Virus record (IMG/VR): IMGVR_UViG_3300025070_000101
Location: 1 to 37,021 of that record
Length of the DNA: 37,021 nt
Reading direction: 5' to 3' (one strand)
Origin: a virus
Below are positions 1 through 37,021 of the stretch, in pieces. Made by a program: the position numbers and the translations under genes. Each line of letters begins with the position of its first letter. Positions within the stretch are counted from its first letter, which is position 1. The notes beneath the pieces were generated by a model that saw only the letters and a list, made by a program, of their open reading frames with translations, had not been told where the DNA came from and made no database searches.

Positions 1-38
1 CTAAAAAAACCATCAAATATTGGAGGAGGTAAACTCAT
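1..38 (-). CDS. Partial gene running off the left edge
   Basis: An ATG at 38-36 overlaps the TAA of the preceding small frame as TAATG, the same coupling seen repeatedly in this operon. The visible start reads MSLPPPIFDGFF and the frame is open to the edge. Only 12 residues are visible, so no function can be given. The upstream Shine-Dalgarno is weak. It is listed because the coupling pattern makes continuation of the operon likely. Confidence 0.35.
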   Translation of the reverse strand, partial: MSLPPPIFDGFF

Positions 39-133
39 TACATACACAAGTCCTGATACTTAGTTGTGTGAAGTCTATGCTTCGATAAATCTCCACTAGA
101 AGAATTTAATATTTTTTTAATCCAATTAATCAT
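38..133 (-). CDS. Very small basic protein (31 aa), downstream of holin
   Basis: The frame starts with the ATG at 133-131, overlapping the holin stop as TAATG, and ends at a TAA that itself overlaps the next start. It begins MINWIKKILNSSSGDLSKHR and is rich in Lys, His and Ser. There is no recognisable domain. The double TAATG coupling is the main support; the lack of a good Shine-Dalgarno leaves open that this is only a gap between genes. Confidence 0.35.
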   Translation of the reverse strand: MINWIKKILNSSSGDLSKHRLHTTKYQDLCM

Positions 134-528
134 TATTTCGTTAACCCCTTATACTTTTCAAATGATCTCAAACCGCCAAGTCCGAGCATCCCCATCAATA
201 CAGTCATCAAGCTACCCATATCAAAAGTAGGTAACTCTGGTATAACTACATTCAAATACGCACATATAAATATTGTAACAGGTGCAAGCACAAAATGCCA
301 GCACAACGCAACACCACATGTCCATCCAATAAATGGTCGCCATCCTGCCACAAATATAGATTTATGACCTGCTTCTGCTTTATTAATTTCTAACTGACCC
401 TTGGCTAACTCTTGAGCATGTCTCTCTGCCATGGTCGCAATTTCATGTGCTAATTTATTCTTAGCATCTTTGTCTTCAATAAATTTACCAACTAAATTGG
501 TTACTGGGCCAATCAACGCTGTTAACAT
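133..528 (-). CDS. Holin, three-TM gene-transfer-agent type
   Basis: This 131-aa protein would sit in the inner membrane and form the lesions that release the endolysin at lysis. It has an amphipathic, charged helix at about residues 15-55, then WRPFIGW at 63-69 opening a pair of membrane segments (about 68-98), and a third segment at about 105-120 followed by LGGLRSFEK. The WRPFIGW turn and the LGLGG-RxxEK end are the hallmarks I associate with the GTA_holin_3TM family. It overlaps the preceding gene by one base. The likely endolysin is far away at 26.4 kb, so the lysis genes are split within this linear window but could belong to one late operon if the genome is circular. Confidence 0.85.
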   Translation of the reverse strand: MLTALIGPVTNLVGKFIEDKDAKNKLAHEIATMAERHAQELAKGQLEINKAEAGHKSIFVAGWRPFIGWTCGVALCWHFVLAPVTIFICAYLNVVIPELPTFDMGSLMTVLMGMLGLGGLRSFEKYKGLTK

Positions 529-734
529 TATTTGTGTTCCTTATGTTCGTGACCCATCCAAATACCAAACACACCAGTCATCACACCCATAACCACAGAT
601 ACAAATGCTGATTGAGCAGCTGTTGGCGTTTCAAGTTGCATGAACCACTCTGCACATCTCCAAGACATAATTGTACTAGCAAGCATCATCAGTCTTGGTA
701 AAATTTTCCATTTAAGAAAAGTTTCTACACTCAT
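528..734 (-). CDS. Small two-segment membrane protein (68 aa)
   Basis: Two hydrophobic segments, at about residues 12-26 and 41-60, are separated by a short polar loop and followed by a His/Lys-rich tail (GHEHKEHK). The ATG overlaps the preceding stop as ATGA, and the gene abuts the holin. Such a small two-TM protein beside a holin may be a holin partner or antiholin, but that is inferred from position and shape only. I do not recognise a family. Confidence 0.65.
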   Translation of the reverse strand: MSVETFLKWKILPRLMMLASTIMSWRCAEWFMQLETPTAAQSAFVSVVMGVMTGVFGIWMGHEHKEHK

Positions 735-850
735 TTAAATCTCGAATCAATCCAACATTTACCATAGTATAAGATAAATAGCCATAATGTAAATAGTATT
801 CCCTCAAAGTAAGTTAAATCATTCCACGCATCTAGTACCATGTTTTCCAT
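731..850 (-). CDS. Tiny single-TM protein (39 aa) in the lysis cluster
   Basis: The frame starts at the ATG at 850-848, eight bases after a clear AGGAG, and ends in a TGA overlapping the next ATG as ATGA. The product begins MENMVLDAWNDLTYFEGILF and has one hydrophobic helix, FEGILFTLWLFILYYG (residues 15-30), followed by a short basic tail. It lies between two other membrane proteins of the lysis region and could modulate the holin. The good ribosome binding site and perfect coupling make it a probable gene despite its size. Confidence 0.6.
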   Translation of the reverse strand: MENMVLDAWNDLTYFEGILFTLWLFILYYGKCWIDSRFK

Positions 851-859
851 TTTTAACTC

Positions 860-1600
860 CTATTTAGCTATGCTTCGCAAACTTTCCATTACTTTATCTA
901 TCGATGGCTCTTGACCATTAGGATTAAATACACATTTATAACTTCGTGGGCATCCTACATGAATGTCTGTGAATTCTAACTCATATGTCTTTTGAGCACC
1001 AATATAAATACACGCCATCTTACCTTTAAAAACTTTTTGTTTTTTTAGTCGGCATGTTGTCATCTTGGGAACAGAAGTTGTTCCGTTATTTATTTTCTGA
1101 TTTCTAGTATATTCTTTTGCATGAGCCTTACCAGACCAAATAGATGCAACAAGTATGGCAAACCCACCAACGATTCCCGCTACAAGTAGCCAAATAATTC
1201 CTTCACCAACTTGTCGTCTTAACTGTTGTTGTTTGTAAATTGTCTCTTGACGTTGTTTCCTTATCTGCCCCTCCATCTTAAGGAGATCGTCATATGCTTG
1301 TGGGCCATAAGTCATATTTAAAAACATCTTGAGTTCGTATCTTTGTTCCTCAAGTTTCTTTTTTGCTGCATACGCAGCCATTGCCGCCTCTTCGATAGAG
1401 CCAGCTTTAAACAATTTACCAAACAAGGGAGGATTTTTAGCTTGCTTTTCTGCATTATCAACGTCACTTACGGCACCCATCCAACGACCAATGTCCCCTG
1501 ACATTTGCTCAATGTCACGACCTACTGCAAAACCTTTTTTAATCGCATCAAAAGCTTTGCCCGCTATTCCTACGGCTACTGATATAGTTACTGGATCCAT
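860..1600 (-). CDS. Membrane-anchored coiled-coil protein with a four-Cys tail (246 aa)
   Basis: I do not recognise the family. A helical N-terminal region is followed by a long charged, coiled-coil-like stretch (about residues 70-132, ending in the Gln/Arg-rich QRQETIYKQQQLRRQ), one strong membrane helix (about 135-155), and a C-terminal domain of about 85 residues with four cysteines, two of them in GCPRSYKC. With the charged half inside the cell, the four-Cys half would lie in the periplasm, where it could form disulfides. It sits between the portal and lysis genes, so a spanin-like or virion role is possible but unproven. Confidence 0.75.
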   Translation of the reverse strand: MDPVTISVAVGIAGKAFDAIKKGFAVGRDIEQMSGDIGRWMGAVSDVDNAEKQAKNPPLFGKLFKAGSIEEAAMAAYAAKKKLEEQRYELKMFLNMTYGPQAYDDLLKMEGQIRKQRQETIYKQQQLRRQVGEGIIWLLVAGIVGGFAILVASIWSGKAHAKEYTRNQKINNGTTSVPKMTTCRLKKQKVFKGKMACIYIGAQKTYELEFTDIHVGCPRSYKCVFNPNGQEPSIDKVMESLRSIAK

Positions 1601-1619
1601 ATCCAGATTATATCATATA

Positions 1620-4013
1620 TTATTTAGGTTTGTTAGCCGATGCCATGTTAATTCTGTATATGTTTACATCATTCCTATCTTCAGCTATTTCTTCTTGAAG
1701 CTTCTGTCTTTGTTGAGCTAGCTCATAGGCTTGTTGTAACTTGGCTTGATCAATCTGAAAGTTCATTTGATCATTCATAGCTTTTCTCTGTAGTTCAGCT
1801 GTATCATTCTCAAGTTCTTTCTTTCTAATCTCAACCAAAGGATCAGTTTGTTGTTGTGGTTGTAGTGAAGGCATAACCTCTTTTAGAATCTCACCAACTT
1901 GCTGTGCAATTGCTGCTTCAACAGCATCAGGATTTAATTGTGGTGCAGGTTGACCAGCTAATTGTGCTGCTTTTATTGATTCTTCAAAGAATTTAACCAC
2001 TTGATCCCTAGCCATCATACCAATATGTTCCTGTGTATGAGCTTGCAACAAAATAAATGTCTGTGGATTTGCCTGACCCGCTGGAGTCGATAAGAAAGCT
2101 ATGTGTGCTCTAACATGAGCCTCATGATCTTGTTGCTGAAATACCTGTATAGGCATACCTTTTAACGCATTTCCGTTCTCGGTTGCTGGATCTATAGGTT
2201 GTGGCTGTTGCGGTGCAGGTAAAATAGCGTCAATATTCTTAATATCCAACGCATCATACATCCTTCTGTACGCTTCATGCACATTATGTATCTGTGGAGC
2301 CGCTTGAGCAAGCTGTAATTGTGTCTGAGCAAGCGATAATCGTTGTGCCATAGAGAAAATGTTCGGATCTGACACTGGAAGTATGTCTACACGACCATCA
2401 AAGTCAGCTTGCATCGTCTCTGGAGGCACATTTCCTACAAAATAAGGGTACGGAACTGGATTTTCGCTAAAAATCTCCGCTAACATACGAAATTCTTGCT
2501 TTTGAGCGTAATGTAAACGCTTATGTATGCTTGAAATGATCTTTGAGCCTTGCTCAATCAACGCAACAGTCGTTCCAACGGGTGCTTGAGAGTTAGTATC
2601 GGCTATTTTTGAGTCTGCAACCTGTGCAAAACGCCTTCCAGAGTCAACAACCACCCCCAAAAGCTGTGCTAACGTAGCTGATGGCTCTTTATATGGCAGT
2701 GGGATGATGGAATTTTTGAGATCTCCCCCTGGGACATCGATGTCCCTAAACTCCCCAGGATTAAGAGGCTCATCATCATTACGAATGCGAACACCACGAG
2801 CCTTAAAGCCAGCTGGTAAATTAGAGAGCGTACCCGCATCAATCAATTGCCTTAAAATAGAAGTCGCAGCACGAGAGAGACCTCCGATTGTGTGCAATAA
2901 ACCGAAACCATAAAAGCCAAATCCTGGTAAAAATTTGAAATGAGTGAAATATTGACGTTTCCTTCTTAATGGGTCTTGTTCTCTAAAGTTTCTAGAAATT
3001 GAAAGCACTTTTCCAGAACCTTGATCAAGGGTAACAATATAAGGTAGCATGATACCCGAAGGATTCCCCTCCATATCCGTGTCTTCAAAACCCTCCAAGT
3101 CCAAGTCAATGTGGCATTCCAATAAGGTATACACATCTTCAGAGTAATTTGGACGTAGTCCCAACAACTCATCAGCACGTTCTTGGATGGCTCCTTCACT
3201 TTCTCCATCGCCTGTTTCAGATAACTCAACATCCCTGTATACTCCTGCTACTTGTAGTTTGCGAATATCATTATACGTCATTCTCACTACATGTGTAACC
3301 CTCTCCGCTGTTCTTAAATCACTAGCCGAATACGGAACAACCATGTCTTCTGCCGGTACGAACTTGGAAACGGCTCTCTGCTTGGTTTCATCAAAATAAA
3401 TTTTCTTAAATGTAGATCCCGTCAACGGCAAATAAAATAACATCTGATCCGTATCTTGATCATACTCTTCCATAACTTCAGTTATCTGATAGTTCATGAA
3501 GTCTTCTACACGCTGGGCTTGTGACTCAGTCTCCTTGGTCGGAGTTCCTAGAACCTGAGTCTTTACTGGGCCACCACTAGGTAACATCTCCTTATATGCC
3601 TGTGCTTGAAACTGAGTAACAGCTTCAGAAAGTAACGGGTGAGTTACACCACTAGCCCCCAAGAAAGGCTCACTTCGATCCTCATAATTAATGCCCAGTA
3701 ACCCTAGTCCCTTGGCAATCGCTTCTTCCCAATCTTCCCTTGACTCAACATCTTCACGAAATTTAGCCCTAAGATCCGAGGACAGAGAACCAAGTACATC
3801 TTCATCAAGTATCTCGGCTAAATTAGCATTATGATCATATGGTTCAGCAATAACCTCAGTTACCCCCTCACCCATAAGTTCTACACCATCAGGGAGTTGA
3901 GCCTCGGTACTCGGTACTTCGATCTGGAGACTATCTTCTTCAGGCATCATCTGACCCCCTGCTCCCATAGATGATTCTACCATACCTGCTATTTTTCTAG
4001 GTTCTATTGCCAT
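1620..4013 (-). CDS. Portal protein (797 aa)
   Basis: The portal forms the ring at the capsid vertex through which DNA is packaged and ejected. Its place directly downstream of the large terminase, its length (in the range of the large P22-type portals, about 725 aa) and its architecture support this. The N-terminal wing has conserved-looking blocks such as SEPFLGASGVTHPLLSEAV and the FYLPLTGSTFKKIYFDE turn; a middle region contains GFGFYGFGLLHTIGG; and the last 200 residues are Gln/Ala-rich helices typical of the barrel. The start overlaps the preceding 34-aa gene by one base. The assignment rests on pattern and position; I cannot place it in a named portal subfamily. Confidence 0.85.
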   Translation of the reverse strand: MAIEPRKIAGMVESSMGAGGQMMPEEDSLQIEVPSTEAQLPDGVELMGEGVTEVIAEPYDHNANLAEILDEDVLGSLSSDLRAKFREDVESREDWEEAIAKGLGLLGINYEDRSEPFLGASGVTHPLLSEAVTQFQAQAYKEMLPSGGPVKTQVLGTPTKETESQAQRVEDFMNYQITEVMEEYDQDTDQMLFYLPLTGSTFKKIYFDETKQRAVSKFVPAEDMVVPYSASDLRTAERVTHVVRMTYNDIRKLQVAGVYRDVELSETGDGESEGAIQERADELLGLRPNYSEDVYTLLECHIDLDLEGFEDTDMEGNPSGIMLPYIVTLDQGSGKVLSISRNFREQDPLRRKRQYFTHFKFLPGFGFYGFGLLHTIGGLSRAATSILRQLIDAGTLSNLPAGFKARGVRIRNDDEPLNPGEFRDIDVPGGDLKNSIIPLPYKEPSATLAQLLGVVVDSGRRFAQVADSKIADTNSQAPVGTTVALIEQGSKIISSIHKRLHYAQKQEFRMLAEIFSENPVPYPYFVGNVPPETMQADFDGRVDILPVSDPNIFSMAQRLSLAQTQLQLAQAAPQIHNVHEAYRRMYDALDIKNIDAILPAPQQPQPIDPATENGNALKGMPIQVFQQQDHEAHVRAHIAFLSTPAGQANPQTFILLQAHTQEHIGMMARDQVVKFFEESIKAAQLAGQPAPQLNPDAVEAAIAQQVGEILKEVMPSLQPQQQTDPLVEIRKKELENDTAELQRKAMNDQMNFQIDQAKLQQAYELAQQRQKLQEEIAEDRNDVNIYRINMASANKPK

Positions 4014-4117
4014 TATGTAATCCTTGTTTTTTTGCTTTTTGTAGGACGCATTCGATCTGAAAATCGATTGGTAACACTCTTTCCTTTACCTTTTTTAATT
4101 GTCTTTTTCTTAGACAT
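4013..4117 (-). CDS. Very basic 34-aa protein between terminase and portal
   Basis: The ATG at 4117-4115 overlaps the terminase stop as TAATG, and the TAA at 4015-4013 overlaps the portal ATG in the same way, so the frame exactly fills the gap between the two packaging genes. It begins MSKKKTIKKGKGKSVTNRF; about 40% of its residues are Lys or Arg. The double coupling supports translation. It may bind DNA or bridge terminase and portal, or may act mainly to couple translation. No family is recognised. Confidence 0.6.
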   Translation of the reverse strand: MSKKKTIKKGKGKSVTNRFSDRMRPTKSKKTRIT

Positions 4118-5619
4118 TAATAATACTCTCTTGATTTACGAGGAAACCAGTCTTCTGGTATCTCTTCCCCTTGTAAACTAATAAACCCACCTTGTCTAAA
4201 CCTCATTAGTGCCATGGTCATACTATCGCAATAGTCATCATGGTCGCCATTTGGAAAAGATGCAACCTCCTCAATAACTTCATCTGCAAACTTTTCATTA
4301 GGATACCACACTTTTCCAGATTCGAAAATAGGAGATACCATGTGCATCCTAGTCGTTTTATCCATACCACCCCCGCCTCTACGTCTACCAGGACTGAACG
4401 TAGTAACAGGTAAATTCATTAATCTTAACTCATCTGCTAAAGATGCACCAGAAGCTTTTGCCTCAATTAACATCATATCTGGTTCCCAGTAATCATTTTG
4501 CTCTACAGCTATTTCTTTTAGCTCTGGAAAATTCCAACGTCCTTTTTTAGCATCTAACAAAATTAAGTGTTGCTCTCCATTTTCTTTTGGCTCAAACACG
4601 CCCCAAGTCGTAATAGCAGAATAGTCTGCTGTTTCTTTTTTACTGTAAGCTGTATCATAACTTTGGATTATATAATCAAGTCTTGGTGTGTCTTCTCTCT
4701 CCCACAGCTGCCACCACTCTCTCTTGACCATAGCAACATCGTCAGAAGTAGGGTCTTGTTGCCACTGTGCATTCCATTTACTAGGAGATAGCGATGCTTT
4801 GACTTTTAGTAATTCTTCCTTTTTCCAAAACTCATGCCACAATGGTTCCCCCGAAGGAAGTATGGCTGGGAATTCTATTACTTCCCATTGATCAGCCATC
4901 ATGTCCTTTGCCTGTGCCTGTAATAATCTCCCCGTCAGGTCTTTCTTAGACCATCTGGTTTGCACAATAATGATGGTTCCCCCCGGTTGTAGTCTTTGTC
5001 TTGGACCAGATGTATACCATTCATAAGCTGTGTCATAAGCACTAGAGGATAAAGCATCTTGTTCCGAGTGCGGATCATCAATAATTAACAAATCAGCACC
5101 ACGACCAGTCATTGCAGCACCCACCCCCGCAGCAAAATATTCCCCGCCAGCACTTGTCTCCCAACGACCCGCTGCTTGGCTATCCTGTTTCAAGTCCGTG
5201 CTGGGAAAAATCTCAGCATACATGGGATCGGCAATGAGATCACGGACTTTCCTACCAAATCTTACAGCAAGTTCCGTATTCATGGTAGCCTGTATTATCT
5301 TTAATTTTGGGTTACGTCCCAAGAACCAAGAAGGCATGAGATAGGATGCAAATTCTGACTTAGAATGTCGGGGTGGCATGTTAACAATCAGTCTTTTTAA
5401 TTTGCCCTGGGCTATAGCTTCTAGCTTCTCGGCAATGATTTTATGGTGCCTTCCCTCTATAAAGCCGTCATATACATGCTTGGCATACGCCATGAATTTC
5501 TCACGGGCCTTATCACGAGTGTCTAGCTTCTGTAATTGTTCTTCCAGTAACAGGGCTTCTTTTAGTACCTCATCGGGCAACGCTTCTAGGTTCTTTAACA
5601 TGCCCAAACGATAATACAT
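4117..5619 (-). CDS. terL: Terminase large subunit (ATPase/nuclease)
   Basis: This is the packaging motor that pumps DNA into the prohead and cuts the concatemer. The N-terminal ATPase has a Walker-A-like NMPPRHSKSE (residues 80-89), a variant P-loop common in phage terminases, and a Walker B DLLIIDDP (176-183). The C-terminal nuclease has an RNase-H-like fold, with D322 in SYDTAY, E386 in LIEAKASG and a late acidic cluster in NGDHDDYCDS. At 500 aa the length is normal. The start may be the ATG given or the in-frame ATG six codons later (5601); neither has a strong Shine-Dalgarno. The small subunit lies 1.7 kb upstream, beyond a plus-strand island. Confidence 0.93.
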   Translation of the reverse strand: MYYRLGMLKNLEALPDEVLKEALLLEEQLQKLDTRDKAREKFMAYAKHVYDGFIEGRHHKIIAEKLEAIAQGKLKRLIVNMPPRHSKSEFASYLMPSWFLGRNPKLKIIQATMNTELAVRFGRKVRDLIADPMYAEIFPSTDLKQDSQAAGRWETSAGGEYFAAGVGAAMTGRGADLLIIDDPHSEQDALSSSAYDTAYEWYTSGPRQRLQPGGTIIIVQTRWSKKDLTGRLLQAQAKDMMADQWEVIEFPAILPSGEPLWHEFWKKEELLKVKASLSPSKWNAQWQQDPTSDDVAMVKREWWQLWEREDTPRLDYIIQSYDTAYSKKETADYSAITTWGVFEPKENGEQHLILLDAKKGRWNFPELKEIAVEQNDYWEPDMMLIEAKASGASLADELRLMNLPVTTFSPGRRRGGGGMDKTTRMHMVSPIFESGKVWYPNEKFADEVIEEVASFPNGDHDDYCDSMTMALMRFRQGGFISLQGEEIPEDWFPRKSREYY

Positions 5620-5651
5620 TTGAATGAAATTATCAACCTAACTATTACAGA

Positions 5652-5673
5652 CGTAGTCTGCAAGCATACTACG
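5652..5673. promoter_or_regulatory. CGTAGT inverted repeat upstream of terL
   Basis: CGTAGT and ACTACG form a perfect 6-bp dyad with a 10-base spacer. The same hexamer, extended to CGTAGTAA, makes a longer dyad upstream of the small terminase gene (7904-7981). It could be a protein-binding or packaging-recognition site. CGTAGT also occurs inside coding sequence, including terL itself near 4395, so the motif alone is not specific. Confidence 0.3.
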
Positions 5674-5738
5674 GTCATTTGGGGGGTGCCCCCTTCCCTC
5701 TTACAAAAACTTATTTTCAAAATTCTATAAGTTACCCC

Positions 5739-5774
5739 AAAATAAAACCAGCTGGAAAAAATAAAACCAGCTGG
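5739..5774. repeat. Two tandem copies of a 17-bp repeat, upstream end of the island
   Basis: AAAATAAAACCAGCTGG occurs at 5739-5755 and 5758-5774 with a 19-bp period. Its end CCAGCTGG is a perfect 8-bp palindrome. A third identical copy lies at 6581-6597, beginning at the last two bases of the stop codon of the island gene, so the gene is bracketed by direct repeats. Confidence 0.85.
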
Positions 5775-5859
5775 AAAAAATAATTAAAAAAAAGTTTTAC
5801 TTATGCTTTTTTTTGTATAAGATAATATTATATTTTAATATAACTTAAGGGAAAAAATC

Positions 5860-6582
5860 ATGAATATAAAACAATTAAAAGAATATGTTAAACATACTTA
5901 TAACGTAAATAATTTATTAGATAGATTTGGGGCTAACACTAAGCTTAAAAAATCCAGTAAAGGCGTTTATAATGTTGCTGGGCTTTCATTAATGCCAAGC
6001 TTAAAGTTTTGTCCAATGTCAATAAAAGCGGGATGTTTTGATTTATGTTTAAAATCTGCTGGACGTGGCAAGTTTAACAACGTTGTTAAAGCAAGGAATA
6101 ATAAAAGCAATTTTTATAATAATGATTATGATTTATTTATTGAATTATTAATTCATGAATTAAAATTGCACGTTGTTAATTGTAATAAAAATAAAGTAAA
6201 TCCATCTGCAAGACTAAACGTACTTTCAGACATACCATATGAAAAGACAGATATATTTAACATGTTTGAAGAGATATATTTTTATGACTATACAAAACGT
6301 GCAAACAGATTAGAAGATTGTAATAAAATTAAAAATTATAAACTAATGTTTTCATATTCTGGACGTGATGCATATTTAAATAGTGTTGCAAAGGCTTTAG
6401 ATTTTAGCAATCCAATTGCCGTTGTTTTTAGGAATACTTTTCCAAAATACTTTTTAGGTAGACCGGTTTTTGACGGTGATTTATCTGATATTGATAATTC
6501 AACAAAACATGGTCACGTTATAGCCTTAAAGGCTAAAGGATCACTTGCAAGAAATTCTTTTAATGATTTTGTTGTAGCATAA
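5860..6582 (+). CDS. DUF7227/GP88-like three-cysteine protein (240 aa)
   Basis: The biochemical function is unknown. The sequence has the pattern I associate with a phage family related to gene product 88 (DUF7227 by recollection): SLMPSLKFCPMSIKAGCFDLCLKSAGRG with C51, C59 and C63, then RLNVLSDI (118-125), FYDYTKR (141-147), AVVFRNTFP, and a KAKG near the C-terminus. The spaced cysteines suggest a bound metal or cluster. The start has AAGGGA ten bases upstream. The gene is much more AT-rich in codon use than the terminase beside it, lies on the opposite strand from the packaging genes, and has its own flanking repeats and terminator, which are signs of acquisition as a moron-like unit. Confidence 0.8.
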   Translation: MNIKQLKEYVKHTYNVNNLLDRFGANTKLKKSSKGVYNVAGLSLMPSLKFCPMSIKAGCFDLCLKSAGRGKFNNVVKARNNKSNFYNNDYDLFIELLIHELKLHVVNCNKNKVNPSARLNVLSDIPYEKTDIFNMFEEIYFYDYTKRANRLEDCNKIKNYKLMFSYSGRDAYLNSVAKALDFSNPIAVVFRNTFPKYFLGRPVFDGDLSDIDNSTKHGHVIALKAKGSLARNSFNDFVVA

Positions 6583-6597
6583 AATAAAACCAGCTGG
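6581..6597. repeat. Third copy of the 17-bp island repeat
   Basis: AAAATAAAACCAGCTGG here is identical over 17 bases to the two copies at 5739-5774. It starts within the stop codon of the island gene, and its CAGCTGG end supplies the left arm of the terminator hairpin. Confidence 0.85.
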
Positions 6598-6619
6598 GGT
6601 TAAAAAGCCCCAGCAATTT
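6593..6619 (+). terminator. Hairpin terminator after the DUF7227-like gene
   Basis: GCTGGGG (6593-6599) pairs perfectly with CCCCAGC (6608-6614) across an eight-base A-rich loop, followed by AATTT. The T tract is short, so it may be leaky and let some transcripts reach the next small gene at 6637. Confidence 0.6.
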
Positions 6620-6636
6620 AAAAGGAAATAATCAAA

Positions 6637-6834
6637 ATGAAATATTTAAAAATGAATGAATTAAAAAAGAATAATCAAATTTATTTTAAGTTAAAGGAAA
6701 CATCTAAAGATATATATTTTGTAAATCATTATTTAACAGGTTTTAGAGAATATAGTATTAGCAAATTTGACGATGTAAATTTTGAAAGATTTGTTTTGCC
6801 AACTAGGAAAGTTTTTGTAGACTTTGAATTTTAA
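6637..6834 (+). CDS. Hypothetical protein (65 aa) of the island
   Basis: The family is not recognised. It is a Lys/Phe/Tyr-rich protein without membrane segments. The start has an AAGGAA about ten bases upstream. It follows the DUF7227-like gene through a leaky-looking hairpin, shares its very high A+T and codon bias, and is closed by a stronger hairpin at 6847, so the two probably form one transcription unit. Confidence 0.6.
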   Translation: MKYLKMNELKKNNQIYFKLKETSKDIYFVNHYLTGFREYSISKFDDVNFERFVLPTRKVFVDFEF

Positions 6835-6846
6835 AAGTTTTCCCTA

Positions 6847-6883
6847 GGCTCTCTTCCCGAAAGGGGAGGGGGCTAAAAATTTT
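6847..6883. terminator. Strong GAAA-loop hairpin, probably bidirectional terminator
   Basis: A 12-bp stem (6847-6858 with 6863-6874, including a few G:U pairs) closes a GAAA tetraloop and is followed by AAAAATTTT. It stands between the plus-strand island and the minus-strand nuclease/terminase pair, where two transcripts converge. Confidence 0.7.
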
Positions 6884-6908
6884 GATGACCGAATATATGA
6901 TGACAGTA

Positions 6909-6962
6909 GGTCGCATCAGGTCGCAGGTCGCAAGACCTTGAACCTAGGTCGCAGGTCGCAAG
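6909..6962. repeat. Cluster of five GGTCGCA repeats
   Basis: GGTCGCA occurs at 6909, 6919, 6926, 6947 and 6954, all on the plus strand. The block AGGTCGCAGGTCGCAAG is present twice (6918-6934 and 6946-6962). It lies between a terminator and the end of the nuclease gene, in a GC-rich patch of an AT-rich genome. Confidence 0.85.
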
Positions 6963-6966
6963 CCCC

Positions 6967-7374
6967 CTACCCTATCGCCGTGATGTTTTTGCAACACCTC
7001 TCTTGCAAATATGCAACAACCTCTTTGATCGATCCTCGGACTAAATAATCTATGTCCTCGATCCTAGAACCTTGGAACTCCAATGCTTTTCCTCCCTCAA
7101 ATAAAAATAGACATCGCTCCGAGGGGCTTGATGCAAGAAAAAAACTAGTGCCATTACTTCGGTCATATGAGATATGCCAAGCTATCTGCGACTTTTGTAG
7201 GACTATCCTATTATTTTTTATTATTTTTAATTCAATAAAAAAAACATTTCCATCAAGACATATAAATGTATCAGCTATACCTTCTCCAACCCTATTTTCT
7301 ATCCTCTGAAAGAATGTTTTCTTGGGTAGGTTCTGTTTCAATAGTGTCGATAGTGCCTTCTCTGTTTTTATCAT
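6967..7374 (-). CDS. VRR-NUC / PD-(D/E)XK nuclease, resolvase-like (135 aa)
   Basis: It is predicted to cut branched or structured DNA. GIAD with D35, then FIELK with E48 and K50, and Q63 in KSQIAWH match the D...ExK...Q signature of VRR-NUC nucleases. Its length suits a single-domain phage Holliday-junction-resolvase-type enzyme. The ATG lies inside the end of the small terminase gene, giving an 83-bp overlap, with GAGG eight bases upstream. No later in-frame ATG would keep the domain, so the overlap is probably real. Coupling with the terminase suggests it removes branches from concatemers before packaging. Confidence 0.8.
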   Translation of the reverse strand: MIKTEKALSTLLKQNLPKKTFFQRIENRVGEGIADTFICLDGNVFFIELKIIKNNRIVLQKSQIAWHISYDRSNGTSFFLASSPSERCLFLFEGGKALEFQGSRIEDIDYLVRGSIKEVVAYLQERCCKNITAIG

Positions 7375-7837
7375 CCTCTATCCTCTTATAACTGCCTTCA
7401 AAGGCATAACTATGTGCTTTTCTAAGTTCTGATAATCTAGCAACAATTTCATCCCTCGATAATTTATCTATACTATGAATATTTTGAACTTCTCTTTTAT
7501 CAACAGATAAACCACCTAGTGATGATCTTATTTTTTCTGCATTTACAGATGCTGAATACTGACCTTCTTGTTCTGCTTTATGAGACAAGTCTGAAAATCT
7601 CTTTAGCTGACCAATTAATGTCACTCCATATTTCTTTTGATGCTCTTCTCGAAGTTCTTTTATGTATTCAGTAACTAAGGGGAATGATTTTCCATCCAAT
7701 AATTTAGAGGCTTGGATGTGAGAACTATCTTCTGCATACCCAGCCATTCTTGCACATTTAGCATTAGAATAAATTCCTTCAACAATGTGTTTAGCAAATT
7801 CTTTTTGCCTATTTGTTAGCTGATGTTTATTGCCCAT
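7292..7837 (-). CDS. terS: Terminase small subunit (181 aa)
   Basis: This subunit recognises phage DNA and delivers it to the large subunit. The N-terminal region LTNRQKEFAKHIVEGIYSNAKCARMAGY (residues 7-34) is the helix-turn-helix typical of Terminase_2-type subunits, followed by helical oligomerisation segments and a charged, Glu/Asp-rich tail that would contact TerL. The start has GGAG nine bases upstream. TerL is 1.7 kb away behind an opposite-strand island, which is unusual, since the two are normally adjacent. Confidence 0.82.
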   Translation of the reverse strand: MGNKHQLTNRQKEFAKHIVEGIYSNAKCARMAGYAEDSSHIQASKLLDGKSFPLVTEYIKELREEHQKKYGVTLIGQLKRFSDLSHKAEQEGQYSASVNAEKIRSSLGGLSVDKREVQNIHSIDKLSRDEIVARLSELRKAHSYAFEGSYKRIEDDKNREGTIDTIETEPTQENILSEDRK

Positions 7838-7903
7838 AATACAATATTCTCCTCATTTTTTACTTTTAAAAAAACTTTTTTGAAGTTCCATCCCATCTCA
7901 TAA

Positions 7904-7981
7904 GTGTAGTAACGTAGTAAAAGTGTATCCAAAATTCTTTAGTAAAAACAAACACTTGCACACTTACTACGCTTACTACAC
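7904..7981. repeat. Long imperfect inverted repeat upstream of terS
   Basis: The left arm is 7904-7926 and the right arm 7960-7981. GTGTAGTAA (7904-7912) pairs with TTACTACAC (7973-7981), and CGTAGTAA (7913-7920) with TTACTACG (7964-7971); the arms match over nearly 22 positions apart from small gaps. The central loop is 33 bases. Each arm contains a near-tandem GTAGTAA, so it can be read as two pairs of half sites. Confidence 0.8.
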
Positions 7982-8047
7982 CTATTTTGAAAAATATTTT
8001 TTAAAAAACTTTTTTTGAAATTATAACTGTATACATTCATTTTTTTC

Positions 8048-8076
8048 TTGACGTATTATTTTACTATATGCGATAA
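8048..8076 (+). promoter_or_regulatory. Sigma70-like promoter of the early region
   Basis: TTGACG (8048-8053), 17 bases, then CGATAA (8071-8076), preceded by TATG. It points right toward the first early gene at 8140 and is one of the best -35/-10 pairs in the window. Confidence 0.5.
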
Positions 8077-8139
8077 CTCCTATATCGTCTTTTATAAGAT
8101 GTTATTTTTAATTTTAATATATCAGAAAGAGATTAAAAA

Positions 8140-8874
8140 ATGAATAGACAATTTTTCCATTATGATAAGTTTATTGGAAGTATTCCAATAGAAAATAAAA
8201 CTGTAGTTCTTACTAAAGTGCTTGAGAAACCTAAATACAGATATTCTCATGTTGATGCTGAGTGGACTAAAATTACTTCAGACAATCATTTTACTAAGGA
8301 TGATACTTTGGACACTTTGTTTGAAGATTTAAAAAAATATAATCAAGACAATAATTCTTTTGTCATGAAAATGGCTTTTGTCTACGGCAAGAAAAATTCT
8401 TTGACTGAGAAACAAATTGAAGTTCTTAAAAAGATTTTGAAAGATGCTATTGCTAATCAATCAAGTTCCAAGAGCCAAGGTTCAATATCCGTGGACAAGA
8501 TTAGGGAGTTATTCAGTACTCCATTAGAGAACGGATTAAAATATCCTAAGTTTACAGTAGGCGACATTACTTTATCCTTACCTACTGAGAATTCTGCATC
8601 TCACAACAAGGATGCTATTTATGTAAGGCATGATGATGTTTATGTAGGTAAGATTTTAAATGGTAAGTTTATGCCTACTAACAGATGCGATGCATCAGTA
8701 GCTGATAAGCTAGTAGCTATAGCTAAAGACCCTATGTCCGAGGCTATAGGTCATGGTCATTTACATGGCAATTGTAGTATGTGCAGAAAGAAATTATCTG
8801 ATCCTAGATCAATGAAAGTTGGTTATGGAGAGATATGTGCAGATAAATGGGGATTTCCTTGGGGGCAAAAATAA
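8140..8874 (+). CDS. Early protein with a C-terminal zinc-ribbon (DUF6011-like, 244 aa)
   Basis: This is the first gene after the early promoter. The last 40 residues, with HGNCSMCRKKLSDP and GYGEIC (C212, C215, C233 and possibly H209), look like the small zinc-binding module seen at the end of many phage and plasmid proteins (DUF6011 by recollection). The first 200 residues are not recognised; they contain a Lys-rich helical region at about 95-120 and a beta-rich middle. The start follows AGAAAGAG. A nucleic-acid or protein-binding early regulator is plausible but not shown. Confidence 0.7.
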   Translation: MNRQFFHYDKFIGSIPIENKTVVLTKVLEKPKYRYSHVDAEWTKITSDNHFTKDDTLDTLFEDLKKYNQDNNSFVMKMAFVYGKKNSLTEKQIEVLKKILKDAIANQSSSKSQGSISVDKIRELFSTPLENGLKYPKFTVGDITLSLPTENSASHNKDAIYVRHDDVYVGKILNGKFMPTNRCDASVADKLVAIAKDPMSEAIGHGHLHGNCSMCRKKLSDPRSMKVGYGEICADKWGFPWGQK

Positions 8875-9170
8875 TGTTTTACGATAAAGAAATAAGAACA
8901 TTCCATAGCTATAGAAAAGAAGTTTTGGATATTGTTAGGAATGAATTCAAAGAAGAATGTGGGTGTGAATTTGATCAGAATATTTCTTTTGATCAGCTAC
9001 CCATAAAAAGAGGTTGGCACAATCATGATAGGCTTGATGTTTGTGACAATTGTTATGAGGCTTTTGATGTGATCAGAGATCAGCTTAGAGAGTGTCAAGA
9101 AGAGCCTTATGATCAAAGGGAGGGTATGTATGACAATTCGTCTTACTATCAATCCCTCACAGAAAAATAA
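8874..9170 (+). CDS. Hypothetical early protein with CxC and CxxC (98 aa)
   Basis: I chose the ATG at 8874, which overlaps the preceding stop as TAATG, over an in-frame ATG at 8847 inside that gene. An acidic protein with CGCEF and VCDNC, so four clustered cysteines could bind zinc. The family is not recognised. Confidence 0.65.
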   Translation: MFYDKEIRTFHSYRKEVLDIVRNEFKEECGCEFDQNISFDQLPIKRGWHNHDRLDVCDNCYEAFDVIRDQLRECQEEPYDQREGMYDNSSYYQSLTEK

Positions 9171-9189
9171 ACTTTAACGGAGATAAATT

Positions 9190-9399
9190 ATGAATGAAGT
9201 AATTAAAGATATTGAGAGATTAAAAGAAGTTCGAGATCAAATAAGTTCAATCAATGGGATGTTTTACACTAAAGGCATAATTGAACTAATGATTGAAGAA
9301 AAAGAAATCGTTGTGAAAACTTTTGAGAAGAACCATGCTGATGACCGAAGTCAATGGATGTCAGATGTAACTAAAATTTTAAACTTAGGAGAAAAGTGA
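9190..9399 (+). CDS. Hypothetical early protein (69 aa)
   Basis: A charged, mostly helical small protein of unknown family. The leader ACTTTAACGGAGATAAATT gives a good GGAGA before the ATG; a similar leader precedes the gene at 10038. It overlaps the next start as ATGA. Confidence 0.6.
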   Translation: MNEVIKDIERLKEVRDQISSINGMFYTKGIIELMIEEKEIVVKTFEKNHADDRSQWMSDVTKILNLGEK

Positions 9400-9575
9400 T
9401 GACTAAAAAACAACTTTTAAAAAACTTAAAACAAATTATTAGAATGGCTAAAGAATATGAAATAGATGCACATAGTCAAATAGACGGCTATGGTTATCTT
9501 ATGTCAGATTTGGAAGAGCTTGTTAATTGGAATCCTTGGAAAGATGAAGACATAACTAACGGAAAGGAAATATAA
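9399..9575 (+). CDS. Hypothetical early protein (58 aa)
   Basis: The ATG at 9399 overlaps the previous TGA, and the next gene starts one base after this stop. It begins MTKKQLLKNLKQIIRMAKEY, an amphipathic helical stretch, and ends with an acidic segment containing NWNPW. No family is recognised; position and coupling support it as a gene. Confidence 0.55.
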   Translation: MTKKQLLKNLKQIIRMAKEYEIDAHSQIDGYGYLMSDLEELVNWNPWKDEDITNGKEI

Positions 9576-9576
9576 A

Positions 9577-9843
9577 ATGAACGGAATTTTAAACATACCT
9601 TATCTAATTGATGAGGCACATGGGTGGATAATTGTAACAAGGGCAGACATTCGTAAAGCGAGGCTACACCCTGCCGATTTTCCAAAAGCATATAGAACCA
9701 AGGGCGAAGAACTTTTTGCCCTTGAGGAAGACTGTGAGATGCCAAAGCTATTGGATAAATTAAATAGCAACGGAGTTCTTTATCAAATCAATGAGAAGTT
9801 CATCACATATGATGACAAAGACAACCCTAGAAATTGGAGATAA
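9577..9843 (+). CDS. Small phage protein of an HGW...LEEDC type (88 aa)
   Basis: The order HGWIIV (residues 15-20), an R/P-rich middle, then ALEEDCE (48-54) and a charged end resembles a small family I recall in many phages (HGW...YLEEDCD) with unknown function. AAGGAA lies just upstream of the ATG. Confidence 0.6.
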   Translation: MNGILNIPYLIDEAHGWIIVTRADIRKARLHPADFPKAYRTKGEELFALEEDCEMPKLLDKLNSNGVLYQINEKFITYDDKDNPRNWR

Positions 9844-9845
9844 TT

Positions 9846-9998
9846 ATGGAAAAGAAAAACACTAAAAGAAATATGATAGGCATAAATTTACTTCTTACAA
9901 TGAAAGAGATTATTGAAGAAGAAATCGAGGAGACAGAACTTTTTATAAAAGAAAATAAAAATATTTTTCCTCATACCCTTGAATATAATAATTTATAA
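9846..9998 (+). CDS. Hypothetical early protein (50 aa)
   Basis: Starts two bases after the previous stop with GGAGA upstream. It begins MEKKNTKRNMIGINLLLTMK and continues with the very acidic EIIEEEIEETE, likely one long helix. The family is not recognised. Confidence 0.5.
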   Translation: MEKKNTKRNMIGINLLLTMKEIIEEEIEETELFIKENKNIFPHTLEYNNL

Positions 9999-10005
9999 TC
10001 CTATA

Positions 10006-10014
10006 TGATATAAT
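10006..10014 (+). promoter_or_regulatory. Extended -10 promoter TGATATAAT
   Basis: A perfect TATAAT preceded by TGA matches the extended -10 form, which needs little -35. It stands in the only sizeable gap among these small genes and would start a transcript close to the leader at 10021. Confidence 0.45.
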
Positions 10015-10037
10015 ATATAACTTTAATGGAGAGACAA

Positions 10038-10235
10038 TTGAATAAACTAAAAGATAAAATGTTAGAGGTGGAGTTGTTCGTAGGAGAGCAACTTCAAGAC
10101 CTAACCAATGATCAAGTAATAAAAGCCGTGGATAATAAGTATGGTTCTTATTGGGTAAACTATGCAAAAGAAATATTAGATGAATTTGCAGAAGAAATAA
10201 GAGCAACAAGAATAGCTGATAGTTGGGGAGGGTAA
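10038..10235 (+). CDS. Hypothetical early protein (65 aa), probable TTG start
   Basis: An ATG exists at 10026, but aligning its surroundings with the leader of the gene at 9190 (ACTTTAAcGGAGA) shows that ATGGAGAG here is the ribosome binding site (ACTTTAAtGGAGA), which places the start at TTG 10038. The product begins MNKLKDKMLEVELFVGEQLQ and is helical and acidic. Family unknown. Confidence 0.55.
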   Translation: MNKLKDKMLEVELFVGEQLQDLTNDQVIKAVDNKYGSYWVNYAKEILDEFAEEIRATRIADSWGG

Positions 10236-10237
10236 TT

Positions 10238-10603
10238 ATGGAAACGATTAACTACGGAAGATTTGCTGAAGATTATAATAAGGCATTTCATGATTGGTCA
10301 GAGAATTATTATACTGATCCCAAGGTCACACATCCGAGTGTCAAGATTGATGTGCCAATACCCAAGGATTGGAGATCAATGTGTTATAGCAATGATCTTT
10401 GTCCTAGTTTCACTTACAAAGGTTTACAGATTTTTGTGTGTGATGATGAGACAAAAAAGCTTGAGGAACTACACTTCAAATATTCTGTTATTCGAGACGG
10501 AGATTATGGATATGCTCATGATGATTTATTGTTGAGCGATGATTGGAGAGAAGTTCTTAATTTTGTAAATGAATATAAGGAGGAAACTAATGCAGATAAA
10601 TAA
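10238..10603 (+). CDS. Hypothetical early protein (121 aa)
   Basis: The ATG at 10238 is preceded by GGGGAGGG, which decides it over an upstream TTG at 10223. An acidic, aromatic-rich soluble protein (WSENYYTDP, HDDLLLSDDW) with two cysteines. Not recognised. It overlaps the next gene by 14 bases. Confidence 0.65.
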   Translation: METINYGRFAEDYNKAFHDWSENYYTDPKVTHPSVKIDVPIPKDWRSMCYSNDLCPSFTYKGLQIFVCDDETKKLEELHFKYSVIRDGDYGYAHDDLLLSDDWREVLNFVNEYKEETNADK

Positions 10604-11129
10604 ATTAGAAGTAAAGAATATCTCTCACTATGCAAGAGGTTCAGAAGAAACACCATGCTATAATGCGACTGTATATATCAATGGCAAGAAAGCCATTGAT
10701 GTATCAAACGATGGTCATGGTGGTTGTGATAGACAAAACACTTATCCGGATATTGAAGAGAGAGGTCTTGTCCAACTAGCTAATGAATGGTGTGTAAAAA
10801 CATTTGGTCAAGGAAGTTTTAACTATACATCAGATGGTAAAGAAAAAACTTGTACCTATGATATTGATTTAGAGCATCATTGTCATGATGAGTTGTATAA
10901 ATGGCTTGATACAAAACAACTAAAAAAAGAAATGAAAAATCAATATATTTGTATTGACGAAGACAAAGTAGAGAATAAACAATTCTTGGTTGCATGGAAA
11001 AGAAAAGGCAATCACACGGATGATTATTTCAAAAACTTTCTGAAAAAAGAACAACCTCATATGGAAGGAAAATGCTTAAACTTTTTACCTTTTGATGATG
11101 CTCTTAAATTATATAAGGAATATGCATAA
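10590..11129 (+). CDS. Conserved-type phage protein with NDGHGG motif (179 aa)
   Basis: The ATG at 10590 follows AAGGAGG, so the upstream in-frame ATG at 10569 is rejected. YINGKKAIDVSNDGHGGCDRQN resembles a family of unknown function that I recall in many proteobacterial phages, where a short beta sheet is followed by xxxNDGxGGxxR. It overlaps the next start by one base. Confidence 0.65.
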   Translation: MQINKLEVKNISHYARGSEETPCYNATVYINGKKAIDVSNDGHGGCDRQNTYPDIEERGLVQLANEWCVKTFGQGSFNYTSDGKEKTCTYDIDLEHHCHDELYKWLDTKQLKKEMKNQYICIDEDKVENKQFLVAWKRKGNHTDDYFKNFLKKEQPHMEGKCLNFLPFDDALKLYKEYA

Positions 11130-11314
11130 TGGAAAAGATTTATTATTATTATGACCACACTTATGGAGAGGGTGGAGTTATTGGGCAGTTTGGAGATTTA
11201 ATGGATTTCATTGATAACTCTTATGACAAGGATAGCCATACAATTCAAGATTGTTGGGAAAGTCACAAACAATGTTGTGAAGATAATGACAATCCTATTG
11301 AGGAGTGTGCATAA
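11129..11314 (+). CDS. Hypothetical acidic early protein (61 aa)
   Basis: TAATG-coupled at both ends. It begins MEKIYYYYDHTYGEGGVIG and ends with a Cys cluster (DCWESHKQCCED...EECA). Family unknown; the cysteines could bind metal. Confidence 0.55.
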   Translation: MEKIYYYYDHTYGEGGVIGQFGDLMDFIDNSYDKDSHTIQDCWESHKQCCEDNDNPIEECA

Positions 11315-11544
11315 TGGCTACCGAACTATATCCAACGGACTATGTCATAGTCGATAGCAAGACACATAAACCTTTAGAGGGTTATGAATCTATATATCAC
11401 TATACTTCAGTTATAGATAACTTTAACGAGAAACTAATGAAGGAGGGTTATGAGTATATCTCTATGTCAGAATTATCTGATGTAGATAAGAATAAATTTA
11501 AACAATCAATAAAACAAATGGAGGACTTTTATAATGAAAATTAA
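11314..11544 (+). CDS. Hypothetical early protein (76 aa)
   Basis: I use the ATG at 11314, coupled as TAATG to the previous stop, over an upstream in-frame start at 11305. A soluble, charged protein that begins MATELYPTDYVIVDSKTHK. Family unknown. Confidence 0.55.
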   Translation: MATELYPTDYVIVDSKTHKPLEGYESIYHYTSVIDNFNEKLMKEGYEYISMSELSDVDKNKFKQSIKQMEDFYNEN

Positions 11545-11758
11545 AATACCAACACCAACTTTTTTAGAAATACAATCCGAGTTAGCAGATTGGTTAATGA
11601 GTTCTAAATTAGGAGATGATGTCTATAGCACTATGGTTGAGATGAATAATAATTCAGAAATCTATACAGATGAAGGTCAAGACATCTTCAATAATTACTA
11701 CGATTATGTAGAGGCATTTTTATTAAATTTTTTTGAGAAGGAGGAAGACAATGGGTAG
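11534..11758 (+). CDS. Hypothetical acidic early protein (74 aa)
   Basis: GGAGG eleven bases upstream of the ATG. Acidic and aromatic, ending FFEKEEDNG. Overlaps its neighbours on both sides by a few bases. Strongly negative small phage proteins sometimes mimic DNA, but nothing specific supports that here. Confidence 0.55.
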   Translation: MKIKIPTPTFLEIQSELADWLMSSKLGDDVYSTMVEMNNNSEIYTDEGQDIFNNYYDYVEAFLLNFFEKEEDNG

Positions 11759-11990
11759 AAAATCTAAATGGGAATTAGAAAGAGATAAGGAAGAGGCTTT
11801 GAGAAAGAAAGCATTAAAGTCTCTTACTGAAGATCAACTAAAGGCAATTAATAAAGCATATGAATCAATAAAAGATGCTTTGTGTAATGCTAGAGAAATA
11901 GAAGACCTTTATCTATCAGATATAAGAAGTTTAGATATGGCAATGTGGAAACTTAAACACGAATTTAATTTGGAGGACAATCATGGGTAG
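11751..11990 (+). CDS. Hypothetical helical early protein (79 aa)
   Basis: The ATG at 11751 has AAGGAGG upstream, which decides it over the in-frame start at 11733. A charged N-terminal helix (MGRKSKWELERDKEEALRKK) is followed by a second helical segment. Family unknown. Confidence 0.55.
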   Translation: MGRKSKWELERDKEEALRKKALKSLTEDQLKAINKAYESIKDALCNAREIEDLYLSDIRSLDMAMWKLKHEFNLEDNHG

Positions 11991-12384
11991 ATATTATCAC
12001 GGAGATATTGAAGGCAAATTTATGTTTGGAGTTCAATCAAGCAATGATGCTGATTTCTTTGGAAGTGAGGGATTTGCTACTTATCTTAATTATGGATTTG
12101 ATGAGAGTGACAAGCCTAAAGTTAAGATGGGTCTTAAAGAATGTAAGAAACGATTGGGTAAGTTTAAAAAACAACTCGATGAATTCTTCAGAGGAGAGGG
12201 ATCAAAAGGTTATAACGATGAAATACTTTTGGAACACTTAATATCTATAAATCCAAAGTATCCTATAATATGTGGAGGTAAAGTCCGAGAACTTTTAGAA
12301 TGGTATGCAAGATTTTATCTAGGTAAACAAATAGAAAAGTGTCTTGATAAAGAGGGATACTGTAACTTTGAGGCAGAACTATGA
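11983..12384 (+). CDS. Conserved-type phage protein MGRYYHGDIEGKF (133 aa)
   Basis: GGAGG upstream of the ATG. The opening MGRYYHGDIEGKFMFGVQSS, followed by NDADFFG, matches a family I recall from other phages of aquatic bacteria; its function is unknown. The rest is a helical, basic region and a Cys-containing end. Confidence 0.65.
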   Translation: MGRYYHGDIEGKFMFGVQSSNDADFFGSEGFATYLNYGFDESDKPKVKMGLKECKKRLGKFKKQLDEFFRGEGSKGYNDEILLEHLISINPKYPIICGGKVRELLEWYARFYLGKQIEKCLDKEGYCNFEAEL

Positions 12385-12587
12385 GTAAAAATCAAACTGA
12401 TGTAGATGTTGAAGAACATGTAAAACATATTCCAACAGATACAATTCTAATCGAAGTTCGAGGAGGAATGTTAATTGACGTTCACAATGATCCCAATGGA
12501 TATATGTTATTTGATTGGGATTCTATTGAAGAACAAGATTCTGTAGAATTTCATAAAAAAGTTTTAGAAAAATTATTGGAGAGATAA
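12381..12587 (+). CDS. Small RGG...DWD phage protein (68 aa)
   Basis: ATGA overlap with the previous stop. IEVRGGMLIDVHNDP followed by MLFDWD resembles a small phage family with an RGG, a beta strand and a DWD motif, function unknown. The C-terminus is a charged helix. Confidence 0.6.
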   Translation: MSKNQTDVDVEEHVKHIPTDTILIEVRGGMLIDVHNDPNGYMLFDWDSIEEQDSVEFHKKVLEKLLER

Positions 12588-12782
12588 ATGGAAAATCCTA
12601 CAGAAATAAAACGAAGAGGCTATTTGTCTTTCTTCAAGGATGGAGTTGCAGATGCCTTGTTACATGGAGATGGTATGGATGAAAACAAAAGATCATCTGC
12701 TTATTATAAACAAGGATATGATTTTGGTTTAACCATGTATTCTGAATTAGATGGTAAGGATTGGGAGGCAGATCATGAATAG
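12588..12782 (+). CDS. Hypothetical early protein (64 aa)
   Basis: It starts at the base after the previous stop, with GGAGAG upstream. Charged and aromatic, no recognised domain. It overlaps the methyltransferase start by eight bases, so the two are translationally coupled. Confidence 0.55.
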   Translation: MENPTEIKRRGYLSFFKDGVADALLHGDGMDENKRSSAYYKQGYDFGLTMYSELDGKDWEADHE

Positions 12783-13812
12783 AGATCATATAGACCTTTG
12801 TTCGGGAATCGGGGGCTTTGCACTAGGATTCTCGTGGAGTAGTTTAAACACTACTCCAACCCTTTTCTGTGATACTGAAGAATGGTGTAGAAAAGTAATA
12901 GCCAAGAACTTTCCAAAAGTACCGATAGCCAATGACGTAAAGGAGATAGCCAATGACCCAAGAAAATTTATTCAAGGAAAACCATTCATCCTCACAGGAG
13001 GATACCCCTGTCAACCATTCTCAGTCGCAGGACGTAGGGGAGGCAAAGAAGACCCTCGTCACATCTTTCCGTACATCCATAGGATTGTTGAACAAGTCAG
13101 ACCCTCTTGGTGTGTTTTCGAAAATGTATATGGACACTTCTCAATGGGACTTGACGAGGTTCTCCTTCAAATGGAAACCATTAATTACGCAACAAGGACG
13201 TTTATCGTTCCGTCTAGTTCAGTCGGAGCATTGCACAAAAGGGACAGAATTTGGATCGTCTGTAAAGACATGGGCAACTCCGAATACGATGGATCATCTT
13301 CCACCGAGGTCGGAGGAGGCAACACGGAAACTTCAGAACGGACACCGGAAGGGAAGGAAACGTCCATCGAATCTCAGAGAACAAGTCGATCCGAACACAA
13401 TAAAATTATATCCAACCCCAAGAGCCTCGGACGTAGAGGGGGGAATGGCGAGCAACGTGGAGATCAACAACGGCAGATTCTCAAGGACGAACAAGGACGG
13501 AGTCAGGTGGGGAGTGAAGTTGAGGGATGCCGTGAATCACATGGAAACCTTTCCGACTCCAAGAGCGAGCGAATACAAAGATTGTGGAGCAGTTGGGAGC
13601 AAGAGTCAGATTCACATGGAGAAGAAATCATACCTTTCTGCGAAAGTGAAAGACCCCCAACAACCATCTGGAAAACTGAACCCAACGTGGGTCGAGTGGT
13701 TGATGGGTTACCCAAAAGGGTGGACAGAATTAAAGGACTAGGCAATGCCATAGTTCCTCAGAATGCTATGATGATAGCTAATGCAATTCATAGGAGTATG
13801 ACCGAAGATTAG
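12775..13812 (+). CDS. dcm: DNA cytosine-C5 methyltransferase (345 aa)
   Basis: It transfers a methyl group from S-adenosylmethionine to cytosine C5 in a specific site, most likely to shield phage DNA from host restriction. Motif I is DLCSGIGGFALGF (7-19), motif IV GGYPCQPFS with catalytic C79, motif VI ENV (116-118), motif VIII HKRDRIWIV (154-162), and motifs IX/X end in GLGNAIVPQ (321-329). The ATG at 12775 has GGGAGG upstream. Between residues 167 and 300 the target-recognition region is a low-complexity Ser/Glu/Arg/Gly stretch, exactly where a second frame carries ordered, conserved-looking sequence (see the gene at 12953). No partner endonuclease is nearby, so it looks like an orphan enzyme. 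Confidence 0.9.
   Translation: MNRDHIDLCSGIGGFALGFSWSSLNTTPTLFCDTEEWCRKVIAKNFPKVPIANDVKEIANDPRKFIQGKPFILTGGYPCQPFSVAGRRGGKEDPRHIFPYIHRIVEQVRPSWCVFENVYGHFSMGLDEVLLQMETINYATRTFIVPSSSVGALHKRDRIWIVCKDMGNSEYDGSSSTEVGGGNTETSERTPEGKETSIESQRTSRSEHNKIISNPKSLGRRGGNGEQRGDQQRQILKDEQGRSQVGSEVEGCRESHGNLSDSKSERIQRLWSSWEQESDSHGEEIIPFCESERPPTTIWKTEPNVGRVVDGLPKRVDRIKGLGNAIVPQNAMMIANAIHRSMTED
12953..13741 (+). CDS. Overprinted gene inside the methyltransferase (262 aa)
   Basis: A second frame, shifted +1 from the methyltransferase and wholly inside it. It has its own ribosome binding site, AAGGAG at 12940-12945, seven bases before the ATG. The product carries ordered motifs: WATPNTMDHLPPRSEEA (107-123), YPTPRASD (153-160), FPTPRASEYKD (200-210) and LNPTWVEWLMGYPKGW (242-257). 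I recall such TPxxxD repeats and an LNPxWVEWLMGxPxGW end in phage proteins annotated as hypothetical or methylase-associated, which argues that this is a real protein rather than a shadow. Function unknown; a partner of the methyltransferase is a guess. Confidence 0.7.
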   Translation: MTQENLFKENHSSSQEDTPVNHSQSQDVGEAKKTLVTSFRTSIGLLNKSDPLGVFSKMYMDTSQWDLTRFSFKWKPLITQQGRLSFRLVQSEHCTKGTEFGSSVKTWATPNTMDHLPPRSEEATRKLQNGHRKGRKRPSNLREQVDPNTIKLYPTPRASDVEGGMASNVEINNGRFSRTNKDGVRWGVKLRDAVNHMETFPTPRASEYKDCGAVGSKSQIHMEKKSYLSAKVKDPQQPSGKLNPTWVEWLMGYPKGWTELKD

Positions 13813-14022
13813 TTAGGTGGTCGGCAACACTTTCTCTCATGGTGCGAAGATAGAATATCGTTTTTACCTCAATGCCGTAGATGTCTTTTACCAATTTCCC
13901 ACAAATTTATTAAATTGGTGTAAAGGGTAATGCTTGTTGCTGTAATATGATTGAGCAAAATCTATGGAAATCTATCGCTTTATATAGGAGTTTATGTATA
14001 ATAAAATATAAAAGAGGTGCTT
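13813..14022. other. Gene-free stretch with nested hairpins
   Basis: About 210 bases between the methyltransferase and the next gene hold no convincing frame. They contain an outer helix CGGCAACA (13822-13829) with TGTTGCTG (13935-13942) enclosing a strong hairpin (13885-13897 with 13912-13925), and then a TATAAT at 13997-14002 that could be the -10 of the following gene. Confidence 0.5.
13822..13942 (+). ncRNA. Candidate structured RNA
   Basis: The outer eight-base-pair helix, an inner 13-bp hairpin with one bulge and a 14-base loop, and a small GATA/TATC hairpin near 13849-13859 can fold together as a branched RNA. It is intergenic. There is no match to a known RNA class that I can see; the structure could also be a terminator-like or DNA-level element. 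Confidence 0.3.
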
Positions 14023-14214
14023 ATGGAACATAATCATTTAAAAGAAACACAGTTAGAGCATGAACCTATCTTAAAAGAAGATATAACATGGGATCAAGCC
14101 GTTAGAAAAGTTGAGTCAGTTATAAACGATGTCTGTAAAGAATTTGAGAAAGACGGACATCCATATTATTCTGAGTCTTTATTAAAGTATTGGAGAAGAG
14201 TCTTGAAAGGGTAA
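14023..14214 (+). CDS. Hypothetical early protein (63 aa)
   Basis: The ATG at 14023 has AGAGG five bases upstream; the GTG at 14017 overlaps that site and is less likely. A charged helical protein beginning MEHNHLKETQLEHEPILKED. Family unknown. Confidence 0.55.
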   Translation: MEHNHLKETQLEHEPILKEDITWDQAVRKVESVINDVCKEFEKDGHPYYSESLLKYWRRVLKG

Positions 14215-14217
14215 ATT

Positions 14218-14454
14218 ATGTTTAAAGTTTTAATTATAGCTTGTACTATTCTACCTTTCCCAAGAGGAGAAATTTTAGAAACTAAATGTTATTTTATTAG
14301 AGATCAATGGCAGCCATCAATATATGGTTACAAAACAAAAAAAGAATGCAGCAATAGATTGAAAGTTATATCAAAATCAATTAAAGAAAACTTTCATTTA
14401 TTATACATAAAAAAACAAATGTGCGTTAAGTCGCAGGGTAGAGAAATAATATGA
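14218..14454 (+). CDS. Small protein with hydrophobic N-terminus (78 aa)
   Basis: AAAGGG upstream of the ATG. The N-terminus (FKVLIIACTILPF) could be a short signal or membrane anchor, followed by a basic region with three cysteines. In layout it resembles the small protein at 25126 (hydrophobic start, then spaced cysteines), but I see no clear sequence match. Family unknown. Confidence 0.55.
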   Translation: MFKVLIIACTILPFPRGEILETKCYFIRDQWQPSIYGYKTKKECSNRLKVISKSIKENFHLLYIKKQMCVKSQGREII

Positions 14455-14756
14455 GAAGATTTAATAATTTTGCCGAGAGGAAGGCAAGACAAGAGATAAC
14501 AAAGATATGTAAAGATTTACAGAAAGCGAATAAGAAGAAAGAAGATGACACATGGTTTGAGGATGATCCAAAAGCCGTGAAAGAAAAAGACTATGGTCGT
14601 GTGTATCATGAACCTACGATTCAACCATTCACAGGTGGATACTCGATGTTAACTGACATCATGGAAAAAGGTGGGAACAACCATTTAAGGTATACTGCCA
14701 AGCATGGATCGGCAAGAGATGGAGTAAGATACACTTATAAAAAGGGGAAGAAATAA
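14451..14756 (+). CDS. Hypothetical basic early protein (101 aa)
   Basis: Overlaps its neighbours by a few bases on both sides. A Lys/Arg-rich helix at the N-terminus, an acidic middle (EDDTWFEDDP) and a Gly/Lys-rich end. Family unknown; nucleic acid binding is possible from the charge. Confidence 0.55.
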   Translation: MRRFNNFAERKARQEITKICKDLQKANKKKEDDTWFEDDPKAVKEKDYGRVYHEPTIQPFTGGYSMLTDIMEKGGNNHLRYTAKHGSARDGVRYTYKKGKK

Positions 14757-15010
14757 TGCCAATAAAATACAACACACAACTTTTGAGTTATGCAAAGACA
14801 AAAAAACATTACATAGAAATTTACACGAGCATAAAAAGAATTGTTAGAGCACATGACTACAATGAGGAAAGAGCCGTAGAAAGAATTTTAAAAAAAGAGG
14901 AGGATAGAAAAATTTGGGACAATCACGGATATGTGTTTGTTGATTGCGACTATAATATAGTTGAGGAGAAAGACTATGAGACTTATAGACTCTCTTATAA
15001 AAAGGTTTGA
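14756..15010 (+). CDS. Hypothetical early protein (84 aa)
   Basis: TAATG-coupled to the previous gene. Charged and helical in its first half, with VFVDCDYN in the second. The family is not recognised. It overlaps the next gene by 35 bases. Confidence 0.55.
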   Translation: MPIKYNTQLLSYAKTKKHYIEIYTSIKRIVRAHDYNEERAVERILKKEEDRKIWDNHGYVFVDCDYNIVEEKDYETYRLSYKKV

Positions 15011-15158
15011 AGAAGAAGCCGTGGAGTTTGCATCGGTGGGCATGGAACAAGAGGCAAAAGACGCAAGAAGATTAGCTAGTAAATACCTTGAGATGAAGTA
15101 CAATGGTCACACACACTCATTAAGAATGGAGATAAATGAAAAATGGAAAAAGAAGTAA
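14976..15158 (+). CDS. Hypothetical helical early protein (60 aa)
   Basis: The ATG at 14976 has GAGGAG upstream, deciding it over the TTG at 14961. It begins MRLIDSLIKRFEEEAVEFAS and reads as two helices. Family unknown. Confidence 0.55.
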   Translation: MRLIDSLIKRFEEEAVEFASVGMEQEAKDARRLASKYLEMKYNGHTHSLRMEINEKWKKK

Positions 15159-15316
15159 ACTATGAATGGGAAAAAGAAGAAGTTAAAACACATTGTCTGC
15201 CGAGATGTCCCAGGTGTCAAGGCACACTACAGACTGTTAACATACATGGTCATGAGCAATGTGTTTTGTGCCATAGTGTTGTGGACGATTGTTGCCAAGG
15301 TTCTCAATTAAAATGA
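15143..15316 (+). CDS. Small zinc-ribbon protein (57 aa)
   Basis: The ATG at 15143 lies inside the end of the previous gene, and the TGA overlaps the next ATG. The pattern CLPRCPRCQGTLQ ... HGHEQCVLCHSVVDDCC gives two CxxC knuckles and a final CC, a clear zinc-ribbon layout that I recall in small phage proteins of unknown function. A DNA-, RNA- or polymerase-binding adaptor is plausible. Confidence 0.65.
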   Translation: MEKEVNYEWEKEEVKTHCLPRCPRCQGTLQTVNIHGHEQCVLCHSVVDDCCQGSQLK

Positions 15317-15549
15317 GTGACAATATAATAAAATTCCCATATAAAATGAGGAGAACAGTTAAGCCTGTATCACTAGTGTGTGAGATGGCTGCAGAAACAT
15401 TTGAACAACTTGTCATCATGGGACAAAACAAACAGGGTCAAGTTCAAATGATAACAACATTAAAAGACCCTGCTGATATTTTGTGGTACATGGAAGCTGC
15501 AAGATTTGGAATCATGCAAGGATTAGAGGAGGACGAAATTTATGAGTAA
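15313..15549 (+). CDS. Hypothetical early protein (78 aa)
   Basis: I use the ATG at 15313, coupled as ATGA to the zinc-ribbon gene. It begins MSDNIIKFPYKMRRTV; the segment VQMITTLKDPADILWYMEAAR suggests a strand-helix pair that I recall in small phage proteins of unknown role. Confidence 0.6.
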   Translation: MSDNIIKFPYKMRRTVKPVSLVCEMAAETFEQLVIMGQNKQGQVQMITTLKDPADILWYMEAARFGIMQGLEEDEIYE

Positions 15550-15724
15550 AAAAAATGGAAAAGAAAAAATACACTCTGTCCATAGAGATAACGTCATCAA
15601 CTTTCCCAAACCACCCCCACCTAGCAGTAGTAGTCGCAAGAAGGATGTGGAGTCTAGGTCACGATACACAATCAATTTCGAACCAGATTGGGACGGATGG
15701 TCAGACGATTCAAAAGATAGCTAG
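15542..15724 (+). CDS. Possible short gene overlapping the HTH gene (60 aa)
   Basis: This start has the better ribosome binding site (GAGGAGG eight bases upstream). The product begins MSKKNGKEKIHSVHRDNVIN and has a Pro/Ser-rich middle and an acidic end, with no domain. It lies in a different frame from the 128-aa HTH protein beginning 13 bases later. It may be a real small gene, or a leader whose ribosomes shift or reinitiate into the HTH frame over the A8 run at 15548-15555. Confidence 0.35.
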   Translation: MSKKNGKEKIHSVHRDNVINFPKPPPPSSSSRKKDVESRSRYTINFEPDWDGWSDDSKDS

Positions 15725-15941
15725 GCTTGAAGGATGGAAAAGAAAAAAACGTACTTCACTTGAAGGGTCTAATAGATATTGGGGGCCTTTTTTAACAACT
15801 GAGGAAGAGAGAGAACTACCCGAATCAGATTGGAGAGGTACAGATCATCCCGATGCAGTAAAACCAGAGCCTAGGTACAAGGACAAATATTCAGAGAGTC
15901 GATCAGCACCATCAACTCTCGCATGGATGGAGGAAAACTAA
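15555..15941 (+). CDS. Helix-turn-helix protein (128 aa)
   Basis: Residues 24-60 (LAVVVARRMWSLGHDTQSIS followed by NQIGTDGQTIQKIARLEGW) form a typical homeodomain-like helix-turn-helix: ARRMW..GHD..SIS..IG....TI.K.A..EGW. The remainder is charged with two Trp-containing segments. It lies directly upstream of the SNF2 gene and may be a regulator or a DNA-binding adaptor. The ATG has no ribosome binding site of its own; the strong one belongs to the overlapping frame at 15542. Confidence 0.6.
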   Translation: MEKKKYTLSIEITSSTFPNHPHLAVVVARRMWSLGHDTQSISNQIGTDGQTIQKIARLEGWKRKKRTSLEGSNRYWGPFLTTEEERELPESDWRGTDHPDAVKPEPRYKDKYSESRSAPSTLAWMEEN

Positions 15942-15942
15942 A

Positions 15943-17376
15943 ATGAATTTTAAATACAAAACAAAACCATATGATCATCAAAGGTTAGCTTTAGAAAAAA
16001 GTTATAACAAACAAAATTATGCATACTTTATGGAGATGGGATGTGGTAAATCAAAAGTACTTATAGATAACATTACCTGGTTATATCAAAACAATGAAAT
16101 AGATACTGCCGTTGTGGTTGCACCGAAAGGTGTATATAGAAATTGGAAAGAGAATGAAATACCAACACATATGTTGGATGAAATAAAACGTGAAGTTTAT
16201 TTATGGAATCCACAACCAAACAAAACAGAGAAAAAAAGATTGGTTGATGGGGCACATTCAAGAAATAATCTTAGAATTCTTTTAGTAAACGTAGAAGGTT
16301 TTGCCACAACAAAAATGAAAAACTACATTGAATTTTTTACTAAAGGCTCTGATTTTTTATTGGCAATAGATGAATCGACAACGATTAAGAATCCAAAAGC
16401 TAAAAGAACCAAGGCTCTGATGTCCTTCGGTTTATTAGCTAAATATAAAAGAATATTAACAGGTTCTCCTGTAACTAAATCACCAATGGATTTGTACTCT
16501 CAATGTGGGTTCATGAGCAAAGATCTTTTAGGTCATGATTCATATTGGTCTTTCCAGGGAAAGTATGCCATATCAAGAACACAAAGAATGGGCTCTCATT
16601 CGTTTCAACAAATAGTTGGGTATAAAAATTTAGATGATTTATCAGACAGACTTCATACCTTTTCACATAGAGTTACAAAAGCAGAGGCATTGGATTTACC
16701 TCCTACTATATATACAACTCGTGAAGTTCCTCTGACGAGTGAACAACTACGACACTACAAAAGTATAAAAGATGCAGCTATAGCTTTACTTGACGATGGT
16801 CAGTTAGTTTCGGCACCTGCTGTTATGACTCAGCTGTTAAGATTACAACAAGTATTATGTGGTCATACAATGACGGATGATGGGGAACTTGTAGAATTCA
16901 AGAGTCACAGGACAGATGCCATGCTTGAGGTCATAGAGGAGATGAATGGTAGTGTCATAATTTGGTCAAGATTCAGATACGACATATTGAAAATAAAAAA
17001 AGTTTTACAAAAAGAATATGGAAAAGATTCCGTTGTTACCTTTTACGGAGATACATCCGAAAGAGATAGACAACTTGCGGAACGAAGATTAAATAACGGA
17101 GATGCGAGATTCTTTGTAGCTAACCCTCAAACAGCGGGGAGAGGTCTTACCTTGAATACTGCAAGTAATGTTATTTATTATGCTAATGATTTTAATCTAG
17201 AGTCTAGGATACAATCAGAGGCAAGGTGTCACAGAATAGGACAGAAGAACACAGTTCTTTATGTTGATCTTGTGGCAAAAGGAACTGTGGATGAACATAT
17301 TGTAAAAAGTTTAAAATCCAAGAACGAGTTGTCAGCCAGATCTTTAGGAGAAGAAGTAAGAGAATGGTTGAAATAA
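15943..17376 (+). CDS. SNF2-family helicase/translocase (477 aa)
   Basis: An SF2 ATP-driven DNA motor. Motif I is MGCGKS (32-37), motif II DEST (143-146), motif III TGSPV (173-177), and the C-terminal lobe ends with GRGLTL and ARCHRIGQ (427-434), the motif VI form that marks the SNF2 branch. In marine phages such genes often stand where a replicative helicase would be expected, and no DnaB-type helicase is seen here. GGAGG precedes the ATG. It follows the HTH gene by one base. Confidence 0.9.
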   Translation: MNFKYKTKPYDHQRLALEKSYNKQNYAYFMEMGCGKSKVLIDNITWLYQNNEIDTAVVVAPKGVYRNWKENEIPTHMLDEIKREVYLWNPQPNKTEKKRLVDGAHSRNNLRILLVNVEGFATTKMKNYIEFFTKGSDFLLAIDESTTIKNPKAKRTKALMSFGLLAKYKRILTGSPVTKSPMDLYSQCGFMSKDLLGHDSYWSFQGKYAISRTQRMGSHSFQQIVGYKNLDDLSDRLHTFSHRVTKAEALDLPPTIYTTREVPLTSEQLRHYKSIKDAAIALLDDGQLVSAPAVMTQLLRLQQVLCGHTMTDDGELVEFKSHRTDAMLEVIEEMNGSVIIWSRFRYDILKIKKVLQKEYGKDSVVTFYGDTSERDRQLAERRLNNGDARFFVANPQTAGRGLTLNTASNVIYYANDFNLESRIQSEARCHRIGQKNTVLYVDLVAKGTVDEHIVKSLKSKNELSARSLGEEVREWLK

Positions 17377-17382
17377 ATATCT

Positions 17383-17411
17383 TTGACACTATATATGATA
17401 TGAAGTATCTT
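17383..17411 (+). promoter_or_regulatory. Promoter TTGACA-17-TATCTT
   Basis: A consensus -35 (17383-17388), a 17-base spacer, and TATCTT (17406-17411), 34 bases upstream of the ribbon-helix-helix gene. It would give the replication genes their own transcript, apart from the early genes. Confidence 0.55.
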
Positions 17412-17444
17412 CCACTATATTAATGGATTTAAAAGGAGTTTATG

Positions 17445-17591
17445 ATGGATCCCAACAAATGGAAATCAGTAGCAGTATCTATTGATGTGTACGAAATTTT
17501 AAAAGAATTAGCTGAAGAAAACGAAAGGAGTGTAAGTAGACAGTTAGCACACTTGGTCAAGAAAGTGGCACAACAAAAACAAGTAGCTTGA
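17445..17591 (+). CDS. Ribbon-helix-helix regulator (48 aa)
   Basis: A probable DNA-binding repressor. SVAVSIDVYEILKELAEENERSVSRQLAHLVKKVAQ shows the RHH plan: a short strand (KSVAVSI), helix A (VYEILKELAEE), a turn with SVSRQ, and helix B. The ATG at 17445 has AGGAG six bases upstream; an ATG one codon earlier is possible. It is led by its own promoter and followed directly by an inverted repeat, the classical layout of a self-regulating RHH gene. Confidence 0.7.
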   Translation: MDPNKWKSVAVSIDVYEILKELAEENERSVSRQLAHLVKKVAQQKQVA

Positions 17592-17622
17592 CAAAACATA
17601 TAATTGTAAAGTAAAACAATTA
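17588..17622 (+). promoter_or_regulatory. Candidate operator/promoter before the replication operon
   Basis: TTGACA (17588-17593) overlaps the stop codon of the RHH gene. It is followed by the perfect dyad TAATTGT (17601-17607) and ACAATTA (17616-17622) with an eight-base spacer, placed where it would cover a promoter spacer and -10. No good -10 is seen at 17 bases, so the promoter part is weak; the dyad is clear. Confidence 0.45.
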
Positions 17623-17666
17623 CTTAATCCCGAAGGGGAAAAACTTAGTAACAGAAAGAGGTAGTT

Positions 17667-18233
17667 ATGAGCGATATGTATGCTCTATTTGAAAAGGAAA
17701 AGGTCGATGCCAATAAGTTCGACAACGTAGATAAAGAAGGAGCATCCAAGTTATCCAACTTTATCCGACAATCTATTCAAATTCAAAAAGACATTGAGGA
17801 TGCTGAACAGCACCTCAAGGATTTGAAATTCAAAAAAAGAAAAGTGAACGAAGAAGACATACCTATGCTTATGGAAGAGATGGGAATGGATAGTCTTACT
17901 GTGGATGGTCACAAAGTTACTATAAGACCTTTTGTTCATGCTCGTATATCTGAAGAAAAAAGAGAACAAGCTTTTAACTTTCTCAGATCTGTGGGCGAGG
18001 CTGACATCATTAAGAATGATGTTACTGTGTCGTTTTCTCAAGGAGAAGATAATGTGGTAGGTGCAGTAGTAGACGACCTACGAAAGAATGGATTTGAACC
18101 TGTTCAGAAAACACACATACATCCTATGACTTTGAAGTCGTGGGTTAAAGGTAGAATTGAAAGTGGAGCAGAACTAGATTTTGATACTTTCGGTGTTTTT
18201 GTCGGTAATGAAGCTAAGATAACAAGGAGTTAA
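17667..18233 (+). CDS. Hypothetical replication-operon protein (188 aa)
   Basis: Family not recognised. A helical, coiled-coil-like N-terminal half (about residues 25-75, with IQKDIEDAEQHLKDLKFKKRK) is followed by an alpha/beta C-terminal domain (about 80-180). AGAGG precedes the ATG. It is the first gene after the RHH operator and lies three bases before the SSB-like gene, so a role with that protein on single-stranded DNA is inferred. Confidence 0.65.
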   Translation: MSDMYALFEKEKVDANKFDNVDKEGASKLSNFIRQSIQIQKDIEDAEQHLKDLKFKKRKVNEEDIPMLMEEMGMDSLTVDGHKVTIRPFVHARISEEKREQAFNFLRSVGEADIIKNDVTVSFSQGEDNVVGAVVDDLRKNGFEPVQKTHIHPMTLKSWVKGRIESGAELDFDTFGVFVGNEAKITRS

Positions 18234-18236
18234 ATA

Positions 18237-19034
18237 ATGGCTAATACAGAACTACAAGAAAAGAAACAAAATATACCCGCAAATTTCATGAGTGAATTAT
18301 CTGAATTTGCAGGAGAAGGAATGGATTCAATTGGTGCAGATGACATGCAGATTCCATTTCTAAGAATAATACAAACCACATCTCCTCAGTTAAATAAGCA
18401 GGAACCTGTTTATATTAAAGGAGCAAGTGGAGGAGATTTATTCAACACTGTTACAGCAGAGTTTTGGGACAGTGAAGAAGGTGTCTATGTAATACCCTGT
18501 GGTTATAGCTTGAAGTATTTAGAATACCAACTAAGAACCGAGGGCGGAGGATTTATGGGCGAAATTAAAGCTAATGATCCTGTGTTAACACAGACTCAAA
18601 GAGATGGTGCCACAGAAATGTTGCCTTCTGGAAATGAGCTTATAAGATCGGCACAACATCTTGTTATGATTGTAGATGCAAAAACAGGTGCAACACAGAC
18701 AGCTATTTGTGACATGAAAAAGACACAATTAAAAGTCTCTAAAAAATGGAATACCATGATGAAGATGGTACAGTATACAGGACCTAATGGATTATTTAAT
18801 CCTCCTATGTGGGGAACTGCGTGGAAGTTGAGAACTACGCAAGAAAGCAATGATCGAGGATCCTGGTACAATTTTGCAGTCGAAAAGGTTGACCCAGCCC
18901 TACTCCCCCAAGAAGCTTTTTTGGCTGCAAAAGCTTTCTATCAATCGTTTAAGTCTGGAGATATTAAGACTCAAGCAGGAACGAGTGAGGAAGTATTAAA
19001 CGGAAGTCAAAAAGAAGAAGACTTACCGTTTTAA
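18237..19034 (+). CDS. SSB-like protein with acidic EEDLPF tip (265 aa)
   Basis: A candidate single-stranded-DNA-binding protein. The last six residues EEDLPF (260-265) copy the acidic-hydrophobic tip (DDDIPF type) by which bacterial SSBs recruit partner proteins, after a flexible Gln/Ser/Glu linker. The body (about 30-235) has aromatic and basic patches (GSWYNFAVEKV, KKTQLKVSKKW) but no OB-fold signature I can name. AAGGAG lies upstream of the ATG. A terminator-like hairpin follows it. Confidence 0.6.
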   Translation: MANTELQEKKQNIPANFMSELSEFAGEGMDSIGADDMQIPFLRIIQTTSPQLNKQEPVYIKGASGGDLFNTVTAEFWDSEEGVYVIPCGYSLKYLEYQLRTEGGGFMGEIKANDPVLTQTQRDGATEMLPSGNELIRSAQHLVMIVDAKTGATQTAICDMKKTQLKVSKKWNTMMKMVQYTGPNGLFNPPMWGTAWKLRTTQESNDRGSWYNFAVEKVDPALLPQEAFLAAKAFYQSFKSGDIKTQAGTSEEVLNGSQKEEDLPF

Positions 19035-19038
19035 CTGT

Positions 19039-19080
19039 TTGGGGCGATGAATATTCCTCCATTTATCGCCCCAATCTTTT
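19039..19080 (+). terminator. Terminator or attenuator after the SSB-like gene
   Basis: TTGGGGCGAT (19039-19048) pairs perfectly with ATCGCCCCAA (19065-19074), a 10-bp GC-rich stem, followed by TCTTTT. It would let the SSB-like protein be made in excess over the primase and polymerase downstream. The loop contains TTCCTCC, a mimic of the ribosomal anti-Shine-Dalgarno sequence. Confidence 0.75.
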
Positions 19081-19091
19081 AGGGGAAAACA

Positions 19092-20621
19092 ATGAATTTA
19101 CACGAAAAGTTCATGGTTGCATTTGAAGGGTTTGGTGCAGCACATGGACAGACAAAAATATCAGATGAAAGAAGAGCGGGAAAACAAAAGGCTCATTCCT
19201 TTATCGTCAGAAAACCTTTAACTATTACTTTAGTAGAGTCACACATAAATGGTTTTACAGGTGTTGGTTCTATTCCTATCAACGAAGAAAACAAATGTAA
19301 ATTTGGTGCTTTAGATATAGATCAATATCCATTAGATTTAGTTGCACTAGATAAAAAAATTAGAAAATTTAAAATACCTGCCGTTGTATGTAGAAGTAAA
19401 TCTGGTGGTGCACACATATTCTTTTTCTTCAAAGAATGGATTGGTGCAGGAGAATTCAGAGACAAAGCCTCAGAGATATCTTCTATATTAGGATTTGGTA
19501 ATTGCGAAATATTCCCAAAGCAAGAACAAGTTTTGGTTGAACGTGGAGATGTTGGTAATTTTATAAATCTTCCATACTTTGATTCAGAACAGACTTTGAG
19601 ATATGCAATCAAGGAAGATGGAGAAGAAGCAACTTTAGAAGAGTTTATAGAGTTGTATGAAAACAGAACTGTTTTACCAAAAGATTTTTTATCTTTAGAT
19701 TTTGGTGGATCTTCTGATCAATTTAAAGAAAGTCCTCCATGCTTATCCACTATGGCAAAGCAAGGGATTCCAGAGGGTGGCAGGAATACTTCTATGTTTA
19801 ACGCAGCGGTTATGTTTAGAAAAATGGATCCTGATAAATGGAAAACTTTACTTGAGAGTTTCAACACTACTTATTGTGTTCCTCCTTTACCAGCATCAGA
19901 CATAGTTACAATACAAGGACAAATAGAAAAGAAAGAATATTTTTACACATGTGAACAACAGCCTTTGAATTCTTATTGCAACAAATCTTTGTGTAAGACA
20001 AAGAAGTATGGAATAGGGAATCAAGTTCAAACCATGGAGATAAGTGGTTTATCTGTTGTTCTATCAGAACCTAGAGTTTGGTTTGCAGATGTAGAAACAA
20101 AACGATTAGAATTATCTACAGAAGATCTACAAGTTCCCTTGAAGTTTCAAAGACAATGCATGGAACAATTAAATTACATGCCTCCTGTTATGAAAAACAG
20201 CGATTGGCAAACTTTGATTAATTCTTTGTTAGAAAATGTAAACGAGATAGAGGTTCCACAAGAACTCACATATAAGGGTCAGTTTCTAGAATTACTTGAG
20301 ACTTACTGTACGGGAAGGATACAAGCTCAATCGGCTGAAGAACTATCTCTTGGTAAGCCTTGGACAGAAAGTGGAAAAACATATTTTAAACTAGATTCTT
20401 TGATGCAGTTTTTAAGAGCCAAGAAGTTTGATAATTATAGTCGTGGTCAAATACAAGAAAGACTAAAAGAATTAAATAAAAATGATAATGCAAGTGGTCC
20501 TAAAAAATTTAGAAACACTAAAGGAGAATGGAAAAGTATTAGAGTTTGGTGGGTGCCTGAGTTTGAATCAGAGATTCAAGTTCCGAGTATCGAGATTCAA
20601 GAAGAAGAGGTGCCATTTTGA
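19092..20621 (+). CDS. Archaeo-eukaryotic-type primase (prim-pol-like, 509 aa)
   Basis: Predicted to make primers for phage replication. The catalytic DxD is in GALDIDQY (D75, D77), and SKSGGAH (102-108) supplies the His motif; both fit the AEP superfamily, in forms resembling those of TOTE-type or phage prim-pol proteins. The third motif is not certain; NFINLPYF (156-163) is at the right distance. A Cys-containing region (about 292-303, SYCNKSLCKTKKYG) may be a zinc site in the primase C-terminal domain. The protein ends in EEEVPF, an SSB-type tip like its neighbour's. AGGGGA lies before the ATG. Confidence 0.75.
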   Translation: MNLHEKFMVAFEGFGAAHGQTKISDERRAGKQKAHSFIVRKPLTITLVESHINGFTGVGSIPINEENKCKFGALDIDQYPLDLVALDKKIRKFKIPAVVCRSKSGGAHIFFFFKEWIGAGEFRDKASEISSILGFGNCEIFPKQEQVLVERGDVGNFINLPYFDSEQTLRYAIKEDGEEATLEEFIELYENRTVLPKDFLSLDFGGSSDQFKESPPCLSTMAKQGIPEGGRNTSMFNAAVMFRKMDPDKWKTLLESFNTTYCVPPLPASDIVTIQGQIEKKEYFYTCEQQPLNSYCNKSLCKTKKYGIGNQVQTMEISGLSVVLSEPRVWFADVETKRLELSTEDLQVPLKFQRQCMEQLNYMPPVMKNSDWQTLINSLLENVNEIEVPQELTYKGQFLELLETYCTGRIQAQSAEELSLGKPWTESGKTYFKLDSLMQFLRAKKFDNYSRGQIQERLKELNKNDNASGPKKFRNTKGEWKSIRVWWVPEFESEIQVPSIEIQEEEVPF

Positions 20622-20872
20622 AGAGCAGATGGTCTAGAGCGAGAGCTAGGTTGAGAGACTACGTCAACCAAATAAAATTGGAAAGAGGCTGTGAGAGATG
20701 TGGCTACAATGAAAAAGCTATAAACCTACAGTGGCATCATGTGGTTCCAGAAACAAAGTATAAGAGTGTTTCTGAAATTATTAGTGAAGATAAAAACATA
20801 GACAAGGTAAATGCAGAAATAGAAAAATGTATATGTGTTTGTAAAGCATGTCATGGAAGGTTAGAAATGTAA
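20618..20872 (+). CDS. HNH endonuclease-like protein (84 aa), TTG start
   Basis: CERC (25-28), WHHV (39-42) and CKAC-H (75-79) are the zinc knuckles and ββα-metal core of an HNH nuclease. The only fitting start is TTG at 20618, overlapping the primase stop, with GAGG eight bases upstream. It is short and coupled on both sides (TAATG to the helicase), so it is part of the operon rather than a homing insertion. Confidence 0.7.
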   Translation: MKSRWSRARARLRDYVNQIKLERGCERCGYNEKAINLQWHHVVPETKYKSVSEIISEDKNIDKVNAEIEKCICVCKACHGRLEM

Positions 20873-22380
20873 TGGAAACAACAATATTTGGTCCACCAGG
20901 GACAGGAAAAACAACTAAGCTTATATCCATTGTTCAAGAAGAAATAAAGAATAGAACTTCTCCCGAAAAGATAGGGTTTGTTTCTTTCAGCCGTAAAGCT
21001 GCAGAAGAAGCAAAGACTAGAACAATAGAAAAACTAGGTATAACCGATGACAAACTTGTTTGGTTTAGAACATTACATTCACTTGCTTTTCAGTGGTTGG
21101 GTATGAGTGGTAAAGATGTTTTTAAAGGAAGTGATTACACACAACTAGGAAAACTTTTGGGATTAGAATTTTCTGCTAACTCTTCAGTAAATATGTCTGA
21201 GGGAACTTTATTTACATTAGGAAAAGATGGAGATGCTTATCTTGGTTTAATCAACATGGCTCGTGTTCGTAGTGTTAGTTTAGAGCAACAGTTTAGTGAC
21301 ACAAATGACCGTAGACTGAACTTCCAACAAGCATTGAAAGTTGATGAAGCATTGAAAGATTATAAAAGAGTCATGAGAAAAAGAGATTTTGTAGACATGA
21401 TTCAAGATTTCATAGATCAAGGCGAAGGTCCTAATCTAGATCTTTTAATAGTTGATGAAGCACAAGATCTAGTTCCTATGCAATGGGAAATGGTTAAGAA
21501 AGTCCTAGTTCCGAGATCCAAGAAGGTATTTTATGCAGGAGATGATGATCAGTGCATTTATTCTTGGATGGGTGTAGATGTTAAAGATTTTTTGAACTCT
21601 AGTCCTAATAAAATAATCTTAGACAAGTCTTACCGAGTACCTTTATCGGTTCATGAAATAGCAGAGGACATGGTAAAAAGAATAGGTATCAGACAAAATA
21701 AAGTTTGGCAACCCACAACAAAACAAGGTGCAGTTATTTGGCATTATGATATCATGGATGTAGACCTAAGAACTGGAGAGTGGTTAATCCTTGGAAGAAC
21801 TAACTACATTACCAATAAAATTGCTAACAAACTTAAAGAAAGTGGCTACCTTTTTTGGAAAGAAGGTTCTGGTTGGTCTATTTCCCTAAATGTACTTAAC
21901 GGAATAGAGGTGTGGAATAGAATATGCAAAAATCAAAAATTATCACTAAGCGAATGGAAGAACTTTTCGAAGATAACACAGCCTCATGTTTTTACCAAAC
22001 ATGGCAAAAAAGTGTTAAATTCATTAGACCCCGAAAAATTATTTTCCATAGATCATATGGTAGATTGTCTGACAGTGTCTGCGGAGACACATTGGAATCA
22101 AGTGATAAAAGTATCAGAGAAGGAGCTAACATACATAAATTCTGTGAGGAAGAGTGGGGAGAAGATTTGGAGCGGATCACCAAGAATAAAAATTTCTACG
22201 ATCCATAAAGCAAAAGGAGGGGAGGCAGATAACGTTCTACTTATGTTAGAATCATCAAAAGCATGTGCAGAAAGTCCTGATCAAGATTCCGAGATCAGGA
22301 CTTTTTATGTTGGTGCAACAAGAGCAAAACAAGAATTACACATCGTAGACTCAAACAAAGATAATGGATTTAGAATATGA
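20872..22380 (+). CDS. UvrD/Rep-type SF1 helicase (502 aa)
   Basis: A 3'-5' DNA helicase. From the ATG at 20872 (coupled as TAATG): GPPGTGKTT (7-15) motif I, FVSFSRKAA motif Ia, TLHSLAF, DEAQD (195-199) motif II, GDDDQCIYSW motif III, KSYRVP motif IV, STIHKAKGGEADNV motif V and YVGATRAKQEL motif VI. All are present and in order. The protein is shorter than cellular UvrD (about 720 aa) because the 1B/2B inserts are reduced. It probably works with the SNF2-type motor in replication or recombination. Confidence 0.9.
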   Translation: METTIFGPPGTGKTTKLISIVQEEIKNRTSPEKIGFVSFSRKAAEEAKTRTIEKLGITDDKLVWFRTLHSLAFQWLGMSGKDVFKGSDYTQLGKLLGLEFSANSSVNMSEGTLFTLGKDGDAYLGLINMARVRSVSLEQQFSDTNDRRLNFQQALKVDEALKDYKRVMRKRDFVDMIQDFIDQGEGPNLDLLIVDEAQDLVPMQWEMVKKVLVPRSKKVFYAGDDDQCIYSWMGVDVKDFLNSSPNKIILDKSYRVPLSVHEIAEDMVKRIGIRQNKVWQPTTKQGAVIWHYDIMDVDLRTGEWLILGRTNYITNKIANKLKESGYLFWKEGSGWSISLNVLNGIEVWNRICKNQKLSLSEWKNFSKITQPHVFTKHGKKVLNSLDPEKLFSIDHMVDCLTVSAETHWNQVIKVSEKELTYINSVRKSGEKIWSGSPRIKISTIHKAKGGEADNVLLMLESSKACAESPDQDSEIRTFYVGATRAKQELHIVDSNKDNGFRI

Positions 22381-22664
22381 AAAAAGATAGAAAATATTTT
22401 TTAGAAGAAGCAGAAAAACTAATCAATGGACCGAGAGCCAAGGAATATGGACCAGCAAAGTTTAATCATGAGCGAATAGCTAAGATTTGGTCTGTTATTT
22501 TAGCTAGAGAAATAACAGCAGAAGAAGTCGTTGCTTGTATGATAGGGGTAAAGTTAGCTAGATTAGCTGAAACAATGGACCACGATGATTCTTGGACGGA
22601 TATCATTGGGTACGCAGCACTTGGTGGAGAGATTATAAATCATGAAAAAGAAACATCAGTATAA
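22377..22664 (+). CDS. DUF6378-type protein (95 aa)
   Basis: EEAEKLINGPRAKEYGPAKFNHERIAKIW and KLARLAETMDHDDSWTDIIGYAALGGE fit the phage DUF6378 family (by recollection), which recalls MazG-like nucleotide hydrolases in its helical layout; function unproven. Coupled as ATGA to the helicase, and it overlaps the polymerase start by 23 bases. Confidence 0.75.
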   Translation: MKKDRKYFLEEAEKLINGPRAKEYGPAKFNHERIAKIWSVILAREITAEEVVACMIGVKLARLAETMDHDDSWTDIIGYAALGGEIINHEKETSV

Positions 22665-24615
22665 TTTAGCAGATATGGGGGGCGATTGGTTTAAAGCGAA
22701 AGGACCAGAAGAAATGCCAGACTTAACAAATGAAGACATAAAAGAAGTAGCATCCATGGGTTTAGAAAGTGATTGGTCGCCTCCTTCTTCTTTTCCAGAC
22801 TTAACTAAGCACGATAGAATAGCTATTGACTTAGAGACAAGAGATCCTAATTTAATGAAACTTGGACCTGGTTGGTGTAGAAAAGATGGTTATGTTATTG
22901 GTGTTGCTGTCGCTGCAGGAGATTTTATAGCTTACTATCCAATCAGACATGAGGGTGGAGGTAATCTACCACCAAAGAAAGTTTTCTCCTGGTTAAAAAA
23001 ACAAATGGAAACACCTCATATAGAAAAAGTATTTCACAATTCCATGTATGACTTGGGATGGCTTAGAGCCGAGGGTATAGAAGTTCAAGGCAAGATTATA
23101 GATACAATGATTGCAGCACCTATACTGAATGAGAATAGGAGATATTATAATCTAAATTCACTTGCAGGAGAATATCTTGGAGAGTGGAAAAACGAAAAGA
23201 TGATGAACAAAGCAGCTGAATATTTTGGTGTAGATCCAAAGTCTGGTATGTGGCAATTACCTAGTCGTTTTGTTGGTGCTTATGCCGAACAAGATGCTAG
23301 GGTTACACTGAAACTTTGGGATCATTTAAGACCTTTATTAGATAAAGAAGAATGTAATGCCATTTTTAATTTAGAGTCTTCTTTGCTACCTGTTCTGTTA
23401 GATATGAAAACAAAAGGTGTTCGTGTTGATATAGATAAGGCTGAAGGTGTTAAAAAAATGTTGGCTAAAAGAGAGAAAGAATTACTTGAAGAGATAGTCA
23501 AGGACACGGGACTCTCTATTGAACCTTGGGTCGCCACATCTATAGCAAAAGTGTTCGACTCCCTTGGGATTCACTATTTTCGCACAGAAAAGTCTGGGTC
23601 GCCCATGTTTACAAAACAATTTCTCTCTAATCATCCCCACCCCATTGCGGCAAAGATTCTTAAGATTAGAGAACTTAACAAAGCTAATACGACATTTATT
23701 GAAACTATTCTTAATCATTCTCATAATGGTAGAATACATTGTGATTTTAATCCTTTAAGATCCGATGATGGAGGTACTGTTACAGGTCGTTTTAGCTCAA
23801 GTAACCCCAATTTGCAACAGATTCCTGCACGAGATCCTGAGATCAAAAAACTAATTCGTGGTTTGTTTATCCCGGAGGAGGGCCACAAATGGGGTTCCTT
23901 TGATTATGCATCACAAGAACCAAGATGGCTAGCACATTATTGTGGTAGCTTGACAGGAGAAAATAAACATCCTCAGATAGATCAAGTGATAGAAATGTAT
24001 AATAAAGGAGATGCTGACTTTCATCAGATGGTAGCCGATATGGCGGGTATATCTAGAAAAAATGCTAAAACAGTTAACCTTGGTATTATGTATGGTATGG
24101 GCAAGAAAAAACTTGCAAATGTAATGGGGGTTGATGAAGAAGAGGCTACAAAGCTTTTAGATACCTACCATGAAAAAGTTCCCTTTGTTAGAGGTATAGC
24201 AGAAAAAACATCTAGTCATGCAAAAGAGCATGGTGTAATTAGAACCTGGTTAGGTCGTAAGTGTAGGTTTGATATGTGGGAACCTAATTCATACGGATAC
24301 AATAAAGCTATGCCTCTTGCAGAAGCCATCAAAGAATATGGTCACAAAGGTAGAATCAGAAGAGCTTTTACTTACAAAGCACTCAATAAATTAATCCAAG
24401 GTTCGAGTGCCGACCAAACAAAAAAAGCTATGATAGATTGTTATAAAGAAGGTCTATGTCCAATACTGACTGTTCATGACGAACTATGTTTTAATATCAA
24501 AGACCAAAAGGAAGCAGATAGGGTTGTTGACATTATGTCAAATTGTATACCAAATCTGAAAGTTCCTTTTGAAGTTGACTCCGCCTTGTGTGACAACTGG
24601 GGAGAAGTTGATTAA
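22642..24615 (+). CDS. polA: DNA polymerase I (family A), 657 aa
   Basis: The phage replicase. The 3'-5' exonuclease has D63-x-E65 in AIDLETRDP and YAEQDARV near its end. The polymerase has PNLQQIPARDPE, motif A FDYASQEPRWLAHY (D421), motif B AKTVNLGIMYGMG (476-486) and motif C VHDE (611-614). No 5'-3' nuclease domain is present, as usual for phages. The residue matching E. coli Phe762 is Leu480. In surveys of marine phage polymerases the residue at this site has been linked with lifestyle, Leu being linked with slower or temperate phages; that is a correlation only. The start lies inside the DUF6378 gene. Confidence 0.95.
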   Translation: MKKKHQYNLADMGGDWFKAKGPEEMPDLTNEDIKEVASMGLESDWSPPSSFPDLTKHDRIAIDLETRDPNLMKLGPGWCRKDGYVIGVAVAAGDFIAYYPIRHEGGGNLPPKKVFSWLKKQMETPHIEKVFHNSMYDLGWLRAEGIEVQGKIIDTMIAAPILNENRRYYNLNSLAGEYLGEWKNEKMMNKAAEYFGVDPKSGMWQLPSRFVGAYAEQDARVTLKLWDHLRPLLDKEECNAIFNLESSLLPVLLDMKTKGVRVDIDKAEGVKKMLAKREKELLEEIVKDTGLSIEPWVATSIAKVFDSLGIHYFRTEKSGSPMFTKQFLSNHPHPIAAKILKIRELNKANTTFIETILNHSHNGRIHCDFNPLRSDDGGTVTGRFSSSNPNLQQIPARDPEIKKLIRGLFIPEEGHKWGSFDYASQEPRWLAHYCGSLTGENKHPQIDQVIEMYNKGDADFHQMVADMAGISRKNAKTVNLGIMYGMGKKKLANVMGVDEEEATKLLDTYHEKVPFVRGIAEKTSSHAKEHGVIRTWLGRKCRFDMWEPNSYGYNKAMPLAEAIKEYGHKGRIRRAFTYKALNKLIQGSSADQTKKAMIDCYKEGLCPILTVHDELCFNIKDQKEADRVVDIMSNCIPNLKVPFEVDSALCDNWGEVD

Positions 24616-24809
24616 AGACCAGACTTTACGAACATATCCAATTCAGGCATTGTATCTTCCTCTGGCTTCTCATTTTTGAAAATTTCATAAGCATGAGAAG
24701 TGATATTAGATCTGTTTAAACCTATATCTTTCAATGTTGCATCGTCTAAACTATTCAATGCACTTACTGTTCTCGCTATTTTAAATTTGTAGAACCATTC
24801 CTTTAACAT
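24612..24809 (-). CDS. DUF1127 small protein (65 aa)
   Basis: The core ARTVSALNSLDDATLKDIGLNRSNI (12-36) is a clear DUF1127 domain, L..L.D..L.DIGL.R..I, as in small proteins common in Alphaproteobacteria, where some affect phosphate or RNA metabolism. AAAGGA precedes the ATG. It converges with the polymerase gene with a four-base overlap. A host-derived regulator carried by the phage is the likely origin. The acidic tail (EKPEEDTMPE) is extra to the usual short domain. Confidence 0.8.
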   Translation of the reverse strand: MLKEWFYKFKIARTVSALNSLDDATLKDIGLNRSNITSHAYEIFKNEKPEEDTMPELDMFVKSGL

Positions 24810-24956
24810 TATATATCCTTTCTTAATAATAAAGCTTAACTCTGCATTTTATATATAAATTGTTTCCATCAAAAAGATAAGACAGCAAAAGTGAAAGATA
24901 TTCTTTCCAAAAAAGCATAAATCAACGCTAGGCTATTAAATTTAAATGTAGAAAAA

Positions 24957-24995
24957 CAAAGCCTTTTCTAGGTAGGAATCATACCAAAGCCTTTT
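24957..24995. repeat. Two copies of CAAAGCCTTTT
   Basis: The 11-mer occurs at 24957-24967 and 24985-24995 in the same orientation, 28 bases apart, with GGTA/TACC pairing between them. It lies in the 216-base gap (24810-25025) between the DUF1127 and DUF1289 genes, which otherwise shows no gene. It could be part of the promoter or leader of the DUF1127 gene or the end of the late operon. Confidence 0.45.
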
Positions 24996-25025
24996 GTTTC
25001 GTTAATTCTGAGGCATCTGAGAGCC

Positions 25026-25193
25026 TTATTTTTTGAGGGATTGCATAATTTCAGTACGTTTTTGATCAGACAAGCGTGACCAAGAAGAAATTTGCTCTAA
25101 TGTTCTGTAGCAGCCAATACATATGTTATTTTCTATTTTGCATACGTTTAGGCACGGGCTTACAATAGGCTGTGATCTTTCTTTTTTCGTCAT
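25026..25193 (-). CDS. DUF1289 small Cys-rich protein (55 aa)
   Basis: The frame starts at the ATG at 25193-25191, inside the preceding gene and in a different frame, and ends at 25026. It begins MTKKERSQPIVSPCLNVCKI and continues ENNICIGCYRTLEQISSWSR, a match to DUF1289: SPCxxxCKI, then CxGCxRTLxEIxxW, then a helix with LSDQKR. Four cysteines can bind zinc. The family is common in Alphaproteobacteria and of unknown function. The 68-bp overlap with the gene at 25126 means both frames are used over that stretch. No strong Shine-Dalgarno is seen. Confidence 0.8.
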   Translation of the reverse strand: MTKKERSQPIVSPCLNVCKIENNICIGCYRTLEQISSWSRLSDQKRTEIMQSLKK

Positions 25194-25323
25194 TGGGGTA
25201 TGGAATCTCAGGTTGTTCGTTTAATCTTCTAGCAAAATACAGGCAGTCATTAACATTTTCAAATGTCTGGTCTTGATTAATAATTAATGTGCCTATCATA
25301 TAGACTAAAGCAAACTCTATCAT
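25126..25323 (-). CDS. Small protein with hydrophobic N-terminus (65 aa)
   Basis: FALVYMIGTLIIN (4-16) is a signal or anchor, followed by NDCLYFARRLNEQ and YCKPVPKR, two cysteines that could form a disulfide in the periplasm. I recall similar small proteins in other phages, function unknown. The ATG overlaps the preceding stop as ATGA. Its last third is shared with the DUF1289 frame. Confidence 0.65.
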   Translation of the reverse strand: MIEFALVYMIGTLIINQDQTFENVNDCLYFARRLNEQPEIPYPNDEKRKITAYCKPVPKRMQNRK

Positions 25324-25961
25324 TCATCTTTGGTTTTCCAAAAGTATTCATCTGTATCACCAAGTCTGAACTTTTGTCCATTTTCAACTTGGTACTCTAT
25401 TGTACTCACTTTGAAGTCTGGTTGCAATGGCTTGTCTGGAGTTAATGAGTTATCATAAACTCTCATTCTATTGTTTGGATATAAACAAAACTGTCCGTTG
25501 CTTAGTTCTATTATATTATGTGACTTGTGTTCTGCTGGTTTCTCACTGGTTGAATAATCGATGTGGTCTGGATCGACATTGTAATTATCTAGTGTTGCTA
25601 CATACTTACCTGTCAGTGTTCCGTGGTCTCTGGTCAATACTTCAAAATCCATCGATCCTATGAATTGTTTAGAAATAGCCACCACACCATAATCCATGCA
25701 GTTCCAAAACTGAAGGTTGTAAAGATCCAAATCTGGAGTCGGTGTAACTGGGTCAGAAACGAATGCAGAAATAGGTAACTTGTCATACAAAGCACCATAA
25801 TCAGGAAGGTAAGTTTCAAAATAAAAAGCTCTACCAGGAATAGATTTTGCAGTAACCCAAATGCCTTTAACAAATTCTCCATGACCATCTTCATGATCTC
25901 GTAAATATTCTCTTCGAACCCATACATCTATTGACGGTAAATTTACAATCGATGTTGACAT
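25320..25961 (-). CDS. Hypothetical late protein (213 aa)
   Basis: WVTAKSIPGRAFYFETYLPDYGALYDKLPISAFV looks like a conserved block that I recall in other marine phage proteins without a known role. The protein is soluble, beta-rich, and ends acidic. It is coupled on both sides in the late operon, so a structural or assembly function is possible. Confidence 0.65.
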   Translation of the reverse strand: MSTSIVNLPSIDVWVRREYLRDHEDGHGEFVKGIWVTAKSIPGRAFYFETYLPDYGALYDKLPISAFVSDPVTPTPDLDLYNLQFWNCMDYGVVAISKQFIGSMDFEVLTRDHGTLTGKYVATLDNYNVDPDHIDYSTSEKPAEHKSHNIIELSNGQFCLYPNNRMRVYDNSLTPDKPLQPDFKVSTIEYQVENGQKFRLGDTDEYFWKTKDE

Positions 25962-26215
25962 TATGATTTAGGATTCTTTTTTCTAGCATTTTTTGTTCTT
26001 GCATATGATCTATTTTTAGAGGCAGATACAACTTTCAATTTACTTTTTTTATTTAAGGCATTACCACCAACGTGATGTACGTCTTTTCCATCGCCTTTTT
26101 TAACCTTACCTTTACGCATCATTTGTCTTCGAGCCAAGTTTCGATTAGCTCGTTCCTTTCTGCGAGACTTAGGTTCTATAGCATATTCTCTTTGGTAATT
26201 ACGTTTGTAAGCCAT
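25961..26215 (-). CDS. Very basic HNH-like protein (84 aa)
   Basis: The N-terminal half is Arg/Lys-rich. GDGKDVHHVGGNALNKKSKLKVVSASKNRSYARTKNA resembles the HNH core (DVHH...GN...L.VVS...NRS), though without the first Cys pair. It may be a nicking nuclease or a DNA-binding relic. TAATG-coupled at both ends. Confidence 0.55.
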   Translation of the reverse strand: MAYKRNYQREYAIEPKSRRKERANRNLARRQMMRKGKVKKGDGKDVHHVGGNALNKKSKLKVVSASKNRSYARTKNARKKNPKS

Positions 26216-26424
26216 TAATGCATTGTTCCGTTTGTTATATCGCTAATATCTACTAGACGCTCTGACATATAACTATCATGATAATCTCCATAAAAGCTAT
26301 GGTTTCTCATGTGTGTTTCTTTTACAATCTCGCCATTCTTTATTTTAAGAACAATGAATTGTTGCATGATGACCTTGTCATCATCTTCTTTTTCTATTGC
26401 AGTTTTGAACGGGCCGTCTTTCAT
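26215..26424 (-). CDS. Hypothetical late protein (69 aa)
   Basis: A short soluble protein: an acidic N-terminus, a beta hairpin (QQFIVLKIKNGEIVKETHM) and a Tyr/His-rich end. It overlaps the endolysin stop by one base. Family unknown. Confidence 0.55.
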   Translation of the reverse strand: MKDGPFKTAIEKEDDDKVIMQQFIVLKIKNGEIVKETHMRNHSFYGDYHDSYMSERLVDISDITNGTMH

Positions 26425-26879
26425 TATACAATCCCCTTTGTATATCCGTTTGCTCTAGTATATGTTAGCACATCTTTTCTATTTGCTAAATCGTTAACGT
26501 AAGATACATGTACCCAACCAGAATTAGGCTCAATACCATCCCAGCATTCTAATATAAGTTGATCGAAGTTTAAATTGTTTTCAATATATTTAGCAAGATC
26601 ATAATTACTCACACCAAATATTTCTATATCTGCTGCTTCTCCATCACAGTGTTGTGAAGTTGGCTTTGATCCTATGGCTTCACACAAAGCCGGACTTCTG
26701 TATCCAGAATTAATCATAACTGGTTTACCAAAAGCTGATCTAATTCTTTCTAATACATTGTGGCACAAAGATTCCATGGCTATAATGTGAATCTCATTTG
26801 GTTTGTTTTCAATACCTTTTCTTTCAGCCGTCTGTGATTTTGTAAATTCTGCTAGCGAAAAGTTTTTTGATAATTTCAT
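26424..26879 (-). CDS. Endolysin, M15-type D,D- or L,D-carboxypeptidase (151 aa)
   Basis: It cleaves peptidoglycan cross-link peptides at the end of infection. SGYRSPAL (58-65), QHCDGEAADI with H77 and D84, and WVHVSY with H124 give the H...D...H zinc site of Peptidase_M15_3. The length is right for a single-domain lysin without a cell-wall-binding module. There is no signal peptide, so it needs the holin. It overlaps the 1422-aa gene as ATGA. Confidence 0.88.
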   Translation of the reverse strand: MKLSKNFSLAEFTKSQTAERKGIENKPNEIHIIAMESLCHNVLERIRSAFGKPVMINSGYRSPALCEAIGSKPTSQHCDGEAADIEIFGVSNYDLAKYIENNLNFDQLILECWDGIEPNSGWVHVSYVNDLANRKDVLTYTRANGYTKGIV

Positions 26880-29800
26880 TGTGTTCTAGTTCCTATTGTT
26901 AAATTTTTAAGAATATCAATTGGATTGCTTCCTAAGAAAGCAGGATTAGTTCTTGTTTCGGCAGACGTTGTTGTACCACTTGTTGGAGATATATTAGAAG
27001 TATCTAATACAGGTAATTCATCAACTGGAAATATAGGAAGTTCTTCTTGTGTCGATTCAACACCACCAGACAATAACGATTTACCTAATATATCTGTATA
27101 TATTTCCACCATCTCTGGTACAGGTAATTTATTAAGTGCTCTTCTTTCTAGTCTTATATTAGCTTCTTTGTAGATAGCTTCATAAAGTTCTTTACTTGGT
27201 TTTATAGGACTAAATTGACCTTTTAAAATCATACCCAATTCTTGTCTTCCTAAATTAGAGTCTTCTTTAAGAGCATATATTATGTCTTTTTCTGACAATC
27301 CAGCAGTTCTAGCTGCTTGTATTTTATCATACATTTCTCTTTGTACTCTAAATAAATTATTATTGCCTTCGACATAAGCCTGTAAAACATCTTCTTTTGT
27401 AGAATTGTTAAGTTTAGCTATTTGACCAAAGCCTCTTATAGCAGAACTCCTTGTTTGTGTGTAACCATAACCACTAAAAGACAAAGCTCTTGGTACATCT
27501 AATTCTAATTTTCTTATTCCTGTGAAAGCTGTTAATGCCTCTTCTGTCTTATCATATTTAGTTCCAGTTGCTCCAGGATCTCCTGAAATTGCAAGAGAAG
27601 TTCTACCCTGCTCAAAGCCACGAGGAGTTAATTTTGCAAATTGTTCTACACCACCAGGTAATAAACCTCCTAAAACATGATAAAAACCTTTTTGAAGTTT
27701 TGCACCAGGAGACTCTGCTTCATTCCATATTGGAGCACCTGTGGGAGTTTGACCACCACGACCTAAATATTGTGCGGGTAAAGCGTCTAATACACGTTCA
27801 GCTATTAATGATTCACCTGCAAAAGGCTCAGATAAAGCTTTAAAAGATTCCCATGCTCCACCAATTATCTTCTCTGCTTCGGAAGCACCTATTTCTCCTT
27901 TTTGACTGTATGTTTTTAAAGCTAGTCTCGCTGGAGCCAAAACAAAGTCATAAGGCAACATGTAACTTAAATCAACATACTCAAATTTTTTACCATCTTT
28001 TGGATTGTTTAAAGGAACAGTTTGGTGACCATTTAAAAATTCAGGCATCAATTTTCGAATATTCTCTAGTTCTTCTTGTGACATATCGACAGCCATTAGT
28101 GCACCTTTTGTGACTGCAAAAGGAACAGTAGCAGCCATATTTACATAACTAGCTAATCTATTTGCACCTATAGCACGAATTTGTCTTTCCAAGATAGCTG
28201 CTTTATCAGCACCTATTTTTGCTACTAAAGAGTCACTAGCCTTAAATCCCATCTCTGTTAAACTACGATTAAGTATGTTAGTTGAGTTTCTCATAATCTC
28301 AGCAGGGAAAGCTATGAAGTTACCAAATACAGGAACTTTTCTTATGTCTCTAATAAGTTTTGGAACACGAGAATAAATAGGCATTGTCTCTTTTACAATA
28401 TCACCTGCAAACACGTTTATAAATCCATGCTTACCCATAAGATCCGAGGATCGAGGAGCAAGACCAGAGTTTACTAATTCTTGAATTATGTCATCTCCCA
28501 AGTTATCAGGATCTAAACCAGCCTTTCGAAAAGCTGATCCAAACTTTGCTTTCTCTCCAACAAAACCTACAGTTTTCCAGTAAGTATCAACGTTACCATA
28601 AACAGATTGAAAAGCTTTGAATGCACTTGATATAATAGGTAGTTTATCCATACCATACTCAATCGCTGCACCTGTTTTACTAGCACCTGTTAGTCCAGCC
28701 CCTTCTCTTATGTTTCTTTGAAACTCGTTTATAACAATGTTTTCTTCTCTTATTCCTATATCACCTAACATTTCATAGAATTCTCTGAACTCTGGCTCAC
28801 TAAGATTAGAAACTTTACCAAAGGTAGCTGACATAGACTGAGTTAAATCCATGTTTCTAGCAATGTTACCATTGGCTCCTACCATAAATATACCTGATAA
28901 AAAGTTACGAACTTGAGCTAATGGATTTAAAACTGTTTTTGCGACTTGGGATAAGCCTTTGGCTTGTAATGCTACAGCCAACAATTCCGAACCTATGCCC
29001 CCGGTTCTTGTAGGTATTGTCAAAGAGTTAAATATTTCTGGTGCTACAAAATCTCCAGATAGAGCACCATAATTACCTCCAGAAACAGACATCTTACTTA
29101 ATTCTTCTTGTTTTACTTTTTCATTTTTCTTTAGTTTTTCTTTGGAAAAAGGTTTACCTGATTGTGCTGCTTTTAATTCTTCTTTTTCTAAGTCTTCTAT
29201 AACCTTTGACTTTTGAGGAACACGCTTACCTAGTTGTTTGTATCCTGCTGCTTGAAGATCAGCTATTTGTTGAGGTGTTAAGTCTTCTCCTTTTACAATT
29301 AAAGGTCTTGAAGCTTGTACTAATTTACCTTTTGAATCTTTTGCTTTTGTAAGCCAGTTATTTATTTTAGGAATAGCTGTCTGAAAAGTTTCTGAAAAAC
29401 CTCCCTCATCTGTCATCCTAGCCATGCTTTTATATAAATTGTTTGTTCCAATAAACTTACTTAAATCACTTATTGTTTGTGTGAAGAGGACCTTAGGATC
29501 ACGGATCTCGTTCATAAGTTCTCTTAGTTGTGGATTTTTATCTAGAAAAACAGATCTTTTTTTGAAGAATCCTTCTGATATTGTATATAACGGAACTTCT
29601 TTTATTCTTGAAGAACCTGTCATATCTCCTTTTTTCTTTAAATTAAGAATTGCTTCTGGGCTTAATGATCCTTCTGAAAGATCTCCTAGTATAGCTCTGT
29701 CTACTGATTTAGTTGCCTCTGACATAGCTTCGTCTAATGTCTTTTCAGGATTAGTTTTCATAATTATTTTAGCGGAGTTTTCTATGCTTTGTGTGTATCT

Positions 29801-31144
29801 TGGATCAGCCTTCATAGCAGCTAAACCTTTTGCATCTAAAGATACGGCTCCACCATATAATCTACGAAGATAAGCACCTTTATTGTTTTCTATCTCTTGA
29901 AGAATTGGTTTTACTAAACTAGGTTCAACAAGACCTTGCTCTACCATGTCTTCCAGTTGTTTATAAATAACATCTGATAAAGCATCCACTTGTATTCTCA
30001 TACCTTCTGCAGCTGCTTTGACTCTAGGGTTATATAAAGCTTTACCATCTATAACTGTATCAAAAGCTTTTTCGTCACCTTCAAGATACCTCATTAAATC
30101 AGAATATGCTCTATCTATTTGTTTTTGTCTTTTACCTGGTAGCTGCATAGTACTAATTGTTTTTTTGGCAGCCTTTTCAAACTCAGAAAGATAACTCATA
30201 GCTAAATTATCTTGTGAGCTAATCATAGCATCAACATCTTTCATTGCTTCAAATAATTCTTTTGGAGTTTCACCTCTTGAAGACAAATACTTACCTAAAG
30301 CTGTTCCAGAAACTTTTGATCCTATTCTTTGAAATCCATCAGATATTAATTTTGCTGTTTGAGGAACGAGAGGAAGCATAGATGCAATTTTTACAGCAGA
30401 TCCAGCTATAGGTATTGCAGCTTCAACTCCTAAACCGATTGCTGCACCTTCAGTTCCTATCTTTAATTTGTTAGATAGTGTTTGTGCAGCCTTTTCTCTG
30501 CCTCGTAAACCTTGTGTTTTATCAGTTCTTAAACTCTCTGGTAAAACACCAAAAGCATCAGCCAATGTGCCTGTTCCATCTGGTGCTACAAGTGCTTCTG
30601 CGGCACCACCTGCAAAACTTGTTACAAGTGCTTGTTTTGTTCTTGCACCAAAAGCTGTTTTAGCACCTAATAAATTTTTACCTGCGTTAGATCTACCAAA
30701 TCTTTCTGCTGCTCTAAAAAACTTACTTGTAGCTGGTATTGTGTTAATTCCACGAGCGACACTACTTGCACGATTAACCCATCCGATAACTGGTATAAGG
30801 GCACCACCAAAAGTTGTTATACCTTCTGCTACTTTACCAGCTGTTCCCTCTGGTGTTAAACCAAGAAATTCTTTTGTTCCTTCAGCAAAAGCTGTAACGT
30901 CTTCTGTTGAGTCAGTATCAAAAATATAATCAAAGCCAGAAGTCACTGTTTCTACTATACCTTGTGGTAAACCAACTAATCCAGATCCAACACCTTGAGC
31001 TATATCTCCGAAAGTGCTTACAGTGCTTCCTAAGAAAGAATCTTCTTCTTGTTTTGCACCAGCTATTGGAAACACTGGTAATTTATTTATGTCTTCATTT
31101 TCCTGAACTGGAAAGACAGGCAAATTTTCAATAGGAGAAGCCAT
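26876..31144 (-). CDS. Large internal virion / DNA ejection protein (1422 aa)
   Basis: A giant virion protein in the place of T7 gp16-like ejection proteins, after the tail genes and before the lysin. Gly/Ala-rich hydrophobic segments (about 40-70 and 100-200) would allow membrane insertion; the rest is long charged helices. I see no transglycosylase or peptidase motif. The two ends carry the same short motif: NLPVFPV and KLPVFPI at the N-terminus, ELPIFPV and ELPVLD near the C-terminus. The call is from size, composition and position. Confidence 0.65.
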   Translation of the reverse strand: MASPIENLPVFPVQENEDINKLPVFPIAGAKQEEDSFLGSTVSTFGDIAQGVGSGLVGLPQGIVETVTSGFDYIFDTDSTEDVTAFAEGTKEFLGLTPEGTAGKVAEGITTFGGALIPVIGWVNRASSVARGINTIPATSKFFRAAERFGRSNAGKNLLGAKTAFGARTKQALVTSFAGGAAEALVAPDGTGTLADAFGVLPESLRTDKTQGLRGREKAAQTLSNKLKIGTEGAAIGLGVEAAIPIAGSAVKIASMLPLVPQTAKLISDGFQRIGSKVSGTALGKYLSSRGETPKELFEAMKDVDAMISSQDNLAMSYLSEFEKAAKKTISTMQLPGKRQKQIDRAYSDLMRYLEGDEKAFDTVIDGKALYNPRVKAAAEGMRIQVDALSDVIYKQLEDMVEQGLVEPSLVKPILQEIENNKGAYLRRLYGGAVSLDAKGLAAMKADPRYTQSIENSAKIIMKTNPEKTLDEAMSEATKSVDRAILGDLSEGSLSPEAILNLKKKGDMTGSSRIKEVPLYTISEGFFKKRSVFLDKNPQLRELMNEIRDPKVLFTQTISDLSKFIGTNNLYKSMARMTDEGGFSETFQTAIPKINNWLTKAKDSKGKLVQASRPLIVKGEDLTPQQIADLQAAGYKQLGKRVPQKSKVIEDLEKEELKAAQSGKPFSKEKLKKNEKVKQEELSKMSVSGGNYGALSGDFVAPEIFNSLTIPTRTGGIGSELLAVALQAKGLSQVAKTVLNPLAQVRNFLSGIFMVGANGNIARNMDLTQSMSATFGKVSNLSEPEFREFYEMLGDIGIREENIVINEFQRNIREGAGLTGASKTGAAIEYGMDKLPIISSAFKAFQSVYGNVDTYWKTVGFVGEKAKFGSAFRKAGLDPDNLGDDIIQELVNSGLAPRSSDLMGKHGFINVFAGDIVKETMPIYSRVPKLIRDIRKVPVFGNFIAFPAEIMRNSTNILNRSLTEMGFKASDSLVAKIGADKAAILERQIRAIGANRLASYVNMAATVPFAVTKGALMAVDMSQEELENIRKLMPEFLNGHQTVPLNNPKDGKKFEYVDLSYMLPYDFVLAPARLALKTYSQKGEIGASEAEKIIGGAWESFKALSEPFAGESLIAERVLDALPAQYLGRGGQTPTGAPIWNEAESPGAKLQKGFYHVLGGLLPGGVEQFAKLTPRGFEQGRTSLAISGDPGATGTKYDKTEEALTAFTGIRKLELDVPRALSFSGYGYTQTRSSAIRGFGQIAKLNNSTKEDVLQAYVEGNNNLFRVQREMYDKIQAARTAGLSEKDIIYALKEDSNLGRQELGMILKGQFSPIKPSKELYEAIYKEANIRLERRALNKLPVPEMVEIYTDILGKSLLSGGVESTQEELPIFPVDELPVLDTSNISPTSGTTTSAETRTNPAFLGSNPIDILKNLTIGTRTQ

Positions 31145-32685
31145 TAGCTACTCTTTTGTGTTGTGTCTAAATTAAGTGTTAGTCCGTCATCACTTACTTT
31201 GTAATTGTTCTTATTATAAGTTATTACTTTACCAGGCTTATAGTTATCTGTACCCACAACATTTTGAGGTATTCTATATGAAGGAATTACTGTAGGTGTT
31301 TGAGGTGTTTGAATCTGACCTTTAACAGCTTTGAATAACGTATCTATCATACCCACATTTACAGCACTTGGATCTATGGACGATTTAGCTAAAGCTGTTG
31401 CTATTTCTAATTTGATTTGTTCATCAGATTTGTTCTTAGAACTAATCCCTTTCATTATAGTCATAAGCTCTGGATTATCTCTTAGATATTCTGCTGTTCT
31501 AATTGCTTCTGGTTTTTTATCCCTAGATTTTTCTGCTTCTGACTCTTTAAATACTTGTTCTACAGCAGCCAATCCTACAGCTATGTCTTCTTTTCTCTTA
31601 GCTTCTGTAGCTTCACCTTTTGCTTTACCATATCCAGCCAATCCTGCAGCCAATCCTTTTGCAATATTTGTCATAGCATTTGGACTTTCACCTGCTGCAA
31701 CTAACAAACCTGTCATAATTAAATTATAGTTTGCATCAGTTCTCACGTCTTTTTCAGAAATATCTCTTCCTAGTGCGGCAGAAATAATCTCTCGTCTTGC
31801 TTTCACACGATCTTTAAAACTTAAATCTGATATACCTAATGCATCATCAGCCCCTTTTGTAGTAGTCCCTTTAGGGTTTTTTGCATCTTCTTTAATTTTA
31901 TTTATTACACTAAGTCCTAAAACCTCTTCCGGTCTAGATTCTGGGAAAGATTCTGGAAACCTAGGATCAGCTGAAGATAAAACGTTAGGATCTACTAAAC
32001 CTCTTTCCTCACCTTTTTTAGGAGGCTCTAAACGTTGTGGGCCAGCAGATTGATCTGTAAATTGATATCTTGAATCTCCTTCGGCTTTTAAATTTAGACT
32101 TTTTTGTATTCCTTTTAATCTAATATCATCAGCTGTTTCTATTTCTTTTTTATTTCTAAAATAATCTAAACCTTTGTCTATATTATTAATAGTAGATTCA
32201 AGGCTAGTATCAATACTAGATCCAATTTTCTTAATGTCTTTCATAAATTGAGAGTCATCTTTTTTGATAGCTAATGCCTTTGCCTTATCTTTTGCAAAGC
32301 TTTCACCTTCTTTTTTCATCTCAGGTAAAGTGTATCCATGAAATGTTGGAGTATCATCTCTTTTCCCATCAGGTGATCCAATTAGTAAGCCTTTGTTAAT
32401 CATGTCGGCAATTATTTTATTATTAGTCATAAATTTATCTGCTGTATCAGAAACAAAACCACCTATAGCTTCTAAAGGCGAGTTTTGTCTAAAATAATTT
32501 ATCATAGGTGAATTCATTTTATCAGGGTCTTTAATAAAGGTGCCATTTTGTGCTTTAACTGGCTGACCTTTCATCATAGCTTTTTGGGCTGTTGTCATTA
32601 ATTCTGGTGATGAAGCAAGAATACCCATTGGCTGTTTAGACATACCACCTTGACGAAACATTCTTCTATTTAATGGTTTGTTCAA
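31144..32685 (-). CDS. Virion-associated protein (513 aa)
   Basis: Begins MNKPLNRRMFRQGGMSKQPM, then GILASSPELMTTAQKAMM, an opening I recall from structural proteins of marine short-tailed phages. The middle is charged helices; around residues 315-365 lies an Ala/Gly stretch (MTGLLVAAGESPNAMTNIAK followed by GLAAGLAGYGKAK). It is coupled with the ejection protein. An internal or tail protein is inferred. Confidence 0.6.
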   Translation of the reverse strand: MNKPLNRRMFRQGGMSKQPMGILASSPELMTTAQKAMMKGQPVKAQNGTFIKDPDKMNSPMINYFRQNSPLEAIGGFVSDTADKFMTNNKIIADMINKGLLIGSPDGKRDDTPTFHGYTLPEMKKEGESFAKDKAKALAIKKDDSQFMKDIKKIGSSIDTSLESTINNIDKGLDYFRNKKEIETADDIRLKGIQKSLNLKAEGDSRYQFTDQSAGPQRLEPPKKGEERGLVDPNVLSSADPRFPESFPESRPEEVLGLSVINKIKEDAKNPKGTTTKGADDALGISDLSFKDRVKARREIISAALGRDISEKDVRTDANYNLIMTGLLVAAGESPNAMTNIAKGLAAGLAGYGKAKGEATEAKRKEDIAVGLAAVEQVFKESEAEKSRDKKPEAIRTAEYLRDNPELMTIMKGISSKNKSDEQIKLEIATALAKSSIDPSAVNVGMIDTLFKAVKGQIQTPQTPTVIPSYRIPQNVVGTDNYKPGKVITYNKNNYKVSDDGLTLNLDTTQKSS

Positions 32686-33896
32686 TTCTTAGCTCCCATA
32701 CCGAAAAAGTTACCAGTTCCTCTGTTTGCCATGCCGTATGCACCTAAACCTGCTATACCTAATCCTAGTAGTTGAGACTGGTTACTCGGTCCTGGACTCG
32801 TGGTTGTTGAATAAGTCTGTTGTAGGGCTGGGACACCTCTAAAAATATCAGACATAAAACCAACCTGTTGATAAGGTAGAGCTTGTTCTGCAAGTGCGTT
32901 GGCTCGATCTATATCAAGTTGTCTTTGTCCTTGTTGTTGTTGCATTCCACCTATACCCAATAATGTATTAACATCTTGAACACCCATTTGTTGACCTAAT
33001 TGACCAAGGCCCGCTGTCGCAGTTCCAAGTTGCCCGACTGTTTGTCCAAGAGCACCAGTTGTTTGACCTAATTGACCAGTTAATTGTGCAAGATTACCAA
33101 GACCTGCAGCTGTCTGACCATAGCCTTGTGCTCCTTGAAAACCCATGGCTCCCGCTTGTCCAGCTTGTTGACCAAACTGTCCAGCTTGTGCAAGTTGTTG
33201 TTGTGCTTGTCTTGATGCTGCTTGTTGTGCAAGATTTTGAGCTTGCTGAAAACCTGCTGATCTTAGCTGTGATCCTGTCCTTGCTTGTTGCTCCAACACA
33301 TTTTGATTGATAGCTGCTTGTTCAATAGCTCCTCTTGAACCACCAAAGGCTCCCGCACCAATAGCTTGTGCAGAGGCTTTGTTTTTTGCTATATCTCCTT
33401 GTTCAGCTATATCTGCATATTGTTGCTGAACAATATCTTCCATGTACGGATCCATAAACTCTCTGTAAGAGGTAGGATCAAAGTCATAACTGGCACCAGC
33501 TGTCATTTGTTGTGCTTGCCCAATACCTTGTTGTCCTAGTCTTTGAGCATCCAACATAGCTTGTTGCTGTTGTCTGTATCCTTGTTGTGCTTCAGGTAAT
33601 TGACTTAATGCAGTTCCTATAGTTCCCAGACCAGTGCCCACGGCTCCAATACCTTGACCTAAAGCTTCGGCTCCTCCTTTTAAATAAGGCTGAAATCCTC
33701 CAATACCTTGACCAGCTACATTTATTGCTCTTAGTTGATCTTCAGTAAGACCTTCTAACTGTTGTGCAGAAAAAGGCATTTGTGAGCCTTCACCCGTGAG
33801 AGCCTTCGCACTTGCAAATATATCAGCTAAATAATCTTCTTGGAAAGGAGCTAACCTTACAATTTGTTCTTGTTTGACTTCTTGTGGATCTGCCAT
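32682..33896 (-). CDS. Gln/Gly/Ala-rich virion protein (404 aa)
   Basis: Extremely rich in Gln, Gly and Ala. Residues about 260-310 repeat a seven-residue unit (TGQLGQT, TGALGQT, VGQLGTA, TAGLGQL), and a weaker run of the same type lies near 75-105. The ATG at 33896 overlaps the preceding stop with AAAGG upstream; an in-frame GTG one codon earlier is possible. Such proteins occur among the internal or tail proteins of marine podoviruses. Function unknown. Confidence 0.65.
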   Translation of the reverse strand: MADPQEVKQEQIVRLAPFQEDYLADIFASAKALTGEGSQMPFSAQQLEGLTEDQLRAINVAGQGIGGFQPYLKGGAEALGQGIGAVGTGLGTIGTALSQLPEAQQGYRQQQQAMLDAQRLGQQGIGQAQQMTAGASYDFDPTSYREFMDPYMEDIVQQQYADIAEQGDIAKNKASAQAIGAGAFGGSRGAIEQAAINQNVLEQQARTGSQLRSAGFQQAQNLAQQAASRQAQQQLAQAGQFGQQAGQAGAMGFQGAQGYGQTAAGLGNLAQLTGQLGQTTGALGQTVGQLGTATAGLGQLGQQMGVQDVNTLLGIGGMQQQQGQRQLDIDRANALAEQALPYQQVGFMSDIFRGVPALQQTYSTTTSPGPSNQSQLLGLGIAGLGAYGMANRGTGNFFGMGAKN

Positions 33897-34756
33897 CACG
33901 CAACCCTTTCTAATTGTGACATCATGTCATACATTCTTGCGGCACCGACATCTCTATCTCCGCCACCTGCACCACGGACAGCCTTTGCTGTTACCACAAA
34001 TTCTCCGTCTGATAATCTTGCAGGAACTGAGTCACTGGTTCCTGTACCAGGGCCTGTTACTTCTCCACCACTTGCTGCCAAAAAGGGATCTCTCAAAGAG
34101 GGATCTCTACTTACAACGTCTCTAAATATATCTCTTTCTTCTTCTGATTCAATATCCTCGGCACCTTGTCTTTTTCTATTATCTTCAAAATATTTTTTTC
34201 GCTCATCTGGATCATCTAAATTATACAGTTTATTACCGATTCGTCCAGTACCTAGCCTAGTTTTACCTACTGGATAAGGTTGCATATTAAAGCCCCCAGA
34301 TTGTTGCTCTTCAGGTATAGAACTTGCAAGCAATGTACCTACACCTCCAGCAGTTATTAATGGATTTGCTTTTGCAAAGTCAAAAACACTGCTTATAGCC
34401 TTTGAAGCTGTAGTAGGGACAGATGAAGAAATTTGGGATATTGGTGCTGTTGTTTTTACACCACTCATTATTTCTGGCCCACTAACATTAGCCACATTTG
34501 AAGCTCCGGTTGAAGCTCCATAAGTACCAGCACTTGTGCCTTGTGTTCCGAAACCAGCACCTTTCGCAAACGATCCTACACCATATGCTAATCCAGCGTT
34601 TAATAATGCTTCTTCTACACTTCTGCCACCAGCTAATGATCCAATACCCGATCCTATTGAGGCTCCTAATGGCCCGCCAACAGCAAAACCAATGGTTCCA
34701 CCAATAATTGGTGCTGCTTTTTTTAAAACTTTAGTGATGCTTTTAAATATACCCAT
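33896..34756 (-). CDS. Virion protein with GTGTSDSVPARLSDGEFVV end (286 aa)
   Basis: A Gly/Ala-rich hydrophobic N-terminus (IIGGTIGFAVGGPLGASIGS, about 17-36) suggests membrane interaction during ejection. The C-terminal GPGTGTSDSVPARLSDGEFV and TAKAVRGAG block is a motif I recall at the end of tail and internal proteins of many phages. It lies between the tail and Gln-rich genes. Confidence 0.7.
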   Translation of the reverse strand: MGIFKSITKVLKKAAPIIGGTIGFAVGGPLGASIGSGIGSLAGGRSVEEALLNAGLAYGVGSFAKGAGFGTQGTSAGTYGASTGASNVANVSGPEIMSGVKTTAPISQISSSVPTTASKAISSVFDFAKANPLITAGGVGTLLASSIPEEQQSGGFNMQPYPVGKTRLGTGRIGNKLYNLDDPDERKKYFEDNRKRQGAEDIESEEERDIFRDVVSRDPSLRDPFLAASGGEVTGPGTGTSDSVPARLSDGEFVVTAKAVRGAGGGDRDVGAARMYDMMSQLERVA

Positions 34757-34792
34757 AGCTTATAATACCAATTAATTGTTGATTCTTCAATC

Positions 34793-35182
34793 CTATATCT
34801 GCGTTATCGCACTTGTTGTGATTCTAGTCTTAATTAGTTCTTGTATACTAGCGACAACAAGGAGTCTGTTAGCCACTCCTGCCTGTACTTTTATGATGTC
34901 ACCACCTTGTAATATCAGATCTCTTGTTAGCATCTCTTCTGTTGCGTGTCCTGCAACGCTTTTTTCAAACAATTCAAACACATTATTATCTTTGTCCGTT
35001 AAAGTTACAGTCAAAGTATCGCCATTGTTACTACTATCGTGCACTAAAATAGAGCTAATAATAGATGCATTAGACTCAGCCCCAGTGGGTGCTGTATATA
35101 AAATAGTGTTATCAGTTGTTGTTAGATCAACTTTTGCATTTGTTAAACCTTGAATATATTGAGGAATACTGGTTACTAACAT
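34793..35182 (-). CDS. Small structural protein, beta-rich (129 aa)
   Basis: The sequence is beta-sandwich-like (ILYTAPTGAESNASIISSIL; TLTVTLTDKDNNVFELF; GGDIIKVQAGVANRLLVVASI), similar in style to tail or head decoration proteins of marine phages. It is coupled directly to the nozzle-like gene. Exact role unknown. Confidence 0.65.
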   Translation of the reverse strand: MLVTSIPQYIQGLTNAKVDLTTTDNTILYTAPTGAESNASIISSILVHDSSNNGDTLTVTLTDKDNNVFELFEKSVAGHATEEMLTRDLILQGGDIIKVQAGVANRLLVVASIQELIKTRITTSAITQI

Positions 35183-37021
35183 TAGCGTCTTCCATCTTGT
35201 CTTATATTGGCTCTAGGTGTTCCAAGCTTATATTTTGTACCTAAAGATGTAGAATCAACTCGTAAGGCAAAAGACCTACCTCGTAAACGATAGTTTAGTT
35301 TTTCTGTAAACTGTTCTACTGGACTAGTGGCTGTTCTTTGTGTGTTGCCAGACTGAGTTTGCAAAAAGTTACCACCAGAAAAATTCTTAGCCTTAACAGT
35401 AAAGTCTACATCTGGATTTAAACTAGTTGATCCATTAAAAGTTATATCGGGCACAACTTCATTTAGAAAAACATATTTATCCCCGTCACCAATATCTATA
35501 GGTGCAGACTCAATAAAAGATGTCATAGCTGATCCGTCATCATCATATCCGACTTCATGATTATATAAATATTGATCACCTGTTGCTATTGGTAATGTTC
35601 TAATACCTCTGTCAAGCCATGCTTGACGAGCCATTGTACCATAATACCAAACTTTTTCCGAGTAATTATAAGCAACATACTTATCTATTTCTGTACTACT
35701 GGATGAAGGATAAAACCACAGAAGTTCACTAAACTCAGAGTTAACACCCACATGAACCTTGTCACGCTCTTCAAAATTAAAATCTAAAAATACTTTGTCT
35801 TTCACAGTACATGGTAATTGTACAGTTTGACCGCCTCCATACACATAGAAAGTGTCAACTCCCATCCAATACACTGCGTCTTCTACTGCAATAGCCGAGG
35901 AAGGACTCATAATGGTTATGTTCTTTGATAGCTCTTGCAAACCAAAAGTAAATGGAGGACCTATAAATTTCATAGCGTGTAAGGTTTTATTTGTAAAAAC
36001 AAGCAACTGTTGTTTTGTTTCAACAGCTTGAACAAAGGTCGATCCACCACCAAGTCTTAAGTCACCAGCTGTGTTTGTAGCAGTCGGAAACCAATCTAAT
36101 GGATTTTCTTGTGATGAGAATCTAATTAACAGTGGATCTTGTACCCCGTCTCCATCAGGAGATGTTAAATCTGTTCCAAAGTTATCACAACCAAAAGCGA
36201 TAACATGTCTGTCTTGGTCAGATACAAGAACTTGTTTGGCTCTTTGTGGTATACTTGTTTTTGTACCAGCAAGCGTGTTTAATTTTACCGCTCTTCCACT
36301 TAATCCGTTTGTTCTATCCCAATAATAAATAGCACCGTCTCTTGGATTAAGAATTAAATCTTCTCCAAAGTTATCGTGTGACCATAATCTGATCTGTGCA
36401 CCAGGTACCGTGATCGATGCAGAACTGCCCCAGCCAACAAAGTCATCTGTTGCAAGAGTATTACCAGTGGCTAATCTAACCAACGATCCATTGTCATGTG
36501 TTGCAGCAGTAGTGCCACTATGTCCACGGGTCACTGTTATTGTGTTATCGTCAGCAGAAGCCGTGATAAGCATTAACTCGTTATCGATTAAAATAACATC
36601 CCCATCTGTTGTCATACCTGTCTCATCAACAACATCTACACCTGTTTCAGAATCATCTAAAGGTTCGTTTAAAGTTGTGGATAAAGCACCATTAGTTGTA
36701 CCACTCCACTGTCCAGCACCCCAACCAGTACCACCAACGGTCACATCAAGACCTGTGTTTAACTGATATTCCCCAACAACACTAGAACCACCATTACCCG
36801 TATCAGAAGAGTTGGCTGCAATAGCAGACGTAACTGTATATGAATTAGAACTTATAACAGATACAATTTTATATTCTTTATTAAGAATGGCAGCAGTAAT
36901 ATTGCCCCCTAAACTAACTGCACCAGAAAAGGTTACAAAATCATTTTCATTTGCTCCATGTGCTGGATCCGAAACAGTTATTGTTGTTGAACCATTTGTA
37001 GCTGAAAAAGTCACATCCCCT
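35182..37021 (-). CDS. Tail nozzle-like protein, partial at the right edge
   Basis: At least 610 residues; the frame is open past the GTG at 37014 to the edge (GGG-GAT before it), so the N-terminus is missing. Repeated beta blades (LLVFTNKTLHAMKFIGPPFT; DAVYWMGVDTFYVYGG; KYVAYNYSEKVWYYG) suggest a propeller, as in T7 gp12-like nozzle or P22 gp10-like stabilisation proteins that plug the portal-tail channel. Its place at the head of the tail operon fits. Confidence 0.65.
   Translation of the reverse strand, partial: GDVTFSATNGSTTITVSDPAHGANENDFVTFSGAVSLGGNITAAILNKEYKIVSVISSNSYTVTSAIAANSSDTGNGGSSVVGEYQLNTGLDVTVGGTGWGAGQWSGTTNGALSTTLNEPLDDSETGVDVVDETGMTTDGDVILIDNELMLITASADDNTITVTRGHSGTTAATHDNGSLVRLATGNTLATDDFVGWGSSASITVPGAQIRLWSHDNFGEDLILNPRDGAIYYWDRTNGLSGRAVKLNTLAGTKTSIPQRAKQVLVSDQDRHVIAFGCDNFGTDLTSPDGDGVQDPLLIRFSSQENPLDWFPTATNTAGDLRLGGGSTFVQAVETKQQLLVFTNKTLHAMKFIGPPFTFGLQELSKNITIMSPSSAIAVEDAVYWMGVDTFYVYGGGQTVQLPCTVKDKVFLDFNFEERDKVHVGVNSEFSELLWFYPSSSSTEIDKYVAYNYSEKVWYYGTMARQAWLDRGIRTLPIATGDQYLYNHEVGYDDDGSAMTSFIESAPIDIGDGDKYVFLNEVVPDITFNGSTSLNPDVDFTVKAKNFSGGNFLQTQSGNTQRTATSPVEQFTEKLNYRLRGRSFALRVDSTSLGTKYKLGTPRANIRQDGRR

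Follow-up and report, generated by a model that had tools for sequence, protein, structure and literature searches.

Here we identify a locus in a marine phage genome that very probably encodes a single two-subunit DNA cytosine-C5 methyltransferase, with each subunit in its own reading frame and the two frames overlapping on the same DNA. The window, i.e. the whole 37021-base stretch analysed, is an IMG/VR virus record and carries phage genes for terminase, portal, helicase, primase and DNA polymerase; Rfam and tRNA searches of the window returned no match and no tRNA. The longer frame, alpha, lies on the plus strand at 12775–13812 and would encode the catalytic subunit of 345 aa, comprising motifs I–VIII, an overprinted tether and motif X. 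Its start is best placed at the ATG at 12775, which is preceded in the sequence by a Shine-Dalgarno GGGAGG with a six-base spacer (12763–12777, plus strand), and relatives begin at the same site. The second frame, beta, is a +1 ORF of 262 aa on the same strand that opens with ATG, lies entirely within alpha (12953–13741) and is the candidate recognition subunit. Upstream of it is an AAGGAG Shine-Dalgarno sequence (12940–12945) with a 7-base spacer before the ATG (12940–12955 in total, plus strand), and an SD-like motif is present in 101/111 distinct loci. The initial annotation had described this 262-codon ORF wholly within the methyltransferase, the AAGGAG seven bases before its ATG, the repeats TPNTMDH, TPRASD and TPRASE and the C-terminus of the product. 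All are confirmed in the sequence, with the repeats at beta residues 109, 155 and 202 and the C-terminus LNPTWVEWLMGYPKGW at residues 242–257. Our reading implies one enzyme divided between two frames, with the hand-over at domain boundaries, in hundreds of viral loci and in assemblies assigned to many bacterial phyla. Moreover, many phage genes labelled DNA methylase would then be half enzymes with an unannotated partner.

Alpha matched PF00145 in Pfam (E=1e-32) and falls in phrog_363, named DNA methyltransferase. A profile of alpha matched M.HhaI over residues 3–160 (E=5e-36) and again, below significance, at motif X; M.HhaI was also the best Foldseek match of the alpha model (E=5e-13). The catalytic features of a C5-cytosine methyltransferase are present in alpha, namely motif I, the PCQ of motif IV, the ENV of motif VI and motif VIII. 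The AlphaFold2 model is confident at residues 1–168 and 315–343. The pre-X segment and motif X (EPNVGRVVDGLPKRVDRIKGLGNAIVPQNA, 13669–13788, plus strand) are conserved in the alpha frame of relatives, and helices are modelled there at residues 315–343. Residues 169–305 have a pLDDT of about 30 and are modelled without secondary structure. Ordinary C5 methyltransferases are arranged in the order motifs I–VIII, recognition region, motif IX and motif X (domains described in PMC3404938). Neither a recognition region nor motif IX was found between motifs VIII and X of alpha; to carry both on the same chain is the usual, not the universal, form of this domain. From the layout of the two frames we infer that the recognition region and motif IX missing from alpha are encoded in the +1 frame. 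Beta had initially been interpreted as an extra gene imposed on the target-recognition region of an intact enzyme. The dual coding, the conservation and the separate ribosome-binding site all stand, but the methyltransferase frame holds no folded target-recognition region, as its residues 169–305 are unfolded in the model and fast-changing.

Comparison of 14 close relatives reveals which frame is constrained at each part of the locus. The rates of difference at alpha codon positions 1/2/3 were 0.123/0.054/0.286 before the overlap, 0.109/0.092/0.173 at 12953–13270, 0.210/0.055/0.027 at 13271–13741 and 0.091/0.054/0.353 after the overlap. Given that alpha position 1 is beta position 3, these rates identify the constrained protein as alpha up to ~13190, beta up to ~13735 and then, at motif X, alpha. 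The constrained frame thus changes twice, near 13190 (alpha to beta) and near 13735 (beta to alpha), and the passenger frame is beta over 12953–13190 and alpha over 13190–13735. The overlap consists of an N part (12953–13190, plus strand), where alpha motifs IV–VIII dominate and the beta N-terminus is overprinted, and a C part (13190–13741, plus strand), where the putative recognition region and motif IX of beta dominate and alpha is reduced to an overprinted tether (pLDDT ~30). Outside the overlap, 16/17 alpha fourfold sites were variable. The proportion fell to 9/22 across the N part (P=7e-4) and to 4/34 across the C part (P=1e-8), so that synonymous change in alpha is depressed where the two ORFs overlap. 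Variable columns numbered 95/170 in alpha (13190–13700) versus 26/183 in beta (13190–13741), the two ranges differing slightly at the 3′ end. Conservation of beta in the N part was set aside as evidence, since alpha conservation alone can produce it. The locus offers a clear system for studying protein evolution under two-frame constraint.

Stops are kept out of both frames. When synonymous codons are chosen at random without altering the beta protein, 9.0 alpha-frame stops are expected in the C part and 0 are observed, and 0/20000 synonymous shuffles of this part lacked alpha-frame stops. Summed over 233 families of beta recognition modules, with one representative counted per family, there were 13 alpha-frame stops observed against 329 expected, whereas the third frame of the same 233 families contained 523 against 500 expected. 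This deficit argues that alpha is under selection for translation as far as motif X. Over alpha motifs IV–VIII, 0.44 stops are expected in the beta frame (P(0)=0.56) and an open frame there is unremarkable in this sequence alone. The internal start of beta is itself under selection, as codon choice in alpha is biased to spell the AAGGAG and ATG. Over the Shine-Dalgarno sequence, the alpha Lys codon is AAG 90 times and AAA 2 times (144:254 upstream) and the Glu codon is GAG 73 times and GAA 16 times (89:211 upstream), whilst over the beta ATG the alpha Asn codon is AAT 80 times and AAC 0 times (137:56 upstream); these counts derive from related loci that are not phylogenetically independent. 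Moreover, the SD-like stretch persists in several loci with other alpha sequence at this position (e.g. L060 and L069).

As to the identity of the nested product, beta matched phrog_1008, 'DNA methyltransferase' (E=8e-28). A Pfam search with beta matched no family and its relatives matched nothing consistent, and PDB sequence searches with beta and with its profile gave no match. Modelled alone (AlphaFold2, 55 sequences) beta reached a pLDDT of 52.7, which is not confident; a low value may suit a protein with an obligate partner and proves nothing. Profile-profile comparison of the C half of beta with canonical single-chain C-termini found no link (probability 0.1%). The MGxP and TP residues of the beta frame are invariant or nearly so. 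Towards its C-terminus is a motif-IX-like segment, LNPTWVEWLMGYPKGWTELKD (13676–13738, plus strand). The same segment occurs in the alpha frame of a Rickettsiales-type relative, L206, where phmmer aligned it in register with M.HhaI (LHPRECARVMGYPDSY...FGNSVV, the latter being motif X), albeit weakly at 7 bits. Position, the intermediates described below and this weak M.HhaI alignment suggest that beta is the recognition region, and that it carries motif IX as judged by position and resemblance. We treat both assignments as provisional because the model of beta alone is not confident and no profile links beta to the canonical enzymes.

Past residue 106, beta is composed of units of ~44 aa that open with [WYF]xTPxxxD, many of which end LxxxV. 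This window contains three putative recognition modules, all on the plus strand. Module 1 (WATPNTMDH...LREQV, 13271–13408) belongs to the largest module family, present in 106/249 loci. Module 2 (YPTPRASDVEGG...LRDAV, 13409–13549) belongs to a family found elsewhere at the first, second and fourth place of the array. Module 3 (FPTPRASEYKDCG..., 13550–13675) has a copy in close relatives that is 83% identical to the second module of L064, despite alpha halves that are 34–35% identical. The 249 non-identical loci contain 1–7 modules, mostly 2–4, which form 233 families in 183 arrangements, and families reappear at differing array positions. We found 192 module pairs with at least 80% identity in which the two loci share no more than 45% identity in their alpha halves, and such likeness beside divergent alpha halves points to exchange of modules. 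These comparisons indicate that modules have been swapped between loci, much as in the multispecific Bacillus-phage enzymes. The multispecific C5 methyltransferases of Bacillus phages SPR, phi3T and H2 have several tandem recognition domains between motifs VIII and IX. Tandem exchangeable modules of this kind are found in beta, where each module would correspond to a recognition domain by its position; the Bacillus-phage enzymes, however, are single chains in one frame, whereas the array here is a separate subunit in the other frame. Any exchanged module must be stop-free in the alpha frame, in agreement with the alpha-frame stop deficit. We give roughly even odds to the idea that beta acts as a combinatorial specificity subunit, whose swappable modules would each have their own methylation target and would move from phage to phage as cassettes. 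Such an array would be limited to sequence without stops in either frame, since translation of the catalytic subunit has to continue across the same bases to reach motif X. The modules could also serve as a naturally occurring collection of recognition elements for split methyltransferases.

The initial annotation had suggested that the alternative frame is conserved in other phages. This is borne out, as beta is at +1 in 163/163 loci from public phages and IMG/VR in which alpha and beta could both be detected. Loci in GTDB mostly have the same arrangement, and the few departures among the matches listed are frame-broken or unusual loci; the assemblies are assigned to Bacteroidota, Planctomycetes, Acidobacteria, Proteobacteria, Nitrospirota, Verrucomicrobia and others. 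We also carried out a frame-blind scan, in which a DNA pattern for the beta motif EWLMG(Y/F)P was sought and a complete alpha half was required upstream. This recovered at least 112 loci. In 104 of the 112 matches listed, motif IX is at +1 whilst the alpha ORF itself (+0) encodes motif X, and none of these 112 was recognised as a complete single chain. All of these counts are of related loci, not of independent events. Two observations had been named in advance as speaking against a conserved dual-coding gene, namely homologues with a broken alternative frame and normal synonymous variation in the methyltransferase frame; both were checked and neither held.

Not all relatives are split at the same point. 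In the Rickettsiales-type loci L206, L212 and L347–L349, LNPDWVEWLMGYPxxW is found in the alpha frame directly before motif X and the recognition region alone is at +1, with the codon-position rates flipping across that region. In Streptomyces phage Lilbooboo (gp32/gp33) and Mycobacterium phage Alma (gp83/gp82), motifs I–VIII and then recognition region, IX and X are found on consecutive genes with a short +1 overlap (L215 1192–2248 and L216 1162–2182, respectively). The second genes, Lilbooboo gp33 and Alma gp82, contain the recognition region, a WLMG/WMMG segment and motif X, and were matched by the beta profile with E=2.5e-7 and 1e-10, respectively, within a set of 13 sequences. Thus, three layouts exist: near-separate pairs, nested pairs in which alpha carries X but not IX, and nested pairs in which it carries both. 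The recognition part is at +1 in each of the three. For this reason, a single frame-split ancestor, the two ORFs of which later grew into each other, would be the simplest account. The nested +1 pair has already been annotated in Paenibacillus phage Diva (gp49/gp50, 'g49 internal gene') and Escherichia phage K1H (ORF29/ORF28), where methyltransferase is the only function assigned. Phages C72C1, R9.1, BKO1-TP3, ABMM1, phiXaf18, Haboob, Harrison, Royals2015 and KLEP18-1 also have the beta frame, in their case without annotation.

Two-polypeptide C5 methyltransferases are already known. Lee, Kam and Shaw reportedly described M.EcoHK31I as such an enzyme in 1995. The gene for the large subunit of M.EcoHK31I also encodes the small subunit, in a different frame, and the small chain here is likewise in an alternative frame within the large gene. 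In M.EcoHK31I (YGGCCR) the large subunit carries motifs I–VIII and X and is assigned the recognition domain, whilst the small subunit carries motif IX (PMC3404938). Here too the large chain has I–VIII and X and the small chain has IX, the last as judged by position and a weak alignment; unlike in M.EcoHK31I, recognition would reside on the small chain, in several modules. Likened by subunit and motif layout, M.EcoHK31I is the closest known enzyme. M.AquI is a further two-subunit C5 methyltransferase that, as here, has its catalytic half and its recognition/IX half in separate chains (PMC3404938). However, the break in M.AquI falls within the variable region and leaves IX and X together on the small subunit, whereas at this locus alpha carries X and the overlap between the two genes is almost complete. 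The split of the Alma gp83/gp82 and Lilbooboo gp32/gp33 pairs resembles that of M.AquI. Both chains described here belong to existing families, phrog_363 for alpha and phrog_1008 for beta, which are catalogued apart and without the frame relationship. A search of openly accessible literature found no paper describing the arrangement in phages. What was known already includes the nested gene as marked in Diva gp50 and K1H ORF28; apparently new are how widely the arrangement occurs, the transfer of constraint from one frame to the other at domain boundaries, with split points that differ between loci, and the array of shuffled modules in a second frame.

We propose that a single transcript serves for the translation of both chains, with beta initiated internally at its own ribosome-binding site. 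Alpha would provide AdoMet binding and catalysis (I–VIII) followed by a disordered tether and the motif X helix, and beta would provide the target-recognition region, with three ~44-aa modules here, and motif IX. The two chains would assemble into one enzyme that methylates phage DNA, both being needed for activity and the modules having a role in target choice. Phage methyltransferases in general have a known role in protection against restriction, and the most likely use of the methylation would be protection from host restriction.

A quite different possibility is that programmed frameshifting yields one long chain, with a +1 shift near motif VIII, a shift back near motif X and an internal start that is merely incidental. 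The conserved parts do follow, across the two frames, the linear order of a single chain (I–VIII, recognition, IX, X). Nevertheless, two opposite shifts would be required, and the near-absence of alpha-frame stops over the modules would be needless if ribosomes leave that frame. Moreover, the ribosome-binding site and start of beta are conserved and codon-selected, and the Lilbooboo and Alma intermediates make separate proteins. We therefore consider frameshifting improbable. We are similarly doubtful that beta is an unrelated phage protein, such as a regulator or an anti-restriction factor, whose gene overlies that of a complete methyltransferase. Its lack of a Pfam match and of any match to canonical methyltransferase C-termini would fit such a protein; however, no part of alpha between motifs VIII and X is folded or conserved, and the beta motif adjoins motif X in one chain in L206/L212, Alma gp82 and Lilbooboo gp33.

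It is barely conceivable that beta is a chance open frame whose similarity among phages is a shadow of alpha conservation. Over motifs IV–VIII such a frame has about an even chance of being open and would look similar because alpha is conserved, and single-chain phage enzymes such as that of Streptococcus phage MM1 also show an open +1 frame there. However, at 13271–13741 alpha changes fast and beta is conserved, which is the opposite of a shadow and already contradicts this account, as does the codon bias at the internal start.

Lastly, we note several features of this and related loci. MM1 has a canonical single-chain C5 methyltransferase with an annotated +1 ORF14 over motifs IV–VIII (L217 1343–1768), and ORF14 may be a mere shadow of the conserved frame. 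In L188, L210, L243, L289 and L309, alpha I–VIII, IX and X stand in other frame relations, which may reflect sequencing errors, decay or further split variants. The pair is present on Paenibacillus bovis plasmid NZ_CP021170 (L213 1239–2525), for which an incomplete gene table lists neither of the long ORFs. In the phage studied here, ~200 bases immediately after the methyltransferase (13813–14016) are without a listed ORF in otherwise densely packed surroundings and have no Rfam match. Finally, a block of ~86 bases at 13676–13762 shares 84–85% DNA identity with Lacticaseibacillus phages R9.1 and R23.9, much more than is seen elsewhere in the gene. Conservation within this block extends to both frames, corresponding to the putative motif IX of beta and to EPxVGRVAxGxP and motif X of alpha.
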